Positions 1 to 64,000 of a stretch of 64,000 nt of DNA are shown here, one piece after another. The DNA comes from Aliidiomarina soli (GTDB lineage: Bacteria; Pseudomonadota; Gammaproteobacteria; Enterobacterales; Alteromonadaceae). The first letter of the stretch is position 1, and the number at the start of each line of letters is the position of its first letter. Location of the stretch: positions 310,001-374,000 of the forward strand of contig NZ_PIPO01000003.1 of the NCBI RefSeq assembly GCF_003986975.1. Direction: 5' to 3'. A program made the position numbers and the translations under genes. Below the pieces are notes generated by a model. The model saw only the letters and a list, made by a program, of their open reading frames with translations. It was not told where the DNA came from and did not search any database.

Positions 1-1090
1 CTTAGCTGATGTACCCGCCTTAGCGACCCTTGAAGCCCAGAGTTTTCCCTACGACGCTTTAAGCGAACGCAGTTTTCGTCGCTTTATTAAATTGGGCGAA
101 GCGGAAGTATGGGTGTTGGATAATCAGGGGAGTCTGCTTGGTTACGCCATTATGCTGTACCGTCAGGCGACCAAACTGGCGCGGATGTACTCCTTTGCAA
201 TTGAACAAAGCCAGCGTCGGCAAGGGCATGGCAGCCGTCTGCTGACTCATATGGAGCGCTTAGCTCAGCGTGAGCACAGTTTATTTATGCGGCTCGAAGT
301 AAAAGCCGACGACAACGAAGCGCTGAGTTTCTTTCATCAGCGTGGTTATCAGGATATTGGCCTCAAGAATGATTACTTTGATGACCATTCCGCCGCCTGT
401 GTGCTGCAAAAGCAGCTGCATTTCTTTGATAGCGAGCGCTTACCGCGACAAGTTCCTTATTTAACTCAGACCACCCCGTTTACCTGTGGTCCCGCCAGCC
501 TGCTGATGGCGATGAAGTATTTTGGTTATCCGCTGCATAACCCGGAACTGGAAGAACTTGAGCTGTGGCGCGAAGCGACCACCATTTATATGACGTCGGG
601 GCACGGAGGATGCGGCCCGCACGGCCTGGCCCGGGCCGCGCACAAACGCGGCATGGCGGTTGAACTGTGGATAAGCCAGCCCGGCCCGGTATTGCTGGAT
701 TCGGTGCGAAATAATAGCAAGCGCGAAGTGATGATTAAAATCCAACAGGCTGATATTGAAGCACTGGAGCGGGCCAGAGTGCCGGTGCATGTCAGTGACT
801 ACTACATGACCCAGTTGGAACAGGATCTGGAGCAGGGTAAGCTGGTCATTACGCTTATCAGCACCTATCAGTTTGATCAGTTTAAAGCTCCGCACTGGGT
901 CCTGATCACGGCCATTGATGATGACTTTGTCTATATCAATGACCCCGATGAAGACGATACACCCTGGCAAAGCCCGGCCGCTCGTCAGTACTTACCCATC
1001 CCACGGGAAATCTTTTCCCGTGCATTCGGCTATGGCAGCAAACGTTTACGTGCGGCCGTAGTTTTAGGTCAGGGCATGTTGCCCGATTGA
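1..1090 (+). CDS. GNAT acetyltransferase / C39-peptidase-like fusion protein (5' end cut by window)
   Basis: The frame is open from base 2, so the start lies upstream of the window. An internal TTG at 92 is not the real start. The N-terminal half is a GNAT acyltransferase fold: a YSFAIEQSQRRQGHGSRLL stretch carries the Q/R-x-x-G-x-G/A acetyl-CoA loop, followed by LEVKADDNEALSFFHQRGY, the usual N-A-x-x-F/L-Y-x-x-x-G-F region. From about 430 on it is a papain-like C39-family domain with TPFTCGPASLLMAMKYF (Cys nucleophile region), a late APHWVLI (His) and YINDPD (Asp/Asn). Such GNAT/C39 fusions are known in proteobacteria, often next to RimK-like ATP-grasp ligases and linked to peptide or amino-acid ligation systems, but the upstream neighbour is not visible here. 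Substrate unknown. Confidence 0.85.
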   Translation, partial: LADVPALATLEAQSFPYDALSERSFRRFIKLGEAEVWVLDNQGSLLGYAIMLYRQATKLARMYSFAIEQSQRRQGHGSRLLTHMERLAQREHSLFMRLEVKADDNEALSFFHQRGYQDIGLKNDYFDDHSAACVLQKQLHFFDSERLPRQVPYLTQTTPFTCGPASLLMAMKYFGYPLHNPELEELELWREATTIYMTSGHGGCGPHGLARAAHKRGMAVELWISQPGPVLLDSVRNNSKREVMIKIQQADIEALERARVPVHVSDYYMTQLEQDLEQGKLVITLISTYQFDQFKAPHWVLITAIDDDFVYINDPDEDDTPWQSPAARQYLPIPREIFSRAFGYGSKRLRAAVVLGQGMLPD

Positions 1091-1152
1091 AACCGTCTGC
1101 TAAGCTTCTGAAGTAATGCACTTATTATTACTTATTCGAATTGCGAGGCAAC

Positions 1153-1752
1153 ATGGCAAAAGTTCTGGTTCTTTATTATTCAAGTTATGGTCATATCGAA
1201 ACCTTGGCCAATGCGGTGGCAGAAGGCGCCCGTAAGGGTGGCGCGGACGTCGACATAAAGCGCGTTCCTGAACTGGTTCCGGAAGAAGTCGCGAAGAAAT
1301 CTGGCTATAAAGTCGAACAAAGCGCCCCCATAGCGAAGGTCGATGACCTGAAAAACTACGATGCGGTGATCTTCGGTACGCCGACGCGGTTTGGCATGAT
1401 GGCGTCGCAAATGAAAAACTTTCTCGACCAGGCCGGTGGGTTATGGGCGAGCGGATCGCTGATTGGCAAAGTAGGGGGCGTATTTACCTCGACAGGCACT
1501 CAACACGGCGGCCAGGAAAGTACCATTCTTAACTTCCACACCCTGTTATTGCATTTAGGGTTTGTTGTGGTCGGATTGCCGTACAGTTTTGCCGGCCAGT
1601 CGACCATGGATGAGATTAGCGGCGGCAGCCCCTATGGTGCCAGTACCATCGCCGGCGGTGACGGTTCACGTCAGCCATCCGAAAATGAACTCGATGGTGC
1701 TCGTTTTCAGGGTGAACACATCGCAAAAATTGCTAAAAAATTAAGTGCTTGA
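1153..1752 (+). CDS. wrbA: NAD(P)H:quinone oxidoreductase, WrbA type
   Basis: Flavodoxin-like protein of 199 aa, matching the 198 aa of E. coli WrbA. It begins [19 protein letters not shown], the FMN phosphate-binding loop. Later it has [20 protein letters not shown] and [12 protein letters not shown], both WrbA signatures around the isoalloxazine ring. It reduces quinones by two electrons with NAD(P)H, in the cytoplasm, and is thought to protect from semiquinone radicals. The ATG at 1153 is chosen over an upstream TTG at 1141 because GAGG at 1144-1147 lies just ahead of it. It is followed closely by an old-yellow-enzyme gene and a DCC protein, suggesting a small redox or electrophile-defence cluster. 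Confidence 0.95.
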
Positions 1753-1804
1753 GGCACGTTAAACGACAGTTAGTATTGGATTGAAACAGAACTCAGGAGA
1801 GTCC

Positions 1805-2908
1805 ATGTCAGAAGTATTTAAGCACGCGACCTTAGGCAATATTGAATTATCAAACCGCTTGGTGGTAGGCCCCATGACCCGCATCAGTGCAGAGCATGAA
1901 GGCGAACCCACAGAGCTAATGGAAGATTACTACACAAGGTTCGCGGATGGTGGTTTCGATCTTATCATCAGTGAAGGCGTGTACACCGACCGCAAAGCCA
2001 GTCAGGGTTATCAGTACCAGCCAGGTATTACCGACGACAGCCAGCAGGAAGGTTGGGCAAACGTGGTCGAAAAAGTGCACGGCGCGGGTGCCGCTTTTAT
2101 TTGCCAGTTGATGCATGCCGGGGCACAAATGCAGTACAACCGGTTTTATGAGCACCCTAAAGGAGTCTCCGAAGTTCGCCCCAAAGGTGTTCCGCTGTCT
2201 ATGTATGGCAAACTTGAAAACTGGACTAAGCCGGAAACCCTGGATGAAGGGGATATCAACCAGATCATGAATGGCTTTGTGGGTGCAGCTAAACGCGCAA
2301 AAGCCGCTGGCTTCGATGGCGTTGAATTGCACGCTGCAGACGGCTATTTGCTAAACCAGTTTTTAAACACGGAGTTTAATGACCGTAAAGATCAGTGGGG
2401 TGGTAACCTCGACAACCGCATGCGCTTCCTGCTACTGCTGGTGAAAGCCGTGCATGATGCCTGTGGTGAAGATTTCGTGATTGGTATGCGTTTGAGCCAG
2501 ATTACGGTCACCGACCCTGACTATCAATGGCCAGAGGGTGAAGACGGTTTCCGTTACCTGCTCGAGAAATTGCGTGACGCCGGTTTGGCCTATGTCCACA
2601 CCACAGATACAGCGGTCAACCGCAAAGCCCTTAAAGACAGTGACAAGTCGCTGGCGCAAGTAGCCTCCGAAGTGGAAGGGTTGTCATTGATTATCAATGG
2701 CGGTATTACCGAGAACAATATGGAAGATTTGGCCGAACAGTACCCGGATGCATTGCTGGCGGTGGGCCGTAAAGCACTGGTGCACCAGGACCTGCCGCTA
2801 CGGTTAAAAGATGGCCTTGATATCCATGAGTTGGACCCGACTATGCTGGAGCCCAAAGCAACGCTCCAACATGAGCTAAATTGGCGTAAAATCAACCTCT
2901 CTGACTAG
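1805..2908 (+). CDS. Old-yellow-enzyme family NADH:flavin oxidoreductase (alkene reductase-like)
   Basis: FMN TIM-barrel protein of 367 aa. It shows the family landmarks: LGNIELSNRLVVGPMTR at the N-terminus, QLMHAGAQ, ELHAADGYLLNQFLN, NRMRFLLLLVKAVHDACG, MRLSQ and a C-terminal NGGI...VGRKALVHQDLP phosphate-binding region. It probably reduces activated C=C bonds or electrophiles with NAD(P)H. The ATG at 1805 is preceded by AGGAGA at 1795-1800, so the upstream TTG at 1781 is rejected. An oddity is the substrate-anion pair, normally His-x-x-His or His-x-x-Asn: here it is His176-x-x-Asp179. It lies 52 bp after wrbA and 22 bp before the DCC gene, likely co-transcribed. Confidence 0.9.
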   Translation: MSEVFKHATLGNIELSNRLVVGPMTRISAEHEGEPTELMEDYYTRFADGGFDLIISEGVYTDRKASQGYQYQPGITDDSQQEGWANVVEKVHGAGAAFICQLMHAGAQMQYNRFYEHPKGVSEVRPKGVPLSMYGKLENWTKPETLDEGDINQIMNGFVGAAKRAKAAGFDGVELHAADGYLLNQFLNTEFNDRKDQWGGNLDNRMRFLLLLVKAVHDACGEDFVIGMRLSQITVTDPDYQWPEGEDGFRYLLEKLRDAGLAYVHTTDTAVNRKALKDSDKSLAQVASEVEGLSLIINGGITENNMEDLAEQYPDALLAVGRKALVHQDLPLRLKDGLDIHELDPTMLEPKATLQHELNWRKINLSD

Positions 2909-2930
2909 GGGAGGGGGATGGCGAGGTAGT

Positions 2931-3314
2931 ATGAGCCGATTAACCATATTCTATGACGGTGGTTGCCCGCTGTGCGTGCATGAAATGCGTAAGTTGCGCA
3001 AACTGGACACACAGAGTCAGATGGCATTTGAAGATATTCACGCCGACGGCTTTGCTGCCCGCTATCCGGACATCGACAAAACGGCGGCGGATAGCATTTT
3101 GCATGGCAAGACAGACAACGGTGAGATGCTCTACGGTCTGGATGTAACCCACGCCGCCTGGTCGCTGGTCGGCCGGGGCTGGTTAACTGCTCCCTTGCGT
3201 TGGCCCGGGATCCGCTGGCTGGCCGATAAAGCCTATTTGTTCTTCGCCCGCAACCGCTACAAAATTTCCCGCTTGCTGACCGGCCAGTCGCGCTGTGATG
3301 ACTGCAGTTTGTGA
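2931..3314 (+). CDS. DCC-family thiol-disulfide oxidoreductase-like protein (DUF393)
   Basis: Small 127-aa protein opening with LTIFYDGGCPLCVHEMRKL. The D-G-x-C-P-x-C motif defines the DCC/DUF393 family, a thioredoxin-fold group with a CxxC pair. A further Cys pair ends the protein (RCDDCSL). The enzymatic role of the family is not established; thiol redox activity is assumed from the motif. The gene is 22 bp downstream of the old yellow enzyme and shares its orientation, so it is likely the last gene of the wrbA cluster. Identification of the family is firm, function is not. Confidence 0.88.
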   Translation: MSRLTIFYDGGCPLCVHEMRKLRKLDTQSQMAFEDIHADGFAARYPDIDKTAADSILHGKTDNGEMLYGLDVTHAAWSLVGRGWLTAPLRWPGIRWLADKAYLFFARNRYKISRLLTGQSRCDDCSL

Positions 3315-3435
3315 TTTAAATATAACTATTTGTAAATAAAGGCTAAAATTTTTTCGTAAGCTTGCCCGACCGGTAGTGGGCCGAGTAATCTATCCGTCTT
3401 TACGTTGCTATTATAAAGTCGGAGCGGCCTGAGCC

Positions 3436-4416
3436 ATGGAACTACCAAAGAAACTACCCGTCCGCCTCAGCAAGAAAGACCGCGAGTTTGTTCTCGAAGA
3501 ACTGCATAAAATCGATTACATGACGGTCACGCAGTGCAAAGGCGAGCTATCGCGAGAGTACTACAGGCTTCAGGCTTTTTATGCCGAGCCGCATGGCAGC
3601 TATAAACCGCGCGACATGGAACCCCGAGACTTTTTTGTGCATTTCAGACAATGGAATTTTCTGAGTTTTGGTTATATAAATGCGTTAATACAAAACGATC
3701 CTCAGTCCCTCCTTAACACCCTGTATTCGTTTAATCGATATAACCAAGTCATTCATAATTCAAGTGGATACGATCATGGCGGCTATGCCTGGAAAGCACT
3801 TTATGGCTATGCGGCCAATGACGACGTATACATTGATTTCGTATTGCCGCGCTCGCTTCCGTTAAGCGTGGGCCGGGTTTCCTGCCACATTGTAACTGAT
3901 TGCATCATCGCGTTACGCAATCCAGAGTTCCACGATACAGCAGTCGACTCGGCGGAGCGCTTTTTACAGAATAAACGTAGCAATAACGACCGTGCCTTAG
4001 TCGGTACGATGCTGAGTATTTTAAAGAATGACGCGGAGTTATTTAGCCACAACCTGCAGGAGTCAGTGAACAACCACCGCAGAGCCAAGTGGAGTTATAG
4101 CTGGGGTCTACTGAAATTGATGCCGATTTTAAGTTACGGCATGTTAGCCGTGGCTAAACGTTATCTTAGTAACGACCAATGGGCTCAAGTAGAGCTGCCC
4201 GAACATCCGCTATGGTGGCCGGAATTTGTAGCCCATAACGAAGCCCAAGGCTACCAGCCAGGCGAGCATTTAATTGAGTTCGATGGTGAACTGAGCTTTA
4301 TGAACGACGCCGAGTCGATGATGGAGATCGAACATAAGACAGTAGAGGAAATGCGCGCAGAATATTATCACCAGCGTAAAGAGTATCAGCAAGGTAACCG
4401 GGGCCTTGAAAAATGA
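3436..4416 (+). CDS. Unrecognised 326-aa soluble protein
   Basis: No signal peptide or membrane segment. The protein is helical-looking and rich in Tyr, Trp and His, with a middle section alternating short helices (FLQNKRSNNDRALVGTML, LKNDAELFSHNLQESV) and a charged C-terminal tail. The overall pattern of repeated helices ending in an acidic strand is faintly like the Imm49 family of immunity proteins, but I cannot confirm this and no toxin gene is adjacent. It stands alone, about 120 bp after the DCC gene and about 110 bp before ssrA, with GGAG around 3420 as the ribosome site. The coding potential is convincing from length and composition; function is unknown. Confidence 0.7.
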   Translation: MELPKKLPVRLSKKDREFVLEELHKIDYMTVTQCKGELSREYYRLQAFYAEPHGSYKPRDMEPRDFFVHFRQWNFLSFGYINALIQNDPQSLLNTLYSFNRYNQVIHNSSGYDHGGYAWKALYGYAANDDVYIDFVLPRSLPLSVGRVSCHIVTDCIIALRNPEFHDTAVDSAERFLQNKRSNNDRALVGTMLSILKNDAELFSHNLQESVNNHRRAKWSYSWGLLKLMPILSYGMLAVAKRYLSNDQWAQVELPEHPLWWPEFVAHNEAQGYQPGEHLIEFDGELSFMNDAESMMEIEHKTVEEMRAEYYHQRKEYQQGNRGLEK

Positions 4417-4491
4417 TAGTGAGCCCACATATCTGGTGATAGAGTAGGCACCTGAGCGGAATCATCTGGCGTTATAGCTGGCGCTCAGGTA

Positions 4492-4520
4492 CACTTGAAC
4501 AGTCTTAAGTAAGATATACC
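4492..4520 (+). promoter_or_regulatory. Possible ssrA promoter
   Basis: TATACC at 4515-4520 lies 8-13 bases before the ssrA 5' end, the right place for a -10 element. Upstream, TTGAAC at 4495-4500 or the overlapping CACTTG at 4492-4497 could be the -35; the former gives a 14-bp spacer (short), the latter 17 bp but a poor match. Weak evidence. Confidence 0.35.
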
Positions 4521-4527
4521 AGAATTC

Positions 4528-4882
4528 GGGGCTGATCTGGATTCGACGGGATAAATGAAACTTAAGGTGCATGCCGAGGTGAGGCTGGCCTCGTAAAAAG
4601 CCTCAACTTTATAGTTGCAAACGACGACAACTACGCTTTAGCGGCCTAAGACCCGCTAACTATCCACTCGCGCTTAGTCTGGGAGACGAGGTTCGGATAG
4701 TCATCTAAATCAGACTCGTGTGGAAGCTTCTCTCGTAGCTGAAGCATTAAAACTAATCGAGATCGCTGCTAAGTAGCCTGCCACTCGGCGACTTACGCAG
4801 TTAACTAAATGAGATGGCTAAGCATGTAGGACCGAGAGCGGAGTTATTGCGGACGCGGGTTCAAATCCCGCCAGCTCCACCA
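4528..4882 (+). ncRNA. ssrA: Transfer-messenger RNA (tmRNA, SsrA)
   Basis: The 5' end GGGGCTGATCTGGATTCGAC and the 3' end CGGGTTCAAATCCCGCCAGC followed by TCCACCA pair to form the alanine-tRNA-like domain with T loop and encoded CCA. The internal resume codon GCA at 4617-4619 begins the tag reading frame GCA AAC GAC GAC AAC TAC GCT TTA GCG GCC TAA (4617-4649), giving the tag ANDDNYALAA, one residue different from the E. coli ANDENYALAA. Length is 355 nt against 363 in E. coli. It rescues stalled ribosomes with SmpB and targets the products to ClpXP. No smpB gene is in the window. A strong terminator follows immediately. Confidence 0.98.
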
Positions 4883-4890
4883 AATGAAAA

Positions 4891-4917
4891 AGGGCACCCA
4901 ATTGGGTGCCTTTTTTT
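4891..4917 (+). terminator. Rho-independent terminator of ssrA
   Basis: Perfect 9-bp palindrome arms over 4893-4910 (GGCACCCAA/TTGGGTGCC) followed by seven T. Confidence 0.93.
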
Positions 4918-4973
4918 ATGTCTGAAATCACCATAGCGCATACGGGCTGCTAACTGCAGATTTGGAGTGACAA

Positions 4974-5552
4974 CTAATAGCCGCTTTTCTCATACACCGA
5001 CATAGTAAAACGCACAGCAGAATTTGAGCGGTTTTCATAAGCATGTGGCACGTCCATACTAACCGTCACCGACATCCCTTGCTCCAGCGTCACGGGCTTC
5101 TCATTCACGACAACGGTTAAACATCCTTGCTCAACATAAATAAGCTCAATGGTACCTTTGGAGTGAGGATCTGATTTAAATGCCTCGCCTGCAAACATTT
5201 CCCAGCGCCAAAGCTCAACCATGACGGCTCCCTTGGTTCCTGCTAGCAAGCGAGCTGTTCCTCCTTGCTCTCCATGCCACAGGGTGGGGATGTCATTGGG
5301 CTGGTTAACTTTTATATTCGAACCTTCAGATATATCCACAATATCTGCGACCGATACACTCAAGGCATTTGCCAGCTTGCAAAGAACCCCAATACTGGGA
5401 TTGGCCCGGCCTTTTTCGATTTGAACAATCATGCCTTTACTAATTTCAGCGCGGCGCGCGAGCTCATCGAAAGACAGGCCATGCTCTTTGCGAAACTGAT
5501 TGACGCGCTTAGCGATGGCGGTGTTAACGGATTCATTGCTGGCTTCGGTCAT
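4974..5552 (-). CDS. XRE-family regulator with C-terminal cupin domain
   Basis: A 192-aa protein: an N-terminal helix-turn-helix of the Cro/C1 type (VNQFRKEHGLSFDELARRAE, then SKGMIVQIEKGRANPS) and a C-terminal small cupin barrel (GTIELIYVEQGCLTVVV ... VPHAYENRS) that probably senses a small ligand. This architecture is common in regulators of amino-acid or polyamine metabolism. It is transcribed divergently from a LysE/ArgO-type exporter 74 bp away, so it likely controls that exporter and itself. The start chosen is the ATG at 5552 (MTEASNESV), where homology begins; an earlier ATG at 5585 has no better ribosome site. Confidence 0.85.
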   Translation of the reverse strand: MTEASNESVNTAIAKRVNQFRKEHGLSFDELARRAEISKGMIVQIEKGRANPSIGVLCKLANALSVSVADIVDISEGSNIKVNQPNDIPTLWHGEQGGTARLLAGTKGAVMVELWRWEMFAGEAFKSDPHSKGTIELIYVEQGCLTVVVNEKPVTLEQGMSVTVSMDVPHAYENRSNSAVRFTMSVYEKSGY

Positions 5553-5626
5553 TATATTGACTTTTTGTTCTTTATAGTGAAACATTGAGATCTTAGCATT
5601 ATCAGTGCAGCTTAGGGAGGGAGTCA

Positions 5627-6280
5627 ATGTTTGACGCAAGTATGTATGAATTTGTGAGTACGCTTTTTATGGGCGCGGTGATTTCAGGAGGATTGATCGT
5701 TGCCATAGGAAGTCAAAATGCGTTTTTGCTTAAAACAGGGCTAACCAATAGCCATCCTTTCGCTGCTGCCACGGTGTGTTTTCTTGGTGACTTTTTACTT
5801 ATTGGTGCAGGGGTATTCGGAGTAGGTGCGTTGGTCACGGTAGACAGTGTATGGGGAGCATTGCTAAGTCTGGCGGGAACTATCTTCCTCGTTTGGTACG
5901 GCACCATGGCGTTACGCTCCGCAATTCACGGTACCAGCGCCTTGAATATCGAGAATGACGACCAATCGCCTGTTCGTTTAAAATCAACGATCCTAATGGC
6001 ATTGGCGATGACATTCCTTAACCCTCATGTCTACATTGATACTGTGGTGCTGGTTGGTGGGGTAACCGCAAGCTTATCTCAGGAGTTAAAGCCTTGGTTC
6101 GTCGCCGGTGCTTTAATCGCGTCGGCTACTTGGTTTTATAGTCTTGTTTTCGTAGCCAGAAAACTTGCTACAGTTCTCAACAAGCCTAAAGCATGGCGTA
6201 TCATTAATACACTGATTGCACTATTGATGTTTTTAATCGCCGCTCGGCTTTTTACTTCATTAATTGTTGCGTGGGTATAA
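5627..6280 (+). CDS. LysE/ArgO-family amino-acid exporter
   Basis: A 217-aa inner-membrane protein with about six hydrophobic segments. The first carries IVAIGSQNAFLLKTGL, matching the G-A-Q-N-A-F signature of LysE and ArgO. A later segment has AMTFLNPHVYIDTVVL, the conserved N-P-x-x-Y/W-x-D region. Members export basic amino acids (Lys, Arg). The start is set by a strong GGGAGGG at 5615-5621. The adjacent divergent XRE-cupin regulator replaces the ArgP/LysG (LysR-type) regulator usual for this exporter family, which suggests a different inducer. Substrate is inferred, not proven. Confidence 0.88.
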   Translation: MFDASMYEFVSTLFMGAVISGGLIVAIGSQNAFLLKTGLTNSHPFAAATVCFLGDFLLIGAGVFGVGALVTVDSVWGALLSLAGTIFLVWYGTMALRSAIHGTSALNIENDDQSPVRLKSTILMALAMTFLNPHVYIDTVVLVGGVTASLSQELKPWFVAGALIASATWFYSLVFVARKLATVLNKPKAWRIINTLIALLMFLIAARLFTSLIVAWV

Positions 6281-6970
6281 CGAGCCCTATTCGGGGAACG
6301 CGGTGGCCCGTCTCATTAACAGTGCAGCTGAATCATATGTGATCGCCACAGCTCGTTGAAAGGCGCGTATAGTCAATTGGTCAGTTCATCGCGCTTGGGA
6401 TATCAGCTTGTGGAATGCCAAGACGGCGCAGTTTTCAACGGCTTCGACATATGCCTCTCTATACTCTTCTTTCTCAGGCACATCGAGAGCGAAAAACATA
6501 TTTTGTACTCGTAACGAAGCCGAACAAACCTATCGGTCCATTGTTTAGCATGTTCAAATGCGTCGAGTGGGGTCTTTCTGTTGAATGCCAAGGGCTTAAT
6601 GATTGGGCAATTAGCTTAGGATCAACTTGATTCTCCTTGTTCTGGTTTTTGAGAGTGCACATAGCAAATATCATATATACAATCGATAAATTCAATTAAT
6701 CTATTTCATTTACCATAAAAAAACGTATAAATTTTGTACTGTAGAAGCTTGCAATAAAATATTTTTTTGCAATAATTCTACACTCTCGAGATATTTGTAC
6801 GAGTACTTCAACGGATGCCAACAGCGTTGCAAGGAAGTTAATGTGGATTTGTGAATAGAATTTATTTTTAGATTCAATGGGTTGCAGTTCTATCAAGTTA
6901 GAAGGTAGGAATCAGTTATCACAACATTAGTAGTGCTGGGAAGCAATTAACTAAATGAAAGGATTCAAAA
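6281..6970. other. 690-bp AT-rich intergenic region without a convincing gene
   Basis: Short frames exist on both strands (for example 6403-6591 and 6474-6695 on the minus strand) but they overlap each other, lack ribosome sites and look like no family I recognise. A 10-bp sequence GAATGCCAAG occurs twice (near 6414 and 6583). The stretch may contain decayed coding sequence. It marks the beginning of an AT-richer section that runs to about 8.9 kb. Confidence 0.5.
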
Positions 6971-7522
6971 ATGACTAATAAAATATTAACAGTTTTACTG
7001 ACAGTCTCTATAACGCTTCTTGCTAACTTTCAAGTTAAAGCTCAGCAAGCTCCTCTGCCGCCAGGCTATGAAAATGACCCCGAGTTAACAAAAGTTTGCC
7101 AAGGCATCTCTGCTGCAGTAGCGGCAGTGTCGGTGTTTACGCCCGGGGGATTGATTGGGAGGAGTGTGGGAGCTGCTTTCGCTGCAATGAATGCTTATCA
7201 GGAGGTGACCGGGGGGCGGTATAGTGCTAGTGCCCACTGCGAAATGGGTATTCAAGACTTTGTAAAACATTATACGGATAACCCGATCGTATACAATGAT
7301 TGGATCAGAACTGTATGCGGGGGGAATCCTTATAACTGTCCGGGGACTCTGAATGTTGGTAGCCCTAGAGACTGCTCAACTTATATTGTTTGTTCAGATT
7401 ACACGGCAATTCAGCATCGACCATTTTCACTGAATGATTTAATTGCTCCATTTGCGATGACTGAACTGCATGTACAATACAATACTTGGGATAAAGAAAT
7501 GATAGCTTTATTTCCTTGGTGA
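6971..7522 (+). CDS. Secreted cysteine-containing hypothetical protein
   Basis: A 183-aa protein with a clear Sec signal peptide (MTNKILTVLLTVSITLLANF, cleavage after QVKA). The mature part holds a hydrophobic Ala/Gly-rich stretch (GISAAVAAVSVF, GAAFAAMNAYQE) and six cysteines, an even number compatible with three disulfides in the periplasm or outside. AAAGGA at 6958-6963 sets the start. I do not recognise the family. It is followed 13 bp later by a small membrane protein, and base composition is AT-richer than its neighbours, consistent with recent acquisition. Confidence 0.7.
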   Translation: MTNKILTVLLTVSITLLANFQVKAQQAPLPPGYENDPELTKVCQGISAAVAAVSVFTPGGLIGRSVGAAFAAMNAYQEVTGGRYSASAHCEMGIQDFVKHYTDNPIVYNDWIRTVCGGNPYNCPGTLNVGSPRDCSTYIVCSDYTAIQHRPFSLNDLIAPFAMTELHVQYNTWDKEMIALFPW

Positions 7523-7535
7523 AAGTAGATTAACT

Positions 7536-7763
7536 ATGAAAAAATCAAATTTTGTTGTTTTTCTTATTAAGAATTTCCTTATTTCTTTCGGTTTGATTGA
7601 GCTTCTTTTTGCTATGAATGTGCTTCTTGATTGGAGCTACACTATAGAAAACAGTGTTCAGGAGGTAGTTGGTAAATTATTTTTCGCTTCGATTATGGGA
7701 GTGGGATTTACTGTTCGAGATGTACTTTCTAGACGGAAGTGTAAAGAAAATATATCGGTTTGA
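7536..7763 (+). CDS. Small two-helix membrane protein, unknown
   Basis: A 75-aa protein with two probable membrane helices (FVVFLIKNFLISFGLIELLF and, after a polar stretch, KLFFASIMGVGFTV) and a basic C-terminus (RRKCKEN). It begins 13 bp after the secreted cysteine protein and is followed at once by a strong terminator, so the two form a transcription unit. The ribosome site is weak. Function unknown. Confidence 0.6.
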   Translation: MKKSNFVVFLIKNFLISFGLIELLFAMNVLLDWSYTIENSVQEVVGKLFFASIMGVGFTVRDVLSRRKCKENISV

Positions 7764-7774
7764 TTTTGGGATTG

Positions 7775-7822
7775 AAAAGAGTCTTGGGTATTAAATAAGT
7801 TAAACCCAAGGCTCTTTTTATT
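7775..7822 (+). terminator. Rho-independent terminator
   Basis: A 15-bp stem, 7775-7789 with 7804-7818 (one G-U pair), 14-nt loop, T-rich tail. It ends the 6971-7763 unit. Confidence 0.9.
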
Positions 7823-7984
7823 ATTTATATAGGACTTTAAGGTAAATGAATAATTCTTTCATGCCGCCTCCTTGCTTCTACCAGCGCTTTTACTAAGAGC
7901 GGACTCGGCGGTAGTTTCGGTGAGGCCAGGTGTGCAACGTACTTTCTAACTTTGGATCTATCCGTGGAGACCTGTTCAATCGAG

Positions 7985-8188
7985 CTAATCTTTTTTCAGG
8001 AATGTCATTATAAAAATAGAAACTCCTGTAGCCACGATAAATGAATTACAGATTACTAATGCTACAAGTAAGAATAAATGCTTGGGTAAATTAAGTGCGT
8101 ATCCAATTACAGCCAGGCTGGATAGTATTGCTATAAAGAAAAAATAGATTGCAGATTTCTTACCTATTCTTTGATTCATTTTCAACAT
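7985..8188 (-). CDS. Small two-helix membrane protein, unknown
   Basis: A 67-aa protein with two hydrophobic helices (AIYFFFIAILSSLAVIGYAL and FLLVALVICNSFIVATGVSI) separated by a short LPKH turn, with a basic N-terminus and a KKD tail. It is last in a run of three minus-strand small membrane proteins, probably co-transcribed. A start three codons later (8179) is possible. No family recognised. Confidence 0.55.
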   Translation of the reverse strand: MLKMNQRIGKKSAIYFFFIAILSSLAVIGYALNLPKHLFLLVALVICNSFIVATGVSIFIMTFLKKD

Positions 8189-8240
8189 CTCATTCTTGTT
8201 AGGATATGACCTTTATATGCTTACTCTGGTTTGGAGTTTG

Positions 8241-8477
8241 TTATTCCTGTTGTAGCGGACGACCCTCGGTCTTAGGCAGCTTACGCATCAGCATCAGGAA
8301 AAATAACGCATAGACATTCACCAATGGTATGACGCACAAGATGACAACGCTGATGCTTAAGCGATTTTTTATTTTAGCGGTAAGGAGCGCCAGAGGTGAA
8401 ATTATAACCAGGCACGTCATCAGCAATACCAGAAGAGGTGAAAGATCACCGGTTCTCATTAGCTCTATAATCATCAT
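8241..8477 (-). CDS. Small membrane protein, unknown
   Basis: A 78-aa protein with two hydrophobic helices (PLLVLLMTCLVIISPLALL and ISVVILCVIPLVNVYALFFL). The ATG at 8477 is preceded by GGAG about 10 bases upstream; a TTG at 8498 would add seven residues. It is the middle gene of three minus-strand small membrane-protein genes. Function unknown. Confidence 0.55.
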   Translation of the reverse strand: MMIIELMRTGDLSPLLVLLMTCLVIISPLALLTAKIKNRLSISVVILCVIPLVNVYALFFLMLMRKLPKTEGRPLQQE

Positions 8478-8545
8478 TACGTTGTTACTCCGGCTCAATG
8501 TGGAGATGTGATTGCATCTTCCAGTTGTACATGGTCGCTTTTCAG

Positions 8546-8890
8546 TTAACCGCCCAGGCTAACTGCAATAATCCCATAGAGGATAAGGCCGATCAGCAAT
8601 AAATAGACGACACTAAGCAACAGGTTTGCGGCGAACACGGTTAACCATAGTGGTTGGGTAAAGCCATGCTCGCGACGTTGTTCTGCCTTTAATAACTTGA
8701 ATGTTGAAGGCAGTGTCAGGATCATGCTCGTTATGGTCAGGGGAACACAAACCACCACGTAGATCAGTCCAACAAAAAGGGCGGTGTAGGTATTGTTCAC
8801 AACCTCTGGGCTAAACTGACTGCCGACAAGATTAAAGCATAGAGCTGCTGAGAGTGCTGTAATTACACCCCAAACCTGACGTTTTTTCAT
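8546..8890 (-). CDS. Three-helix membrane protein, unknown
   Basis: A 114-aa protein with three hydrophobic helices at about residues 8-25, 38-62 and 86-112. A charged loop (KAEQRREHG) separates the second and third. AGG six bases before the ATG at 8890 supports the start. It is the first of three small membrane-protein genes on the minus strand; their shared features (length, helix number, spacing) suggest a small membrane operon, but no family is recognised. Confidence 0.6.
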   Translation of the reverse strand: MKKRQVWGVITALSAALCFNLVGSQFSPEVVNNTYTALFVGLIYVVVCVPLTITSMILTLPSTFKLLKAEQRREHGFTQPLWLTVFAANLLLSVVYLLLIGLILYGIIAVSLGG

Positions 8891-9040
8891 GGTTGCCTAT
8901 GCCTTTATGGTCTTATAGATACTTATCCTACCTGCTTTTTATAAAATGTTCAGGTAGAAATTGACCAGGCTGGCAGCAATTGCAGAAGGTGTTGTGCCCT
9001 ACACTTTTCGGAAGAGGAGGGCACTAAGTTTATAGATTTA

Positions 9041-9355
9041 TTATGCCGCTTTAGATTCTTTCTTTTTCGCGGCATCGTCGCCGGCGTCAGCGCTGGCATC
9101 GGCTTTCGGGGCTTTCTTTTTAGCTGGTTTTTTCGCGCCAAGGGCGATTAGCAGTTGCTCGCGTTCGCGGGCGAGGAAAAATGCCATGTCCTCTACTTGC
9201 TTCTCGTCGGTGAGGGTTTCACTGCGCTCAAGCAGGGGGAATAGTTCTTCCACCATGTCCAGCATTTTGTCGTGTGCGTCGGCTTCCGACTTACTGTTAA
9301 ATGTCATCTTTTGTTCTCCGTCTCGCACTACTACATATTGCGTAATAACAGCCAT
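9041..9355 (-). CDS. yebG: YebG-family SOS-induced protein
   Basis: A 104-aa protein. The N-terminal half (ITQYVVVRDGEQKMTFNSKSEADAHDKMLD) closely follows E. coli YebG. The C-terminus is a Lys/Ala-rich tail (KKPAKKKAPKAD), longer and more basic than in E. coli. The GAGGA upstream touches a first ATG at 9361 but sits six bases before the ATG at 9355, so 9355 is the start. A LexA box lies about 62 bp upstream. YebG is a DNA-damage-induced protein of unclear biochemical role; the tail suggests nucleic-acid contact. Confidence 0.93.
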   Translation of the reverse strand: MAVITQYVVVRDGEQKMTFNSKSEADAHDKMLDMVEELFPLLERSETLTDEKQVEDMAFFLAREREQLLIALGAKKPAKKKAPKADASADAGDDAAKKKESKAA

Positions 9356-9417
9356 GGGCATTCCTCGTGGTGTGCTATGTATGGATTAAATTTGTTAGCA
9401 CGGTGGTGCTCTTAATG

Positions 9418-9437
9418 TACTGTTTATTTATACAGTT
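9418..9437 (-). promoter_or_regulatory. LexA (SOS) box of yebG
   Basis: TACTGTTTATTTATACAGTT, a CTG-N10-CAG palindrome matching the LexA consensus, 62 bp before the yebG start. It implies SOS induction, as for yebG in E. coli. Confidence 0.93.
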
Positions 9438-9587
9438 ATTTACATTGAGAGGCAACCCCTTCTCAGATCATCGATGGGTTTGTCAGTTTGCAACGGCTAG
9501 CAATGCCCGGCTTAACCCAGCTTTTTTATAACAGCCAGAGATTTAATTTGTTATCGTTAGCAGGACCTATGAATGAAGGTGTCCTGC

Positions 9588-11009
9588 ATGAGAAAGTACG
9601 AATTACTGGCCGCCCAGCTCGCCTCTCAGATTGAGAAAGGGGTATGGTTGCCGGGCGAAAAACTTCCGTCCTTAAGAAAGCAGGCAGAGCAGTCAGGTTA
9701 TAGTTTGATGACTGTGTTGCATGCCTATCAGATGCTTGAATCGCAAGGGGTCTTGGCAGCCCGGGAACGTTCAGGGTATAGCGTGTCGGCTTCGGTATCA
9801 GTACCACAAGGTCGCTCACGCGCTATTCAACCGACTGAAGCGGTTAGTGTGAATGACTTTGTATTTGAAGTGCTGCAGGCATCGCGCAATATTCACACGT
9901 TAAGTCTCGGGTTTGCCTACCCTGATCCGGCGTTATTCCCCAGGCAGCAGCTGAATAAGGCAGTGGCCTCAGCCGCAAAGCAAATATCATTGATGGCCGC
10001 GTTAGATAACCTGCCTCCAGGCAACGAGGCGTTACGGCAACTTATTGCAAAGCGGTATGCAGCGCGTGGCGTTGATATCTCGCCCGATGAAATTGTAATA
10101 ACGGCCGGGGCACTGGAGGCACTCAGTTTGAGCCTTCAGGCAGCAACCAGGCCTGGTGACTGGGTGGTGATTGAAGCGCCAGCGTTTTATGGCGCTATGC
10201 AGACACTGGAGCGGCTTGGACTTAAAGCGGTTTCGGTGGAGGTAGACCCTGAACATGGGCTTGATTTGGCCTCCCTCGAGCGAGCGTTTCAGGCTTATGA
10301 TGTGAAAGCCTGCTGGCTGATGTCCAATTTTCAGAATCCAATTGGGTACTCTCTCAGTAATGATAAGAAATTGCAGCTTGCCCAGCTGTTAGCTAACTAT
10401 CAGGTTGTTTTGATTGAAGACGATGTGTATGGCGAATTGTACGAAGGTGACGTGCCACCCGTGCCAGTAAAGCAGTTTGATTGCAGTGACAATGTGATGC
10501 TGTGTTCTTCGTTTTCTAAGTCGTTGGTGGCTGGATTTCGCTTAGGTTGGGTAGCGGCAGGTTCGCGCGCGTTAGACGTACAGAAACGCCAGTTAATGAG
10601 CACGCTGGCAACCAGCACACCGATTCAGTTGTCTTTGGTTGAATACCTGTCGACAAAGAACTATGAAAAACACCTCAAGACGCTGCGTAAAACACTGGCT
10701 GCGCGGAAGAAGGCGATGCACCAATTTTTAAGCCAGTTGCTTAAGGGAATCGCGACCATTCACTGTCACAGTGGTGGCTATTTTCTATGGCTGGAATTTG
10801 ATAGTCATGTCGACACCACGTCGCTATACCGCGAAGCGCTGGATATGAATATAACAGTAGCGCCCGGTAAGTTGTTTACCTTGAACGATGCATTCAGTCA
10901 CTGCCTGCGTATTAATGCTTCTTTTCAGCTAACAGAATCGAGTAAAGCGTTATTGCAAAAGTTCTTTCAACAGGTCCGTGAGCATGTCAACAGGTCAGCA
11001 CTGAGCTGA
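9588..11009 (+). CDS. MocR-type regulator (GntR DNA-binding + aminotransferase-like domain)
   Basis: A 473-aa protein. The N-terminal winged helix (LASQIEKGVWLPGEKLPSLR, then SLMTVLHAYQMLESQGVL) is of GntR type. A fold-type I aminotransferase-like domain follows, with SNFQNPIGYSLS, IEDDVYGELYEG and the PLP-lysine region SSFSKSLVAGFRLGWVAAG. MocR proteins use PLP and often an amino compound as effector. GAAGG eight bases before the ATG at 9588 favours it over an ATG at 9573. It lies divergent to yebG and ahead of ccoG; its target is not evident, since the usual neighbouring pdx, gab or exporter genes are absent. Confidence 0.92.
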   Translation: MRKYELLAAQLASQIEKGVWLPGEKLPSLRKQAEQSGYSLMTVLHAYQMLESQGVLAARERSGYSVSASVSVPQGRSRAIQPTEAVSVNDFVFEVLQASRNIHTLSLGFAYPDPALFPRQQLNKAVASAAKQISLMAALDNLPPGNEALRQLIAKRYAARGVDISPDEIVITAGALEALSLSLQAATRPGDWVVIEAPAFYGAMQTLERLGLKAVSVEVDPEHGLDLASLERAFQAYDVKACWLMSNFQNPIGYSLSNDKKLQLAQLLANYQVVLIEDDVYGELYEGDVPPVPVKQFDCSDNVMLCSSFSKSLVAGFRLGWVAAGSRALDVQKRQLMSTLATSTPIQLSLVEYLSTKNYEKHLKTLRKTLAARKKAMHQFLSQLLKGIATIHCHSGGYFLWLEFDSHVDTTSLYREALDMNITVAPGKLFTLNDAFSHCLRINASFQLTESSKALLQKFFQQVREHVNRSALS

Positions 11010-11020
11010 TCTGTTTTTTT
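10992..11020 (+). terminator. Probable terminator overlapping the MocR stop codon
   Basis: Stem GGTCAGC / GCTGATC (7 bp, one G-T) with an ACTGA loop, then a short TG and eight T. Confidence 0.65.
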
Positions 11021-11095
11021 TACTGCTGTCTGTACCTATGTCAGGACATAGCAGTCCGTAAACTCCGCCGTATAGTTTGTTGCGGAGTAATTACG

Positions 11096-12454
11096 GTGAG
11101 TTCTAAATTAATTGCAGACAAAGATGTTATTTTTCAGGCCCCGGTGGATGATGGTAAAATCTATATCAGAGAGGAAACCGGTAAGTATCAGCGTATCCGA
11201 CGTTACCTCAACGTGATTCTAGTCCTTCTTTTTATTCTTTTGCCCTTTATTCAATACCATGGTCAGCAGGCCATTTTATTTGATGTTGGCGAGCAAACTC
11301 TGACGCTTTTTTCGATCAAGCTTTTCCCTCAAGATCTGATTATATTCGGCTTGCTGTTCATGCTATCGGCGTTTGCTTTGTTCTTTGTTAGTGTTCGTTA
11401 TGGTCGGGTATGGTGTGGCTTTACCTGCCCGCAAACCGTCTGGAGCCTGCTGTTCAACTGGGTTGAACGGCGCATCGAAGGCACTCACAACCAAAGCCGG
11501 GCATTGGATAAAGCGCCCTGGCGACCCGAAAAAATTATCAAAAAGAGTGCGAAGCATGCACTTTGGCTCGCCATTTCGCTCATCACTGCACTGACTTTTA
11601 TGTCGTATTTTGTGCCGCTAAGGCAGTTATATAGTGACTTTTTTACCTTATCCAGCTCTGCTCTGGTGATGGGGTGGGTGATGACGCTGGCTGTTTGCAC
11701 TTATCTCAATGCCGGCTGGATGCGGGAAAAAATGTGCCAGCATATGTGTCCATATTCACGTTTCCAGTCCGCTATGTTTGATGCCAGTACAAAAGTGGTC
11801 ACCTACGATGCCACCCGCGGCGAAAACCGAGGCCCAAGAAAACGTGGACAAGCGGTAGCAAACCTTGGCGATTGCGTTGATTGCAAGTTATGTGTGCAGG
11901 TCTGCCCCGCTGGTATCGATATCAGAGATGGTCTGCAGTACGAATGCATTAACTGCGGTTTGTGCGTCGATGCCTGCAATAAAGTCATGGATAAGTTTGG
12001 TTACGCAAAAGAGTTGATCGGTTTCCGCGGTGAGAAAGCGGCGTCAAGCCGAGGGATCGGACAGTGGTTATATGGAGTTGCTTCAGTTGTCATGCTTGCA
12101 GGGATCGTCCTTTGGGCAACAACCTGGCAAAGCTTTGAAGTTGGGGTGATACGAGATCGCCAGTCTTTATATCGGATTAATAACGACGGGATGGTTGAAA
12201 ACACCTACACCTTGACCTTGCTGAATAAATCCAGCTATACGAAAACCTTCGACTTAACCGTTGCAGGATTGGAAGGGGCTACCCTGTCTGAGGCTGGTAC
12301 TTTTACTGTTGAACCCGGGGAAAAGCGCAATTTTGTGCTGACGTTGACGGTTGACGACGAACCCGAAGCGAAAGTCTCCAATTTTGATTTTATCTTTGAA
12401 GTAAAGCAGTCAAAGGAAGTGGTAACCCACGAAAGCATGTTCTACTCAGGTTAG
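11096..12454 (+). CDS. ccoG: Cytochrome c oxidase accessory protein CcoG (FixG/RdxA)
   Basis: A 452-aa inner-membrane ferredoxin-like protein. It has an early helix (VILVLLFILLPFI), the CGFTCPQTVWSLLFNW segment, further helices, then two 4Fe-4S clusters (CVDCKLCVQVCPAGID and CINCGLCVDACNKVMD), a last helix and a periplasmic Ig-like domain (YTLTLLNKSSYTKTF). CcoG is a cupric reductase needed to metallate cbb3-type cytochrome oxidase. It normally sits beside ccoNOPQ or ccoS/I; here it stands alone between a MocR regulator and a peptidase. The start is a GTG at 11096 behind GCGGAG. No FNR site was recognised upstream. Confidence 0.95.
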   Translation: MSSKLIADKDVIFQAPVDDGKIYIREETGKYQRIRRYLNVILVLLFILLPFIQYHGQQAILFDVGEQTLTLFSIKLFPQDLIIFGLLFMLSAFALFFVSVRYGRVWCGFTCPQTVWSLLFNWVERRIEGTHNQSRALDKAPWRPEKIIKKSAKHALWLAISLITALTFMSYFVPLRQLYSDFFTLSSSALVMGWVMTLAVCTYLNAGWMREKMCQHMCPYSRFQSAMFDASTKVVTYDATRGENRGPRKRGQAVANLGDCVDCKLCVQVCPAGIDIRDGLQYECINCGLCVDACNKVMDKFGYAKELIGFRGEKAASSRGIGQWLYGVASVVMLAGIVLWATTWQSFEVGVIRDRQSLYRINNDGMVENTYTLTLLNKSSYTKTFDLTVAGLEGATLSEAGTFTVEPGEKRNFVLTLTVDDEPEAKVSNFDFIFEVKQSKEVVTHESMFYSG

Positions 12455-12525
12455 GGGTCGCTAACGCCTGACACGTGAAGTTTATAAATCATAGACTTCC
12501 TGACTCTGATATGGGATAAGCACCT

Positions 12526-12541
12526 AGACGTTTAGACGTCT
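12526..12541 (+). promoter_or_regulatory. Tandem MetJ-box-like operator
   Basis: AGACGTTT AGACGTCT: two adjoining 8-mers, the first one base off and the second identical to the MetJ consensus AGACGTCT, 34 bp before the M14 peptidase-like gene. MetJ binds two or more tandem met boxes with S-adenosylmethionine as corepressor. Confidence 0.72.
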
Positions 12542-12575
12542 AAATTAAAATTCTAATTCCATAATAGGTTCAGAC

Positions 12576-15266
12576 ATGCAACGAAAGCGTATTTATCAGG
12601 CATTGGCGGCCAGCATTTTGCTGGTCTTTGGTGGCGTTACTGCCGCTGATTCAGGTGTCCCGCAGTGGGCAAACACAGAATACGACGAGACGCCCACAGT
12701 TGAGGACGTTTTGGGGTATCCGGCGGCCTCGCGGATTAGCTCCCCTGAGCAGATCTCCACTTATTTTGAGGCGCTGGCGCAGGCGCACCCAGAGCGTATT
12801 CGGTTAGTTGACTATGGCGAAACCTGGCAGGGGCGGCGCTTGTTCTATGCGGTCATTTCATCGCCTGAGAACCTGGCAAACTTATCTCAGCATCAGGCTT
12901 CAATGGCGGCATTGGCGGACCCGCGCGAGACAAACCAACGCGAGGCTGACGACCTGATTGCTGAGCTACCGGGCAGTATCTGGATTGGCGCGAGCGTGCA
13001 TGGCAACGAAATTTCACCCGCGGAATCGACGCTGGTGACTGCCTGGCACTTACTCGCCAGTGAGCACGAGGATACGCAAAATTTGCTGGATAACACGCTG
13101 ATCTACATCGATCCGCTGCAAAACCCAGACGGCCGCGCTCGTTTTGTTAGTCGTTACTATGCCACAGTCGGACTTGAACACTCGTCTGACCGTTTGTCCG
13201 CAGAGCAGAACGAACCCTGGCCGAATGGGCGCACTAACCATTACCTGTTTGATATGAACCGTGACTGGTTTGCCTTAACTCAGCCTGAATCACGGGGGCG
13301 GGTGGCGGCGTTTCAGCAGGCTCGGCCTTTGTACTTTATAGATTCCCACGAAATGGGTGGCGATCAGAGTTACTTTTTTGCGCCTTCTGCTGAGCCGCTG
13401 AATCCGCTAGTCACTCAGGCCCAGCGTGACGGCCTGGTGGCGCTGGGAAAGAACAACGCACGTCGGTTCGATGAGTTTGGTTTTGATTACTTTACCGCTG
13501 AAATTTTTGACCTTTTCTACCCGGGATACGGCGGGAACTGGCCCAATTTCTCCGGTGCTATGGCATCAACCTATGAAATGGGATCGGCCCGTGGGCACCA
13601 TTTTTTGCAAAGCAGTGGCGACATTCTGACCTTTGCAGATGGAGTACAGCGCAATTTTGTTGCCTTTATGGCCAGTATCGAGACGGTTGCCGAGAATCGC
13701 GAGCAACTGCTGCAGAATTTCTACGCCTTTCGCCAGCAGGGTATTGAGCAGGGTTCACAGCGCGGTCAAACCCGCAGTTATATTTTGCCGAATCAGCGTG
13801 ACGCCGCAGGCCACCGCCGGTTAGCGGCAATTCTGTCCGAGCAGGGCGTTGAGGTGCGACAGACCACCAGTAGTTTCAGAGCCTGCGGTGAGCAGTATGA
13901 GGCGGGCGCTTATGTGGTGGGTCTGGCTCAGCCGAGTCATTCTCTGGTTCGTGCGTTACTCGACCCGGAAGTCCCGCTGGCAGACGACTTTTTAGCCGAA
14001 CAGGAGCGCCGGCGGAGCAATAACTTGCGGGATCAAATTTATGACGTGACAGCCTGGTCGTTACCGCATTTATTTAACCTGGATTTGGTTGCGTGTCAGC
14101 AGGTGGTGGATGTTGCCAGCGAGCGGGTGGATAGCGAACGTGTCTTACCAGGGTATATTGCTGAAGGCGATGCCAATTATGGGTATGTGGTGCGTTGGGG
14201 CGATATGAATAGCGCACGCCTGTTAACTGCAGCGCTTCGTGAAGGTTTGCGCATCCGCAGTGCGGACAGTGCATTCACCCACGAAGACGGGCGGGAGTTC
14301 GCTGCCGGCAGTTTTGTCTTGCCACGCCAGGGTAACCCTGATGATTTAACGCAGTTGCTCGCGACGCTAAGCACGCAAACCGGCGCTATTGTTGAGCCTT
14401 TAGCGAATAGTTGGATAGAGCAGGGGCCGAGCATAGGGTCAGGTAATTTTAAACCGGTGCAGGCACCAAACATTGCGCTGTTATGGGACGAACCGTCGAG
14501 TGTCTTAAGTGCTGGTAGTACGCGGTATATTATTGAACGGGAGTTTCATTACCCGGTGACTGCCATTCGTCCGGCGCAACTGCGGGCAGCGGATTTAAGT
14601 CGCTATCAGGTGTTGATACTGCCGGCCAGCGCTCAGCCAGGTGCGTACGAGCAGGCCCTGGGTGAACAGGGGCGGGAGAATTTACGTGGCTGGGTAGCGC
14701 GGGGTGGCGTGTTGATTACCCTGGGCAATGCCACCGGTTTTGCCGTGGCAGGTGAGACGCCGTTACTGGCCAGTGCGCTTGAGCAAAAGGCGACGGATGC
14801 TGAGACAGCCGAACCGCGTGAAGGGAGTTCAGTGCAAGGAACCGTCATTAGCGACGCGAAAACGCATCAGTCATACCTACGTAACCCGCAGGCGCAACCC
14901 GACTGGGTGCCCGGTATTATCGCCCGGACACAGGTTGATCAGGAACACTGGCTTACGGCGGGCGTGCCGGAGCAGCTGTACACCAACTACATCGGTAATG
15001 AGATCTACACCCCGCTGCGTATTTCAGATGGGCGTAACCTGGTCAATTTTGCTGCTCCAAAAGACCTGGTGGCAAGCGGTTATCTATGGCAGGACAACCG
15101 CCATCAGATTGCCTACAAACCTTACGTGATGGTGCAACCGCATGAGCGCGGTCTGGTGATTAGCTTTACTCAAGAGCCAAATTTACGCGGCTACCAACAT
15201 GGTCAGTTTGTACTGTTGTGGAATGCAATCTTCCGTGGGGCCTCTCAGGCGACGCCGCTGCGCTGA
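12576..15266 (+). CDS. Secreted M14-family zinc carboxypeptidase-like protein
   Basis: An 896-aa protein with a signal peptide (IYQALAASILLVFGG, cleavage near TAADS). The M14 fold is shown by SVHGNEISPAES (zinc ligands His142 and Glu145), DPLQNPDGRARF, FDMNRDWF (substrate-binding Asn-Arg), DSHEMGGD (zinc ligand His258) and STYEMGSARG (candidate catalytic Glu334). The second half (from about 560) looks like the glutamine-amidotransferase-like C-terminal domain found in this long M14 subfamily (NIALLWDEPSSVLSAGSTRY, GVLITLGNATGF). It probably trims peptides in the periplasm. It carries its own MetJ-like operator, suggesting methionine-controlled peptide use. Its 3' end overlaps the convergent DUF421 gene by 22 bp. 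Confidence 0.9.
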   Translation: MQRKRIYQALAASILLVFGGVTAADSGVPQWANTEYDETPTVEDVLGYPAASRISSPEQISTYFEALAQAHPERIRLVDYGETWQGRRLFYAVISSPENLANLSQHQASMAALADPRETNQREADDLIAELPGSIWIGASVHGNEISPAESTLVTAWHLLASEHEDTQNLLDNTLIYIDPLQNPDGRARFVSRYYATVGLEHSSDRLSAEQNEPWPNGRTNHYLFDMNRDWFALTQPESRGRVAAFQQARPLYFIDSHEMGGDQSYFFAPSAEPLNPLVTQAQRDGLVALGKNNARRFDEFGFDYFTAEIFDLFYPGYGGNWPNFSGAMASTYEMGSARGHHFLQSSGDILTFADGVQRNFVAFMASIETVAENREQLLQNFYAFRQQGIEQGSQRGQTRSYILPNQRDAAGHRRLAAILSEQGVEVRQTTSSFRACGEQYEAGAYVVGLAQPSHSLVRALLDPEVPLADDFLAEQERRRSNNLRDQIYDVTAWSLPHLFNLDLVACQQVVDVASERVDSERVLPGYIAEGDANYGYVVRWGDMNSARLLTAALREGLRIRSADSAFTHEDGREFAAGSFVLPRQGNPDDLTQLLATLSTQTGAIVEPLANSWIEQGPSIGSGNFKPVQAPNIALLWDEPSSVLSAGSTRYIIEREFHYPVTAIRPAQLRAADLSRYQVLILPASAQPGAYEQALGEQGRENLRGWVARGGVLITLGNATGFAVAGETPLLASALEQKATDAETAEPREGSSVQGTVISDAKTHQSYLRNPQAQPDWVPGIIARTQVDQEHWLTAGVPEQLYTNYIGNEIYTPLRISDGRNLVNFAAPKDLVASGYLWQDNRHQIAYKPYVMVQPHERGLVISFTQEPNLRGYQHGQFVLLWNAIFRGASQATPLR

Positions 15267-15760
15267 TCCTGCAAGTTGTTTTCGGCCCCTTTGCGGATAA
15301 CATTGAATGAGCCGTCGGTGCCAAGGACAACAGCACCGACATCTTCGATGGATGCCTGGCCAGCTGTTCGAACGGCAGCCATCACGTCGTCTTTGGTCAC
15401 GCGCTCGCGGTGCATGGTTTTTTCTAAGTAGTTGCCTTGGTACGCCAGCAGGCTGGGCTCGGCGGCAATAACCTTGCGTACCCAGCGAGCGCGTACACTC
15501 GACCAGGTGACAATAAATTGCAATGCTATCAATAAAGCCAGGGCGAAGGCGCCCTGTGCCAGCGAGACATCTTTACTCAACAAAATCGTGGCCAGAGTAG
15601 AGCCAAGGGCGACGGTCACAACCCAGTCGAAGGCGTTCATTTTGGATAAGGTGCGTTTGCCGGCGATTCGCAGAAACAGCACCAGCGCGCAGTAGGCAAG
15701 TACACCAACGACGAGTGTTCGGAGTAAACTTTCCCAGCCGTCAAAAAACATCTCACTCAT
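15245..15760 (-). CDS. DUF421 (YetF-type) membrane protein
   Basis: A 171-aa protein with three N-terminal membrane helices (LVVGVLAYCALVLFLRIAGK; WVVTVALGSTLATILL; GAFALALLIALQFIVTW) followed by a soluble YetF-like domain (LLAYQGNYLEKTMHRERVTK, VGAVVLGTDGSFNVI). GKRTLSKMNAFDWVVTVALG is the family's hallmark. Function is unknown; relatives occur in spore and stress settings. Its ATG shares one base with the stop of the upstream ybiI-like gene (TGATG), so the two are translationally coupled, and its 3' end overlaps the M14 gene tail to tail. Confidence 0.9.
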   Translation of the reverse strand: MSEMFFDGWESLLRTLVVGVLAYCALVLFLRIAGKRTLSKMNAFDWVVTVALGSTLATILLSKDVSLAQGAFALALLIALQFIVTWSSVRARWVRKVIAAEPSLLAYQGNYLEKTMHRERVTKDDVMAAVRTAGQASIEDVGAVVLGTDGSFNVIRKGAENNLQDQRSGVA

Positions 15761-16026
15761 CAGCGCAACTGACTATCTTTACTACCGCGGCGGTTAAACG
15801 ACGATGAGGCTTTATTGTCTTTGTCGAGCGCGGTCTGGCACTCAATGCATAGCCGCACGCCAGGCAAAGCCTCGCGCCGGGCCTGAGGAATGGGCTCGTC
15901 GCATTCAGCACAATAATGCAGGCTCTCGCCCGCCGGTATCTGACTACGTGCCTGCTTTACACTGTCTTCTGTGCTTGCATCAATTTGATCCTGTACTGCC
16001 CCATCGCGTGACCATCCGCCAGCCAT
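15760..16026 (-). CDS. ybiI: DksA/TraR-type C4 zinc-finger protein, YbiI-like
   Basis: An 88-aa protein, the same length as E. coli YbiI, with the same start (MAGGWSRDGAVQDQI), the zinc finger CAECDEPIPQARREALPGVR then LCIEC, and the same ending NRRGSKDSQLR. Members resemble the zinc finger of DksA and may act on RNA polymerase or translation; the exact role is unknown. It is the first gene of a two-gene unit with the DUF421 protein. Confidence 0.93.
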   Translation of the reverse strand: MAGGWSRDGAVQDQIDASTEDSVKQARSQIPAGESLHYCAECDEPIPQARREALPGVRLCIECQTALDKDNKASSSFNRRGSKDSQLR

Positions 16027-16161
16027 GTCAAACCTCCACTTACTGTGTTACTTAAGGCGCGTTAATATTATAAGTGTAGCTTAAAGTACCCAATGACTGG
16101 TGAACCTGTCACTAGACGGAGCGTGACACAGACGTTAGTCGGGGAATGGAGGGGGAAGGAG

Positions 16162-16190
16162 TAGTCATTAAAATGTCATGTTAGTGACAT
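16162..16190 (+). promoter_or_regulatory. Pho-box-like triple repeat
   Basis: Three 7-mers separated by 4 bp: TAGTCAT (16162), ATGTCAT (16173), GTGACAT (16184), an exact 11-bp period as in PhoB sites (consensus CTGTCAT). It ends 50 bp before the phosphatase start. The last two units also read as a palindrome (ATGTCA-N6-TGACAT). Confidence 0.7.
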
Positions 16191-16239
16191 ATATGATGCG
16201 TAGGCTACTTGGTTTTGTTAATTCATATACGAGATAACT

Positions 16240-17631
16240 ATGCATTTACGTCCTTTATCTTTGCTTTTGATAGCTTTTTGTTCAGTCACAGGCTTTGTGG
16301 CATGCTCAGGCGCAACACCTGATGACACAGTATTGACCAGCAAGACCCCGTATCAGCCACGTCAGGACGTGTCGACTTATACGTCTGCTCCTGACGGCTA
16401 TCATATTGTGATGCTGCAGCACGTTGCGCGACATGGTTCGCGTGGATTATCCAGCGCCGATGACGATGACTTGATGCTGCAGTTGTGGCTGCAGGCAGAG
16501 GCGGAAGATGCGTTGACCGGGTTAGGGGAGCAACTTAAGCCAGCTTTAGATGCGATGCTGGCTGCCCATCAACGCTTAGGATACGGTGAAATCAGCACCT
16601 TAGGCCGACAGGAACATGCGCAAATGGCGAGCCGTGTATTGCAGCGGCATAGCGATCTTTTCAGTGCTGAGGTTGACCCTAGCCGTTCGATTTTGGTAAG
16701 TCACTCAGGCCGCTCCCGCGCCGCACAAAGCGGCGAAGCTTTTGTTGCGCAACTAGTGGCTGAACAACCCCATTTAGCAGCACGTATTCAACCCGCTTAT
16801 GCGAGCCCTGAGACGGTATATTTTCACAAAGCAGAGGGCTCTGAGGGGTATGACGACTATCGTGACAACGACCCTAGGCTGGTTGCGGCAATGGCGCAGA
16901 TAGAAGCGGGGGACAAAACTCGTCGGGTCGCTGAAGAGGCTCTTACCCGGTTATTCACCGATGATTTTGTCGCGCGTTTGCAAGCCGGGGATTATAGCTT
17001 CACTGCTCAGGCAGATGATGAAGACCAGATTAATGACGAGTTGGATGCGTTATTTGCTTTGCATGGCTTGTACAGCATAGCTCCTAATTTAACGGCGGAT
17101 GCTGATATTGATATGACGCCGTTTTTGTTGCCAGAGCACGCCAGCTGGCTTGCCTACGTTGATGACGCAGATTCGTTTTATGGTCGTGGGCCTGGTTTTG
17201 TCGGCGAGGATATTACCTACCGTGGTGCAGACGCGTTGTTTATGGAAATGTTTGCACAAATAGACGAATTCCAGCGGGCGCCATCGGCTGCGCCTGTGGC
17301 AAGTCTGCGATTTACTCATGCCCAGGTAACTATGCCCATCGCGACCTGGCTACAACTGGCTGATACAGAAAAGTCTGTCGAGCCGAGCACGCTTTATGCC
17401 TATGAGACGAACCCGTGGCGTGCAGCAATCATCTCGCCGATGTCAGCCAATGTGCAATGGGAAATATACGCGACCGACAGGGACTCCGATTTACTGGTAC
17501 GGATGCTGCACAACGAGGCAGAAGTTCCTTTTCCAGCTGAGTGCTCGGCGTTTGAGCCTGGCTCTTACTTTTACCCATACAGCGAAATAAAACGTTGTCT
17601 GGGCGAGATCCATCATTTGCAGCTTCATTAA
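16240..17631 (+). CDS. Histidine acid phosphatase-family lipoprotein (phytase/MINPP-like)
   Basis: A 463-aa lipoprotein (lipobox ending GFVAC, Cys22). The active-site motif is MLQHVARHGSRG (Arg64-His65-Gly66), the phosphohistidine loop of branch-2 histidine phosphatases. A later SHSGRSRAAQS provides further phosphate ligands. The C-terminal NPWRAAIISPMSANVQWEIY matches the end of multiple-inositol-polyphosphate phosphatase relatives. In that group the acid is Glu of a His-Ala-Glu motif; here it is His360-Ala-Gln362. It probably releases phosphate from organic phosphates at the cell surface. Pho-box-like repeats upstream and the next gene (TonB receptor with its own Pho box) support a phosphate-starvation role. 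Confidence 0.82.
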   Translation: MHLRPLSLLLIAFCSVTGFVACSGATPDDTVLTSKTPYQPRQDVSTYTSAPDGYHIVMLQHVARHGSRGLSSADDDDLMLQLWLQAEAEDALTGLGEQLKPALDAMLAAHQRLGYGEISTLGRQEHAQMASRVLQRHSDLFSAEVDPSRSILVSHSGRSRAAQSGEAFVAQLVAEQPHLAARIQPAYASPETVYFHKAEGSEGYDDYRDNDPRLVAAMAQIEAGDKTRRVAEEALTRLFTDDFVARLQAGDYSFTAQADDEDQINDELDALFALHGLYSIAPNLTADADIDMTPFLLPEHASWLAYVDDADSFYGRGPGFVGEDITYRGADALFMEMFAQIDEFQRAPSAAPVASLRFTHAQVTMPIATWLQLADTEKSVEPSTLYAYETNPWRAAIISPMSANVQWEIYATDRDSDLLVRMLHNEAEVPFPAECSAFEPGSYFYPYSEIKRCLGEIHHLQLH

Positions 17632-17635
17632 CAGT

Positions 17636-17668
17636 CAGGGTGACTCCACCGGAGTCACCCTGTTTATT
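17636..17668 (+). terminator. Terminator after the phosphatase gene
   Basis: A 12-bp perfect stem (17636-17647 with 17651-17662), 3-nt loop, followed by TTTATTT. It separates the phosphatase from the TonB receptor, so each has its own promoter. Confidence 0.88.
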
Positions 17669-17685
17669 TCATAAATATGGCTAAA

Positions 17686-17725
17686 GCGTCACAATAACGT
17701 CATTGAATTTAGCCCAGATTGTCAT
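17686..17725 (+). promoter_or_regulatory. Pho-box-like repeats before the TonB receptor
   Basis: GCGTCAC (17686) and ACGTCAT (17697) form a direct repeat with 11-bp period; TTGTCAT (17719) lies exactly two further turns on. Same arrangement as before the phosphatase gene. Confidence 0.6.
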
Positions 17726-17781
17726 AATTCCTGCCTACCATGACCTCCCATCTGAAACTCAATCAACCAGATGGAAAATTC

Positions 17782-20631
17782 ATGTTGTTACACACTAAAA
17801 CAAATAAAACTATTCTTGCACTAACCATCGCGGCAATTATCTCTGCAAGCAATGGAGTTGCTTTTGCAGGGCAGAGCGCTGCCAACTTCAGCCTGATCTC
17901 AGCGTCGGCCAAGGACATTAGCAGTCAGGCTATCCGCGGCGAAATTTCAAACCCAGGTGGTCAGTTTGTAGCGGGGGCAATTGTTCGTCTGGAAGGAACT
18001 AACCGTGAAGTAACCACTGACCGTCAGGGGCGTTTCCGCTTTGACGGCCTTGCCGTTGGTAATTATCAATTAGTGGTCGATTATCTGGGTTACGAAAATC
18101 AGCTTATCGATGCACAGGTCAGCGCGCAGGGTGGTCAGTTTCTTAGTGTGATACTTGATCAACAGGAGCAGGCGCAACAGGAAGACGGGATTGAGCGTAT
18201 TCAGGTGATCGGAGGGCGGGGTGGCCAGGCGCGTGCGCTGAATGCTCAACGCTCTGCTGATAATATCAAATCTGTGGTTTCATCTGACTATTTAGGCCGC
18301 TTCCCTGACAATAACGTCGCTGAGTCGATGCAACGTCTGCCAGGCGCTTCTATTCAGCGTGACCAAGGCGAGGGCCGTTACGTCAACGTGCGTGGTGCCC
18401 CGCTTGAGTTTGCCAACGTTTCCGTCAATGGCGTTGTATTGCCTTCACCCGATGGCGGCACTCGTGCAATTGATTTAGATACGATTCCCGCGGACGTCAT
18501 ATCTGCACTGGAGCTAACCAAAGCAATCACTCCAGATATGGATGCTGATGCTATTGCCGGGAATATCAATATCGTTACTCAAGGTGCTCTGGACAGTCGT
18601 GGTCGGGTCTTGCGTGGTCACCTGGGGCTGGGTCAAAACGAAAAGGGCAGCGGCGATGCTTACCGGGGCGGGATTACCTTTGGCGACCGCATTGGTGACC
18701 AGGACAACCTGGGTGTGTTGTTCTCACTCAATCACAGTGAAACCAACCGGGTCACTGATAATATCGAACATAGCTGGGTGTTGCAGGATAATGGTGCGTA
18801 CATACCGGAAACCACCGAGTTCAAGGACTATGAAGTTCAGCGAATTCGTAGCGGTGCAACCGGGCGTGTAGATTTCCGGCCAACTGATAATACGCATTTA
18901 TACGTATCTCATACCTACTCACGTTTTGAAGATAGTGAATATCGCGACACTATTGAAATCTCATGGGATGAGTTTACTCCGGACTCAGATTCGTTGTCTG
19001 GTGTATCGGGACGTACAACTTTTGATAACGAACTGCGTAACCGTACCGTCGTAAACACCATCAATAGCACCGTGCTTGGCGGGCGTCATCACTTTGACCG
19101 GGCAACTCTGGAATTTTCTGCAGCCTATTCTACTGGCGAGCAGAGATACCCGGATCGGGATTACCTGGTGTACCGCGAAACATCACGTCCAGCGATGGCC
19201 TATGATTTCAGCAACCCTGATTTACCGACTTTTGAAATTCTCGACGGTGAAAATAACGTAGTGCAGGATAACTTTGATTTTCCGTTGGAAGATTATGAGT
19301 TTCGTCGCTATGAGCGTCGCTTCGGGGATTCAGAAGAAACTGAGCAGGCGTATAACATCGATTTAAGCTTGCCAACCACATGGGGCAATGCCTATGTGGT
19401 CAATAAGGTCGGTGCCAAGATACGTCTTAAAGATAAAATGAATGACGAATCCAGACGACGTAACGGCGAAGGTGCTGGCGCCCCTGACTACTCTGAACTG
19501 GTGATCGACTCTCGTTCACGGCCTTTTGGTGGCTACTACAACAACGGCTTTAAAATGGTTCGTGACTTTGTCGGCGAGTACGGGTCATTGTTTGAAACTG
19601 ACGATTACCAGTTGCGTACAGCGGCTTCAGTAACCGCAAACTATGACGCAGAAGAAGACACCTACGCAGCGTATGCAATGAGCACCATGGAGTGGGAACA
19701 AACTACCCTGTTACTGGGGATGCGCGCCGAACGGACTGAAACCTCTGGCCAGGCGAATGAATTTGATGAGGATACGGAGCAGGCGGAAGCTGTTTTTGCC
19801 AGCAACTCGTACACCAAATTATTCCCCAGCGCACACCTGCGTCATGAACTGGATAGTGGCGTTATTCTGCGGGCAGCCTATAGCACCGGCCTGAGCCGGC
19901 CAAACTTTGCTGACCTGGTGCCATACTTTATTGTTGAAGACCGTGCGTCGGGCCAGGGAACACTGGATATTGGTAATACCGATCTCGACCCAACCTATTC
20001 GCACAATTTTGACTTAATGGCTGAATATTACATCGAGCCACTGGGCTTAATTTCCACCGGGGTGTTCTACAAAGACCTCACTGACCCGATTTTCAAAGCG
20101 CGTTCAACTGTAGCGGACGGCGAATTTGCTGGCTTTGATCTGGTGCGCCCGGAGAACGGCGAGTCCGGTAAACTATATGGTTTTGAAGTGAACTGGCAGC
20201 AGTCACTTAATTTCCTACCTGGTGCCTGGTCGGGGCTGGGCTTTATCGCTAACTACACCTACACCGATTCGGAAGCGGATTTGCCATTTGGAATTGGTAC
20301 GACTCAGCTCGCCGGTACCAGTAAGCATAGCTATAACGTTGGTTTGCAGTACGATACTCAGCGGTTTAGCTCGCAATTGGCATACAACTACCGTTCTGAG
20401 TATGTTGATTCTTTTGACACTGCAGACCCATCGCTGAACATATTCTGGGATGGTCGTGGCACGCTTGATTTTAGTGCCAACTTTGTAGTCACCGACAATT
20501 TCTCGGTGTTCGCTGAAGCAACAAACCTGACTGACAGCAAGGCTATTCGCTTTCAGGGCGAACGCAGCCGGGTCTATGAACACGAGCAGTTCGGTCGTGC
20601 CTACATGGTAGGTCTGCGCGCTAACTTCTAA
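17782..20631 (+). CDS. TonB-dependent outer-membrane receptor with carboxypeptidase-like N-terminal domain
   Basis: A 949-aa protein. After the signal peptide (TILALTIAAIISASNGVAFA) comes a carboxypeptidase-regulatory-like domain (GEISNPGGQFVAGAIVRLEG ... VDYLGYENQ). Next is the plug (FPDNNVAESMQRLPGASIQR, YVNVRGAPLEFANVSVNG) and a 22-strand-type barrel ending in a C-terminal Phe (VGLRANF). GATGGA eight bases before the ATG at 17782 favours it over an ATG at 17740. This subfamily (TonB receptor with VRGAP box) typically imports sugars or other large organics. Its Pho-box-like promoter and phosphatase neighbour suggest import of a phosphorylated compound or of the dephosphorylated product. Confidence 0.92.
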   Translation: MLLHTKTNKTILALTIAAIISASNGVAFAGQSAANFSLISASAKDISSQAIRGEISNPGGQFVAGAIVRLEGTNREVTTDRQGRFRFDGLAVGNYQLVVDYLGYENQLIDAQVSAQGGQFLSVILDQQEQAQQEDGIERIQVIGGRGGQARALNAQRSADNIKSVVSSDYLGRFPDNNVAESMQRLPGASIQRDQGEGRYVNVRGAPLEFANVSVNGVVLPSPDGGTRAIDLDTIPADVISALELTKAITPDMDADAIAGNINIVTQGALDSRGRVLRGHLGLGQNEKGSGDAYRGGITFGDRIGDQDNLGVLFSLNHSETNRVTDNIEHSWVLQDNGAYIPETTEFKDYEVQRIRSGATGRVDFRPTDNTHLYVSHTYSRFEDSEYRDTIEISWDEFTPDSDSLSGVSGRTTFDNELRNRTVVNTINSTVLGGRHHFDRATLEFSAAYSTGEQRYPDRDYLVYRETSRPAMAYDFSNPDLPTFEILDGENNVVQDNFDFPLEDYEFRRYERRFGDSEETEQAYNIDLSLPTTWGNAYVVNKVGAKIRLKDKMNDESRRRNGEGAGAPDYSELVIDSRSRPFGGYYNNGFKMVRDFVGEYGSLFETDDYQLRTAASVTANYDAEEDTYAAYAMSTMEWEQTTLLLGMRAERTETSGQANEFDEDTEQAEAVFASNSYTKLFPSAHLRHELDSGVILRAAYSTGLSRPNFADLVPYFIVEDRASGQGTLDIGNTDLDPTYSHNFDLMAEYYIEPLGLISTGVFYKDLTDPIFKARSTVADGEFAGFDLVRPENGESGKLYGFEVNWQQSLNFLPGAWSGLGFIANYTYTDSEADLPFGIGTTQLAGTSKHSYNVGLQYDTQRFSSQLAYNYRSEYVDSFDTADPSLNIFWDGRGTLDFSANFVVTDNFSVFAEATNLTDSKAIRFQGERSRVYEHEQFGRAYMVGLRANF

Positions 20632-20700
20632 TAGCGGGCGAGAGCGTACAGGCAGTTGAGTACGCGCTGCATTTAAGTTCGAATGAGAGTAGCAGCAGTA

Positions 20701-20744
20701 AAACAGGCTCCAGGTTCTGCATGACCTGGAGCCTGTTTCTTGTT
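20701..20744 (+). terminator. Strong terminator after the TonB receptor
   Basis: A 15-bp perfect stem, 20701-20715 with 20724-20738, 8-nt loop; the T-rich end continues into CTTGTTT. Confidence 0.88.
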
Positions 20745-20808
20745 TATAGGCCTCTACTTACAGTAGGCTATGGGTATCTTAGGATATGAAGTGTGCTAAC
20801 AAAATAAC

Positions 20809-21327
20809 ATGACACAGAAACTTTTTATGGTCTACCTGGGTGGCAGCGCGCCTGGAGCGAACATTGAACTGCATGATATTCGCTTTGTGATAGCTACTAC
20901 AATTGAGCAGTCTTACCCAGAATTAAAACGGCAATGGTTTGGCGACAAGAAAAGCGTTCATATGGACAGCTACCTTCATGTGCACCATGTGGATGGTTAT
21001 CGGGTCGAATTGTCTGAACAGCCTGTAGCCCAGTCCCGGCGACTTTACTTCGTCAACTTTGGTGGTTATTTCCCCGGGCAGATGGCCGAGTTTCATGATT
21101 TTACTCTGGTGGTTGCAGGATCGCCTGTAGAGGCGAAGGCTCTGGCTAAGGCCAAGGTTATAAACGCAGGGTTGGCTGGTGCGGAGCAATTGCATAAAGA
21201 TGATTTGCTGGCTGTCGATGACTGTCTGACACTGGATTTAATTGATGGCTACTATATCGATTTGCAGCACGATGGGGAAAGCCAGCCTTTAGAACCTGAC
21301 TGGATGGGTTACCAACCGTTACCTTGA
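20809..21327 (+). CDS. DUF1543 protein with two internal repeats
   Basis: A 172-aa protein. Two copies of one module are visible: LFMVYLGGSAPGANIELHDI (residues about 5-24) and LYFVNFGGYFPGQMAEFHDF (about 81-100), each followed by a helix rich in Ala/Glu and a DGY(R/Y)(V/I)(E/D)L strand. This is the DUF1543 fold, of unknown function. No signal peptide. It is isolated between terminators, and the ribosome site is weak. The duplication probably gives an intramolecular dimer. Confidence 0.85.
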   Translation: MTQKLFMVYLGGSAPGANIELHDIRFVIATTIEQSYPELKRQWFGDKKSVHMDSYLHVHHVDGYRVELSEQPVAQSRRLYFVNFGGYFPGQMAEFHDFTLVVAGSPVEAKALAKAKVINAGLAGAEQLHKDDLLAVDDCLTLDLIDGYYIDLQHDGESQPLEPDWMGYQPLP

Positions 21328-21752
21328 TGTCGCCTGCCGCCGAGGGGAACCTTGTGGCGGCACCTACTTTTATGAATTATCTTTTCGATTTTATGAGTTA
21401 ATAAATCCATTGCTTTTCATTTTCCTGTCTAATGAAAAGATTTATTTGGTTATTACCAATTATCAACAAATCCACAAAGTTATACAGTTAACTACTTTAT
21501 TATTCTGCCTTCCCGCTTTTTTAAGTTTTAAATCTAGCGTATAAAAATAACAACTGCATAAGTTACTCCTTACAAAAGCTATGACCTAGCCTCACCTCAA
21601 GTCAAGATCATTTATTGCACCTATTGCAGGGAAGTACTCTCAACGCCGATAACCTATATGAACTGAAGTTATAGCAAATAAATAACTTCCGTTAGCCGGG
21701 TGAGTTAATGGAACTCACCTATAGAGTATTAAAGGAATTAAGAGGTGTTGCC
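21328..21752. other. 425-bp AT-rich intergenic region with two hairpins
   Basis: TGCCGCC (21335-21341) pairs with GGCGGCA (21356-21362), a likely end of the DUF1543 transcript. Further on, CTTTTCATT (21413-21421) and AATGAAAAG (21431-21439) form a perfect 9-bp inverted repeat with a 9-nt loop. GCCGATAA at 21645-21652 equals a flagellar sigma-28 -10 element ahead of the chemotaxis receptor, but no matching -35 was found. Confidence 0.5.
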
Positions 21753-23375
21753 ATGTTCAGGAATATTAAAATAGGTATCCGTTCAGCCATTTTTTTTATA
21801 GCGATCGGATTTATTTTTTTAATGATGGGTATTTTTGCTGTGAATCAGCTTGCGCGGATGTATGGAGAGACTGAAGATATAGTCGATATTCAAGTCCCCA
21901 GCATGATGGCTGCGGCTGATTTGTATCGAGATTTCTTGGGAGTTCGGTATGCGATAAATACCGTTATTCTGGCAGAAAGCCCTGAGCAAAGGAGGCAGGC
22001 ACGGCAAGGTTTGGCCGAACGTCAGCGAGAGCTGGATGAACAGACTAATGTGCTTAGAAAACGACTTCAGAGCAGTGAAGACCGCGCGATTTTCGATCGC
22101 TTCGTAGCGACTCAGGGAAGCTTCCGGAGGGTAACTAACTCTTTATTGGAAGCTATAGATCGAGGCGACGCAGCTCAGGTGGCGCGTATGCGAGAGGAGC
22201 AAATACCACCTTTAGTGGATGAAGTCAGAGACGAGATTGAGGAACTGAGAGTTCTGTATGACCAGCATATGGACAGCGACATAGCCGCAGCGAGTGATAT
22301 TGCGAGTAACGCTCGCTTTGCCATTATTGTCGCTATTATCGTCGCCATTGCCTTAATGTCAGCGATGGCTGTGATACTGACACGTAGCATTGTGATTCCT
22401 ATGCATCAAGCGGTAGTGAATGCTCAGGTTATCGCTGAAGGTGATTTAACCCGAGTGATCGAAATCGAAGGAAAAGATGAAGCTAGTGAGCTATTGACGG
22501 CATTACAGGGGATGCAGCAGCATTTGCGTGATTCGATACGCATGATCGCTGATTCTTCTACACAGCTAGCGTCGACGTCGGAAGAACTTAGTTCTGTGAC
22601 TGAGGATTCAACCCGAGGTCTGCATGAACAAAGCGCTGAGCTGGAACAGGCAGCGACGGCGGTAAATGAACTAACTGCTGCTATTGAAGAAGTAGCGCGC
22701 AATGCGCAGGAAACGTCAGCAGAATCGGTCGCAGCAGATGGACACGCACAACTTGGCCGTGAGCGAGTGCAAACTACGGTGACCACGATTGAGAATCTGG
22801 TCGGTGAAATTGAGAATTCGGCGGGCAATATTGAGCGACTGGTGGCCAAAGTTGAAGATATTACCAAAGTGCTGGATGTGATAGGCGGTATTGCAGAGCA
22901 AACCAACTTGTTGGCACTAAACGCGGCTATCGAGGCGGCACGGGCAGGTGAATCTGGGCGTGGCTTTGCTGTGGTGGCTGATGAAGTGCGCGCGCTGGCT
23001 CACCGTACCCAGCAATCGACCAAAGAAATTGAAGGCATGGTGGCGGCGGTGCAGCAGTCGAGTTCGGAGTCGGTAGAAGGAATGCAGCTCAGCTCATCGC
23101 AGGCCAATAAGACGCTCGAAATTGCACGAGCTGCGGGCGAAGCACTGCAGCAAATCGCGCACTCTGTGTCACAAATCAGTGAGCGTAATACCTCGATTGC
23201 TGGTGCTGCAGAAGAGCAGGCGCAGGTGGCGAAGGATGTTGATAAGAACCTGGTCAATATTCAGGACCTTTCAGCTCAGACGGCATCAGGGGCAAACCAG
23301 ACCAACGCCTCAAGTCAGGAGTTGTCACGTTTAGCGGTTGACTTAAGTGAGCTTGTGAATCGATTTAAGGTGTAA
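21753..23375 (+). CDS. Methyl-accepting chemotaxis protein
   Basis: A 540-aa receptor. Membrane helix 1 ([19 protein letters not shown]) is followed by a four-helix-bundle sensor of about 150 residues in the periplasm, then helix 2 ([20 protein letters not shown]), a HAMP domain ([20 protein letters not shown]) and a long signalling coiled coil. Its tip is [20 protein letters not shown], the region that contacts CheA/CheW. There is no CheB/CheR-binding pentapeptide at the C-terminus (it ends LVNRFKV). AGAGG seven bases before the ATG at 21753 rules out the ATG at 21708. The ligand is unknown; no chemotaxis genes adjoin. Confidence 0.95.
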
Positions 23376-23404
23376 ATCAAATCATTTTGTAAGTATCACA
23401 ATGT

Positions 23405-23433
23405 AAAAACGAGCCTTAGGGCTCGTTTTTTTG
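23405..23433 (+). terminator. Terminator after the chemotaxis receptor
   Basis: Stem AAAACGAGCC / GGCTCGTTTT with a TTAG loop, continuing into T. Confidence 0.92.
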
Positions 23434-23477
23434 CGCAGCGACTCTAGCTCTGTGAGGTTACTGCCTTGCTGGTTGTC

Positions 23478-23497
23478 ATGTTAAAAATATTTGACAT
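23478..23497. repeat. Operator-like inverted repeat, copy 1 (over the -35)
   Basis: ATGTTAA-N6-TTGACAT. Its right arm contains the -35 hexamer TTGACA. The same pattern recurs at 23523-23542. Probable binding site of the XRE regulator two genes downstream. Confidence 0.7.
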
Positions 23498-23518
23498 GTC
23501 TTTTAACGAGGCTATGCT
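23491..23518 (+). promoter_or_regulatory. Sigma-70 promoter of the membrane protein / XRE pair
   Basis: TTGACA at 23491-23496 and TATGCT at 23513-23518 with a 16-bp spacer. It is flanked and overlapped by two operator-like palindromes. Confidence 0.72.
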
Positions 23519-23522
23519 ATCA

Positions 23523-23542
23523 ATGTTAAGTATTTTTAACAT
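23523..23542. repeat. Operator-like inverted repeat, copy 2 (at the transcription start)
   Basis: ATGTTAA-N6-TTAACAT, perfect 7-bp arms. Same dyad as copy 1, shifted by 45 bp, just downstream of the -10. Confidence 0.7.
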
Positions 23543-23592
23543 AAAAGGCATGTTTGCTTATCAGCGCTAACGAATGAATGGAGAGCACAAAG

Positions 23593-24015
23593 ATGGCATT
23601 TCAAGAGAAATCAGCCTGGGTTATGCTGGGCATACTGCTGGTGTTGGCAGCTGGGTACTTTATGCAGGTAGGGCAGCTTTCAGCGGACGCGGGGGAAGTT
23701 ATAAATCCTCAAGTGGCAGCGGTGGTCAAATTCACGGTCGCGATTATTGTCTGGTCAGTCATTAGCCATATAGCCTTAGCGCTGTTCTGGCCGAAAGATG
23801 CACAGCAAAAACTGGATGAGCGCGAGCGTCGTATTCACGACAGAGCAGGCCATTTGTCGGGCCTGGTGCTGGGTTTTGGTCTGGTCACGGCACTCGGCCA
23901 CTTCCTTTTTGTGGGGAATGCCAACTTATTGTTCTACATGGGGTTTGCGTCACTTATTCTAAGTCAGCTTAGTGAGTACGTATTCCGCATTTTCAATTAT
24001 CGACGCGCATTTTAG
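23593..24015 (+). CDS. Four-helix membrane protein, partner of an XRE regulator
   Basis: A 140-aa protein with four hydrophobic helices: WVMLGILLVLAAGYFM, VKFTVAIIVWSVISHIALAL, LVLGFGLVTALGHFLF and LFYMGFASLILSQLSEYVF. A charged loop (KLDERERRIHDRAGH) lies between the second and third. GGAGAG seven bases before the ATG at 23593 supports that start over 23578. The next gene, 8 bp downstream, encodes an XRE regulator. Membrane-protein/XRE pairs of this kind are widespread in bacteria, where the regulator usually controls its own unit. Function unknown. Confidence 0.75.
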   Translation: MAFQEKSAWVMLGILLVLAAGYFMQVGQLSADAGEVINPQVAAVVKFTVAIIVWSVISHIALALFWPKDAQQKLDERERRIHDRAGHLSGLVLGFGLVTALGHFLFVGNANLLFYMGFASLILSQLSEYVFRIFNYRRAF

Positions 24016-24023
24016 GAACCACG

Positions 24024-24242
24024 ATGGCTACTACTCTGCCGATACGAAACCGGGTTAAAGTAATGCGTGAAGCGCACGCGAATATGACTCAGGCTGAGCT
24101 TGGCGACGCCGTCGGCGTAACCCGCCAGACAGTGGCTGCGATTGAACAGCGCCGCTACTCCCCGTCACTGGAGACTGCGTTTCGCATGGCCAGTGTATTT
24201 GGTTGCCGGCTGGACGATCTATTTGAGTACGAGGGTGATTAA
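24024..24242 (+). CDS. Small XRE-family transcriptional regulator
   Basis: A 72-aa protein that is little more than one helix-turn-helix (RVKVMREAHANMTQAELGDA, VGVTRQTVAAIEQRRYSPSL) with a short FGCRLDDLFEYE tail typical of YozG/YgzD-type regulators. AGGA precedes the ATG at 24024. It is 8 bp downstream of the membrane protein gene and probably binds the two ATGTTAA-N6-TTRACAT palindromes at their shared promoter, giving autoregulation. Confidence 0.9.
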   Translation: MATTLPIRNRVKVMREAHANMTQAELGDAVGVTRQTVAAIEQRRYSPSLETAFRMASVFGCRLDDLFEYEGD

Positions 24243-24279
24243 CGCTAGGCGACGCTCAATGAAACATCAGGCAACGACG

Positions 24280-25110
24280 TCATCGTTCAATGAGGTGGCG
24301 CAGCGTCGGCTCAATATGCACCTGAAGGCGTAAGTCGGCAATATCATCGGCGCGGGTTTTGCCAATATTAAGCAGTGCCAGCGGTTGTTGCGCTTGATGG
24401 GCCTGACGTGCAAAGCGAAAACCAGAGAAGACCATCAGCGATGAACCAATAACGAGCAAGCCGCGGCTGTTAGCCAGCGCTTGCTGCGCTTGTTCGACCC
24501 GGGCACGGGGTACATTGTCACCAAAATAGACCACATCTGGCTTAAGAATACCGCCACATGCCATGCAATCAGGCACCAGAAAGTCACTGAAGTCCCCTTC
24601 AAGATGTGAATCACCGTCAGCCCCTACCTCCGGGGTCATTTCTGCATAGTGGGTATTCAGCGCCAGGCAGCGTTCGTGCATGTGCAGACGCGGGCTTCTC
24701 TGCCCGCATTCCATACACAGCATAGCGTTGGCGTCACCATGTAAGTCAATCACCTGGCTCCCGCCAGCGCGTTGATGCAGACCATCGACGTTTTGCGTGA
24801 TAATAGTTCCGATGAGTCCCTGTTGTTGCCAGGTCGCCAACGCTGTGTGCGCTGAATTTGGTTTGGCCCGGTATAAAGTCGGCCAGCCATGCAGGCTGCG
24901 CGCCCAATAGCGTTGCCGCGCTGTGGTACTGCTCATAAATTCCTGATGCTGCATCGGTGGTGCTTTTTTCCACGCGCCCTGGCTGTCGCGATAATCCGGA
25001 ATACCGGAATCAGTGCTGATCCCAGCGCCGGTGAGTACGGTCAACGGCGCTTGGTGGCGCAATAAATTGAACAGCTCGTCCGCCGCCTCGGCGATAGTGT
25101 TTATATGCAT
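24280..25110 (-). CDS. Sir2-family NAD-dependent protein deacylase
   Basis: A 276-aa sirtuin. NAD-binding motifs are TVLTGAGISTDSGIPDYR and TIITQNVDGLHQRAG. The catalytic His is in DLHGDAN. The zinc site has CMEC and CMAC pairs. The insertion LALNTHYAEMTPEVGADGDS between the Cys pairs, and the sequence ILKPDVVYFGDNVPRARVEQ, are like the SIRT4-type (class II) bacterial sirtuins rather than the CobB type of E. coli. It removes acyl groups from protein lysines in the cytoplasm. It converges with the XRE gene; no acetyltransferase is adjacent. Confidence 0.93.
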   Translation of the reverse strand: MHINTIAEAADELFNLLRHQAPLTVLTGAGISTDSGIPDYRDSQGAWKKAPPMQHQEFMSSTTARQRYWARSLHGWPTLYRAKPNSAHTALATWQQQGLIGTIITQNVDGLHQRAGGSQVIDLHGDANAMLCMECGQRSPRLHMHERCLALNTHYAEMTPEVGADGDSHLEGDFSDFLVPDCMACGGILKPDVVYFGDNVPRARVEQAQQALANSRGLLVIGSSLMVFSGFRFARQAHQAQQPLALLNIGKTRADDIADLRLQVHIEPTLRHLIER

Positions 25111-25252
25111 ACCATCTCACTTCATACTGGTTCTTAGCTTTTCATAGTGCCAAGCATAGGCGTAAGTTTGAAGCTTTTTGCTTGGTGTGGTTGTCAGACC
25201 GGTGTAAACGACTGCATGATAGAGCAATTATTTGACAACATTGAGTCAGCCT

Positions 25253-26758
25253 ATGAACTTTTCAAAGGTAAAATTTCCGGCAGTTGCTGCATTCGCGTTG
25301 ACCGTTGGGGTTACTGTCAGCGGTGGTGTAGCGCATGCCAGTGAGGATAAAACCGATGCTACCCTGGATGCCTACGCAGCCGGTTACATTAGTAACTTTG
25401 TCTGTAGTGCAGTGTTTAACGCTGCTAGCAATACCGCAGACAATGTCCCCAGCGTTAACAAAACGCTGGAGCAGATTACTGAACACGAGTTAACCGGTAT
25501 TTATGACGTTGTGGAAACGAGGATCCATGATTTATTAGAGCAGGGGGCATTGACCATTGACGACGACACCCGCTCGGTTGCTGTGGCTTATGCGTCGGAC
25601 TCGGCCGCACAAGGTATGCCACCGCGGTTAAGTGTCTGGCGCCCAGCGCTCGGTTGCGTTGACTTACCGGTCGGCGCAGAGGCGGAGGCGGCAGCACATG
25701 TCGACGGCCTCATGGGGGACTTAGCCACTACCCAACACCCGGCAACGGATTCCGGCGAACCCTGGCAGACGCATGCGGATCTGAATGGCACATCGGGCAA
25801 TGCTGAGCTTGATCAGGTAGTCGAGTCAGCATTTAGCGACCACTATGGGTCTGGTGCACGAACCTCTGCGGTCCTTATTGCAAGCCCGAAGGAAATCTTG
25901 AGCGAGCATTACCTGGATGGTTTTACCCCAACGACGTCCCAACGCACTTGGTCGGTGGCCAAAAGTATCGGTGCGAGTGTGGTCGGGGCTGCCGTGCAGC
26001 AGGACCTTGTCGATGTCAACGACGAAGCAGGCCTTGCCGCCTGGTCACATCCGGCTGACCCACGCCAGCGAATTACTCTTCAGCATTTGCTTCATATGAG
26101 CTCTGGCCTGGACAGTAATCAGGCAGGCAACCGCACTGACCGTATTTACATTGGTGGCGGCACTGTGGCTGATGAGGCCGTTGGTAATTCGCTGGAAAGC
26201 ATTCCCGGTCAGCGCTGGAAGTATGCCAACAATGACACCATGCTGGCATTACGGTCACTGCGTGAACGCTTCGAATCAGTTCAGGATTACCTGGCGTTTC
26301 CGTTCACAGCAGTGCTGCATAAAATTGGTATGCGCCATACGTATCTTGAAGCCGACTGGCAGGGCGATTTCATTTTGTCGTCTCAGGTATGGACAACGTC
26401 ACGTGACTTAGCGCGTCTGGGAGTTTTGCATTTACAGCAGGGGCAATGGAATGGTGAGCAAATCCTGCCGCAGGACTGGCTGCAGTATGTTTCGACCCCG
26501 TCACCAGCACAGCCTCCCACTCCAAATAGTCGCGGCGATGTGGTGCCTGGTTATGGAGCCCAGTGGTGGCTGTTCAATGATCGTATCAGCGGCATACCGG
26601 ATGACACCATCGCTGCACGCGGTAACCGTGGACAATTCCTGATTATCGTACCAGGCGAGGATCTGGTTATCGTGCGCCGCGGCTACGACATCGCTGGCGA
26701 ACCAGGTTTTGATGAGATCCAGTTTACCCGGGACGTGCTTGCGGCGTTGGGCAAATAA
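25253..26758 (+). CDS. Periplasmic serine hydrolase of the beta-lactamase/DD-peptidase fold
   Basis: A 501-aa protein with a signal peptide (FPAVAAFALTVGVTVSGGVA, cleavage near AHA-SED). The catalytic tetrad is Ser234-Val-Ala-Lys237 (RTWSVAKSIG), with a YANND (Y-x-N) motif and RGNRGQFLIIV in place of the third K/H-T-G motif. This is the class-C/esterase EstB-like family; an antibiotic-resistance role is not implied. An N-terminal module of about 200 residues precedes the hydrolase. The ATG at 25253 starts the signal peptide; a TTG at 25232 is less likely. Transcribed alone. Confidence 0.88.
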   Translation: MNFSKVKFPAVAAFALTVGVTVSGGVAHASEDKTDATLDAYAAGYISNFVCSAVFNAASNTADNVPSVNKTLEQITEHELTGIYDVVETRIHDLLEQGALTIDDDTRSVAVAYASDSAAQGMPPRLSVWRPALGCVDLPVGAEAEAAAHVDGLMGDLATTQHPATDSGEPWQTHADLNGTSGNAELDQVVESAFSDHYGSGARTSAVLIASPKEILSEHYLDGFTPTTSQRTWSVAKSIGASVVGAAVQQDLVDVNDEAGLAAWSHPADPRQRITLQHLLHMSSGLDSNQAGNRTDRIYIGGGTVADEAVGNSLESIPGQRWKYANNDTMLALRSLRERFESVQDYLAFPFTAVLHKIGMRHTYLEADWQGDFILSSQVWTTSRDLARLGVLHLQQGQWNGEQILPQDWLQYVSTPSPAQPPTPNSRGDVVPGYGAQWWLFNDRISGIPDDTIAARGNRGQFLIIVPGEDLVIVRRGYDIAGEPGFDEIQFTRDVLAALGK

Positions 26759-26857
26759 CTAGAAAAGGAAGTGCAACCTCTGTTGAGCATGGCCAGTCGG
26801 CAAAGCTTACAGACGTTGCTCTTTGAGCTTAATTGATTACGTTAGCCAGCACGCTTT

Positions 26858-27706
26858 CTAATCGTAGCTGCTAAGGCGGGCTATAAAATTGCTGAGCTCA
26901 CGTTGGAAGCGTTCGGGTGCAACGTGGAAGGTGTCGGCGTGGGTGCCGTCTTCAACAATGTATAGCTGGGAGTCAGCGTGATTTGAAGCTGCGTAAAGCT
27001 GTTCACCCATCGACACCGGTATATTGCTGTCGTTCTCTCCGTGAATAACCAGAAGTGGCTTGTTCAGCATATTGACGGCACTGGTGTTGTCGAAATTGAT
27101 AGCCTCGTCGACATTCACGCTGGCAAGCCTGCCCAACGTATTACGCTGGCGAAAAACCTCAATCATTTCGCTGTCCGTGGTCACAGCCCCCTCAAGAATA
27201 ACGCCCTGAACCCGTGGTTCCTGGCTAATGTCCATTGCCATCACAGAGCCAAGCGAGAGCCCGTAGACAATAACATCGGACTCTGCTGGCAGTGCGTTGA
27301 TAATACTGCTGGCATCGTCACGCATGGCACTAAAGCTGGCATCGCCGCTACTCAGACCAAAACCCTGATAATCAATCGCAACAATGCTGTAGTTCAACTC
27401 GGCGAGACTTTGCAGTAAACCAAACCAGGGTTGCAGGGTCATGTTCAGTGCATTGCCATGGAGAATCAGTATGGTGGGTTGGTTTGGCTCACGGGCAAGG
27501 GTCAATGTATGCAGCTGCTCGCCGTTTTCGGTTGCCGTGAAGGATTCCTGATATCCCGCTTGTTCGGTAAGCAGTGCTAAATTTTGCTGGTCAATTTCGC
27601 TGCTGGGCGACACGATCATTTGCTCGGTTACGGTAACTGAGCAGGCGGACAACAACATAGCAGCGACAGCCAGTGCCGCCGCTTTACTACCAGATATGTA
27701 TGACAT
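26858..27706 (-). CDS. Alpha/beta-hydrolase lipoprotein
   Basis: A 282-aa protein with lipobox LLSAC (Cys22). The alpha/beta-hydrolase core has the oxyanion region ILILHGNALNM, nucleophile elbow VYGLSLGSV (G-x-S-x-G), an acid in LVIHGENDSNIP and the catalytic His in EDGTHADTFH. It probably acts as an esterase or acylhydrolase on the periplasmic side. AAGGAA precedes the ATG at 27706. A DUF885 lipoprotein lies upstream in the same orientation, 43 bp apart, but the order (DUF885 downstream in this strand) makes the alpha/beta hydrolase the first gene. Substrate unknown. Confidence 0.87.
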   Translation of the reverse strand: MSYISGSKAAALAVAAMLLSACSVTVTEQMIVSPSSEIDQQNLALLTEQAGYQESFTATENGEQLHTLTLAREPNQPTILILHGNALNMTLQPWFGLLQSLAELNYSIVAIDYQGFGLSSGDASFSAMRDDASSIINALPAESDVIVYGLSLGSVMAMDISQEPRVQGVILEGAVTTDSEMIEVFRQRNTLGRLASVNVDEAINFDNTSAVNMLNKPLLVIHGENDSNIPVSMGEQLYAASNHADSQLYIVEDGTHADTFHVAPERFQRELSNFIARLSSYD

Positions 27707-27748
27707 GGATTAAGTTCCTTTTATTGGGTTGTATGCATAAGGGTTGCT

Positions 27749-29563
27749 CTATTCGGCTAACTCGCTGTCTATCCATTGCTGCACTTTGCGCTCCAGCATT
27801 GGTAGCGGCATAGCGCCACCTCCGAGCACCGCGTCATGAAAGCCGCGGATATCGAAGTTGTCGCCCAATGCGGCTTCTGCCTCACGGCGTAACTGCTGGA
27901 TTTTTATCATGCCAATTTTAAATGACGTGGCCTGACCCGGCAGAGTCATGTAGCGTTCGATTTCGGTTTGGATGGCGCCTGCTGAGACCGGGGTCGTGGT
28001 AGCGAAGTAATCGATTGCCTGCTGGCGGGTCCAGCCTTTGCTGTGCAAGCCGGTATCGACCACTAAGCGCACCGCGCGCCAGAGCTCGGTGACCAGTTGA
28101 CCAAATTCAGAATAAGGGTCCTGATAGGCGCCCATTTCTTTGGCTAGCCATTCAGCATACAACGCCCATCCTTCGGTATAGACAGTAAACCGAGCCTGAG
28201 TACGAAAGTTCGCAATATCAGAGGCCTGCTGAGCCACCGAGATTTGTTGATGATGGCCAGGAAAGCCCTCATGGTAGGCAATTGCTTCCAGCTCATTTCT
28301 GGCCATGGCCTGCATATCAATCAGGTGGGCGTAAAAAATTCCCGGGCGTCCATTATGTGGTGAGCCGCGCATGTAATGTTGCGGAGCGCCAGCCTGTTCG
28401 CGGTAGGCTTCGACCCGACGAACTTCTAACTCTATTTCAGGCAACAAACCAAAAAACTTTGACATTTGCTCGTTCATTGTTGCCAGATAATCACGCGCCT
28501 GTTGCAGATAGGCTTCGCGACCTTCGTCAGTATTCGGGTAAAAAAACTGTTCGTCTTCGCGGAAGAACTGAAAGAAAGCGTCCAGATCACCCTCAAATCC
28601 AACCCGTTCGCGGACATCTTCCAACTCAGCAGTAAGGCGGGCGACTTCGTCGAGGCCGATCTGATGGATCTGGTCGGCATTCAGCTCCGTGGTGGTATAA
28701 AACCACAACAGGTATTCATAGTAGGCATCACCCCCCTGATGGCGGCTAATGCCTTCGGGGTTCTCAAGCGTATTTGGCAAGTCGTCCTGTAACCAGCTAA
28801 TTAAATTTTGATACGCAGGATAGAGTGCTTCGGTCAGGGCAGCTTGGGTATCTTCAAGCAATAAATCGGCACCACGCTCGTTGACGCTATTGGTCTCGAG
28901 CAAATTAGCGACCTTAGTTTGCGCATCCTGCCAAATCGGCGAGTCAGAACCTTCCTCAAATGGCACACCTGTTATCACGCCTTCGGCCTGTCGAATGACT
29001 TCATTGTAGGCAAAACGGGGAGGGCGTAATCCTTGTTCGGCTCGTTGCTGTGCTATTTCAACCAGCTCGTTGATACGCCCGGCAATAGCGCGAATACGTT
29101 TATTGTAGTCGCCCATATCCTGCATCGAGCGCACCTCGTGACTGCCAATTAAGACCTGCGGCAAGGTCGACTGTGGGCCGATCATTTGCTCAAACACATA
29201 TTCTAGCTGACGGAATTCAGCCCCACGCTGCATTTGTTCATATTGGTATGCCCACAGATCATATGAGAGTTTCTCATCGTCACTGAGCTGGTCGTAATCG
29301 AATATCCGCTGCATTTGCTCGACACTGGAACCTTTCCATTCCAGCTGTTCAACAAATGCCGCATCGGAAACTTCATCTATCTCTCCATGACGTGAGTGAT
29401 TACCACTACGTGACAGTTGCACCGGGCTAAATTCAAGTTGACGTGCATACTGCTGATCGAGCCATTCGGTCAGCGTTATTTCATCGCTGGCAGATTCCGG
29501 GGTGCCGCACGCTGATACAAAAACAGCGACCAGCGCTATGCCAATTGAGCTCAGGTAACGCAT
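27749..29563 (-). CDS. DUF885 lipoprotein, metallopeptidase-like
   Basis: A 604-aa lipoprotein (lipobox FVSAC, Cys19). The DUF885 core carries AIAYHEGFPGHHQQ, a HExxxxH-like zinc-binding motif, and ARFTVYTEGWALYAEWLAKE, the downstream Glu ligand region of a gluzincin-type peptidase. The fold is related to M32/M3 peptidases, and members are predicted metallopeptidases of the periplasm. On the minus strand it precedes the alpha/beta-hydrolase lipoprotein by 42 bp; the two likely form an operon. Confidence 0.92.
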   Translation of the reverse strand: MRYLSSIGIALVAVFVSACGTPESASDEITLTEWLDQQYARQLEFSPVQLSRSGNHSRHGEIDEVSDAAFVEQLEWKGSSVEQMQRIFDYDQLSDDEKLSYDLWAYQYEQMQRGAEFRQLEYVFEQMIGPQSTLPQVLIGSHEVRSMQDMGDYNKRIRAIAGRINELVEIAQQRAEQGLRPPRFAYNEVIRQAEGVITGVPFEEGSDSPIWQDAQTKVANLLETNSVNERGADLLLEDTQAALTEALYPAYQNLISWLQDDLPNTLENPEGISRHQGGDAYYEYLLWFYTTTELNADQIHQIGLDEVARLTAELEDVRERVGFEGDLDAFFQFFREDEQFFYPNTDEGREAYLQQARDYLATMNEQMSKFFGLLPEIELEVRRVEAYREQAGAPQHYMRGSPHNGRPGIFYAHLIDMQAMARNELEAIAYHEGFPGHHQQISVAQQASDIANFRTQARFTVYTEGWALYAEWLAKEMGAYQDPYSEFGQLVTELWRAVRLVVDTGLHSKGWTRQQAIDYFATTTPVSAGAIQTEIERYMTLPGQATSFKIGMIKIQQLRREAEAALGDNFDIRGFHDAVLGGGAMPLPMLERKVQQWIDSELAE

Positions 29564-29720
29564 TGTTTTTACCTTATTTTAATAACCTGATCCCATACTG
29601 CCGAGAAAGTGACGTGTTGTAAATCAGAGCCTGCTATGAAAGCTGGCAGCTTGCGTGATCGGTAATTGCTAACCATAGTTAGAGGACAAATTCGTTGAAC
29701 TTCTGTAATTAAGGTGGACT

Positions 29721-30158
29721 ATGACCATTTTTGAAGAACTGAGACTCGACCACGATAAACAACGCCATTTACTGGACAAGTTAATGCAGACCTCAGGCGA
29801 CGAAGAAGAACGGAAGGAAGGTTTTATTCAGTTAAAGCGTCAGTTGGAGCAGCATGCGGTGGCGGAGGAACGGTTTTTCTATAAGCCACTGATTGATCAT
29901 GACAGCACCGTCGAGCTGTCGCGGCATGGTATGGCCGAGCATCACGAAATCGATGAACTGGTCGAAGAGCTGGAAGCGACGGATATGTCGTCGTCGGCCT
30001 GGATAGCGATCCTGAAGAAACTCGACCATAAAGTTCGTCACCACTTAGAAGACGAGGAGCAGGGCTTTTTTCAACAGGCCGGCAAGGTGTTAGCTGAAAG
30101 GGACAAGACACACCTGGCTAAAGAGTATCGTCAAAGCATGGAGAATGAAGGAATTTAA
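29721..30158 (+). CDS. Hemerythrin HHE cation-binding domain protein
   Basis: A 145-aa helical protein with the diiron ligands of the HHE family: LRLDHDKQRHLLDKL, LKRQLEQHAVAEERFFY, MAEHHEIDELVEEL and KVRHHLEDEEQGFF. It probably binds oxygen, nitric oxide or iron in the cytoplasm. GGTGG precedes the ATG at 29721. Just upstream is a small inverted repeat (CTAAC-cata-GTTAG near 29668) that may be an operator. No partner gene is adjacent, so the role (stress or iron handling) is inferred from the family only. Confidence 0.93.
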   Translation: MTIFEELRLDHDKQRHLLDKLMQTSGDEEERKEGFIQLKRQLEQHAVAEERFFYKPLIDHDSTVELSRHGMAEHHEIDELVEELEATDMSSSAWIAILKKLDHKVRHHLEDEEQGFFQQAGKVLAERDKTHLAKEYRQSMENEGI

Positions 30159-30170
30159 CCGGGTGGTGAA

Positions 30171-30671
30171 TTATTCCATAGCTTCCAGATAGCTCTCAAT
30201 CGCCGACTGCAAATCACACACTATTGGAATGAAGGTTTGCCGTGTGGCGACATCCTGCAGGGTTTTTGATTCAGATTGCAGTTTCTTCATCAGGGTTAGC
30301 TGACGTTCACGCATGCTAAGCAGCTCGCGAGCGCCATGCAGGGCTCGCGGCTCTATTTGCGCTACCACCAGCAATGCATGGACTTCGGCCTGGAGATCAA
30401 GAATGCTTTTATGACCACGCTGGAATTCAGAGTAGGTCGTTTTTAGCTGAGTAAGATTCAGTACCGGCTCGTCCAGTAGCTCTTCTAACTTCCGTGCATT
30501 ACTGAGTAAGTTACGAATATCGCCGTTTTTTTGCAGCATGCGTACGGTCGCCTGGTAGCGAGCGTATGGACGCATGTCGTGCTTCGAGCCGTGCGAATTT
30601 CGCCAGTGCAGACCAGCAAAAACAGCTGCTATAGTGGCCGCTATTGCAATATAAAACGAGAGAAACAGCAT
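30171..30671 (-). CDS. Membrane-anchored coiled-coil protein, unknown
   Basis: A 166-aa protein with one N-terminal membrane helix (LFLSFYIAIAATIAAVFAGL) and a helical, charged body of coiled-coil type (LLSNARKLEELLDEP, LLSMRERQLTLMKKLQSES). The N-terminal anchor implies either a cytoplasmic or periplasmic helical body. It is downstream of the membrane-anchored curlin-repeat gene by 116 bp on the same strand. No family recognised; a role in the same system is possible but not shown. Confidence 0.7.
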   Translation of the reverse strand: MLFLSFYIAIAATIAAVFAGLHWRNSHGSKHDMRPYARYQATVRMLQKNGDIRNLLSNARKLEELLDEPVLNLTQLKTTYSEFQRGHKSILDLQAEVHALLVVAQIEPRALHGARELLSMRERQLTLMKKLQSESKTLQDVATRQTFIPIVCDLQSAIESYLEAME

Positions 30672-30787
30672 AGAAACGACATGTCCTTATGGTCTGACGC
30701 CGTGTAGGAATTCCATTCTGCCAGTAAGACTCTGAAATTTCATTTATTTTTTCAATCTGAGCGCTGAACATCATGCCGGATAGGGGT

Positions 30788-31648
30788 CTAGCGCTGAGTT
30801 ATGATGGCTATATTACCCCGCCCAGTCTGCTCAACACGGATGATGCTATCAGAACTTTGCTGGTATCCGTGGATCTGATTGAAACTTCCGCTTTGAATTA
30901 AGCTGACGTTGCCATTGATTCCCGTCATTTGAAAGGCGGCGTCCCCTCCGATACCGCCGATCAGGTTTGCACTGCCACGCTGTTGCACTTCAAGGTAGTT
31001 ATTTTCACCTAACATCAGCAATGCCAGACTATTGAGTTCCCCCTGCTGTTGCAGTGACACCTGATTGGTTGATTGAGATTGCTGCAAGGTTAGCGCGCTG
31101 GTCGCAGGCGCTGGCAAGGCGCCGTTGAGCAGGCTTTGCTCGAGCTGGTAGCCTTGCAAGGTCTGTGAGCTCATGCTCTCTACCAGCTCCATTAAAGCCG
31201 AGGGGGCGGCTCGGTCGCTGGGCGTTTGTTGTGGCGGTTCGATGGTCGCCAGTTGACTGATTTCGTTGTCATCAAGAATACGTACTTGATGTGCTGCGGG
31301 TACTTCAGCGGGAGCTGGTTCACTGGCGACCAGACTTTGGTCGGATGTTATTGGTTCATGCCATAGAAAAGCAGGCACCTGGTGGCCTGGTGAGCTGGGC
31401 TGATCCAGTGGCACTAACGGCCCGTATCCCTGAGGACGGCGACGTGGCCAGCGGCCGAGAAACGGACGCACACCAGCCAGCGCCAGAGGCGGGCGATTAA
31501 ACGGGTAACGGATAGACGACACAGGTACGGTGTCTGCAAGCTCGGCAGTTGGTTGTGTATGCTGGCGAGCTGAGTAAACAAGCAAACCGACAGCTAAAAT
31601 GCTTAGGGTCGCTGCTGTCGTGCCGAGTATTTTTATAGTAAATTTCAT
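30788..31648 (-). CDS. Membrane-anchored protein with C-terminal curlin-like repeats
   Basis: A 286-aa protein. An N-terminal hydrophobic helix (ILGTTAATLSILAVGLLVYS) acts as an anchor or uncleaved signal. A Pro-rich linker (about 40-180) follows. The C-terminal 100 residues carry curlin-type repeats (QQGELN, LGENN, QRGSAN, QSGSFN, QTGRGN). The last 80 residues align with the C-terminus of the curlin-repeat protein at 33154-34326, sharing GELNSL, a GIGG turn and N-x-I-x-G-x-Q. It may anchor or nucleate the other protein, as CsgB does for CsgA, but no csgB-like sequence or csgEFG genes adjoin. Function is inferred. Confidence 0.75.
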   Translation of the reverse strand: MKFTIKILGTTAATLSILAVGLLVYSARQHTQPTAELADTVPVSSIRYPFNRPPLALAGVRPFLGRWPRRRPQGYGPLVPLDQPSSPGHQVPAFLWHEPITSDQSLVASEPAPAEVPAAHQVRILDDNEISQLATIEPPQQTPSDRAAPSALMELVESMSSQTLQGYQLEQSLLNGALPAPATSALTLQQSQSTNQVSLQQQGELNSLALLMLGENNYLEVQQRGSANLIGGIGGDAAFQMTGINGNVSLIQSGSFNQIHGYQQSSDSIIRVEQTGRGNIAIITQR

Positions 31649-31864
31649 TGTGTTGCTACGTCCCTGAATCGTATGCAGGCCAACTATTTATGTGGCGTTA
31701 ACTGGTATAGTAATTGGCTTATGCGCATACCGATATGGCCATTTCATCCTAATTATGGACTGAAATTTTCAGCTCAAACTCGATAAATCAGATAGTTAGT
31801 TGAGTTCTATATGAAATGCTGTAGGGCATCAGGGTTATAACTTACTTAAAGAGGAAGAACGCAA

Positions 31865-32710
31865 ATGGCAGAATCTACCTATGTCCCGCCGAAAGTCTGG
31901 CAACAGGACAGTGAAAGCGGGGGTAAATTTGCCTCCATTAACCGGCCAAAGGCTGGCGCAACTCACGATAAGACATTGCCGCAGGGAAAGAATCCTTTGC
32001 AACTCTATTCGCTGGCGACTCCAAATGGGGTCAAGGTGACGGTAATGCTTGAAGAGCTTCTGCAGGCGGGTATCGCCGAGGCTGAATACGATGCGTATTT
32101 GATCAATATTATGGAAGGTGAGCAGTTTAGTAGCGGCTTTGTCGAAGTAAATCCGAACTCTAAAATTCCGGCATTAATGGACCATAGCACGCAGCCGCCG
32201 ACCCGGTTATTTGAATCCGGATCAATTCTGTTGTATCTGGCAGAGAAGTTTAATGCATTTCTCCCCACGGAACAGGCCCAGCGAACCGAGTGTTTAAACT
32301 GGCTGTTCTGGCAAATGGGCAGTGCGCCGCTGTTAGGCGGTGGTTTCGGTCATTTTTACGCATACGCGCCGGAGAAATACGAGTACCCGATAAACCGCTA
32401 CACCATGGAAGTTAAACGACAACTGGATGTACTTGACCGTCAGTTGGCTGAACAAACTTATATAGCTGGTGATACCTATAGCATTGCTGATATCGCTATC
32501 TGGCCATGGTATGGCGCTCTGGTAATGAATGAAGTGTACGAGGCGGCTGAGTTCCTTGATGCAGATTCGTATCCGAATGTGTTGCGCTGGGCCAGAATGA
32601 TAGCCGAACGCCCGGCGGTTCAGCGCGGGCGGAAGGTAAACCGGACCTGGGGTGAACCGGATGAGCAGGTTCATGAACGTCACAGTGCTGAGGACTTTCA
32701 ACGCGGCTGA
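31865..32710 (+). CDS. yghU: Glutathione-dependent disulfide-bond oxidoreductase, YghU-type GST
   Basis: A 281-aa thioredoxin/GST-fold protein, near-identical in layout to E. coli YghU (288 aa): YVPPKVWQQDSESGGKFASI, LQLYSLATPNGVKVTVMLEE, SGFVEVNPNSKIPAL, FESGSILLYLAEKF, TYSIADIAIWPWYG and ERPAVQRGRKVNRTWG all correspond. YghU binds two glutathione molecules and reduces disulfides or peroxides in the cytoplasm. GAGGAAG precedes the ATG at 31865. It lies between two curlin-repeat genes in the opposite sense to the first; no functional link is implied. Confidence 0.96.
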   Translation: MAESTYVPPKVWQQDSESGGKFASINRPKAGATHDKTLPQGKNPLQLYSLATPNGVKVTVMLEELLQAGIAEAEYDAYLINIMEGEQFSSGFVEVNPNSKIPALMDHSTQPPTRLFESGSILLYLAEKFNAFLPTEQAQRTECLNWLFWQMGSAPLLGGGFGHFYAYAPEKYEYPINRYTMEVKRQLDVLDRQLAEQTYIAGDTYSIADIAIWPWYGALVMNEVYEAAEFLDADSYPNVLRWARMIAERPAVQRGRKVNRTWGEPDEQVHERHSAEDFQRG

Positions 32711-33153
32711 TTAAATAGCCGGTGAGACCGATCAATACAAACCCGAATTTAATACCCTTACCCAGAGCGAGTTTCGGGTGAGGGTATTTAAATTAAAAGT
32801 CTTTATAAATCAGATGAATAGCCTGATTAGCTATTTCTCACTGCTTGATTCATAGGGCATTATCAATCCATTTGGGTTAGACAATTGCAAGTAAACCGGG
32901 TTTGGTCCTATTTCTAAGCTATTAAAAACTAATACCTTTCTTGTTCGGCCTCTAATTTTCTACAAATATCATGTCGCCCTAAATTACGATTGTCGCAGGC
33001 AGTGTTGAGCCTACACTGAGTCAGTGAACGACGATGCTGGTAAGTATCTGAATTCAGGTCTGGCATTCAATGGTTGAGTGTCAGGAATAGGTTGATACGC
33101 ATACTAATAATAAAACGTCGGTCAGCCTGATTTTAATACAGAAGGCTCTTATC
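32711..33153. other. 443-bp intergenic region before the curlin-repeat gene
   Basis: AATACCCTTACCC (32751-32763) pairs with GGGTGAGGGTATT (32776-32788), a 13-bp stem (one G-T) that probably ends the yghU transcript, although the T tract is poor. The remaining 360 bp ahead of the curlin-repeat gene are AT-rich and hold no gene; a long 5' leader or regulator-binding region is plausible, but no recognisable site was found. Confidence 0.5.
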
Positions 33154-34326
33154 ATGTCTACTCTAACAATCAAAAAATCAGTATTAGCGTTAGCCGTTTC
33201 AGTTGCAATTTGCGGTGTCGCTTCAGCAAACCAGACGGACTTAACGCAGGACGGATCGCAAAATACGGCGCTGATTACTCAGATCGGTGCCGCCCAATCC
33301 GTTGTGGCATCTCAAATCGGTGTGATGAATGATTTGGATTTTACTCAGGCAGGGATTGGAAGCTCGCTTGACGCGTTACAGGACGGGTACGATAACCAGG
33401 CAGTTACCTGGCAGGAAGGTGATGACAACAGTCTTGACCTGACTCAGCTAGGCGCCGGTGCTGGTAACCGTATTGATTATTTTGCTCAAGGAAGTAATAA
33501 CTACGGGTCGCTGTTCCAGTCGGGTTCGAACGATATCCAGGCTGAGGTGTATGGTGACTATAACGGCGTTAGTGCAGAGCAGCACGGTAGTAACAACCAG
33601 GTTGAAACCTTGCTTGAGGATACCAACAACAGCCTGAACGCCTATCAAAGTGGTGATGGCAACCAAAGCCTGAGCTACGTTAGCGTGGCTAACGACACGG
33701 CGATTGATACCTGGCAAAGCGGTCAGAATAACTATGCCAGTGTTGATGTCTACACCCGTTTAAACGGCTCAAACTCAACCTTCAATACCTTCTATATTGA
33801 GCAGGATGGTAATCAGAACATCGCTGAAGTGGTTCTCCGCGGCGATGACAATTTCATCAGTGCGGCTCAGTATGGCTCGGACAACGAAACCTACGTTGAT
33901 CAGATCTATCACCACAGCACCTATATTGACAGCGTTCAGGAAGGGACCAGTAACTATCTGGCTATTTCCGTTGCTGGCAATGACAACCAGTACATAGGTT
34001 CGCAGTGGGGTGACGAGAACACGTCTGAAGTTGAGTTTTCATCACGCCACAACGATGTTCAGGCCGAGCAATTTGGTGAACTGAATAGCCTCACCTTGCT
34101 GGTTTCTAATATCCGCAATACGGCCAGCTTTGGTCAGTACGGCTCCAGCAATACCATTCAGGGTATCGGTGGTGGCGCCTTTGAAGTAGGCGGGGCATGG
34201 GGTGACGTTGACCTGGTTCAGGTGGGCAGCAATAACCTGATCCAGGGCCACCAGCTGTCGGATAACAGCAGCATGAGCATAGCCCAACTGGGTACGGCCA
34301 ACTATGCACAGGTGACTCAGAACTAG
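33154..34326 (+). CDS. Curlin-repeat secreted protein (CsgA-like beta-solenoid)
   Basis: A 390-aa protein with a signal peptide (SVLALAVSVAICGVASA-NQ). The body is more than 20 imperfect curlin-type half-repeats with the pattern Q-x-G-x-x-N (QDGSQN, QIGVMN, QDGYDN, QEGDDN, QHGSNN, QSGDGN, QSGQNN, QDGNQN, QYGSDN, QVGSNN, QLGTAN). This predicts a secreted amyloid or beta-solenoid fibre subunit. It is roughly three times the length of E. coli CsgA (151 aa). The C-terminal module is shared with the anchored protein at 30788-31648. The ribosome site is AGAAGG before 33154. No csgG secretion channel is in the window. Confidence 0.85.
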   Translation: MSTLTIKKSVLALAVSVAICGVASANQTDLTQDGSQNTALITQIGAAQSVVASQIGVMNDLDFTQAGIGSSLDALQDGYDNQAVTWQEGDDNSLDLTQLGAGAGNRIDYFAQGSNNYGSLFQSGSNDIQAEVYGDYNGVSAEQHGSNNQVETLLEDTNNSLNAYQSGDGNQSLSYVSVANDTAIDTWQSGQNNYASVDVYTRLNGSNSTFNTFYIEQDGNQNIAEVVLRGDDNFISAAQYGSDNETYVDQIYHHSTYIDSVQEGTSNYLAISVAGNDNQYIGSQWGDENTSEVEFSSRHNDVQAEQFGELNSLTLLVSNIRNTASFGQYGSSNTIQGIGGGAFEVGGAWGDVDLVQVGSNNLIQGHQLSDNSSMSIAQLGTANYAQVTQN

Positions 34327-34342
34327 TCTGACGACCTGAAAG

Positions 34343-34383
34343 AAAAACCCCGGAACCTGAGTCCCGGGGTTTTCTATTTTTTT
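34343..34383 (+). terminator. Terminator after the curlin-repeat gene
   Basis: Stem AAAACCCCGG (34344-34353) / CCGGGGTTTT (34364-34373), followed by CTATTTTTTT. It also faces the end of egtD. Confidence 0.9.
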
Positions 34384-34405
34384 CGCGCCTCCGGTTCAGG
34401 AGGGA

Positions 34406-35362
34406 TTAATTTTGAGCCAGCACCACCGAAAACATCTTGTCAGGTGCATGCCACCATTCCACGGCCTGCCAGCCCGCCTTTTCAAGCAAGCTTTCGAACT
34501 CGTTCTGGTGATACTTGTAGGAGTTCTCGGTGTGAATCGTTTCTCCGTCTGCAAAGTTTATTTCACGCCCCGCGACGTCGACACGTTGTTCTCGGGTGGC
34601 CACCAGGTGCATCTCAACGCGGCCTAAGTCAGAATTGTAAAAAGCACGGTGTTCAAACTGGTCGAGTTGAAAGTTCGCATCCAGTTCACGGTTTATACGT
34701 ACCAGCAGATTCTTATTGAATGCAGCGGTAACCCCTTTGCTGTCGTTGTACGCCATTTGCAGTACATCATTTGGCTTTTTGGTATCGACCCCTAACAGCA
34801 TATATTGGCCCTGGCCAAGGGTCTGTCCGGCGTTCTGCAGAAAGTGGGTAGCATCGGCGGGGGAGAAGTTGCCGATCGTTGAACCTGGAAAAAAGCCCAT
34901 GCGCTTGTCGTCACTGGCTGGTAGCCGCAGTGCTTCTGTGAAATCACCTTCCACCGCCGTGACCTCGAGATGTGGATAGCGTGCTTTTAAATTAGTACTG
35001 GCCAGGGCAAGGTGGTCGCCTGAGATATCAATCGCGATGAAGCGGCTGATTGCGCTAATTTTGTCCAGCAGGGGTTTCACTTTATGCAATGAACCAGCGC
35101 CGAATTCAATCACTTCTACCGGCTGACGAAAGCGGTCAGCGAGCGATTCGGCGACCGTCGGGAGCATTGTCATCTCGCATGCATAGGGGTAGTACTCATC
35201 CAGCTGGCAAATCTGATCGAATAGGTGAGATCCACGCGCATCATAGAAGTACTTTGGTGATAGCTGTTTTTGCGGCTGACTCAATCCGGCTAACACATCG
35301 GCTAAGAAGGTGTCGGACGGAGAGACGACGGGATCATTGTTTTGGGTTGGTAAACTGCTCAT
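34406..35362 (-). CDS. egtD: L-histidine N-alpha-trimethyltransferase EgtD
   Basis: A 318-aa SAM-dependent methyltransferase of the EgtD family. It has LSPKYFYDARGSHLFDQICQ, LDEYYPYACEMTML, VIEFGAGSLHKVKPLLD (SAM motif I), PGSTIGNF and VDTKKPNDVLQMAYND. It methylates the amino group of histidine three times to hercynine, the first step of ergothioneine synthesis. The ATG at 35362 directly follows the egtB stop codon (TAG-ATG), so the two are translationally coupled, and GAGG inside the egtB end serves as its ribosome site. Confidence 0.95.
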   Translation of the reverse strand: MSSLPTQNNDPVVSPSDTFLADVLAGLSQPQKQLSPKYFYDARGSHLFDQICQLDEYYPYACEMTMLPTVAESLADRFRQPVEVIEFGAGSLHKVKPLLDKISAISRFIAIDISGDHLALASTNLKARYPHLEVTAVEGDFTEALRLPASDDKRMGFFPGSTIGNFSPADATHFLQNAGQTLGQGQYMLLGVDTKKPNDVLQMAYNDSKGVTAAFNKNLLVRINRELDANFQLDQFEHRAFYNSDLGRVEMHLVATREQRVDVAGREINFADGETIHTENSYKYHQNEFESLLEKAGWQAVEWWHAPDKMFSVVLAQN

Positions 35363-36619
35363 CTATACCTCGTTATCGAGAGTCATTGCCAGCCGTACGC
35401 CGCTAAACTGCCAGCGTTGATACGGGTGAAAAAAGTTACGATAGCTACTACGGATTTGCGCTGCCGGGGTCGCGCAGGACCCCCCCCGCAAAACCATTTG
35501 GTTGATCATAAATTTACTATTGTATTCGGCGAGCGCGCCTTGCGCCGGGGTAAAACCGGGGTAGGGAAGGAAAGCGCTATGAGTCCACTCCCAAAGGGTT
35601 CCAAAAAGCTGTTGCAAACCGCTCTGCACTGGCATTGCAGGGTGGTGCGCGGTGTCCACAGTCAGAAACTGTCCCTGCGCTTTCGCCTTGGCGGGTTGTG
35701 CTGTTGCCGCCTGTTCCCATTCGGCTTCAGTTGGCAGGCGCGCACCTGCATAACGCGCATAGGCGTCTGCTTCGTAATAGCTGACATGGCACACCGGCTC
35801 ATCCAGGATAACCGGGTGGCGACCGCGAAAGCTGAACTGGTACCACTGGTTATCCTTTTTGAACCAATACAGGGGCGCCTGCCATTGCTCTTGCTGAGAT
35901 AAGGCCCAACCTTCTGAAAGCCACAGTTCAGGGCGCTGATAACCGCCGTCTTTTATAAACTGCAACCACTGGCGGTTGCTCACCAGCTGGTTTGCCAGGG
36001 CGAAGGGCGCGTTATATACCTGGTGCTGCGGGCGTTCACAATCGTAAGCAAAGTTATCATCGCTGCCGTTGTCAGCGGCATGCCCAATGTCCACCAAGCC
36101 GCCGTCAAATTCAGTGTAACCGTGGTCGGTAACGCTGTGGCGCTTAACCGCAGAGGCAGAGGTTAAACCTTCGGCATAGGGGTTCAGCGACAGCGCGTGT
36201 TTAATATCCGTCAGAATCAATTCCTGATGCTGCATTTCATGATGCAACCCTATGGTCAGGACAGGTTTAAGGCTGGTCGGGAGGGTCGCGAGCAGCTCAT
36301 CCATCTTCTCGTCGACATAACGACGGTAGTCGATGACTTCATTTAGCCCCGGTCGCGACAACAAGCCGCGTTGCGGCCTTGGGTGTCGCTCACCCACAGC
36401 ATCGTAATAGGAATTAAAGAGGTACCTGAAGTGAGGGTTGAATACTTGATAACCAGGTAAATGAGGCTGCAACAGAAAGGTTTCAAAGAACCAGGTTGTG
36501 TGTGCCAGATGCCATTTGCTCGGGCTGGCGTCCGCCATCGACTGCAGCATCATATCTTCGGCCGAAAGTCCCTTTGTCAGCGCCAGAGTTTGTTCCCTGA
36601 CTGAACGATAATTCAACAT
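35363..36619 (-). CDS. egtB: Ergothioneine biosynthesis sulfoxide synthase EgtB
   Basis: A 418-aa protein. An N-terminal DinB-like domain has the iron ligands WHLAHTTWFFE and LHHEMQHQELI (H-x3-H-x-E). A C-terminal formylglycine-generating-type domain follows (YEADAYARYAGARLPTEAEW, then GTLWEWTHSAF and MVLRGGSCATP). EgtB joins hercynine to a thiol (gamma-glutamylcysteine or cysteine) with O2. It is the first gene of egtB-egtD; egtA, egtC and egtE are absent here, as in many non-actinobacteria that supply the thiol otherwise. Ergothioneine is an antioxidant thiol-histidine. Confidence 0.95.
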   Translation of the reverse strand: MLNYRSVREQTLALTKGLSAEDMMLQSMADASPSKWHLAHTTWFFETFLLQPHLPGYQVFNPHFRYLFNSYYDAVGERHPRPQRGLLSRPGLNEVIDYRRYVDEKMDELLATLPTSLKPVLTIGLHHEMQHQELILTDIKHALSLNPYAEGLTSASAVKRHSVTDHGYTEFDGGLVDIGHAADNGSDDNFAYDCERPQHQVYNAPFALANQLVSNRQWLQFIKDGGYQRPELWLSEGWALSQQEQWQAPLYWFKKDNQWYQFSFRGRHPVILDEPVCHVSYYEADAYARYAGARLPTEAEWEQAATAQPAKAKAQGQFLTVDTAHHPAMPVQSGLQQLFGTLWEWTHSAFLPYPGFTPAQGALAEYNSKFMINQMVLRGGSCATPAAQIRSSYRNFFHPYQRWQFSGVRLAMTLDNEV

Positions 36620-36720
36620 CAGTACTGCCTGCGGTTAAGAATCACTGGAAGTTCGTTTTCAACCATAGACGGAGAAGCCAGTTTTGTCGAAACTGGCTTC
36701 ATCCGCCAATGCGGGACATT

Positions 36721-39700
36721 CTACTCCTGAGCGGCTGTTAGTTCCTCCTGCAGACGCTTGCCTTCATCGGCACGGGGCTTGGTAAACCGGGCAATACCGA
36801 GGTAAAGCACAGGGGTCAAATAGAGGGTAAAGAGTACCGCAATGGTAAGACCGCCAAATACAACCCAGCCGATGGCGCTGCGCGCTTCAGCACCCGCGCC
36901 GGAGGCGAGAATTAAGGGCAGCGCACCTAACAGAGTGGACACCAGGGTCATCATAATGGGCCGTAAACGAATACGGGCTGCTTCTTCGATAGCCTGGCGT
37001 ACCTCGTAGCCGCGATCACGCAGCTGATCAGCGAACTCGACAAGTAAAATTGCATTCTTGGCGAGTAGTCCGATAAGCATGACCAGGCCAATTTGTGAGT
37101 AAATATTGATGCTGTTACCAGTTATAAAGAGCGCGAACAGGGCGGCTGCCAAACCAAAAGGCACGGTCAGCATGACTACGATGGCACTGTTGATACTTTC
37201 AAACTGGGCCGCCAGCACTAAAAATACGATGATCAACGCGAGTATGTAGGTGAGGGTCACTTCCCGTGCGGTTTCTTCAAAGGTTAACGCGTCACCAAGG
37301 AAGACCAGGCCGATTCCTTCAGGTAGTTCGGCCCGGCTCAGCTCCCGAATGCGCTCTACTGCGCGCTGAATTGGCAGCGTATTGGGCAGGTCAAAGCTCA
37401 CTTCAATCGCGCGCCGCTGCACATGTCGCTCAAGCTCCGCGGCAACACCTTCCTCGGTGATCGAGGCCAGTGCTGATAACGCAACCAACTCGCCGCTGCG
37501 GGCTCGCAGATAGAGGTTACTCAGGTCACTGGGGTCATTAACCTGGCTACGATTTGCCTGCAGAATAATAGGGACTGCCTGGTCGCCGATATTCAAGTCG
37601 GCCAGATCATCGCCATTAATAGCCACGCGAAGGGTTGTTGAAATATCGGATAGTTCGACCCCTAAATCCTCAGCCCGGCGCCGGTCAATATTAACCCGTA
37701 ACTGCGGCTGGGTGGGTTGATATGAAATTTGGCCATTGCCCAGCTCGGGGAGTTCCTCTTCGATACGTTGTGAGAAGTCGCGGGCAGCCTGATAAATTTG
37801 CTGGTAATCGTTGCCGGTCAGGGCGAACTCAATACCACCCCCACCGGGGCCTCGCATATTTAGGCTGTTGGCGCCGAAAGCTCTGCCTGGAGCGCCTGGA
37901 ATAGCGCCTAGCGGTCCGCGGATTTCATTAATAATTTCCTGTTGCGAGCGCGACCGCTCACTCCAGTCGGTTAGCGGAACCGTGATGAAGACCCGGTTTG
38001 GATCCCACTGACCGACCACGGTATACAAGCTTTCGATTTCACCACCCTCAAGGTAAGGCAGCAGAATTTCTTCCATCCGGTCGGCCTGACGTTGCATAAA
38101 GGGCAGGCCTGCGCCGTCTGGCCCTTGCGCCATAATCCGGATCATACCGCGGTCTTCAGGGGGTAACAGCTCGTTGTCGATGACGCGATAGACACTGCCG
38201 GCCCCAATGGCGAGGAGCAAACAACCGAGCAGAACCCACCATGCGTGATTCAGTGCAATGTGCAGGGAGCGTCCGTAGCTGTCGATTAAGCGAGTCCCAA
38301 AGCGGGCGAGGATGCCTTCTCGGCCTTTGCTAAGTGGCAGGCGCGCGGTCAGTGCAGGTACTAATGACAAGGCGACAAAGGACGAAATAATCACGGCTGC
38401 CGCTAGTACGCCGCCAAATTCACGGAAAAGCCGACCTGCAGTAGAAGGGAGAAAGGCAATTGGCACAAATACAGCGGCCAGTACTGCGGTCGTTGCCACC
38501 ACCGCGAAGAATACCTCGCGGGTGCCGACCACGGCGGCTGCACGCGAGCCTAGCCCAGAAGCTCGGCGACGCTGAATATTCTCGGTGACCACAATGGCGT
38601 CATCAACAATAAGGCCTGTCGCCAGGACCAACGCCAGCAAAGTAAGAATATTAATCGAGAAGCCGAGTAACCAGATAGCCGCGACAGCACCCACTAAGGA
38701 CACCGGAATCGCCACGGCGGGGATGACGGTGGCGCGCCACGAACCAATAAACAGGCGTAAGGTAAAAATAACCAGCACAATGGTGAATGCCAGCGAGGTT
38801 ACGACTTGTTGTACCGAGTCCTTGATAAATACCGCGTCATCGGTGGTGACTTGCATCTGCAATTCAGGAAATCGCTCGCGCACGTCGCCAAGTACTCGTG
38901 ACACTTCATTGGAAATTTCAATCGTATTTGAACCGGCCTGACGAATGACACTGATACCGATAACAGTTCGCCCATCCAGGCGCACCATGCTGGTGGCATC
39001 AGCCGGCGAAAAGTAGACATCGGCAACATCGCCAACGCGGGTATCGCCAGTAATGACAATATCAGCCAGTTGTTCGGCAGTCACTGAGCTGGCATCGGCT
39101 CGTACAATAATTTGCTGGTCGGTGTTGCGTAAGCTCCCCGCTGGTACATCAAAAGGAGCCTGGCGTAAAACATCGGCAACCTGACTGGCGGTGAGATCAT
39201 AACTATTCAGCCGCAGCGGATCTAACATCACCCGGGCAACGCGCTCGCGGGCCCCATCCAGCTGGACATCAGCAACCCCGGGGATATTCAGAAACAGCGG
39301 AGCCAGATCGGTTTCAATGCGCTCAGTCATGGTTTCAAGGTCGAGGCGGTCACTGGAAATCGAAATGGCGACGACCGGGCGCGAGTCACTGTCGGCTTTG
39401 ATAATTGACAATCGCTCAACACCGTCCGGCAGATCACGCTCTATCTGGGCAATGGCTTCACGGGTTTCGTTGGCGGCATTATCGATATTCACGCCAGCGC
39501 GGAACTGCACCACAATGCGGGTACTGTCTTCTTCACTCGAAGAGTAGATGGCATGTACACCACTGACCCGGGCCGCGGCGCCTTCCAGCCGTGAGGTAAC
39601 TTCGGTGTCCATGGTTTCCGGTGCGGCGCCGGGGAATCTCGCGCTGACGGTGAGCATCGGCATATCGACATCCGGTAACTCACGCACTTCGGTTCCGTTT

Positions 39701-39825
39701 AAGGCGGCAAAACCGGCAATGATAATCAGTAAATTGAGGACGATAATGAGAACAGGTCGCCGGATCGACAGGGTCGGAAGGTCAGAATGACTCGAATAGA
39801 GGGAGCTGTCGTTGTCTGCACTCAT
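36721..39825 (-). CDS. RND-family efflux transporter, inner-membrane permease
   Basis: A 1034-aa protein of the AcrB/MexF superfamily with about 12 membrane helices and two large periplasmic loops. It begins STLSIRRPVLIIVLNLL-like (LPTLSIRRPVLIIVLNLLII) and has the motif ELPDVDMPMLTVSARFPGAAPETMD. In helix 4, LALVLATGLIVDDAIVVTEN carries the paired Asp residues of proton relay. LMLIGLLAKNAILLVEFADQ lies in the second half. Its ATG overlaps the adaptor stop codon by 4 bp (ATGA). The pump needs an outer-membrane channel, not encoded here. Substrate unknown. Confidence 0.95.
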   Translation of the reverse strand: MSADNDSSLYSSHSDLPTLSIRRPVLIIVLNLLIIIAGFAALNGTEVRELPDVDMPMLTVSARFPGAAPETMDTEVTSRLEGAAARVSGVHAIYSSSEEDSTRIVVQFRAGVNIDNAANETREAIAQIERDLPDGVERLSIIKADSDSRPVVAISISSDRLDLETMTERIETDLAPLFLNIPGVADVQLDGARERVARVMLDPLRLNSYDLTASQVADVLRQAPFDVPAGSLRNTDQQIIVRADASSVTAEQLADIVITGDTRVGDVADVYFSPADATSMVRLDGRTVIGISVIRQAGSNTIEISNEVSRVLGDVRERFPELQMQVTTDDAVFIKDSVQQVVTSLAFTIVLVIFTLRLFIGSWRATVIPAVAIPVSLVGAVAAIWLLGFSINILTLLALVLATGLIVDDAIVVTENIQRRRASGLGSRAAAVVGTREVFFAVVATTAVLAAVFVPIAFLPSTAGRLFREFGGVLAAAVIISSFVALSLVPALTARLPLSKGREGILARFGTRLIDSYGRSLHIALNHAWWVLLGCLLLAIGAGSVYRVIDNELLPPEDRGMIRIMAQGPDGAGLPFMQRQADRMEEILLPYLEGGEIESLYTVVGQWDPNRVFITVPLTDWSERSRSQQEIINEIRGPLGAIPGAPGRAFGANSLNMRGPGGGGIEFALTGNDYQQIYQAARDFSQRIEEELPELGNGQISYQPTQPQLRVNIDRRRAEDLGVELSDISTTLRVAINGDDLADLNIGDQAVPIILQANRSQVNDPSDLSNLYLRARSGELVALSALASITEEGVAAELERHVQRRAIEVSFDLPNTLPIQRAVERIRELSRAELPEGIGLVFLGDALTFEETAREVTLTYILALIIVFLVLAAQFESINSAIVVMLTVPFGLAAALFALFITGNSINIYSQIGLVMLIGLLAKNAILLVEFADQLRDRGYEVRQAIEEAARIRLRPIMMTLVSTLLGALPLILASGAGAEARSAIGWVVFGGLTIAVLFTLYLTPVLYLGIARFTKPRADEGKRLQEELTAAQE

Positions 39826-40859
39826 GCGTCATTGTCCATAGTCTGTGAACGCACGGCCTGACCCTCGCGAACGTTCTGAACACCTTCGGTAATCAGGGTC
39901 TGACCTTGTTCCAGATCGCCGTCGACTAACACGCGACTCCGCGTACGCTGTTTAATCTGCACATCGACCCGCTCTGCGCGACCGTCGGTTACGCGCCATA
40001 CGTAGGGACTGGTTGGCCCCCACATCAACGCAGCTTCTGGAATACTGGCATAGGACTCACCTTCGGTTTGCAGGCTTACTCTGAAACTGGTGCCAGGCCG
40101 ATATCTGTCGTTGGCATTGTCGATTAAGGCACGGATGCGAATAGTACGATTTTCACTGTCCAGCCGGGAGTCAATTTGTGCTACCCGGGCTTCGATTTCA
40201 GTGCCCTGTTGTTGCCAGGGGCTGACTCGCAATACGGCTTCTCGTTGTAATAACTCGAGGGCACTTTCGGGTGCCCGGAAATCGATGTAAAGCTGGTCAC
40301 GGTGGTCCAGGGTCGTGATCGCAGTTTGCTCGTTGATCCGATCGCCGATTTCAACATCAGTAATGCCAACTACGCCATCAAAGGGGGCTCGTACCTTGCG
40401 GTCCTCAAACTCGGTTTCTGCTTCGGTCAGCTGGACTTGCAGCAGATCTCGCACGGTTACCGCATCATCCAGCTCACTTTGGGGAATGGCCTGCTGCTCC
40501 CGGCTTCGGGTGAGACGATCTACGGTACGTTCAGCATCCGCCAGTTGGATACGTGCACGGTCCAGCGCAACCTGCTGGCGGCGGGCGTCCATCTGCACCA
40601 AAACATCGCCCTTGCTGACTCTGCTTCCAGCTACGATGTTGACTTCAGTAACCCGGTCAGCAACCGCTGGATAAAGAATAACTGAGCGTAACGCCTGCGC
40701 AGTGCCCACCGCTTCGACGCGTTGCGTTTGTTGCTCAAGACGCAATGTTTCAGTCACCACCAATGCCTGCTCGTCAGATTGGGCGACCACGGTGCTGCTA
40801 AATAGCCAGCTAACGGTAAAGCAGAAAACCAGTGCATAGCGAAATTTTGAGTAGTCCAT
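39822..40859 (-). CDS. RND efflux periplasmic adaptor (membrane fusion protein)
   Basis: A 345-aa protein with a signal peptide (FRYALVFCFTVSWLFSSTVVA-QS). Layout: barrel-sandwich (lipoyl-like) half-motif VTEVNIVAGSRVSKGDVLVQMD, a coiled-coil hairpin (RIQLADAERTVDRLTRSREQ), a second lipoyl half (VRAPFDGVVGITDVEIGDRI), then a beta-barrel and membrane-proximal domain (GTSFRVSLQTEGESY). It links the inner-membrane permease (next gene, 4-bp overlap) to an outer-membrane channel. The gene starts 79 bp from a Fur-box-like site, which may regulate the pair by iron. Confidence 0.93.
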   Translation of the reverse strand: MDYSKFRYALVFCFTVSWLFSSTVVAQSDEQALVVTETLRLEQQTQRVEAVGTAQALRSVILYPAVADRVTEVNIVAGSRVSKGDVLVQMDARRQQVALDRARIQLADAERTVDRLTRSREQQAIPQSELDDAVTVRDLLQVQLTEAETEFEDRKVRAPFDGVVGITDVEIGDRINEQTAITTLDHRDQLYIDFRAPESALELLQREAVLRVSPWQQQGTEIEARVAQIDSRLDSENRTIRIRALIDNANDRYRPGTSFRVSLQTEGESYASIPEAALMWGPTSPYVWRVTDGRAERVDVQIKQRTRSRVLVDGDLEQGQTLITEGVQNVREGQAVRSQTMDNDA

Positions 40860-40937
40860 CAGGGGTCCGTGGTTGTCTTTGTTGTGTAGGTATACGGATG
40901 AATGTCGAAAAAGATTAGTCCGTTACTGATCTCTAGT

Positions 40938-40952
40938 TGATAATTATTCTCA
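40938..40952. promoter_or_regulatory. Fur-box-like palindrome
   Basis: TGATAATTATTCTCA, a 7-1-7 dyad one base away from TGATAAT-N-ATTATCA. It lies between the RND adaptor (start 40859, 79 bp away) and the small plus-strand genes (from 40991). Confidence 0.65.
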
Positions 40953-40990
40953 ACTAAGCCCCAGAGTGTCAACTGTTAAAGGAGACATGA

Positions 40991-41059
40991 ATGACTAAAA
41001 ATTACTTGTATTTTTCTAATGGTGAGCGTACTTTTATTGTAGTAGAAGTAGGGAGTTAG
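40991..41059 (+). CDS. Possible 22-aa small protein or leader peptide
   Basis: ATG at 40991 preceded six bases upstream by GGAG (40981-40984, within AAAGGAG). The predicted peptide is MTKNYLYFSNGERTFIVVEV then GS, stop 41057-41059. It is too short to judge by family. The near-ideal ribosome site and the position directly after the Fur-like box, ahead of the gene at 41064, suggest a leader peptide or a real microprotein. The stop codon is four bases before the next ATG. Confidence 0.4.
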   Translation: MTKNYLYFSNGERTFIVVEVGS

Positions 41060-41063
41060 CTCC

Positions 41064-41357
41064 ATGAGTCGTATCCGCACTCTGTTTATGTTTTTGTTTG
41101 TCGGCGCGCTGTTTAGCAGCGTTCCGCTGCAGAGTGTTGCCTCCATTGATGGTTATCACGATGTCGCACATGATCATCTGAGCCTGCTGCAGTCTCAGGA
41201 TTTTGAGGGCGATGATCCGGATTACTTATTAGTTAGTTCCCTGCCAATAGCGCCTCTCAGCCCAGAGTCTGGGTTCTCGCGAACTTCGCCAGTTCAGGCG
41301 ATTCCTGTTTACGCCCCTTATTATTCCAGAGCACCTCCTGTCCGACTGAATTTCTAA
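41064..41357 (+). CDS. Secreted 97-aa hypothetical protein
   Basis: Has a signal peptide (IRTLFMFLFVGALFSSVPLQ-SVAS). The mature part is acidic and His/Asp-rich at first (GYHDVAHDHLSLL, FEGDDPDYLL) and Pro/Tyr-rich later (VYAPYYSRAPPVRLNF). GGGAG lies upstream of the ATG at 41064. It is preceded by a 22-codon reading frame and a Fur-box-like palindrome. I recognise no family; a metal-linked role is suggested only by the His/Asp content and the operator. Confidence 0.6.
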   Translation: MSRIRTLFMFLFVGALFSSVPLQSVASIDGYHDVAHDHLSLLQSQDFEGDDPDYLLVSSLPIAPLSPESGFSRTSPVQAIPVYAPYYSRAPPVRLNF

Positions 41358-41397
41358 ACCATTTTCCCCGGTCTTTTGAAATTTTAGGAGTGTTCTT

Positions 41398-41982
41398 ATG
41401 AGCCACTATACAAGTTTAAGCTGGGCTGCAATGCCAGCACAGCTGCCGTTAGCCAAATTAAATGCCCGCACTAAGTTAAGCTGGAACGAACCCGCACGTA
41501 TGGTGCTGGATAACTTTTCCGACCAGGACCCACTGCATGTGCATACCTCGACCAAACTGAAACATGCTGATGCCATCATGGACGGTGCGGGTGCTCGTTA
41601 CATATGTGTCTTTGACCACCAGCAGCGACTTACCGGCGTACTTGCATTGCGCGATTTGCATGGCCGTCAGGCTGTGCGGCTGGCAAAGGAGCTGAGTATT
41701 GCCCACGATGACCTCAGCGTCGATTATTTGATGAAACCAATCAGCCAGCTACCGTTAATCACCTATCAGCAACTTGAGCGAGCGCGGATAGGGGATGTCG
41801 TTGCGACCTTACAAAAGAGCGGCCAGGACTTTCTGCTGGTGCAGGAGGAAGGCCAGATCGTCGGTCTGGTGTCATCATTAAATATTGTCGAGCGCACCGG
41901 GGAGTCGGTTCAGGTGCGCCACCATGTGGAATCCTTCGTCGATATACTGCATGCGATAAAGCACAGTGATGACATTGATTAA
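41398..41982 (+). CDS. CBS-domain protein
   Basis: A 194-aa cytoplasmic protein. Two CBS motifs are seen: LHVHTSTKLKHADAIMDGAG ... GVLALRDLHG (about 38-88) and LITYQQLERARIGDVVATLQ ... VGLVSSLNIVER (about 118-162). CBS pairs bind adenosine nucleotides and regulate partner proteins. It is followed by a strong terminator and then ndh, in the same orientation. TAGGAG precedes the ATG. The partner is unknown. Confidence 0.9.
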   Translation: MSHYTSLSWAAMPAQLPLAKLNARTKLSWNEPARMVLDNFSDQDPLHVHTSTKLKHADAIMDGAGARYICVFDHQQRLTGVLALRDLHGRQAVRLAKELSIAHDDLSVDYLMKPISQLPLITYQQLERARIGDVVATLQKSGQDFLLVQEEGQIVGLVSSLNIVERTGESVQVRHHVESFVDILHAIKHSDDID

Positions 41983-41989
41983 CTCTTCG

Positions 41990-42016
41990 AAAAGGCCAGC
42001 ATTTGCTGGCCTTTTT
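41990..42016 (+). terminator. Terminator after the CBS gene
   Basis: Stem AAAGGCCAGC / GCTGGCCTTT with an ATTT loop, continuing as T. Confidence 0.93.
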
Positions 42017-42051
42017 TCTATACTCAACAGCAACAGAAAACAGGAGGCACT

Positions 42052-43350
42052 ATGCAGGTACCCAAGGTTGTTGTGGTTGGCGGTGGCGCAGGGGGGTTAG
42101 AGCTGGTAACCCGTTTAGGCAGCCAGCTTGGAAAGTCAGGCAAAGCAGAGATTACTTTGATTGACCGTGCCGCAACCCATGTCTGGAAACCTTTGTATCA
42201 TGAACTTGCGACTGGCGTACTGAACTCGAACCTGGATGAAGTTTCGTTTCAGGGCCATGCAAAAAATCACCACTATCGTTTTGTCCGCGGCAGTTTGCAG
42301 TCCCTCGATAGAGAACGTCAGGCGGTAACGCTGGCGCCTCTACTGGACGAGGAGGGCGATGAAATACTTCCGCAACGAGAGCTGGGCTATGATTACCTGG
42401 TGCTGGCGGTCGGTAGCGTGGCCAACGATTTCTCGATTGAAGGGGTGGGGCAGCATTGTCATTTTATTGATACCGCCGAGCAGGCGGAATCCTTTCGCAA
42501 GGCGATGCTCAATACGTTTTTACGCATTAATGATGCCAGTAGCAATCAACAGCGAGAGGTTTCAATCGGCATTGTCGGTGGCGGAGCGACCGGGGTGGAG
42601 CTGGCTGCAGAGTTAACCAAAGCGTCCGATATGCTGCACAGTTATGGCTATACCGATCTTGAGCACAGCCGACTGAATATTCAGATTATAGAAATGGCAG
42701 AACGCATCCTGCCGCCGCTGAGCGAGAAGGTGAGTCAGCGGGTGCATAAAGAACTGGAAAAGTTAGGGGTAAGGCTGCACACCGACACTTCAATAAAAAA
42801 AGCCACAGCCGACGGTTTATATACCAATGATGATGACTTCATTGCCACCGATCTCAGTGTCTGGGCTGCAGGCATTAAAGCACCTCCGTTTCTTGCTGAG
42901 CTTGGTTTAAGCTGCAATAAAAACAACACGCTGAATGTATCCGCAGCCATGCAAAGTGTCGATGATGAACGTATATTTGCCTTTGGCGACTGTGCTTATT
43001 GCCCTCAGGGCGAGGACAGTGCGGTGCCGCCCCGGGCACAGGCTGCGCACCAACAGGCTAAGCATTTAGCGGCAAATATAAAACGCTGTTTAGGTGGCGA
43101 GGCACTGACCGACTTTGTCTATCAGGACCGTGGCTCATTGGTCTCTTTAGCCGATTATGACGCGGTCGGCAGTCTGATGGGGGGACTGGCGCGGCGTGGT
43201 GTGTTTATTGAAGGGATCATGGCACGGCTGGCGTATTCATCCTTATACCGTATGCATCAAATGACCATTCATGGGGTGACCAAAACCAGCCTGACTATGG
43301 TCGCTGACAGCTTTAACTATTACCTCAAGCCGAGAATGAAGTTGCACTGA
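42052..43350 (+). CDS. ndh: Type II NADH dehydrogenase (NDH-2)
   Basis: A 432-aa FAD protein, very close to E. coli Ndh in layout. FAD-binding motif VVVVGGGAGGLELVTRLG at the N-terminus, NAD-binding motif IGIVGGGATGVELAAEL in the middle, then WAAGIKAP and FAFGDCAYCPQ near the flavin, and a C-terminal RMHQMTIHGVTKTSL membrane-binding helix. It transfers electrons from NADH to quinone without pumping protons. GGAGG precedes the ATG at 42052. Transcribed alone, just downstream of the CBS gene terminator. Confidence 0.97.
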   Translation: MQVPKVVVVGGGAGGLELVTRLGSQLGKSGKAEITLIDRAATHVWKPLYHELATGVLNSNLDEVSFQGHAKNHHYRFVRGSLQSLDRERQAVTLAPLLDEEGDEILPQRELGYDYLVLAVGSVANDFSIEGVGQHCHFIDTAEQAESFRKAMLNTFLRINDASSNQQREVSIGIVGGGATGVELAAELTKASDMLHSYGYTDLEHSRLNIQIIEMAERILPPLSEKVSQRVHKELEKLGVRLHTDTSIKKATADGLYTNDDDFIATDLSVWAAGIKAPPFLAELGLSCNKNNTLNVSAAMQSVDDERIFAFGDCAYCPQGEDSAVPPRAQAAHQQAKHLAANIKRCLGGEALTDFVYQDRGSLVSLADYDAVGSLMGGLARRGVFIEGIMARLAYSSLYRMHQMTIHGVTKTSLTMVADSFNYYLKPRMKLH

Positions 43351-43432
43351 TTTCATTTGTGTTACCTCAGGTTCATTTGCATTGGAAAAGCATGCATAAT
43401 AGCGTCAGGTCTAATTAATTTGGGTACTGATT

Positions 43433-44125
43433 ATGTTTGCACGAATAGGGTCGGCCGCACTGCTGACTGTTTCATTGGTATTTTCTGGCGCGTTATGGGC
43501 CTCTGGTGACGACAATGAGCAGACAGCACCTCCTGTAGTGGTTGAAGAGGCATCTGCAAACGAAGAATTGCAAAATGAAGATCTGCAAGAAACGCAGGAG
43601 CAAGATGGGGAAACGGCTGACAGCGCCGACGCCCCGGTCGTGGTAACGGAACCACCAGCGACGCAGCAGAGTTTTGTGGTTTACATTATGCGTCACGCCG
43701 AGAAGGAAGACAGCGAACTTGATCCTGAATTGACCCGCGACGGCTACCGCCGTGCAGATGGTTTAGCGCAAATGCTAAGCCAGGCAGATATCGAAGCTAT
43801 CTACAGCACTTATTACCGACGCAGTGTCAGTACTGCGCTGCCTTTAGCCAGAGCTTTGTCGGTGCCTATTCAGTTTTACAAGGCTGATGCCAGCGAGCAG
43901 CTGCTGCAAAAAATTGAAAACGAGGCGGTTAACGCATTGGTGATCGGCCACAGCAACACAGTGCCGGACCTGTTACAGGGGATGGGTGCCACTGGAGACG
44001 AACTGCCTGAACAAATGAGTGAAGAACAGTACGGTGACCTGTTTCAGCTTTTTATCGATAGTGACAACGAAACACCAGTGCGCACTATTAGCTTGGTAGC
44101 CCCGTTAATTCTGGACGCTCGCTAA
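43433..44125 (+). CDS. Secreted histidine phosphatase, SixA-like
   Basis: A 230-aa protein with signal peptide (IGSAALLTVSLVFSGALWA-SG) and an acidic low-complexity linker. The phosphatase core has YIMRHAEKED (Arg-His-Ala-Glu-Lys phosphohistidine motif), LTRDGYRRADGLAQML, IYSTYYRRSVSTALPLA and VIGHSNTVPDLLQ (second His). The order matches SixA/PhoE-type single-domain phosphatases. Unlike cytoplasmic SixA, it is exported, and its Glu/Asp-rich linker (EEASANEELQNEDLQ) is unusual. Its stop overlaps the stop of the convergent diguanylate cyclase. Substrate unknown. Confidence 0.86.
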   Translation: MFARIGSAALLTVSLVFSGALWASGDDNEQTAPPVVVEEASANEELQNEDLQETQEQDGETADSADAPVVVTEPPATQQSFVVYIMRHAEKEDSELDPELTRDGYRRADGLAQMLSQADIEAIYSTYYRRSVSTALPLARALSVPIQFYKADASEQLLQKIENEAVNALVIGHSNTVPDLLQGMGATGDELPEQMSEEQYGDLFQLFIDSDNETPVRTISLVAPLILDAR

Positions 44126-45054
44126 CTGCTTTCAGCCTGTGCGACTGCCTGATTGCGGCCTTTTTGCTTGGCTTCAATAAGGGCGTCATCAGCCTGGCTG
44201 TATAGGTTTTCGAAGTTATCGGCGGTCGTTGAACTAAAGGCAATGCCGAACGAGCAACGGATGCAGACGTCAAATTTTTTATCAGCCACTTCAATATGAA
44301 GTGGCTTTTTTTGTAGAGCTTTACGAATACGCGCGGTGACATCGAGTGCAGCTTTGCCTGTAGCGCCGCGCAAAAACAAAGCAAATTCGTCACCGCCTAT
44401 GCGCGCCAGCGTGTCTCCCGGGCGGATATGCTGGGAGAAAATCTCAGTCAGTCTGACTAAAGACTGGTCCCCGGTGGGGTGTCCAAAGTCGTCATTGATT
44501 TGCTTGAAATGGTCAATATCTATCAGGATCAGGCAGGCCGGGTCGCGCTGAACCTGTTCAAAATGGTTTTCGATAGCGGTAACGAATGCACGGCGGTTAA
44601 AGACACCGGTGAGTGCATCGGTATTGGCCAGGCGGCGCAATCTGCGCTGTTCCTGAGTGAGATCGTTGGTGCGATCAACCAGGTCGGTAATATCAACCCC
44701 ATGCATAAAGAGATAGCCGGCGGTATCACAGGTTTCGCTGACCATGTACCAGCGTCCGTCAGTGGTGTCGAGCTGGAAACGCCGATGCGGGGCGCTACGT
44801 CGTTTGGTTTGTGCATGTTGCAGCCAGTCGTCGACGCAGTCTGTTTCGATTAGCGGCCCGCGTTGGGCGTTGAAACAGTCACGAATAATCTCAGCAAAGC
44901 TTAGTTTACGCTGGTCGCGGCTGGACAGGTTGAACAGGTTGCGCAAGCGGGCATTGGCGTAAAGTAGCATGTCGTCGGGTGAAAACCAGCCGAACAAATC
45001 GTCACTTCGCTCGAAGTAAACCTGAAGGTGTTCATGAGATGGCAGTTTATGCAT
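44122..45054 (-). CDS. Diguanylate cyclase with PAS sensor
   Basis: A 310-aa cytoplasmic protein. The N-terminal PAS-like domain (LFGWFSPDDMLLYANARLRN, CDTAGYLFMHGVDI) is followed by a GGDEF domain (DALTGVFNRRAF, HFKQINDDFGHPTGD, ARIGGDEFALFLRG). RPGD, five residues before GGDEF, is an intact inhibitory (I) site, so the enzyme should make c-di-GMP with product feedback. ATG at 45054 (MHKLPSHEH) is favoured by GGTGAG upstream; an ATG at 45123 would add 23 residues. The signal is not known. Confidence 0.9.
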   Translation of the reverse strand: MHKLPSHEHLQVYFERSDDLFGWFSPDDMLLYANARLRNLFNLSSRDQRKLSFAEIIRDCFNAQRGPLIETDCVDDWLQHAQTKRRSAPHRRFQLDTTDGRWYMVSETCDTAGYLFMHGVDITDLVDRTNDLTQEQRRLRRLANTDALTGVFNRRAFVTAIENHFEQVQRDPACLILIDIDHFKQINDDFGHPTGDQSLVRLTEIFSQHIRPGDTLARIGGDEFALFLRGATGKAALDVTARIRKALQKKPLHIEVADKKFDVCIRCSFGIAFSSTTADNFENLYSQADDALIEAKQKGRNQAVAQAESS

Positions 45055-45223
45055 GATTTTAATCTCACCAATGTTTGCATTAAGTATACGTAATAATTCG
45101 TGAAGCTGCGGTAAAAAGTTCATTAGCGCGTAAAACTTCTGTAAACCAGGCTGACGGACGCGTCATAAAGACTCAGAATTCTCTTCTATCAGGATCAGGG
45201 TTAATTCATTAGATGAGAGTTGA

Positions 45224-45946
45224 ATGCGCTACCAAATTTATGTCCTTAACCGGGCAGATGAAAAAACACGCTTAGAACATTTTCGTATCCAGGCTGGTCG
45301 ACTACGCCAGTCTTTTGTTCGTATTGAAGCAATGGGTAGTCAGGATGTGCAGGAAAGCGCTGACTACGCCCGCTATGACCAGAATCTCAATACCCAGCAG
45401 TATTATCGCTCAATGACGACCAGTGAAATAGCGACGTACCTGAATCACCGTATGGCCTGGCAACGGATGGTCGATGATGACCTCGACTTCGCTATTGTGC
45501 TGGAAGACGATGTGTTGCTGGCCAATAGCTTTTCCTACCTGCCACGCACCATTGCGCAACTGGAAGAGACTTGGCACGTACTTAAATTAGCGGAACCTTA
45601 TGCACGAGTCAAAAGTAAGGGTATTGAGCGTTGCGGGGCGTCCACTCTGGTTCGCTATCCGCATATCCCGCTAGGAACCAGCGCCTATGTGATTACCCGG
45701 GATGCTGCTGAAACCATGCTTAACTGGAGTGAAAGTTTTTTCCGGCCACTGGATGTGGATTTCCAGTGGGCCTGGCAGCCGGGCCTGAAGGTTCGCGGTA
45801 TCCGGCCTTATCCAGTGCAGATTAGTCACCGCTTAGGCCGTCTTGAAAAACCTGTGGCACTGATGAAAAAGCATCAGGTTCGGCGTCTGGTCGCATTTAA
45901 AGAAGGGCTGAAGTATCGCTGGCAACGGCGGATGCAGGACAACTAG
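45224..45946 (+). CDS. Glycosyltransferase family 25 (LPS/lipooligosaccharide type)
   Basis: A 240-aa protein opening with YQIYVLNRADEKTRLEHF, followed by TTSEIATYLNHRMAWQRMVD and FAIVLEDDVLLANSF, the acidic D-x-D-like motif of GT25. RYPHIPLGTSAYVITRDAAE also fits the family, which adds sugars (often galactose) to lipooligosaccharide cores. It stands alone between a diguanylate cyclase and tesB; the sugar and acceptor are unknown. Confidence 0.88.
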   Translation: MRYQIYVLNRADEKTRLEHFRIQAGRLRQSFVRIEAMGSQDVQESADYARYDQNLNTQQYYRSMTTSEIATYLNHRMAWQRMVDDDLDFAIVLEDDVLLANSFSYLPRTIAQLEETWHVLKLAEPYARVKSKGIERCGASTLVRYPHIPLGTSAYVITRDAAETMLNWSESFFRPLDVDFQWAWQPGLKVRGIRPYPVQISHRLGRLEKPVALMKKHQVRRLVAFKEGLKYRWQRRMQDN

Positions 45947-45973
45947 CCATTGGCTTTAACACCTGAACTCAAG

Positions 45974-46002
45974 CAAAAGCCCCGTAGTCGGGGCTTTTTT
46001 GT
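45974..46002 (+). terminator. Bidirectional terminator between GT25 gene and tesB
   Basis: Stem AAAAGCCCCG / CGGGGCTTTT with a TAGT loop; T tracts on both sides suit the convergent genes. Confidence 0.92.
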
Positions 46003-46011
46003 TGGCTCGCG

Positions 46012-46872
46012 TCAGGATCGTTTACGGATAACGCCTTCCTGCATGGTTGATGCAACCAGGGTACCGGCCCGATTGAAAACCTGGCCGCGAACCAGCCCGC
46101 GGGCGTTGGATGCGCTCGGGCTATCAATGGCATAAAGCAACCAGTCATCCATGCGGAAATCACGATGAAACCACATCGCATGATCGATGGTCGCCATCTG
46201 CATTTTTGGTGAGGCGAAGCTTAATCCATGCGGCTGCAACGCAGTCGGAAGAAAGTTGAAATCTGAGGCATAGGCAAGCAGGTACTTGTGAATGCGCAGA
46301 TCATCTGGCATCTCGCCATTTGCCTTGATCCACACGTAGCGCTTCGCTTCTGTTTTCTGTGGGTTGAACGGATTGTAGTCAGTGACAAAACGCATCAGGA
46401 TTGGTTTGTCACTGGTGAATTTAGTCCGCAACGGCTCTGGAATAAGATCGGCGTGGGCACGGTGAACATCAAGGTCAGAGACCAACCCTTCAGGACCCGG
46501 TACATCCGGCATCTCAGCCTGGTGTTCAATGCCGTCTTCTGCACTCTGGAAGGATGCAGTCATATAAAAAATAGGCTTACCGTACTGAATAGCCTGCACT
46601 CGGCGGGTCGAAAAGCTCTTACCGTCGCGAATATTTTCCACATCGTAGACAATTGGTTTATGGGCATCCCCGGGACGTAAAAAATAGCTGTGCAGTGAAT
46701 GGACCTGACGGGATTCTTCCAGCGTTTTCTTTGCCGCACAGAGCGCCTGACCCATCACCTGGCCGCCAAATAGCGCAGCAAAACCTAAGTCCTGGCTCTG
46801 CCCGCGATAAAGGCCTTCCTCAATGGTTTCCAGTTCCAGTAAATTCAGTAAGTCGTTGAGTACCTGGCTCAT
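46012..46872 (-). CDS. tesB: Acyl-CoA thioesterase II (TesB)
   Basis: A 286-aa double-hotdog protein, the length of E. coli TesB (286). [29 protein letters not shown] and [13 protein letters not shown] mark the first hotdog. The second has [20 protein letters not shown] and [18 protein letters not shown], with the Asp of TIDHA equivalent to the E. coli catalytic Asp. It hydrolyses fatty acyl-CoA to free acids. It diverges from acnA with about 220 bp between. Confidence 0.95.
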
Positions 46873-46950
46873 TGTGATACGTTTCCTTGTGCACAGTTTG
46901 CGTGAATGAAAGCAGTTTATCAGAACACCTGGTCTGATGTGAGTAGCACT

Positions 46951-46983
46951 GAGAGTATCTATGTAAATTTCCTGAATACTCTC
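46951..46983. repeat. Inverted repeat between tesB and acnA
   Basis: GAGAGTAT (46951-46958) and ATACTCTC (46976-46983), perfect 8-bp arms 17 bp apart. It may be an operator in the shared promoter region; no known regulator matches. Confidence 0.4.
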
Positions 46984-47090
46984 TATTTAGCCTGCAACTA
47001 TTGAGAAAAGCAGGATTTTTTCTATAGTTAAAGAACACTGATGGTCCCGTTGGATCATAAGAACAAGAAGTAATATCTGAGGAGAGGGTT

Positions 47091-49763
47091 ATGGCAAGTC
47101 AAGACAGTCTCGGCACATTGAGTTCGCTCGAGGTAGGGGGAGCCACTTACCATTACTACAGCCTGCCTAAAGCAGCAGAAAAGCTGGGGAATATCAAAAA
47201 ATTACCAGTCTCATTGAAAGTGCTGTTAGAGAATTTATTGCGCTTCGAGGATGGAGACACCGTCACTCGCGATGACTTACAGGCCATGGTTGACTGGCTT
47301 GGCAGCCGTTCCTCGACGCGTGAAATCGCCTACCGTCCTGCGCGGGTACTGATGCAGGACTTTACCGGGGTGCCTGCGGTAGTTGACCTTGCTGCGATGC
47401 GTGATGCAGTGGCCAAAGCGGGGTTAAATGCGGACAAGATAAACCCATTGTCGGCGGTCGATCTGGTGATCGACCACTCGGTTATGGTGGATAAATTTGG
47501 TTCGCCACAATCCTTTGAAGAGAATGTCGAATTTGAAATGGAGCGCAATAAAGAGCGTTACCAGTTTCTTCGCTGGGGGCAGAAAGCCTTTGATAATTTC
47601 CGCGTGGTACCGCCGGGCACTGGTATTTGCCATCAGGTTAACCTTGAGTACCTGGCTAAAGCAGTGTGGACCAAAGAAGAAGATGGCAAGACATTTGCCT
47701 ACCCGGACACCCTGGTTGGAACTGATTCGCATACCACAATGATCAACGGCCTTGGTGTGCTCGGTTGGGGCGTCGGCGGCATTGAAGCTGAAGCCGCCAT
47801 GCTTGGTCAGCCGGTGTCGATGCTGATCCCTGAAGTGGTCGGGTTCCGCCTTAGCGGTAAATTAAGCGAGGGCGTAACAGCGACGGACCTGGTCCTGACT
47901 GTAACCCAGATGCTTCGTGCGCAAGGGGTGGTAGGCAAGTTCGTTGAATTTTACGGTCCGGGTTTAGCAGATTTACCACTCGCTGACCGCGCCACCATCG
48001 CCAATATGGCACCTGAATATGGCGCTACCTGTGGTTTCTTCCCGGTCGATGAGGAAACCCTGACCTACATGCGCCTGACCGGTCGTGAGGAAGAGCAGAT
48101 TGATCTGGTTAAAGCCTACTCACAAGCGCAGGGCACCTGGCGGGACGATTCGGTAGAGCCAGAATTTACCGAAACCCTGGAATTGAATATGGCCGATGTC
48201 GAGCCGTCGTTGGCGGGGCCGAAGCGTCCGCAGGACCGTGTTTCGCTAAGCGGCCTCAACGATGCGTTTGAATTGCTGATGGAGTCGTCCGGGGTCAGTA
48301 CCTCAGATGAAACCAAGGTGCCGATTGAAGGCAGCGACCAGACGTTAACCCATGGTGACGTCGTGATTGCTGCGATAACCTCCTGTACCAATACTTCAAA
48401 CCCCAGTGTGATGATGGCCGCAGGACTGGTCGCGAAGAAAGCCCTGGAAAAAGGCTTGCAGAGCAAGCCCTGGGTGAAAACATCGTTGGCACCTGGCTCT
48501 AAAGTGGTGACTGATTACCTTGAGGCAGCAGGTTTGGACCAGTACCTGGATGAACTCGGTTTCGACCTGGTTGGCTACGGTTGTACCACCTGTATTGGTA
48601 ACTCAGGCCCGTTACCGGATGAAATCAGTAAGGCGGTTGATGAGGGCGATTTGATCGTGTCGTCGGTGTTGTCAGGTAACCGTAACTTTGAAGGCCGTAT
48701 TCACCCGCAAGTTAAGGCCAACTGGCTGGCGTCACCACCGCTGGTGGTGGCATACGCGCTGGCTGGGTCGACGCGTCTTGATTTGAGTAAAGATCCACTG
48801 GGTGAAGATAAAGACGGCAATCCAGTCTATCTGAAAGATGTCTGGCCAACCGAGGCGGAAATTGCCGAGCAGGTGAAACTGGTCGCCAGTGATATGTTCC
48901 GTAAAGAATATGGTGCTACGTTATTTGAAGGGGATGAACACTGGCAGAGCCTGAATATCCCGGATAGCCTTACCTACGAGTGGCAGGATGACTCAACTTA
49001 TGTCGCCAACCCACCATTCTTCGAAGGCATCGACAAGCCACTCAAGGCGCAGGAGGATGTAACAGACGCCTATGTGCTGGCACGTTTTGGCGACTCGATC
49101 ACCACCGACCATATTTCACCGGCCGGCGCCATCAAACCAAGTGCTCCGGCAGGCGAATACCTGCAGAGCAAAGGGGTTGCGATTAAAGACTTCAACTCCT
49201 ACGGGTCGCGTCGCGGCAATCACGAAGTGATGATGCGCGGTACTTTCGCCAATATCCGGATTCGAAACCTGATGGTCGAAGGCAGTGAAGGTGGGGTTAC
49301 ACGTCATGTGCCCAGTGGTGATGAAATGTCAATCTATGACGCGGCTATGCGCTATCAGGAAGAGAAAACACCGCTGGTGATCTTAGCGGGTAAAGAGTAC
49401 GGCACCGGCTCCAGCCGCGACTGGGCAGCGAAAGGTACGCGCTTACTTGGCGTGCGAGCTGTAATTGCACGAAGCTTCGAACGTATTCACCGCTCAAACC
49501 TGGTGGGTATGGGCGTACTGCCGCTGCAATTTAAGGATGGCGAAAGTGCAGATAGCCTTGGCTTAACCGGCGAAGAGAAAATTTCGCTGAGCGGTACCCG
49601 CGACATTAAAGCAGGTCAAAGCGTGCAGGCAACTGCCAAGCGCAGCAATGGTGAAGAGGTTTCTTTTGAACTGCTTTGTCGCATAGATACTGCCAACGAA
49701 GTTGAGTACTACAAGAACGGTGGTATTTTGCACTATGTGTTGCGTCAGCTAATCGCAGCGTAA
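47091..49763 (+). CDS. acnA: Aconitate hydratase A
   Basis: An 890-aa protein, the same size as E. coli AcnA (891). Substrate and 4Fe-4S motifs include TDSHTTMINGLGVLGWGVGG, SCTNTSNPSVM (first cluster Cys), GYGCTTCIGNSGPL (two more cluster Cys) and the swivel-domain KEYGTGSSRDWAAKGT. It converts citrate to isocitrate in the TCA cycle and belongs to the stress-stable AcnA/IRP type. GAGGAGAGG precedes the ATG. A strong terminator follows. Confidence 0.97.
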   Translation: MASQDSLGTLSSLEVGGATYHYYSLPKAAEKLGNIKKLPVSLKVLLENLLRFEDGDTVTRDDLQAMVDWLGSRSSTREIAYRPARVLMQDFTGVPAVVDLAAMRDAVAKAGLNADKINPLSAVDLVIDHSVMVDKFGSPQSFEENVEFEMERNKERYQFLRWGQKAFDNFRVVPPGTGICHQVNLEYLAKAVWTKEEDGKTFAYPDTLVGTDSHTTMINGLGVLGWGVGGIEAEAAMLGQPVSMLIPEVVGFRLSGKLSEGVTATDLVLTVTQMLRAQGVVGKFVEFYGPGLADLPLADRATIANMAPEYGATCGFFPVDEETLTYMRLTGREEEQIDLVKAYSQAQGTWRDDSVEPEFTETLELNMADVEPSLAGPKRPQDRVSLSGLNDAFELLMESSGVSTSDETKVPIEGSDQTLTHGDVVIAAITSCTNTSNPSVMMAAGLVAKKALEKGLQSKPWVKTSLAPGSKVVTDYLEAAGLDQYLDELGFDLVGYGCTTCIGNSGPLPDEISKAVDEGDLIVSSVLSGNRNFEGRIHPQVKANWLASPPLVVAYALAGSTRLDLSKDPLGEDKDGNPVYLKDVWPTEAEIAEQVKLVASDMFRKEYGATLFEGDEHWQSLNIPDSLTYEWQDDSTYVANPPFFEGIDKPLKAQEDVTDAYVLARFGDSITTDHISPAGAIKPSAPAGEYLQSKGVAIKDFNSYGSRRGNHEVMMRGTFANIRIRNLMVEGSEGGVTRHVPSGDEMSIYDAAMRYQEEKTPLVILAGKEYGTGSSRDWAAKGTRLLGVRAVIARSFERIHRSNLVGMGVLPLQFKDGESADSLGLTGEEKISLSGTRDIKAGQSVQATAKRSNGEEVSFELLCRIDTANEVEYYKNGGILHYVLRQLIAA

Positions 49764-49776
49764 ACTTAAACGAACA

Positions 49777-49810
49777 GCAAGGCAGGCTTCGACCTGCCTT
49801 GCGTCGTTTT
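49777..49810 (+). terminator. Terminator after acnA
   Basis: 10-bp perfect stem 49777-49786 with 49793-49802, loop CTTCGA, then GTCGTTTTC. Confidence 0.82.
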
Positions 49811-49883
49811 CAGGCTGCACGATTTGTTGAACAAATGTAACCAGCTTGATAGCCTGAAGGCTTTTATTCGCGAGCGGTATGCC

Positions 49884-50363
49884 ATGCAAAAACTGCTAAT
49901 TGGAATCCTCGTCGTGATGAGCACTCTGGGCTCAGGCCTTCTGCTATCCGGCACCGCGTTTGCTGACACGGCCCAACCCGGGTTAACATTGCAGGGACCG
50001 GATAAGGTTCGCGAGGGGTACTTTCAACTCCGTGTAGATGGCGTTGCTGAAGAGGATAGCTTTGTTATTGAGCTTGCTTCCTCGGAGCAGTTTGCAACGG
50101 TCGAAAACACCTTTTCTCCCTTAGGCGCCTTTCGCCAGCTATCTCTTAGCGGTTTCGATGATGGTCGTTATTACTTCCGTGCCGTCCACTCCGGGACGGG
50201 CGAATACAGCAATATTCACCAACTGGATGTGGTTCATTACCCACTGTGGCAGGCATTAAGTCTGTTTACCCTTGGTGCACTGCTCTTTATCAGCCTGCTT
50301 GTGACCATGCTGATATTGACCCGCCGATCCGCTCGCAATCACAAGGAACCTAGTCATGGATGA
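49884..50363 (+). CDS. Periplasm-facing membrane protein, unknown (first gene of symporter operon)
   Basis: A 159-aa protein with a signal peptide (LLIGILVVMSTLGSGLLLSG, cleavage near AFADT). A single beta-rich domain follows (TLQGPDKVREGYFQLRVDGV ... DGRYYFRAVHSGTGEYSNIH), resembling a fibronectin-type fold. A C-terminal membrane helix (LWQALSLFTLGALLFISLLV) comes next, with a basic RRSARNHKEP cytoplasmic tail. The ATG at 49884 is behind GAGCGG. Its 3' end overlaps the symporter start by 8 bp, so the two are translationally coupled. The role may be a symporter-associated periplasmic domain; not recognised as a named family. Confidence 0.75.
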   Translation: MQKLLIGILVVMSTLGSGLLLSGTAFADTAQPGLTLQGPDKVREGYFQLRVDGVAEEDSFVIELASSEQFATVENTFSPLGAFRQLSLSGFDDGRYYFRAVHSGTGEYSNIHQLDVVHYPLWQALSLFTLGALLFISLLVTMLILTRRSARNHKEPSHG

Positions 50364-51783
50364 ATTTGCCCTCGATGCCCGGGTCGGGTTTGCCATCATT
50401 GTCGTGTTCGGACTAGCCTGGATAACCTTTGGCTGGTTTCTCGGGCGTAAGACCACCACCCATGAAGAGTTTGCTTTGGCGGGACGTAATGTTGGGTTCG
50501 CATTTGCCTCCGCTACGGCGATGGCAACCTGGGTTACCAGCAACACCACTCTGGTTGCGCCGGAACTGACGTTCCAGTTCGGTTTGTGGGGTATGGTGGG
50601 GTATTCGTTTGCCGCCCTCGGACTTATTTTGTTTGCGCCGATTTCAGCGCGGATTAAAACCTTGCTGCCAAATGGATACACCAGTGGGGATTTTATCCGT
50701 TTGCGCTTTGGTTTTACCGCCTGGTGTTTGTTCATGGTTATCTCGTTTGTCTATGCGCTGGGTTGGTTAGTCAGCCTGGGAATGGCCGGAGGGATCCTGC
50801 TACAGGCGCTGAGCGGCCTTGATTATCACATCGGAATGTCGGCGATTTTGTTTATCTGCGTACTCTACACCCTGTTTGGCGGGTTACGCGCTGTGATTGC
50901 CACCGACTTTATTCAGGCACTGATTATTATCACCGGTGTGGTTCTGGTCGCGGTGTTATTGCTGACCAATGTCGGCATGCCTGAGATCCACCAGAACCTT
51001 GCTGACCATCATCCGCGGCTGCTCGACCTGCTATTCCCGGCCGCCATTATGTTTTTATTTAATAATATCTTTTTTGGGTTAGGGGAGATCTTTCATTCCA
51101 ACGTGTGGTGGTCAAGAGCCCTCGCGTTTAAACAGAAAGTTGCGTTCAGAGCCTTTTTAACCGGTGGCCTGTTATGGCTCCCTATCCCGATTGTGACTGG
51201 TTTCGTCGCTTTGGCGGCACCGCAATTGGGGATTTTCCCCGCCAGTCCGGATATGGTCGGGCCGACGGTGGCTGCCGCGGTACTTGGCACCGCTGGTGCC
51301 GTGGTGGTTTTTATTGTGGTTTTTTCGGCGCTGGCATCGAGCCTGGATTCACTGCTTGCTGCGACCTCAGATCTGCTAACCCGCGATATTTATCACAAGC
51401 ACCTTAACCGAAAAGCCAACGACAAAACCTTGTTTCGTGCCAATCGCATCGCCATTGCTGGACTCGGCGTCGCCACCTGGATTCTGTGTTTGCCCCAAAT
51501 TACCACGCTGGCCGCGTTGTTGAATTTCACTGGTGCCTTTGTCGCCAGCACGATCTGGCCCATAGTGGTCGGTCTGTATCAGCCACGGCTGGAGGGCAAA
51601 TACGCGGCCGGGGCAATGGCGGCAGGCACGCTATGCGGCCTGGCTGGTTACTTTTTGATTGGTTTTTACGTCGCCGCGCTGATTGCATGTCTGGTCTCAG
51701 CGGTGATAACAGCGGTTGGCGTCTATATGAGTAAACAACATTTTGACTGGGATCTGTTAAATGAGAAGGAGCACACAGAATGA
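50356..51783 (+). CDS. Sodium:solute symporter family transporter
   Basis: A 475-aa inner-membrane protein with about 13 helices of the SSS (LeuT-fold) type. ARNVGFAFASATAMATWVTS-like helix 1 region (GRNVGFAFASATAMATWVTS) and GLFGGLRAVIATDFIQALII (LYTLFGGLRAVIATDFIQAL) are typical. FSALASSLDSLLAATSDLLT in helix 8 carries the Na2-site Ser residues. Substrates of this family are diverse (sugars, amino acids, urea, acetate) and cannot be told here. The downstream genes (carbamoyltransferase, asparagine synthetase) suggest a nitrogenous solute. Its stop overlaps the next microprotein start by 4 bp. Confidence 0.92.
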   Translation: MDEFALDARVGFAIIVVFGLAWITFGWFLGRKTTTHEEFALAGRNVGFAFASATAMATWVTSNTTLVAPELTFQFGLWGMVGYSFAALGLILFAPISARIKTLLPNGYTSGDFIRLRFGFTAWCLFMVISFVYALGWLVSLGMAGGILLQALSGLDYHIGMSAILFICVLYTLFGGLRAVIATDFIQALIIITGVVLVAVLLLTNVGMPEIHQNLADHHPRLLDLLFPAAIMFLFNNIFFGLGEIFHSNVWWSRALAFKQKVAFRAFLTGGLLWLPIPIVTGFVALAAPQLGIFPASPDMVGPTVAAAVLGTAGAVVVFIVVFSALASSLDSLLAATSDLLTRDIYHKHLNRKANDKTLFRANRIAIAGLGVATWILCLPQITTLAALLNFTGAFVASTIWPIVVGLYQPRLEGKYAAGAMAAGTLCGLAGYFLIGFYVAALIACLVSAVITAVGVYMSKQHFDWDLLNEKEHTE

Positions 51784-51899
51784 TCTCCTTAACGGCATTA
51801 ACCCTGATGGTATGGGCAGCAACCATTGCAGGTGCTTTAGTACCTGTGGTGCTGCTGGCGCTATTTTTTATTGACTACAAAGCAAAGACGATCTGGTGA
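51780..51899 (+). CDS. 39-aa single-helix membrane microprotein
   Basis: Starts at ATG 51780, overlapping the symporter stop as ATGA, with AAGGAG (51766-51771) eight bases upstream. The product begins MISLTALTLMVWAATIAGAL, continues VPVVLLALFFIDYKAKTIW and is one membrane helix with a short basic tail. It ends four bases before the carbamoyltransferase start. Small accessory proteins of this kind accompany some SSS symporters (short DUFs and 'symporter small accessory proteins'), which fits this position. It is below usual ORF-size cutoffs. Confidence 0.78.
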   Translation: MISLTALTLMVWAATIAGALVPVVLLALFFIDYKAKTIW

Positions 51900-51903
51900 C
51901 TAT

Positions 51904-52974
51904 ATGAATGTAAGTGATGCCTCGTTTGACCGCGAGAGGCCTGATGTATACGGAGATGCACATCCTAAAGCGCTACTGCGAAGCGTCCAGGAAGATGGCG
52001 ACTATCTGGTAAAACTGTCCAACCAGCATATTGTGTCGTCGGATCAGTTTTCGCGGGATACCCTGATCCAGTTGTTCCGGCTGGCGGCCAAGTATGAGAG
52101 CAACCCGACCCGGTTCCGTTCGCCGCTGCAGGGAAAAATCCTCATTAGCGCCTTCTATGAACCAAGCACCCGCACGCGGCTGTCGTTTGAAAGCGCCTGG
52201 CACCGCTTGGGCGGCGATATTATGTCAATCACTGACCGTTCCACCACTGGGATCGCAAAAGGTGAGTGTCTGGATGATGTCGCAGAAATGTTCAACAACT
52301 ATGGCGACTGCGTGGTGCTGCGCGATAATAACGGCGAGTCATTGGAAAAAATGATGGATACGCTGCGCATTCCGATCGTCAATGCGGGGAACGGACGCGA
52401 CGAGCATCCGACTCAGGCGATGGCGGATCTGTATGCGATCTTCAAATGGCGTCCGGAGCTGCTCGCTGCAGAGGTGCCTGAAGAGCGCAGAATTCGTATT
52501 GGTGTGATAGGAATACCAGGGCGCATGCGCACGGTGCGAAGCTTGTTAAAGAGCCTTGCGGTGTTTCATACCAGTATCAAAGAGGTGGTCATTATCCATG
52601 ATGGCAGTGATGATGACGGGCTGTTTGACCCCGGGCAGCGTGAAGAACTTGAGGAGCGCGGGTTAACTATACGCCTGGCGAATGAGCTGGACGAGGTGCT
52701 ACCGACGCTGGATGTAACCTATATCAACGCCATTGCCTGGGAAGGCGACGGTTTTGAAACCTATGGAAAGAAATTCATTTTAAATGCCGACTCGCCGCTT
52801 AAGCAGGACGGTATCATTTTGCATCCTTTGGCGCGTGGCGAAGAGCTGGCCAAGGATCTCGATAATACGTCGCACAACTGGTACTTCAGCCAGGCGCGTG
52901 GGGCGGTATTTTTACGCATGGCACTGTTAACCTGCATGGTAGAGCGTGCAGAACGTGTCATTGATGTAGTTTGA
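51904..52974 (+). CDS. Divergent aspartate/ornithine carbamoyltransferase-family enzyme
   Basis: A 356-aa protein, longer than catalytic ATCase chains (about 310). The carbamoyl-phosphate site is intact: STRTR at 88-92 (PSTRTRLSFE), Lys119 in AKGE, Arg140, EHPTQ with His168 and Gln171, Arg209. The C-terminal HPLARGEE resembles the HPLPR region. The segment that in ATCase reads Y-x-T-R-x-Q (binding aspartate) is here Tyr273-Ile-Asn-Ala276-Ile-Ala278, so Arg and Gln are both Ala. The amino-acid acceptor is thus probably not aspartate. Not next to pyrI or other pyrimidine genes; it lies in an operon with a symporter and an asparagine synthetase. ATG at 51904 preferred over TTG 51871. Confidence 0.85.
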   Translation: MNVSDASFDRERPDVYGDAHPKALLRSVQEDGDYLVKLSNQHIVSSDQFSRDTLIQLFRLAAKYESNPTRFRSPLQGKILISAFYEPSTRTRLSFESAWHRLGGDIMSITDRSTTGIAKGECLDDVAEMFNNYGDCVVLRDNNGESLEKMMDTLRIPIVNAGNGRDEHPTQAMADLYAIFKWRPELLAAEVPEERRIRIGVIGIPGRMRTVRSLLKSLAVFHTSIKEVVIIHDGSDDDGLFDPGQREELEERGLTIRLANELDEVLPTLDVTYINAIAWEGDGFETYGKKFILNADSPLKQDGIILHPLARGEELAKDLDNTSHNWYFSQARGAVFLRMALLTCMVERAERVIDVV

Positions 52975-52991
52975 CAGAGGACTGAACCCGT

Positions 52992-55007
52992 ATGTGCGGA
53001 ATTGCAGGTGTTTTTTACAACCAACCTAAACACATGATTGAGCCACAAGTCTTAGTCAATATGGCGGCCATTATGCACCACCGTGGTCCTGATGGATTTG
53101 GTTATAAAACCATAGCCGAGCAGGGCGTTGGTTTTTCCCATGCTCGTTTGTCCATTATCGATTTGGTCGGTGACCGTGGCCGGCAACCGTTTTTATCTGA
53201 TGACAAACGCTTGATGCTGGCCCATAACGGCGAGTTCTATGACTTTAAACGTATCCGAGCGCAGTTAACGGCCGAAGGAGCCCGCTTTAATACCAAGAGT
53301 GATTCTGAAATTATCATGCAGCTGTATCCGCGGTTTGGCATGCAAGGCATGTTGCCCCATTTACGTGGTGAGTTTGCGTTCTCGCTGTATGATCAGGAAG
53401 AAGATACCCTGTTTCTGGTGCGCGACCGCTTTGGGGTTAAGCCGTTGTACTACACCCAAACTGACAAAGGCATTGTGTTCGGTTCTGAGCTGAAAACCAT
53501 CTTTGCCCATCCGGAAGTGCCACGCCAGTTCTCAGATGAGGGTGTTTACCATCAGTTGATTCAGACCATGGTGCCCGGTACCACTGCGTTTGAAGGCATT
53601 CGTCAGGTGATGCCCGGGCATGTGGTCAGTGTTAAACGGGTCAACGGTAAGTTACATATCGAAGAGAGCAAATACTGGGACATGGAGTTTCCCCTTGAGC
53701 ATGAACATGACAAAGACGACAAACGTGCTGACGAGTACGTTGAAGGGGTTCGCCGGGAGTTGTTAGAAGCGGTTCAACATCGCCTGACTGCTGATGTACC
53801 TGTGGGGTGTTATTTGTCGGGGGGCATTGATTCGTGCTCGATACTTGGGCTATCGGCTGCAGCTAGTCAGGAGCCGGTAAAAGCCTTTACCATTGGTTTC
53901 GATTCAGCAGCCTATGATGAAACACCAATAGCCCGCGAAATGGCCGAGGCAACCGATGCTGACCATCATGTGATGACGCTTGATTCAAATGACCTTTATG
54001 ATCATTTTGAAACTACGCTCTGGCATACCGAGCGCACCATCTATAATACCCTGGGTGTGGCAAAATACCTGATGAGCCAGCAGGTTCGTGATGTTGGCTA
54101 CAAGGTTGTGATGACTGGCGAAGGTGCTGATGAATTATTCGCTGGTTATCCGTCATTCCGCAAAGATCTGTTTATGTACGGATTGGACCATCTGCCACCG
54201 GAAGAACGTGCTAACTGGCAGGCCATGCTGGAAAAGAACAACAAGCTATTCAAAGGTGCCATGCTGGCACGGGAAGAATTTGTCAGCGATGCCTTCGTAG
54301 CTAAAATGGGCTTTACCCCCAGTTGCTTGCAACCCTGGCTGTCCTGCAGCGGTTTTGCGGATAAACTGCTGGCAAAAGACCGACGCCAACGGATGCAGGG
54401 CTATGACGCTGGTAAGGCGATTGCTGATACCCTGGATGCGGACATGCTGGCAGAACGGCATCCGCTCGATAAAGCTCAGTATGTGTGGACTAAAACCATG
54501 CTCGAAGGTCAGATCCTGACCTGGGGTGGTGATCGGGTGGATATGGCAAATTCGATGGAAGCGCGGCCGGCATTTTTGGACCATAAACTGGCCGAATACG
54601 CATTTAAGATCCCGCCTCATTTACGTATTCGCGAAAACAAAGAGAAATGGGTCCTGCGTGAGGCAATGAAAGGGCTGTTACCGGAAACTCTGTATAAGCG
54701 CGAGAAGTTTGCGTTTATGGCACCTCCAGCGCATACCGATCCGAAAAAATGGGCGGCCATGCGGGCCTTAGCGAAAAAGTACCTCAACAAAGAGTCTGTT
54801 GAAGAGGCGGGTTTGCTCGATCACGATGAAGTCAATGCGCTGTTTGCATTGCATGATGCGGATGATGCGCCGGCAGAGCTGCAGGTGCAACTGGACGCGG
54901 TGATTAACCATATGCTGGGGGTTCAGATCCTGCACAAGCAGTTTGTCGCAACGGATCTGCCAGCAAAAGCCGCAGCACGGGCTGACGAACTTGGTTGGCA
55001 TGCCTAA
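52992..55007 (+). CDS. Glutamine-hydrolysing asparagine synthetase family enzyme, long AsnB type
   Basis: A 671-aa protein, well over the 554 aa of E. coli AsnB. N-terminal glutaminase domain: MCGIAGVFYN (Cys nucleophile after Met removal), HHRGPDGFGYKT, LAHNGEFYDF, ARLSIIDL. C-terminal ATP-pyrophosphatase domain: LSGGIDSCSILGLSAA (PP-loop), AFTIGFDSAAYDETPIAREM, VMTGEGADELFAGYP. An extension of about 100 residues lies beyond the standard end. It amidates an acid with glutamine and ATP, usually aspartate; in this operon another substrate is possible. AGAGGA lies ahead of 52992. The terminator follows at 55063. Confidence 0.87.
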   Translation: MCGIAGVFYNQPKHMIEPQVLVNMAAIMHHRGPDGFGYKTIAEQGVGFSHARLSIIDLVGDRGRQPFLSDDKRLMLAHNGEFYDFKRIRAQLTAEGARFNTKSDSEIIMQLYPRFGMQGMLPHLRGEFAFSLYDQEEDTLFLVRDRFGVKPLYYTQTDKGIVFGSELKTIFAHPEVPRQFSDEGVYHQLIQTMVPGTTAFEGIRQVMPGHVVSVKRVNGKLHIEESKYWDMEFPLEHEHDKDDKRADEYVEGVRRELLEAVQHRLTADVPVGCYLSGGIDSCSILGLSAAASQEPVKAFTIGFDSAAYDETPIAREMAEATDADHHVMTLDSNDLYDHFETTLWHTERTIYNTLGVAKYLMSQQVRDVGYKVVMTGEGADELFAGYPSFRKDLFMYGLDHLPPEERANWQAMLEKNNKLFKGAMLAREEFVSDAFVAKMGFTPSCLQPWLSCSGFADKLLAKDRRQRMQGYDAGKAIADTLDADMLAERHPLDKAQYVWTKTMLEGQILTWGGDRVDMANSMEARPAFLDHKLAEYAFKIPPHLRIRENKEKWVLREAMKGLLPETLYKREKFAFMAPPAHTDPKKWAAMRALAKKYLNKESVEEAGLLDHDEVNALFALHDADDAPAELQVQLDAVINHMLGVQILHKQFVATDLPAKAAARADELGWHA

Positions 55008-55062
55008 CTGTTGTAAGGCATCTGTTGGAAAGAGTGGTGAAAACATTGGTCGAACACATGGA

Positions 55063-55087
55063 AAAAGCCCCGCGAGGGGCTTTTTTT
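55063..55087 (+). terminator. Terminator ending the symporter operon
   Basis: Stem AAAAAGCCCC / GGGGCTTTTT with a GCGA loop, then T. Confidence 0.92.
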
Positions 55088-55131
55088 GTGCCTTTATAGC
55101 GCTATTCATGGATCGACTTTTCTTTTTAAGT

Positions 55132-55176
55132 GTTACGGTATAACATATCAATTGAAATGTTATACCGTAACTTTTT
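55132..55176 (+). promoter_or_regulatory. Zur-box-like palindrome before the AztD-like gene
   Basis: Perfect 15-bp inverted repeat, 55132-55146 with 55157-55171 (outer GTTACGG / CCGTAAC). The right arm reads GAAATGTTATACCGTAAC, close to the gammaproteobacterial Zur consensus GAAATGTTATA-N-TATAAC. It lies 67 bp before the zinc-chaperone lipoprotein gene. Confidence 0.75.
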
Positions 55177-55242
55177 AACAAGCCTCTGTGCTTTGATTGT
55201 TTGGTATGACCCGTTCACCAACTACAAAAAGAGATAACCTCA

Positions 55243-56559
55243 ATGATAACGACTATTTCCTTTCATCCCGCTAAGCTGGCCATGGCAATCAGTGCGGTTC
55301 TGCTGCTGGCAGCCTGTGACGACACCAGTATTCAGCCTATCGAGCATGATGAAGATCATGATCACTCGGATGACCACGAGCATGAGGACAGTGCCGCTGG
55401 GCGTCTTATTTTCATGGAATACGGTAACGATGCAACCCGTGCTTTTGTCTATGACCTCGAGGCCAATGAATTACTGGAATCGTTTGACCTGCAAAGCCCA
55501 GGCCGTTTGCTAGCAAGCCCGGATTATCGCTATGCAGTTGCGATTCAGCGCGATGCCGGGGTGACTCGCTTTGTGGACAGCGGGTATGAAACTGAACCTC
55601 ATGGCGACCATGCACATTACAATGAGCTGGCTCCGGCATTATCGGGTTTCACTTTGACAGGAGAGCGGCCGACTCATTACGATTTTTATCATCACCGAGG
55701 GGCCCTTTTTTATGATGGTGCTGAGGGGATCGCCTCTAAAATTGAGGTTTTTTCCGACCAGAGTATTGTCGAGGAGCAAGTGCTGGCGGAGCTGGAGTTA
55801 AGCAGTTCGATGCATGGTGCTGCTGAGATCCGTGAAGACTATTTGTTCACTGCCAACCGCAGCGACGCAACCGCGACAGGTTTGCCCGATTCGGTTGAAG
55901 TCTACGAGCGTCATTCTGATCACTTCGATTTCGTCCAGGGTTTTGAAAATGAGTGTGTAGATTTACATGGCAGCGCCCTGAACGAGCAGCATGTAGCCTT
56001 TGGCTGTGGTGATGGCGTGTTGCTGTTGTCGGTAGCTGAAGATGGCAGCTTCGTGAGTGAAAAACTAAGCATGCCGGAAACGCTGGGAGGTCGTGTCGGC
56101 TCACTGTGGGGACATGAAGAGAGCCCGTATTTTATCGGCAGTGCAGGGCAGGACATGGTACTGATCGATGCGTCGACTGGTGAAAGCTGGCAGCTTGACT
56201 GGAAAGTTGACGAGGCGCGGGAATTTGGCTCTGTTGCGTTTAACTATACTGGCAATCGCTTTGCTGTTCTCGACACTGCAGGCGACATGACTATTTTCCG
56301 TTTACGCGAGCAGGACCATGAGAGTTATCCGTTTGAGTTGCAGAGTCAGTTCACGGTGGTGTCTGATACTCATGAAATGTCGCTGGCTATGACCGTGAGC
56401 CAGGTTAACCACCAGGCGTATATTGCTGACCCGGGGCATCAGAGAATTACTGTGGTTGATTTGCATGATGGCGAAGTGGTAGAGCAACGTGACTTAGATG
56501 TTGAGCCGGGTAGCTTGATTTGGACTGGCTTTACCTCTGAAGAGTCTCACGATCACTAA
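55243..56559 (+). CDS. AztD-like zinc metallochaperone lipoprotein
   Basis: A 438-aa lipoprotein (lipobox LLAAC, Cys25). A His/Asp/Glu-rich metal-binding stretch follows (IEHDEDHDHSDDHEHEDSA). The rest is a beta-propeller-like domain resembling AztD, the periplasmic zinc chaperone of the AztABCD importer of Paracoccus (for example a GDHAHYN metal loop at about 126). The usual AztABC genes are not adjacent. A Zur-box-like palindrome lies upstream, supporting zinc-starvation regulation. Being a lipoprotein, it would sit on the membrane rather than diffuse. Confidence 0.85.
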   Translation: MITTISFHPAKLAMAISAVLLLAACDDTSIQPIEHDEDHDHSDDHEHEDSAAGRLIFMEYGNDATRAFVYDLEANELLESFDLQSPGRLLASPDYRYAVAIQRDAGVTRFVDSGYETEPHGDHAHYNELAPALSGFTLTGERPTHYDFYHHRGALFYDGAEGIASKIEVFSDQSIVEEQVLAELELSSSMHGAAEIREDYLFTANRSDATATGLPDSVEVYERHSDHFDFVQGFENECVDLHGSALNEQHVAFGCGDGVLLLSVAEDGSFVSEKLSMPETLGGRVGSLWGHEESPYFIGSAGQDMVLIDASTGESWQLDWKVDEAREFGSVAFNYTGNRFAVLDTAGDMTIFRLREQDHESYPFELQSQFTVVSDTHEMSLAMTVSQVNHQAYIADPGHQRITVVDLHDGEVVEQRDLDVEPGSLIWTGFTSEESHDH

Positions 56560-56593
56560 GCGTTGAGTCAGCCAAACTCTGATATCTATAATA

Positions 56594-56621
56594 AAAAAGC
56601 CCCGTAAGGGGCTTCTTTTTT
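56594..56621. terminator. Bidirectional terminator between AztD-like gene and csiV
   Basis: AAAAAAGCCCC / GGGGCTTCTTTTTT with a GTAA loop. Confidence 0.9.
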
Positions 56622-56633
56622 GCTTTGAAGTGG

Positions 56634-57890
56634 CTAGCGTCTGGACGATAAGTCGGTGCGGCGTATCTGCACCAGGATGCCAAAGTTGGGATGGTCGAAG
56701 TAGTGCGTTTCGTGGCTGATAACCCGACGCAGTTGATTAAAGTAATAACCACGTAAGAAGCTCGCAGCTGCCTCTTCCTGACGTAAAGCCGCATTGGCTT
56801 GTGCTTCCAGCGAGGTAGCCTGCAACGGAACCTGCACTTCGTCGCGCAGGTTGAATTCGCCGTCAATGTGTAAGTAATTCCCGACCAGATAAATGTGCAT
56901 TAGCCCGTCGAATTCCCATACATCCTGTGGCAGATTGGCTGGAGGATTAGCCGGTCGTTCTGGTAATCCTGCCGTTTGCCGGTCTGGGCGGCTAAACGGT
57001 GTCTGACCTTGTTCAATCAGGTTCAATAAGCTGTGAATTCGTTCCAATGGAGCATTTTGTTGTTGTAACAAAAAGTTAGGGTTGTCGCTACGGTCAGCGA
57101 CGACGCTGTCAAAATCATGGGCAAAGCCAAGGTAATCGTACTCGCTGGTGTAATTCTGGCCGCCAAATAAGCGGATCTTACGACCTTGGTTGCGACTGTA
57201 TACGGGCTGGCGCCAACTGGTGTGAAGCAAGGTAGACTTACCTCGTTGACGCTCCAGTTGTTGGCGTAGCGAGTTTAGTTCAAAGCTTTCAGTTGGCATC
57301 AGGAAAGGCGACTCAGTGCTGTAGATGTCACCACCTTCACCATTGATTTGCTGCGCGGCCACTTCGCGCATTTGAGATCGTTGCGAACCCGCTGCTCCGC
57401 TGATACCGAATGCGCCGGTGATCAGGGCTTCTTCAATCGAGTCTCTGCACAGTGATATCTGCTGGCGCTGGCCTGTAATGAATGCAGGTTCGCTGAGAAT
57501 ACGTAAACGCTGGACAACTTCAAACCAGTGATTTTCGTCATCTTCTGTACAGGTGGGAATGATCTCTAGCGCCGGGGCCAGTTGTTCACGGCGATAGTCG
57601 TTGAGCAGGTCGAGGTGATTCCGCAAAGGAACAGGCCGGAGTTGTAGCGGAAAGTATTCCTCATCGGCATGGCGCTGTGGATCCTGCTTAAAAACCAGCA
57701 CCTCAATCTCAAACCAGCGCAAATCAGCGCCAGGCTGATCATTGGCGTGTGCTGTAGCGCTCGTTAACAGAGCACTGGCACAGAGGGTTGCTAAGCATGC
57801 GCTGAAGCTGCGCTTGGCGAAACCAAAAGCAAGCCAGCTGCGGCGAACTGACCTGGTCAAAGAAGATGCTGTACGTCGCTGTGCGTTCAA
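56634..57890 (-). CDS. csiV: CsiV-family cell-shape/peptidoglycan protein
   Basis: A 418-aa exported protein; a long N-terminus (MNAQRRTASSLTRSVRRSWL) precedes a hydrophobic signal (FSACLATLCASALLTSATAHA). The mature protein opens with LRWFEIEVLVFKQDPQ, the CsiV signature. It ends HYFDHPNFGILVQIRR, a periplasmic strand motif typical of this family. In Vibrio cholerae CsiV is a periplasmic peptidoglycan-binding activator of LpoA/PBP1A, encoded beside mfd. Here it also lies directly next to mfd (same strand, 26 bp), matching that gene order. Function by homology and synteny. Confidence 0.88.
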   Translation of the reverse strand: MNAQRRTASSLTRSVRRSWLAFGFAKRSFSACLATLCASALLTSATAHANDQPGADLRWFEIEVLVFKQDPQRHADEEYFPLQLRPVPLRNHLDLLNDYRREQLAPALEIIPTCTEDDENHWFEVVQRLRILSEPAFITGQRQQISLCRDSIEEALITGAFGISGAAGSQRSQMREVAAQQINGEGGDIYSTESPFLMPTESFELNSLRQQLERQRGKSTLLHTSWRQPVYSRNQGRKIRLFGGQNYTSEYDYLGFAHDFDSVVADRSDNPNFLLQQQNAPLERIHSLLNLIEQGQTPFSRPDRQTAGLPERPANPPANLPQDVWEFDGLMHIYLVGNYLHIDGEFNLRDEVQVPLQATSLEAQANAALRQEEAAASFLRGYYFNQLRRVISHETHYFDHPNFGILVQIRRTDLSSRR

Positions 57891-57916
57891 TCCTGTTTCC
57901 TCGTACCTGGTGGTTA

Positions 57917-60900
57917 TTAAGCGGCGGTTAACTGCTGAAGTACTGACTGTATCAGTTTTACCCGTGAATGAGTATCTTCCACACCCTGCTTGACTTTAAG
58001 CCGGGTCGGACCGTCCATGGCAAAGGTCGCCGGGTCTCGTTGCAGCATTTGAATAATGATCGCTGGGTCGACCTTAGCGTCCTGATTAAATTCAATATGC
58101 CCGCCCTGGGGACCGATCTCAATTTTACGTACGCCGATGGGTTCTGCACGCAGCCGGATCTCGCTGACCCGAATAAGATTTTTAGCCGCATCAGGAAGCA
58201 GGCCAAAACGGTCAATCATTTCAATCTGCAAATCTTCCAGTTCCGCCTCTGAGCGTGCTCCGGCGATGCGTTTATACAGGCTAAGGCGCGTATTGACATC
58301 GGCAATGTAATCGCTCGGCAGCAGGGCCGGAATGCGCAGTTCAATTTCGGTTTGCTGTTTAAGCAGCAGGTCAATACTAGGTTCTTTACCCGCTTTGAGC
58401 GCTTCCACTGCTTCTTCCAACATATCCATGTAGAGTGTAAAACCAATACTTTCAATCTGACCGCTCTGGTCATCGCCAAGTAATTCTCCGGCACCGCGAA
58501 TTTCCAGGTCGTGGGTTGCAAGCACAAAGCCGGCACCGAGGTCTTCCAACTGTGCGATCGCTTCAAGCCGTTTCACTGCGTCTTTGGTCATCCGTTTCGG
58601 GTGCGGTGTCAGCAGGTAGGCATAGGCCTGATGATGTGAACGACCGACACGACCACGTAGCTGATGCAGCTGGGCCAGACCAAGGTGGTCAGCACGGTCC
58701 ATAATGATGGTATTGGCGCTAGGAATGTCGATACCTGTTTCAATAATGGTCGTACATACCAGTACGTTAAAGCGCTGATGATAGAAGTCGGCCATGATGC
58801 GTTCAAGTTCACGCTCGTTCATTTGACCGTGAGCTGTGGTAACGCGCGCTTCAGGTACCAGCTCGGTGAGCATTTCCGCCGTACGCTGAATACTTTCCAC
58901 GTTGTTATGGAGAAAATAGACCTGACCGCCGCGCAAAACTTCACGCAAAATAGCTTCACGCACAGTTGCCTTGTCAAATTCGCGGACAAATGTCTTTACT
59001 GCCAGTCGCTTGGCTGGCGGTGTCGAGATAATCGATAAGTCGCGAATACCGTTCATCGCCATGTTGAGTGTGCGAGGAATTGGTGTCGCGGTAAGGGTAA
59101 GAATGTCCACTTCTGCACGCAGACGCTTAACCTGCTCCTTTTGACGCACGCCGAAACGGTGTTCTTCATCTACCACCAACAGGCCTAAATCATGAAACTT
59201 AATGTCTTTTTGGAGTAATTTATGAGTGCCAATAACGATATCGACTTTGCCAGCTTCGAGGTCAGCCAGCACGTCGAGAGTTTGTTTGGTAGTTCTAAAG
59301 CGGGATAGTACCTCGACCCGCACCGGCCAGTCGGCAAAACGGTCGCGGAAGTTCTCATAATGTTGCTGCGCCAACAGGGTGGTGGGCACTAACACGGCCA
59401 CCTGTTTGTTGTCGTTGATGGCGGTAAAAGCTGCGCGCATGGCAACTTCTGTTTTCCCGAAACCAACATCACCACAGACTAGTCTGTCCATAGCCCGCGG
59501 CGCCTGCATGTCGGCGAGGACAGCGTGAATTGCCTGCAGCTGATCATCGGTTTCGGTAAATGGAAAGCCATCGGCAAAGCGAGCATGGTCGCTGTCACTA
59601 ACCTGAAAGGCATAGCCTGGTTTGGATTCGCGTTTTGCGTACACCGCGAGCAGCTCGGCGGCAACATCGCGGACACGCTCTGCGGCTCTGCGTTTGGCTT
59701 TCTCCCAGGTGTCGTTACCTAGTTTGTTCAGTGGTGCGCTTGATTCTTCGCCGCCACTGTAACGGCTGATGAGGTGCAGTGCAGCGACTGGCACGAATAG
59801 CTTGGATTGCTGGGCGTATTCGATACACAAAAATTCGGTGGCGGTGCCACCTGCATCCAGCGTTGTCAGACCCTGGTAGCGACCAACGCCGTGGTCGAGG
59901 TGAACCACCGGCTGTCCAATCGACAGCTCAGCCAGATTTTTAATTAAGGCATCGGCAGATCCCGCCTGGCGGCTGTCCTGACGGCGGCGTTGCGCGATCT
60001 TGGCGCCGAGCAATTCACTTTCAGTAATAAACCACAGGCTTTGTTCGGGGTCGCGGGCATAAAACGAATGTGCAACCGAGCTGACCACAATCCCAGAGTC
60101 GATATCTGCGTGGATAAAGTCGCTAAAATTTTTGACCACCTGGGGGTGAATACCAGCCCGTCCGAGCAGTTCGAGCAAGCTCTCGCGCCGGCCTGCCGAT
60201 TCGACGGCAAAAAGAACACGTTCGCCTTTTTCCTGCGCCTTTTTATACAGACTGCGGATCCGCGCCAGAGGGTCGTCGGCTTTATGCTCAATTTGAATCT
60301 CGGTCACTGCCTTGGTGGCAAACTGAACGGGCCCTGGTTGGCGGGTCCCTTCCGGCACGCCAAGGCGGATACGCGGGCGGCGTTTAAATTCAGCGTTTAG
60401 CTCTTCGCTGCGGATAAACAGCTGGCCAGGCGGAAGCAAGGGCCGGTTCTTATCCCAGCGGCGGTCGTCATAACGGTAATCAATATCCCGCCAGAGTTGC
60501 TCCATCTGCTTTTGCAAATCACCTTGGGTAACCAACAGGATATCGTCCGGAAGGTAGTCAAATAAGGTCGCAGTAGAGTCAAAAAACAGCGGCAGATAGT
60601 ATTCGATGCCAGCGGGCAAACTGCCCTGGCTGACCTGCTGATAAACCGATTCTCGCGCTCTGGATGCGTCAAATTGCTCACGGTACTGACGCCGGAAAGT
60701 TTCGATACCGGCGTCTGCAGTTGGGAATTCATGTGCTGGCAGCAAATGGATGCGTTCAACCGGGGCCGCGGAGCGTTGGCTGTCGACATCGAACGGGCGG
60801 ATGCTATCAATGTCATCATCAAAATAATCAATTCGGAATGGCTCGGTCGCGCCCATCGGGAATAAATCAATAATCGAACCACGCACACTGCATTCGCCAT

Positions 60901-61390
60901 GTTCCATCACCTGGTTTACAAAGCGATAGCCCGCCTGTTCTAGTTGTGCGCGAAACTTCTCCAGCGGCTTGTTATCACCGGGTTGCAGAATAAAGGCTTG
61001 GCCTTGCACGTAGGACGGCGGGGCGATGCGGTGAAGCAGGGTATTTAATGAAACAATCAGGATACCCTGTTCACTCTCGGGCAATGTTGCCAGCACCCGT
61101 AAACGTTCGGAAATAATATCCTGGTGTGGCGAAAAGGTGTCGTAGGGTAAGGTTTCCCAGTCTGGAAAGACGCTGATATACGGCGCCAGGCGCGGGGTGA
61201 AGAAGCGAATTTCCTGTTCCAGCCGATACGCAGCAGGGGCGTCAGCAGTGACCAGTAAGATCCGGCGCGGTTCCCGCTCTGCCAGAGAAGCCAGGGCGAG
61301 AGCGCTGCTACTGCCTTCTAACTGGCGCCAGGTTTTGTCTTGCTCGTTGGCCGGCACTGCGTCGGCCTGAAATACAGAAATTGCTGCCAT
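57917..61390 (-). CDS. mfd: Transcription-repair coupling factor
   Basis: A 1157-aa protein, close to E. coli Mfd (1148). UvrB-like N-terminal domains ([38 protein letters not shown]) come first. The RNA-polymerase-binding Tudor-like region follows ([40 protein letters not shown]). The RecG-like translocase module is [20 protein letters not shown] (Walker A), [10 protein letters not shown] (DEEH), [13 protein letters not shown] and [14 protein letters not shown]. It removes stalled RNA polymerase at lesions and recruits UvrA. The next gene downstream is csiV; upstream is a PilZ gene. Confidence 0.98.
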   Translation of the reverse strand: [1157 protein letters not shown]

Positions 61391-61450
61391 GAATGATAAT
61401 GCACACGATCAATGCTGGAAAAGTCGCTAGTGTAGCAAAAAGCGTTCTGT

Positions 61451-62056
61451 TTAGGGCTTATTTGCACGCTCGCTTGCACGTTTTTTTAATAGCCGGGTTT
61501 GTGCATGTAATGCGGCACGTACCATCAACTCCTGGTCTTCCTCGCGCAGACGGCGAAACAGGGCTGTGACTCGGTAACCATCTCCATTTTGCTCGCAGTC
61601 GATAATCTCGCCGTAACCGAAAATGGCAGCCGATTCTGCACTCAGAAATAGTTTTAGCTGAACCAGTTGCCCCGGCTCAAATGACGCGGCGGAATAAAAG
61701 CCAATACCGGCGCCACCGTATTCGTATGCTTGATAACGATAGTCGGGGTCGTCTTCATAACGTAGCAGGTAGCCTAGCAGCGCATTCAGCTTTTGATTCT
61801 GCTGGGTGAGTATATTAAGAATTGCCTGACCGGGTTCGCCGAGCGAGCGAATTTGCTGCCAGGCAGCCTGATCCGTTTGCTGCAGTTCACCAGCCATGCG
61901 AAAGACCAGGGGCAACTCACTAAGGAATACCTCTTCATCTGGCAGACCTGCTTTGTCGTCCAGTGGAATTACATTGATATCGAGTGCTTCTTTTATGGCG
62001 AAGTACTCAGCGTATTCGTCGCGGGCCTGTTGCAGATGGTCAGTCGATGTTGTCAT
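61451..62056 (-). CDS. PilZ-domain c-di-GMP-binding protein
   Basis: A 201-aa protein. The C-terminal half resembles a PilZ barrel (GGAGIGFYSAASFEPGQLVQLKLFL, then VTALFRRLREEDQELMVRAA), but the canonical RxxxR and D/NxSxxG motifs are not both intact, so c-di-GMP binding is uncertain. The N-terminal helical part (LQQARDEYAEYFAIKEALDI) is typical of the mfd-linked PilZ family. It lies upstream of mfd, same strand, and diverges from lolC. The function may be protein-protein contact rather than direct c-di-GMP sensing. Confidence 0.75.
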   Translation of the reverse strand: MTTSTDHLQQARDEYAEYFAIKEALDINVIPLDDKAGLPDEEVFLSELPLVFRMAGELQQTDQAAWQQIRSLGEPGQAILNILTQQNQKLNALLGYLLRYEDDPDYRYQAYEYGGAGIGFYSAASFEPGQLVQLKLFLSAESAAIFGYGEIIDCEQNGDGYRVTALFRRLREEDQELMVRAALHAQTRLLKKRASERANKP

Positions 62057-62148
62057 TTGTTACTCGTTTGCCAGTTGTGCCATGGGCTTATTGTCTTTAT
62101 GCTTTCACACTTTACTTTAGCAAACCAGACTTGAACAGGCGCAATCAT

Positions 62149-63384
62149 ATGTTTCAGCCCGCTCCGTTGTTTTTAGGCGTGCGCTACAGCCGCAGTAGTC
62201 AGGGCTCCGCGTTTACCCGCTTCATTAACCGTTTCTCTTTGCTCGGGATTATGATTGGAGTCGCGGCGCTTATTGTGGTGACATCGGTTATGAACGGCTT
62301 TGAAAATGAGCTGAAAAATCGCATTCTCGGTGTCGTCCCCCAGGTCACTATCAGCGCCACAGCCAACACGGGTATGGCCGACTGGCAGGCCCAGCGGGCA
62401 GCGCTGAAATTGCCCGAATCGGTTTTACACAGTAGCCCTTATGTGCAGATTGAAGGGCTGGTGCAGGGGCGTGGTCAGTTGAATGCCGTTATGTTGCAGG
62501 GGCTTTACCCGGAATTTGAAGACCATCACAATGTCGTCACGCGACATATGGTGCGCGGTAGCTTAAACAATCTCGAAGCAGGCGAATACGGCATTATTCT
62601 GGGGCGTCCGCTGGCCAATCGGTTGGATGTTCAGGTCGGTGAGCAGGTCCGCATTGTCGCCGCTGCAGGCGGCCAGTTTACCCCGGTCGGGGTGATGCCG
62701 GCTCAGCGTATGTTCCGCGTCGTCGGGCAGTTTGAATTAGGTGCAGAGATAGATCGCCAGCTGGTACTGATGCACGGCGATGATCTGGCGCGCTTGTTGC
62801 GCTTCCCTGAGGGTCATGTCAGTGGGATACGACTTTACCTTGATGATGCGTTCCGGGCTGAACAGGTTGCTGCCGTTCTCGCACCACAGGTGAATGAGGA
62901 AAGCCGCATCGGACAGTGGACCGAGCGCTACGGGCGGTTATTTGCTGCGGTACGCATGGAGAAAGGGATGATGCTCTTTATGCTGACGCTGGTGGTGGCG
63001 GTTGCAGCTTTTAACGTAGTCTCGGCGTTGGTTATGGTGATTCACGATAAACGCTATGACATTGCCATTTTACAGACTCAGGGATTGTCGCGCCCTGCGG
63101 TCTTCGCCATGTTGCTGGTGCAGGGGGCTTACAACGGGATCGTGGGCACACTGCTGGGGGTGTTGATTGGTCTCTTGCTTTGTCTGCTGCTGAACCCGCT
63201 GCTAGATGCCTTTGGCGTCGGTATCATGGCCTACACTGACGGTGCTGGCTTACCCATAGTGATTGAACCATGGCAGGTCACCGGCATTGCGCTGCTGGCG
63301 CTTGTGTTAACCCTTTTCGCTACTATTTACCCAGCCTGGCGCGCTGCGGCTATTAAGCCCGCGCAGGCACTTCGTTACGAGTAA
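62149..63384 (+). CDS. lolC: Lipoprotein-releasing ABC transporter permease LolC
   Basis: A 411-aa inner-membrane protein. FINRFSLLGIMIGVAALIVV is the first helix and conserved LolC/LolE start. A large periplasmic domain follows, then three C-terminal helices (LFMLTLVVAVAAFNVVSALV, NGIVGTLLGVLIGLLLCLLL, VTGIALLALVLTLFATIYPA). LolCDE extracts mature lipoproteins from the inner membrane and passes them to LolA. The ATG at 62149 starts the homology; the frame upstream of it is open but untranslated. It is followed 6 bp later by lolD. Position (first of the set) favours lolC over lolE. Confidence 0.93.
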   Translation: MFQPAPLFLGVRYSRSSQGSAFTRFINRFSLLGIMIGVAALIVVTSVMNGFENELKNRILGVVPQVTISATANTGMADWQAQRAALKLPESVLHSSPYVQIEGLVQGRGQLNAVMLQGLYPEFEDHHNVVTRHMVRGSLNNLEAGEYGIILGRPLANRLDVQVGEQVRIVAAAGGQFTPVGVMPAQRMFRVVGQFELGAEIDRQLVLMHGDDLARLLRFPEGHVSGIRLYLDDAFRAEQVAAVLAPQVNEESRIGQWTERYGRLFAAVRMEKGMMLFMLTLVVAVAAFNVVSALVMVIHDKRYDIAILQTQGLSRPAVFAMLLVQGAYNGIVGTLLGVLIGLLLCLLLNPLLDAFGVGIMAYTDGAGLPIVIEPWQVTGIALLALVLTLFATIYPAWRAAAIKPAQALRYE

Positions 63385-63390
63385 CCGATA

Positions 63391-64000
63391 ATGACTAATT
63401 TGCTTCAATGTAACCATATCAGTAAAACCTTTACCGACGGTGAGCAACAGGTCAAGGTACTGCAGGATGTCAGTTTTTCACTTGCTGCTGGCGATATGAT
63501 GGCAATCGTCGGGTCATCGGGTTCAGGAAAAAGTACACTGCTGCATATTCTCGGCAGTCTGGATACGGCGACAGCGGGCGAAGTGGTGATGCAGGGCCAG
63601 TCGTTGAACAGTTTGAAAGAGCGTCAGCGTGCCAAATGGCGTAACCAGAAGCTCGGCTTTATTTACCAGTTTCATCATCTTCTCGGAGAATTTTCGGCGC
63701 TGGAAAATGTGGCGATGCCGTTGTTGATTGGTGGCATGAATCCGGCGAAGGCCAAACAGCAGGCGGCTGAGCTGCTTGAACGCGTTGGCTTGGCGCATCG
63801 CATGACCCATGCGCCAGCCAAGTTATCCGGCGGCGAGCGGCAGCGGGTTGCGATCGCCCGCGCCTTGGTCAATCAGCCAGCTCTGGTACTAGCAGATGAA
63901 CCGACCGGAAATCTTGATGAAACCACCGCGGAAACCATTTACAGCCTGATGCTGGAACTGAATGAACAACTGAATACCGCATTCATTGTGGTAACCCATG
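63391..64000 (+). CDS. lolD: Lipoprotein-releasing ABC transporter ATP-binding protein LolD (3' end cut by window)
   Basis: Begins at ATG 63391, six bases after lolC, and stays open to the window end (203 codons seen of about 230). It begins [14 protein letters not shown]. Walker A is [12 protein letters not shown], followed by the Q-loop ([10 protein letters not shown]), the ABC signature [16 protein letters not shown], Walker [13 protein letters not shown] and the H-loop (VVTH) at the last bases. LolD powers LolCE. The full gene and lolE probably follow outside the window. Confidence 0.96.

What the first reader, a model, noticed from the sequence alone, without database searches (positions are those of the whole stretch)
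49884..55007. Five-gene operon coupling a Na+/solute symporter to a carbamoyltransferase and an asparagine synthetase
Genes overlap or abut (8 bp, 4 bp, 4-base gap) in the order Fn3-like membrane protein, SSS symporter, 39-aa microprotein, carbamoyltransferase, long AsnB-type synthetase, between two terminators. Transport, carbamoyl transfer and amide formation in one transcript point to import and modification of a nitrogenous compound, or synthesis of one. I know of no described pathway with this set.
Basis: inference. Interest (0 to 1): 0.8.

Follow-up and report, generated by a model that had tools for sequence, protein, structure and literature searches.

The report
Likely genes for a ureido osmolyte
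This five-gene operon, kept together in many salt-loving bacteria, very probably makes and re-imports a small neutral salt-protectant (most likely N-carbamoyl-glutamine amide, a compound reported in 1991 whose genes we could not find described), so it would connect a nearly forgotten molecule to its genes and suggest that it is widespread.

Summary
Five genes (signal-peptide/Fn3-like membrane protein, SSS symporter, 39-aa membrane microprotein, carbamoyltransferase CT, AsnB-like amidotransferase) lie between two terminators. CT and the AsnB-like gene are adjacent in 80 of 80 named loci and in 20 of 22 loci from a class-wide sample (both misses at contig ends). Carriers include Gamma-, Alpha- and Betaproteobacteria and cyanobacteria. 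The genome has separate ATCase, OTC and AsnA. CT keeps the carbamoyl-phosphate site and the alpha-carboxylate arginine but lacks the Arg/Gln pair that holds aspartate's side chain, so it is hardly a pyrimidine enzyme. In 39 of 45 non-Idiomarinaceae named loci an N-carbamoyl-L-amino-acid hydrolase gene lies nearby; in all ten Ectothiorhodospira-type genomes it, plus a biuret-hydrolase-like amidase, sits directly before CT-AsnB, beside sucrose synthase. [quoted passage not shown] Best reading: CT carbamoylates glutamine, the AsnB-like enzyme amidates the carboxyl, symporter plus microprotein recapture CGA, hydrolases recycle it. My searches of an open library found no paper naming these genes. 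Chemistry is inferred, not shown.

The parts
49777..49802 (.). Terminator-like stem-loop (found on both strands) between the aconitase gene (47091-49763) and the operon
49884..50363 (+). Fn3/Ig-like membrane-anchored protein (159 aa): N-terminal signal-like helix, beta-sandwich, C-terminal helix; poorly conserved accessory protein
   Evidence: no Pfam or NCBIfam hit at E up to 1
50356..51783 (+). SSS-family symporter (475 aa), predicted importer of the solute; nearest solved relatives are DUR3 urea transporters
   Evidence: (PF00474 101.7 bits)
51780..51899 (+). 39-aa single-TM microprotein with conserved ...D..K..[LI]W terminus, predicted small subunit of the symporter
51904..52974 (+). ATCase-fold carbamoyltransferase of new specificity (356 aa); predicted glutamine carbamoyltransferase
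52992..55007 (+). AsnB-like glutamine-dependent amidotransferase (671 aa) with Cys2 glutaminase domain and SGGIDS loop; predicted to amidate the alpha-carboxyl of N-carbamoyl-glutamine
55057..55090 (+). Terminator hairpin (G+C core flanked by an A tract pairing with a T tract)

Best explanation
[quoted passage not shown] Step 1 (inferred): CT transfers the carbamoyl group of carbamoyl phosphate to the alpha-amine of L-glutamine. Step 2 (inferred): the AsnB-like enzyme uses ATP and glutamine-derived ammonia to turn the free alpha-carboxyl into an amide, giving an uncharged osmolyte. Step 3 (inferred): the SSS symporter, with its microprotein and possibly the Fn3-like protein, takes leaked or external solute back up. 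In relatives a linked biuret-hydrolase-like amidase and an N-carbamoyl-L-amino-acid hydrolase would undo the two steps when salt falls; this genome keeps an unlinked copy of the carbamoylase. Shown by computation: gene set, its conservation, the substitution in the side-chain site, the linked hydrolases, presence in a genome matching the CGA producer species. Not shown: any enzymatic activity, the product, salt induction.
For: (a) CT and AsnB-like stay together across phyla. (b) CT: carbamoyl-phosphate residues, Lys119 and Arg209 are invariant in 99 of 99 rows; the positions of ATCase's beta-carboxylate Arg and Gln are Ala/Ser (93/6) and Ala/Ser/Val/Thr (64/33/1/1); Asn275 and Trp279 are invariant (36 of the 99 rows are Idiomarinaceae). 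Against this genome's own ATCase the stretch reads NAIA versus TRIQ. Roles of these residues: PMC7878868, passages. (c) The model has the ATCase fold but sequence scores miss the ATCase and OTC equivalog cut-offs. (d) An N-carbamoyl-L-amino-acid hydrolase-family gene is linked in 39 of 45 non-Idiomarinaceae named loci, in several different arrangements; nearest structure 3n5f. (e) All 10 genomes of a phototrophic genus of the Thioalkalivibrio family have carbamoylase-amidase-CT-AsnB next to sucrose synthase; one matches E. marismortui. CGA is reported from that species (PMC1224877, passage). (f) 38 of 38 near-complete genomes of that family have CT. (g) Nearest solved relatives of the symporter are urea transporters, a weak hint at a ureido substrate.
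Against: No chemistry, expression or salt-response data. The amino-acid substrate of CT is not fixed by sequence: asparagine or another neutral amino acid would also fit. The AsnB-like enzyme scores above the broad asparagine synthase model TIGR01536 (446.9 against 267.1). Congener G059 has it as its only Asn_synthase hit and no AsnA, and G252 has only it, a NAGGN-type protein and weak hits, and no AsnA, so asparagine supply there is unexplained (tRNA-dependent amidation was not tested). The carbamoylase is linked in 0 of 35 Idiomarinaceae loci, the window's group, and not in six other named loci (three of them short or cut). One of 19 fetched loci of the Ectothiorhodospiraceae-type family (L193) has CT without AsnB, and L185 has a CT in two pieces. 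CGA was called a minor solute of E. marismortui, and a Raman study saw no signal attributable to it (PMC3857566, passage). The match of unnamed G467 to E. marismortui rests on size, contig number, GC, missing betA and identity to the E. mobilis match, and G520's rounded contig number (110) does not quite fit the 119 printed for E. mobilis DSM 237. Three of four cyanobacterial loci are from MAGs.
Confidence: 0.65

Rival explanations
1. Same logic, different product: the operon makes another N-carbamoyl amino-acid amide (for example from asparagine, glutamate or a beta-amino acid), used as osmolyte or nitrogen store.
For: CT retains the alpha-carboxylate arginine, but its side-chain pocket is only known to lack the residues that bind aspartate's acidic side chain; the linked carbamoylase family is broad in substrate.
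Against: The one natural compound of this shape known to us, CGA, was reported from a species whose matching genome carries the core.
Confidence: 0.2
2. Salvage route: the symporter imports a ureido compound as nitrogen source and CT runs backwards to carbamoyl phosphate, like catabolic OTC or putrescine carbamoyltransferase.
For: Symporter and, in relatives, carbamoylase and amidase genes are linked.
Against: The core occurs without the symporter in 13 of 18 fetched loci of the Ectothiorhodospiraceae-type family that have CT-AsnB (ten of genus g159 plus L188, L191, L192). By inference, an ATP-consuming amidotransferase does not fit a degradative route, and the linked hydrolases would already suffice for breakdown.
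Confidence: 0.08
3. Ordinary duplicates of pyrimidine and asparagine enzymes that happen to sit together.
For: Family-level homology to ATCase and AsnB; the AsnB-like enzyme passes the broad TIGR01536 cut-off; two carriers, G059 and G252, show no other evident asparagine synthetase.
Against: ATCase, OTC and AsnA elsewhere in this genome; two congeners without CT (G010, G122) have only weak Asn_synthase hits and do have AsnA; loss of ATCase side-chain residues; conservation of the pair across phyla.
Confidence: 0.03
4. A secreted or signalling small molecule (natural product) rather than an osmolyte.
For: AsnB-like enzymes also occur in lasso peptide and hydroxyamide biosynthesis (families hit).
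Against: No export, regulator or further tailoring gene inside the operon (a MarR-family gene lies near many relatives); carriers are mostly from saline habitats as far as organism names tell (habitats recalled); neighbouring sucrose synthase in the Ectothiorhodospira-type genus.
Confidence: 0.04

Closest known systems
[quoted passage not shown] original not seen)
   Same: Predicted product; a genome matching the producer species carries the core genes
   Different: No biosynthetic genes found described in the searches made; here the genes occur far beyond Ectothiorhodospira
N-acetylglutaminylglutamine amide (NAGGN) pathway with its AsnB-type amidotransferase (TIGR03104)
   Same: A masked glutamine derivative whose carboxyl is amidated by an AsnB-superfamily enzyme to give a neutral osmolyte (pathway recalled)
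   Different: Operon enzyme scores 316.3 against the 570.1 cut-off; the E. mobilis-like genome G520 has a separate TIGR03104 protein at 992.8 bits
Aspartate carbamoyltransferase (PyrB)
   Same: Fold, carbamoyl-phosphate site, alpha-carboxylate arginine
   Different: Aspartate side-chain Arg and Gln replaced; below equivalog cut-offs; found beside an amidotransferase and solute-type genes
DUR3 urea transporters and other SSS symporters
   Same: Closest solved relatives of the symporter (E 3.6e-30; next kind 4.5e-9)
   Different: Has a 39-aa partner protein and an Fn3-like partner; substrate unknown; misses the NCBIfam SSS superfamily cut-off
N-carbamoyl-L-amino acid hydrolases (HyuC/AllC family) and isochorismatase-type biuret hydrolases
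   Same: Linked genes in relatives are homologous to these
   Different: Here they stand beside a carbamoyltransferase and are predicted to recycle its product; the amidase is far below the biuret hydrolase cut-off (66.8 against 370)

Membership tests
Aspartate carbamoyltransferase | Arg and Gln of the Asp-loop that bind the beta-carboxylate | tested here: not met
   0 of 99 rows have Arg or Gln there; own ATCase has TRIQ; role from PMC7878868 passage
Aspartate carbamoyltransferase | NCBIfam equivalog score (TIGR00670, cut-off 236.95) | tested here: not met
   185.1 bits
Aspartate carbamoyltransferase | Carbamoyl-phosphate site (STRT, Arg, His, Gln) and Lys of the neighbouring loop | tested here: met
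   Invariant in 99 of 99 rows
Ornithine carbamoyltransferase | TIGR00658 score and HCLP motif (motif recalled) | tested here: not met
   84.8 against 280.85 bits; HPLA in 99 of 99
Asparagine synthase B (NF006949) | Equivalog cut-off 499 bits | tested here: not met
   287.2 bits
Asparagine synthase, glutamine-hydrolysing, broad model (TIGR01536) | Cut-off 267.1 bits | tested here: met
   446.9 bits; a NAGGN amidotransferase meets it too, 443.6, so it does not fix the substrate
NAGGN amidotransferase (TIGR03104) | Equivalog cut-off 570.1 bits | tested here: not met
   316.3 bits
Class II glutamine amidotransferase with ATP-pyrophosphatase | Catalytic Cys2 and SGG.DS loop | tested here: met
   MCGI.G and SGG[IV]DS in the window protein and the six relatives shown
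SSS symporters | Pfam PF00474 cut-off 22.8 bits | tested here: met
   101.7 bits
SSS symporters | NCBIfam TIGR00813 cut-off 184 bits | tested here: not met
   135.8 bits
N-carbamoyl-L-amino-acid hydrolase/hydantoinase amidases (linked gene in relatives, unlinked in this genome) | TIGR01879 cut-off 204 bits | tested here: met
   341.6 (Kangiella), 383.5 (Cyanobium) and 306.5 (own genome)
CGA biosynthesis | Carrier accumulates CGA | not testable with these tools
   Needs metabolite analysis; reported for E. marismortui only in the passages seen
CGA biosynthesis | Genes present in the producer species | tested here: inconclusive

The most novel reading that the evidence does not exclude
The operon is the biosynthesis, uptake and, with its linked hydrolases, recycling system for CGA: a glutamine carbamoyltransferase of a new specificity plus an N-carbamoylglutamine amidotransferase, with a symporter that has its own microprotein subunit. 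CGA, reported from one organism, would then be a widespread marine and soda-lake osmolyte made by Gamma-, Alpha- and Betaproteobacteria and some cyanobacteria.
Probability: 0.55. Interest if true: 0.87.

Novelty: new variant of a known kind. Interest (0 to 1): 0.8.

Why it matters
It gives a testable gene set to an orphan compatible solute, a new amino-acid specificity to the ATCase/OTC superfamily (where these genes risk being annotated as pyrB or asnB), and predicts a nitrogen-rich osmolyte pool in marine bacteria and possibly cyanobacteria that metabolomics could look for directly.

Tried and rejected
Ordinary pyrimidine or asparagine role: rejected for this genome. NAGGN: rejected by model score. 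Residue comparison for the AsnB-like enzyme was inconclusive: it lacks the TT.RAS stretch of a true AsnB, but so do other AsnB paralogues; two reference rows in that call (L200, L223) and probably part of a third (L199, extended upstream) were badly framed and are disregarded. The microprotein's only Pfam hit (PufX, 11.9 bits against 25) is taken as chance. A first ORF rule for the microprotein (75 of 79) picked several spurious frames and was replaced. The AsnB reference row was mis-trimmed; the comparison was redone. One search ended with an error after 19 of 24 proteins; those 19 went into the alignment. VIA-align was not available. An RNA-Seq paper on Thioalkalivibrio at low temperature (PMC8092127, searched for terms) has no occurrence of carbamoyl or asparagine in its main text. 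Literature searches; no listed paper describes genes for CGA, but searches listed only 10 of 856 and 10 of 107 papers, and most subscription papers are not in the library. One search (residue roles in ATCase) found nothing; the roles were taken from passages of PMC7878868. PMC6748925 passages on human asparagine synthetase were seen but did not decide the substrate.
Full report
OBSERVATION. Pfam and NCBIfam give an SSS symporter, an aspartate/ornithine carbamoyltransferase-type enzyme (CT) and a glutamine-hydrolysing asparagine-synthetase-type enzyme; the first protein has no family and the third none over cut-off. The first is modelled as an N-terminal helix, a beta-sandwich and a C-terminal helix, with weak Fn3/Ig-like matches. 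The 39-aa protein looks genuine: in 82 of 84 loci examined (80 named plus four others) a short hydrophobic frame ending in [LIVM]W lies at this place (no chance control).

IS IT CONSERVED? In the bacterial family, 21 of 147 genomes sampled (own included) have CT at E<=1e-50. In the 20 others, all fetched, Fn3-like, SSS, CT and AsnB-like are collinear in 20 of 20, and tblastn found the microprotein in 18 of 20. In the named genome collection 217 relatives were found and the best 80 kept: CT and AsnB-like match ends are at most 392 bp apart in 80 of 80, SSS is there in 79 of 80, the missing one being cut by a contig end. Record titles include Idiomarinaceae (35 loci), Kangiella, Pleionea, Alteromonas, Pseudoalteromonas, Ketobacter, a Thiotrichaceae MAG, the alphaproteobacteria Kordiimonas and Pseudokordiimonas, Nitrosomonas halophila, and four Cyanobium/Synechococcus loci, three of them MAGs. 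Most are marine or halophilic by my recall of the genera. In a sample of 369 Gammaproteobacteria, 25 have CT at E<=1e-60. Without the own genome, 22 of these matches are at least 60% identical; 20 of 22 have AsnB-like next to CT, and the two misses lie at contig ends; the other flank is SSS in 18 and amidase plus carbamoylase in 4. Three further matches of 38-41% identity have neither within 1.5 kb and look like another family. Two of the 22 (G252, G467) reappear in the family set below.

ARE THEY ORDINARY ENZYMES? The genome has an ATCase (605.6 bits against the 512 cut-off) and an OTC and AsnA. Two congeners without CT (G010, G122) have AsnA and only weak Asn_synthase hits. Results against simplicity: congener G059 has the AsnB-like gene as its only Asn_synthase hit and no AsnA, and G252 has it, a NAGGN-type protein and weak hits, and no AsnA; tRNA-dependent asparagine formation was not tested. 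CT keeps all carbamoyl-phosphate residues and the arginine that in Arabidopsis ATCase binds the alpha-carboxylate of the aspartate analogue, but the positions of the Arg and Gln that bind the beta-carboxylate (PMC7878868, passages) are Ala/Ser and Ala/Ser/Val/Thr in 99 of 99 rows (window plus 98 of 99 loci; the one left out is L185, whose CT reads in two pieces; 36 rows are Idiomarinaceae), with Asn275 and Trp279 invariant. The equivalence was read from the E. coli alignment and from this genome's own ATCase; I did not align the Arabidopsis enzyme. The model (pLDDT 82.9) has the ATCase fold (top hit TM 0.76 by query, 0.88 by target). This pattern suits an amino acid with a free alpha-carboxylate and a neutral side chain, which also implies carbamoylation before amidation (inference). 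The AsnB-like enzyme has Cys2 and the SGGIDS loop, passes the broad asparagine synthase model (as a NAGGN amidotransferase does too), but misses the cut-offs of AsnB, NAGGN amidotransferase and XrtA amidotransferase.

THE GENES NEXT DOOR IN RELATIVES. Clustering of neighbouring ORFs in 64 non-Idiomarinaceae loci (45 named, 19 of the family below) showed one further frequent gene, in 42 of 64: an N-carbamoyl-L-amino-acid hydrolase / allantoate amidohydrolase-family enzyme. By tblastn (over 300 aa aligned) it is present in 39 of 45 non-Idiomarinaceae named loci, three cyanobacterial ones at 34-35% identity, and in 0 of 35 Idiomarinaceae loci; of the six misses three are short or cut loci. It lies upstream divergent, upstream codirectional, downstream codirectional or downstream convergent in different groups, which argues for repeated recruitment. 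The window's genome has it elsewhere (63% identity to the Kangiella protein, G000:C4:13702-14838). In the Ectothiorhodospiraceae-type family a second hydrolase, isochorismatase-type and nearest to biuret and N-carbamoylsarcosine hydrolases but far below their NCBIfam cut-off, sits between it and CT or SSS. One enzyme that could remove an N-carbamoyl group and one that could remove an amide mirror CT and the AsnB-like enzyme (inference).

LINK TO A KNOWN MOLECULE. [quoted passage not shown] also named in PMC7824335; the 1991 original was not available). Its genus g159 has 10 genomes, all with photosynthetic reaction-centre genes. G523 has exactly the length of Ectothiorhodospira sp. BSL-9 (3,550,080). 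G467 (2.6 Mb, 40 contigs as rounded by the tool, locus GC 68.7%) fits E. marismortui DSM 4180 (2,624,954 bp, 35 contigs, 68.2%) better than strain DG9 of the same species (2,682,160 bp, 40 contigs, 68.4%), and G520 (2.8 Mb, 110 contigs, locus GC 68.6%) fits E. mobilis DSM 237 (2,796,053 bp, 119 contigs, 68.3%) except that 119 would round to 120. Their two loci are 94% identical over 13 kb (paper ANI 92.6), and both lack betA, as PMC7824335 implies for these two species; betA is also missing in G252 and G518. Nineteen of the 41 loci were fetched. All ten g159 loci read carbamoylase-amidase-CT-AsnB (CT in two pieces in L185), with no window-type symporter in the stretch, a sucrose synthase gene beside them in 10 of 10 and a fructokinase-like gene in 8 of 10; sucrose is itself a compatible solute. 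Of nine other loci of the family, five have SSS, three lack it, and one (L193) has CT without the AsnB-like gene.

MECHANISM. Putting this together: carbamoyl phosphate plus glutamine gives N-carbamoyl-glutamine (CT); ATP and glutamine nitrogen give the 1-amide (AsnB-like); SSS plus microprotein and perhaps the Fn3-like protein import it; amidase and carbamoylase return glutamine. The symporter's nearest solved relatives are DUR3 urea transporters (E 3.6e-30, next kind 4.5e-9), a weak hint towards a ureido group. None of these reactions has been shown.

COMPARISON AND NOVELTY. The nearest analogue is NAGGN, another glutamine-based neutral amide finished by an AsnB-type enzyme (recalled); the E. 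mobilis-like genome G520 has a separate NAGGN amidotransferase. The searches listed no paper that names genes for CGA; two searches listed only the top 10, and the library excludes most subscription journals. I rate it a new variant of a known kind: an osmolyte operon with a new first step. Interest is high because an orphan solute of one species becomes testable in many culturable marine bacteria.

Noticed in passing
L146, L147, L148 (genomes G418, G308, G392): A second unassigned carbamoyltransferase-like family (38-41% identical to CT) without AsnB/SSS within 1.5 kb; its carbamoyl-phosphate loop is altered (for example VNQTR in place of STRT).
   Followed up: partly
L185 6654-7678: In the genome matching Ectothiorhodospira sp. 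BSL-9 the CT gene reads in two pieces in different frames; described only.
   Followed up: no
L193 6408-7493: A CT with no AsnB-like, SSS or hydrolase neighbours detected in the 14 kb fetched from genome G559.
   Followed up: partly
L177-L186: Sucrose synthase (10 of 10) and a fructokinase-like gene (8 of 10) flank the CT-AsnB cluster in the Ectothiorhodospira-type genus, as if forming an osmolyte island.
   Followed up: partly
L075 14416-14871 and relatives: A MarR-family regulator gene lies a few kb from the cluster in 12 of 64 non-Idiomarinaceae loci by clustering and, by tblastn, in many Idiomarinaceae loci too; it could be a regulator or an ordinary neighbour.
   Followed up: no
window 34406-36619 (-): Two adjacent ORFs that look like EgtB- and EgtD-type proteins (ergothioneine-like pathway), by eye only.
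   Followed up: no
window 30788-31648 (-) and 33154-34326 (+): Proteins with repeated N/Q/G motifs resembling curli subunits, by eye only.
   Followed up: no
window 55243-56559 (+): Lipoprotein-like protein with a His/Asp-rich stretch, possibly a zinc-binding periplasmic protein, just downstream of the operon terminator; by eye only.
   Followed up: no
window 4528-4882 (+): tmRNA gene with tag ANDDNYALAA.
   Followed up: no
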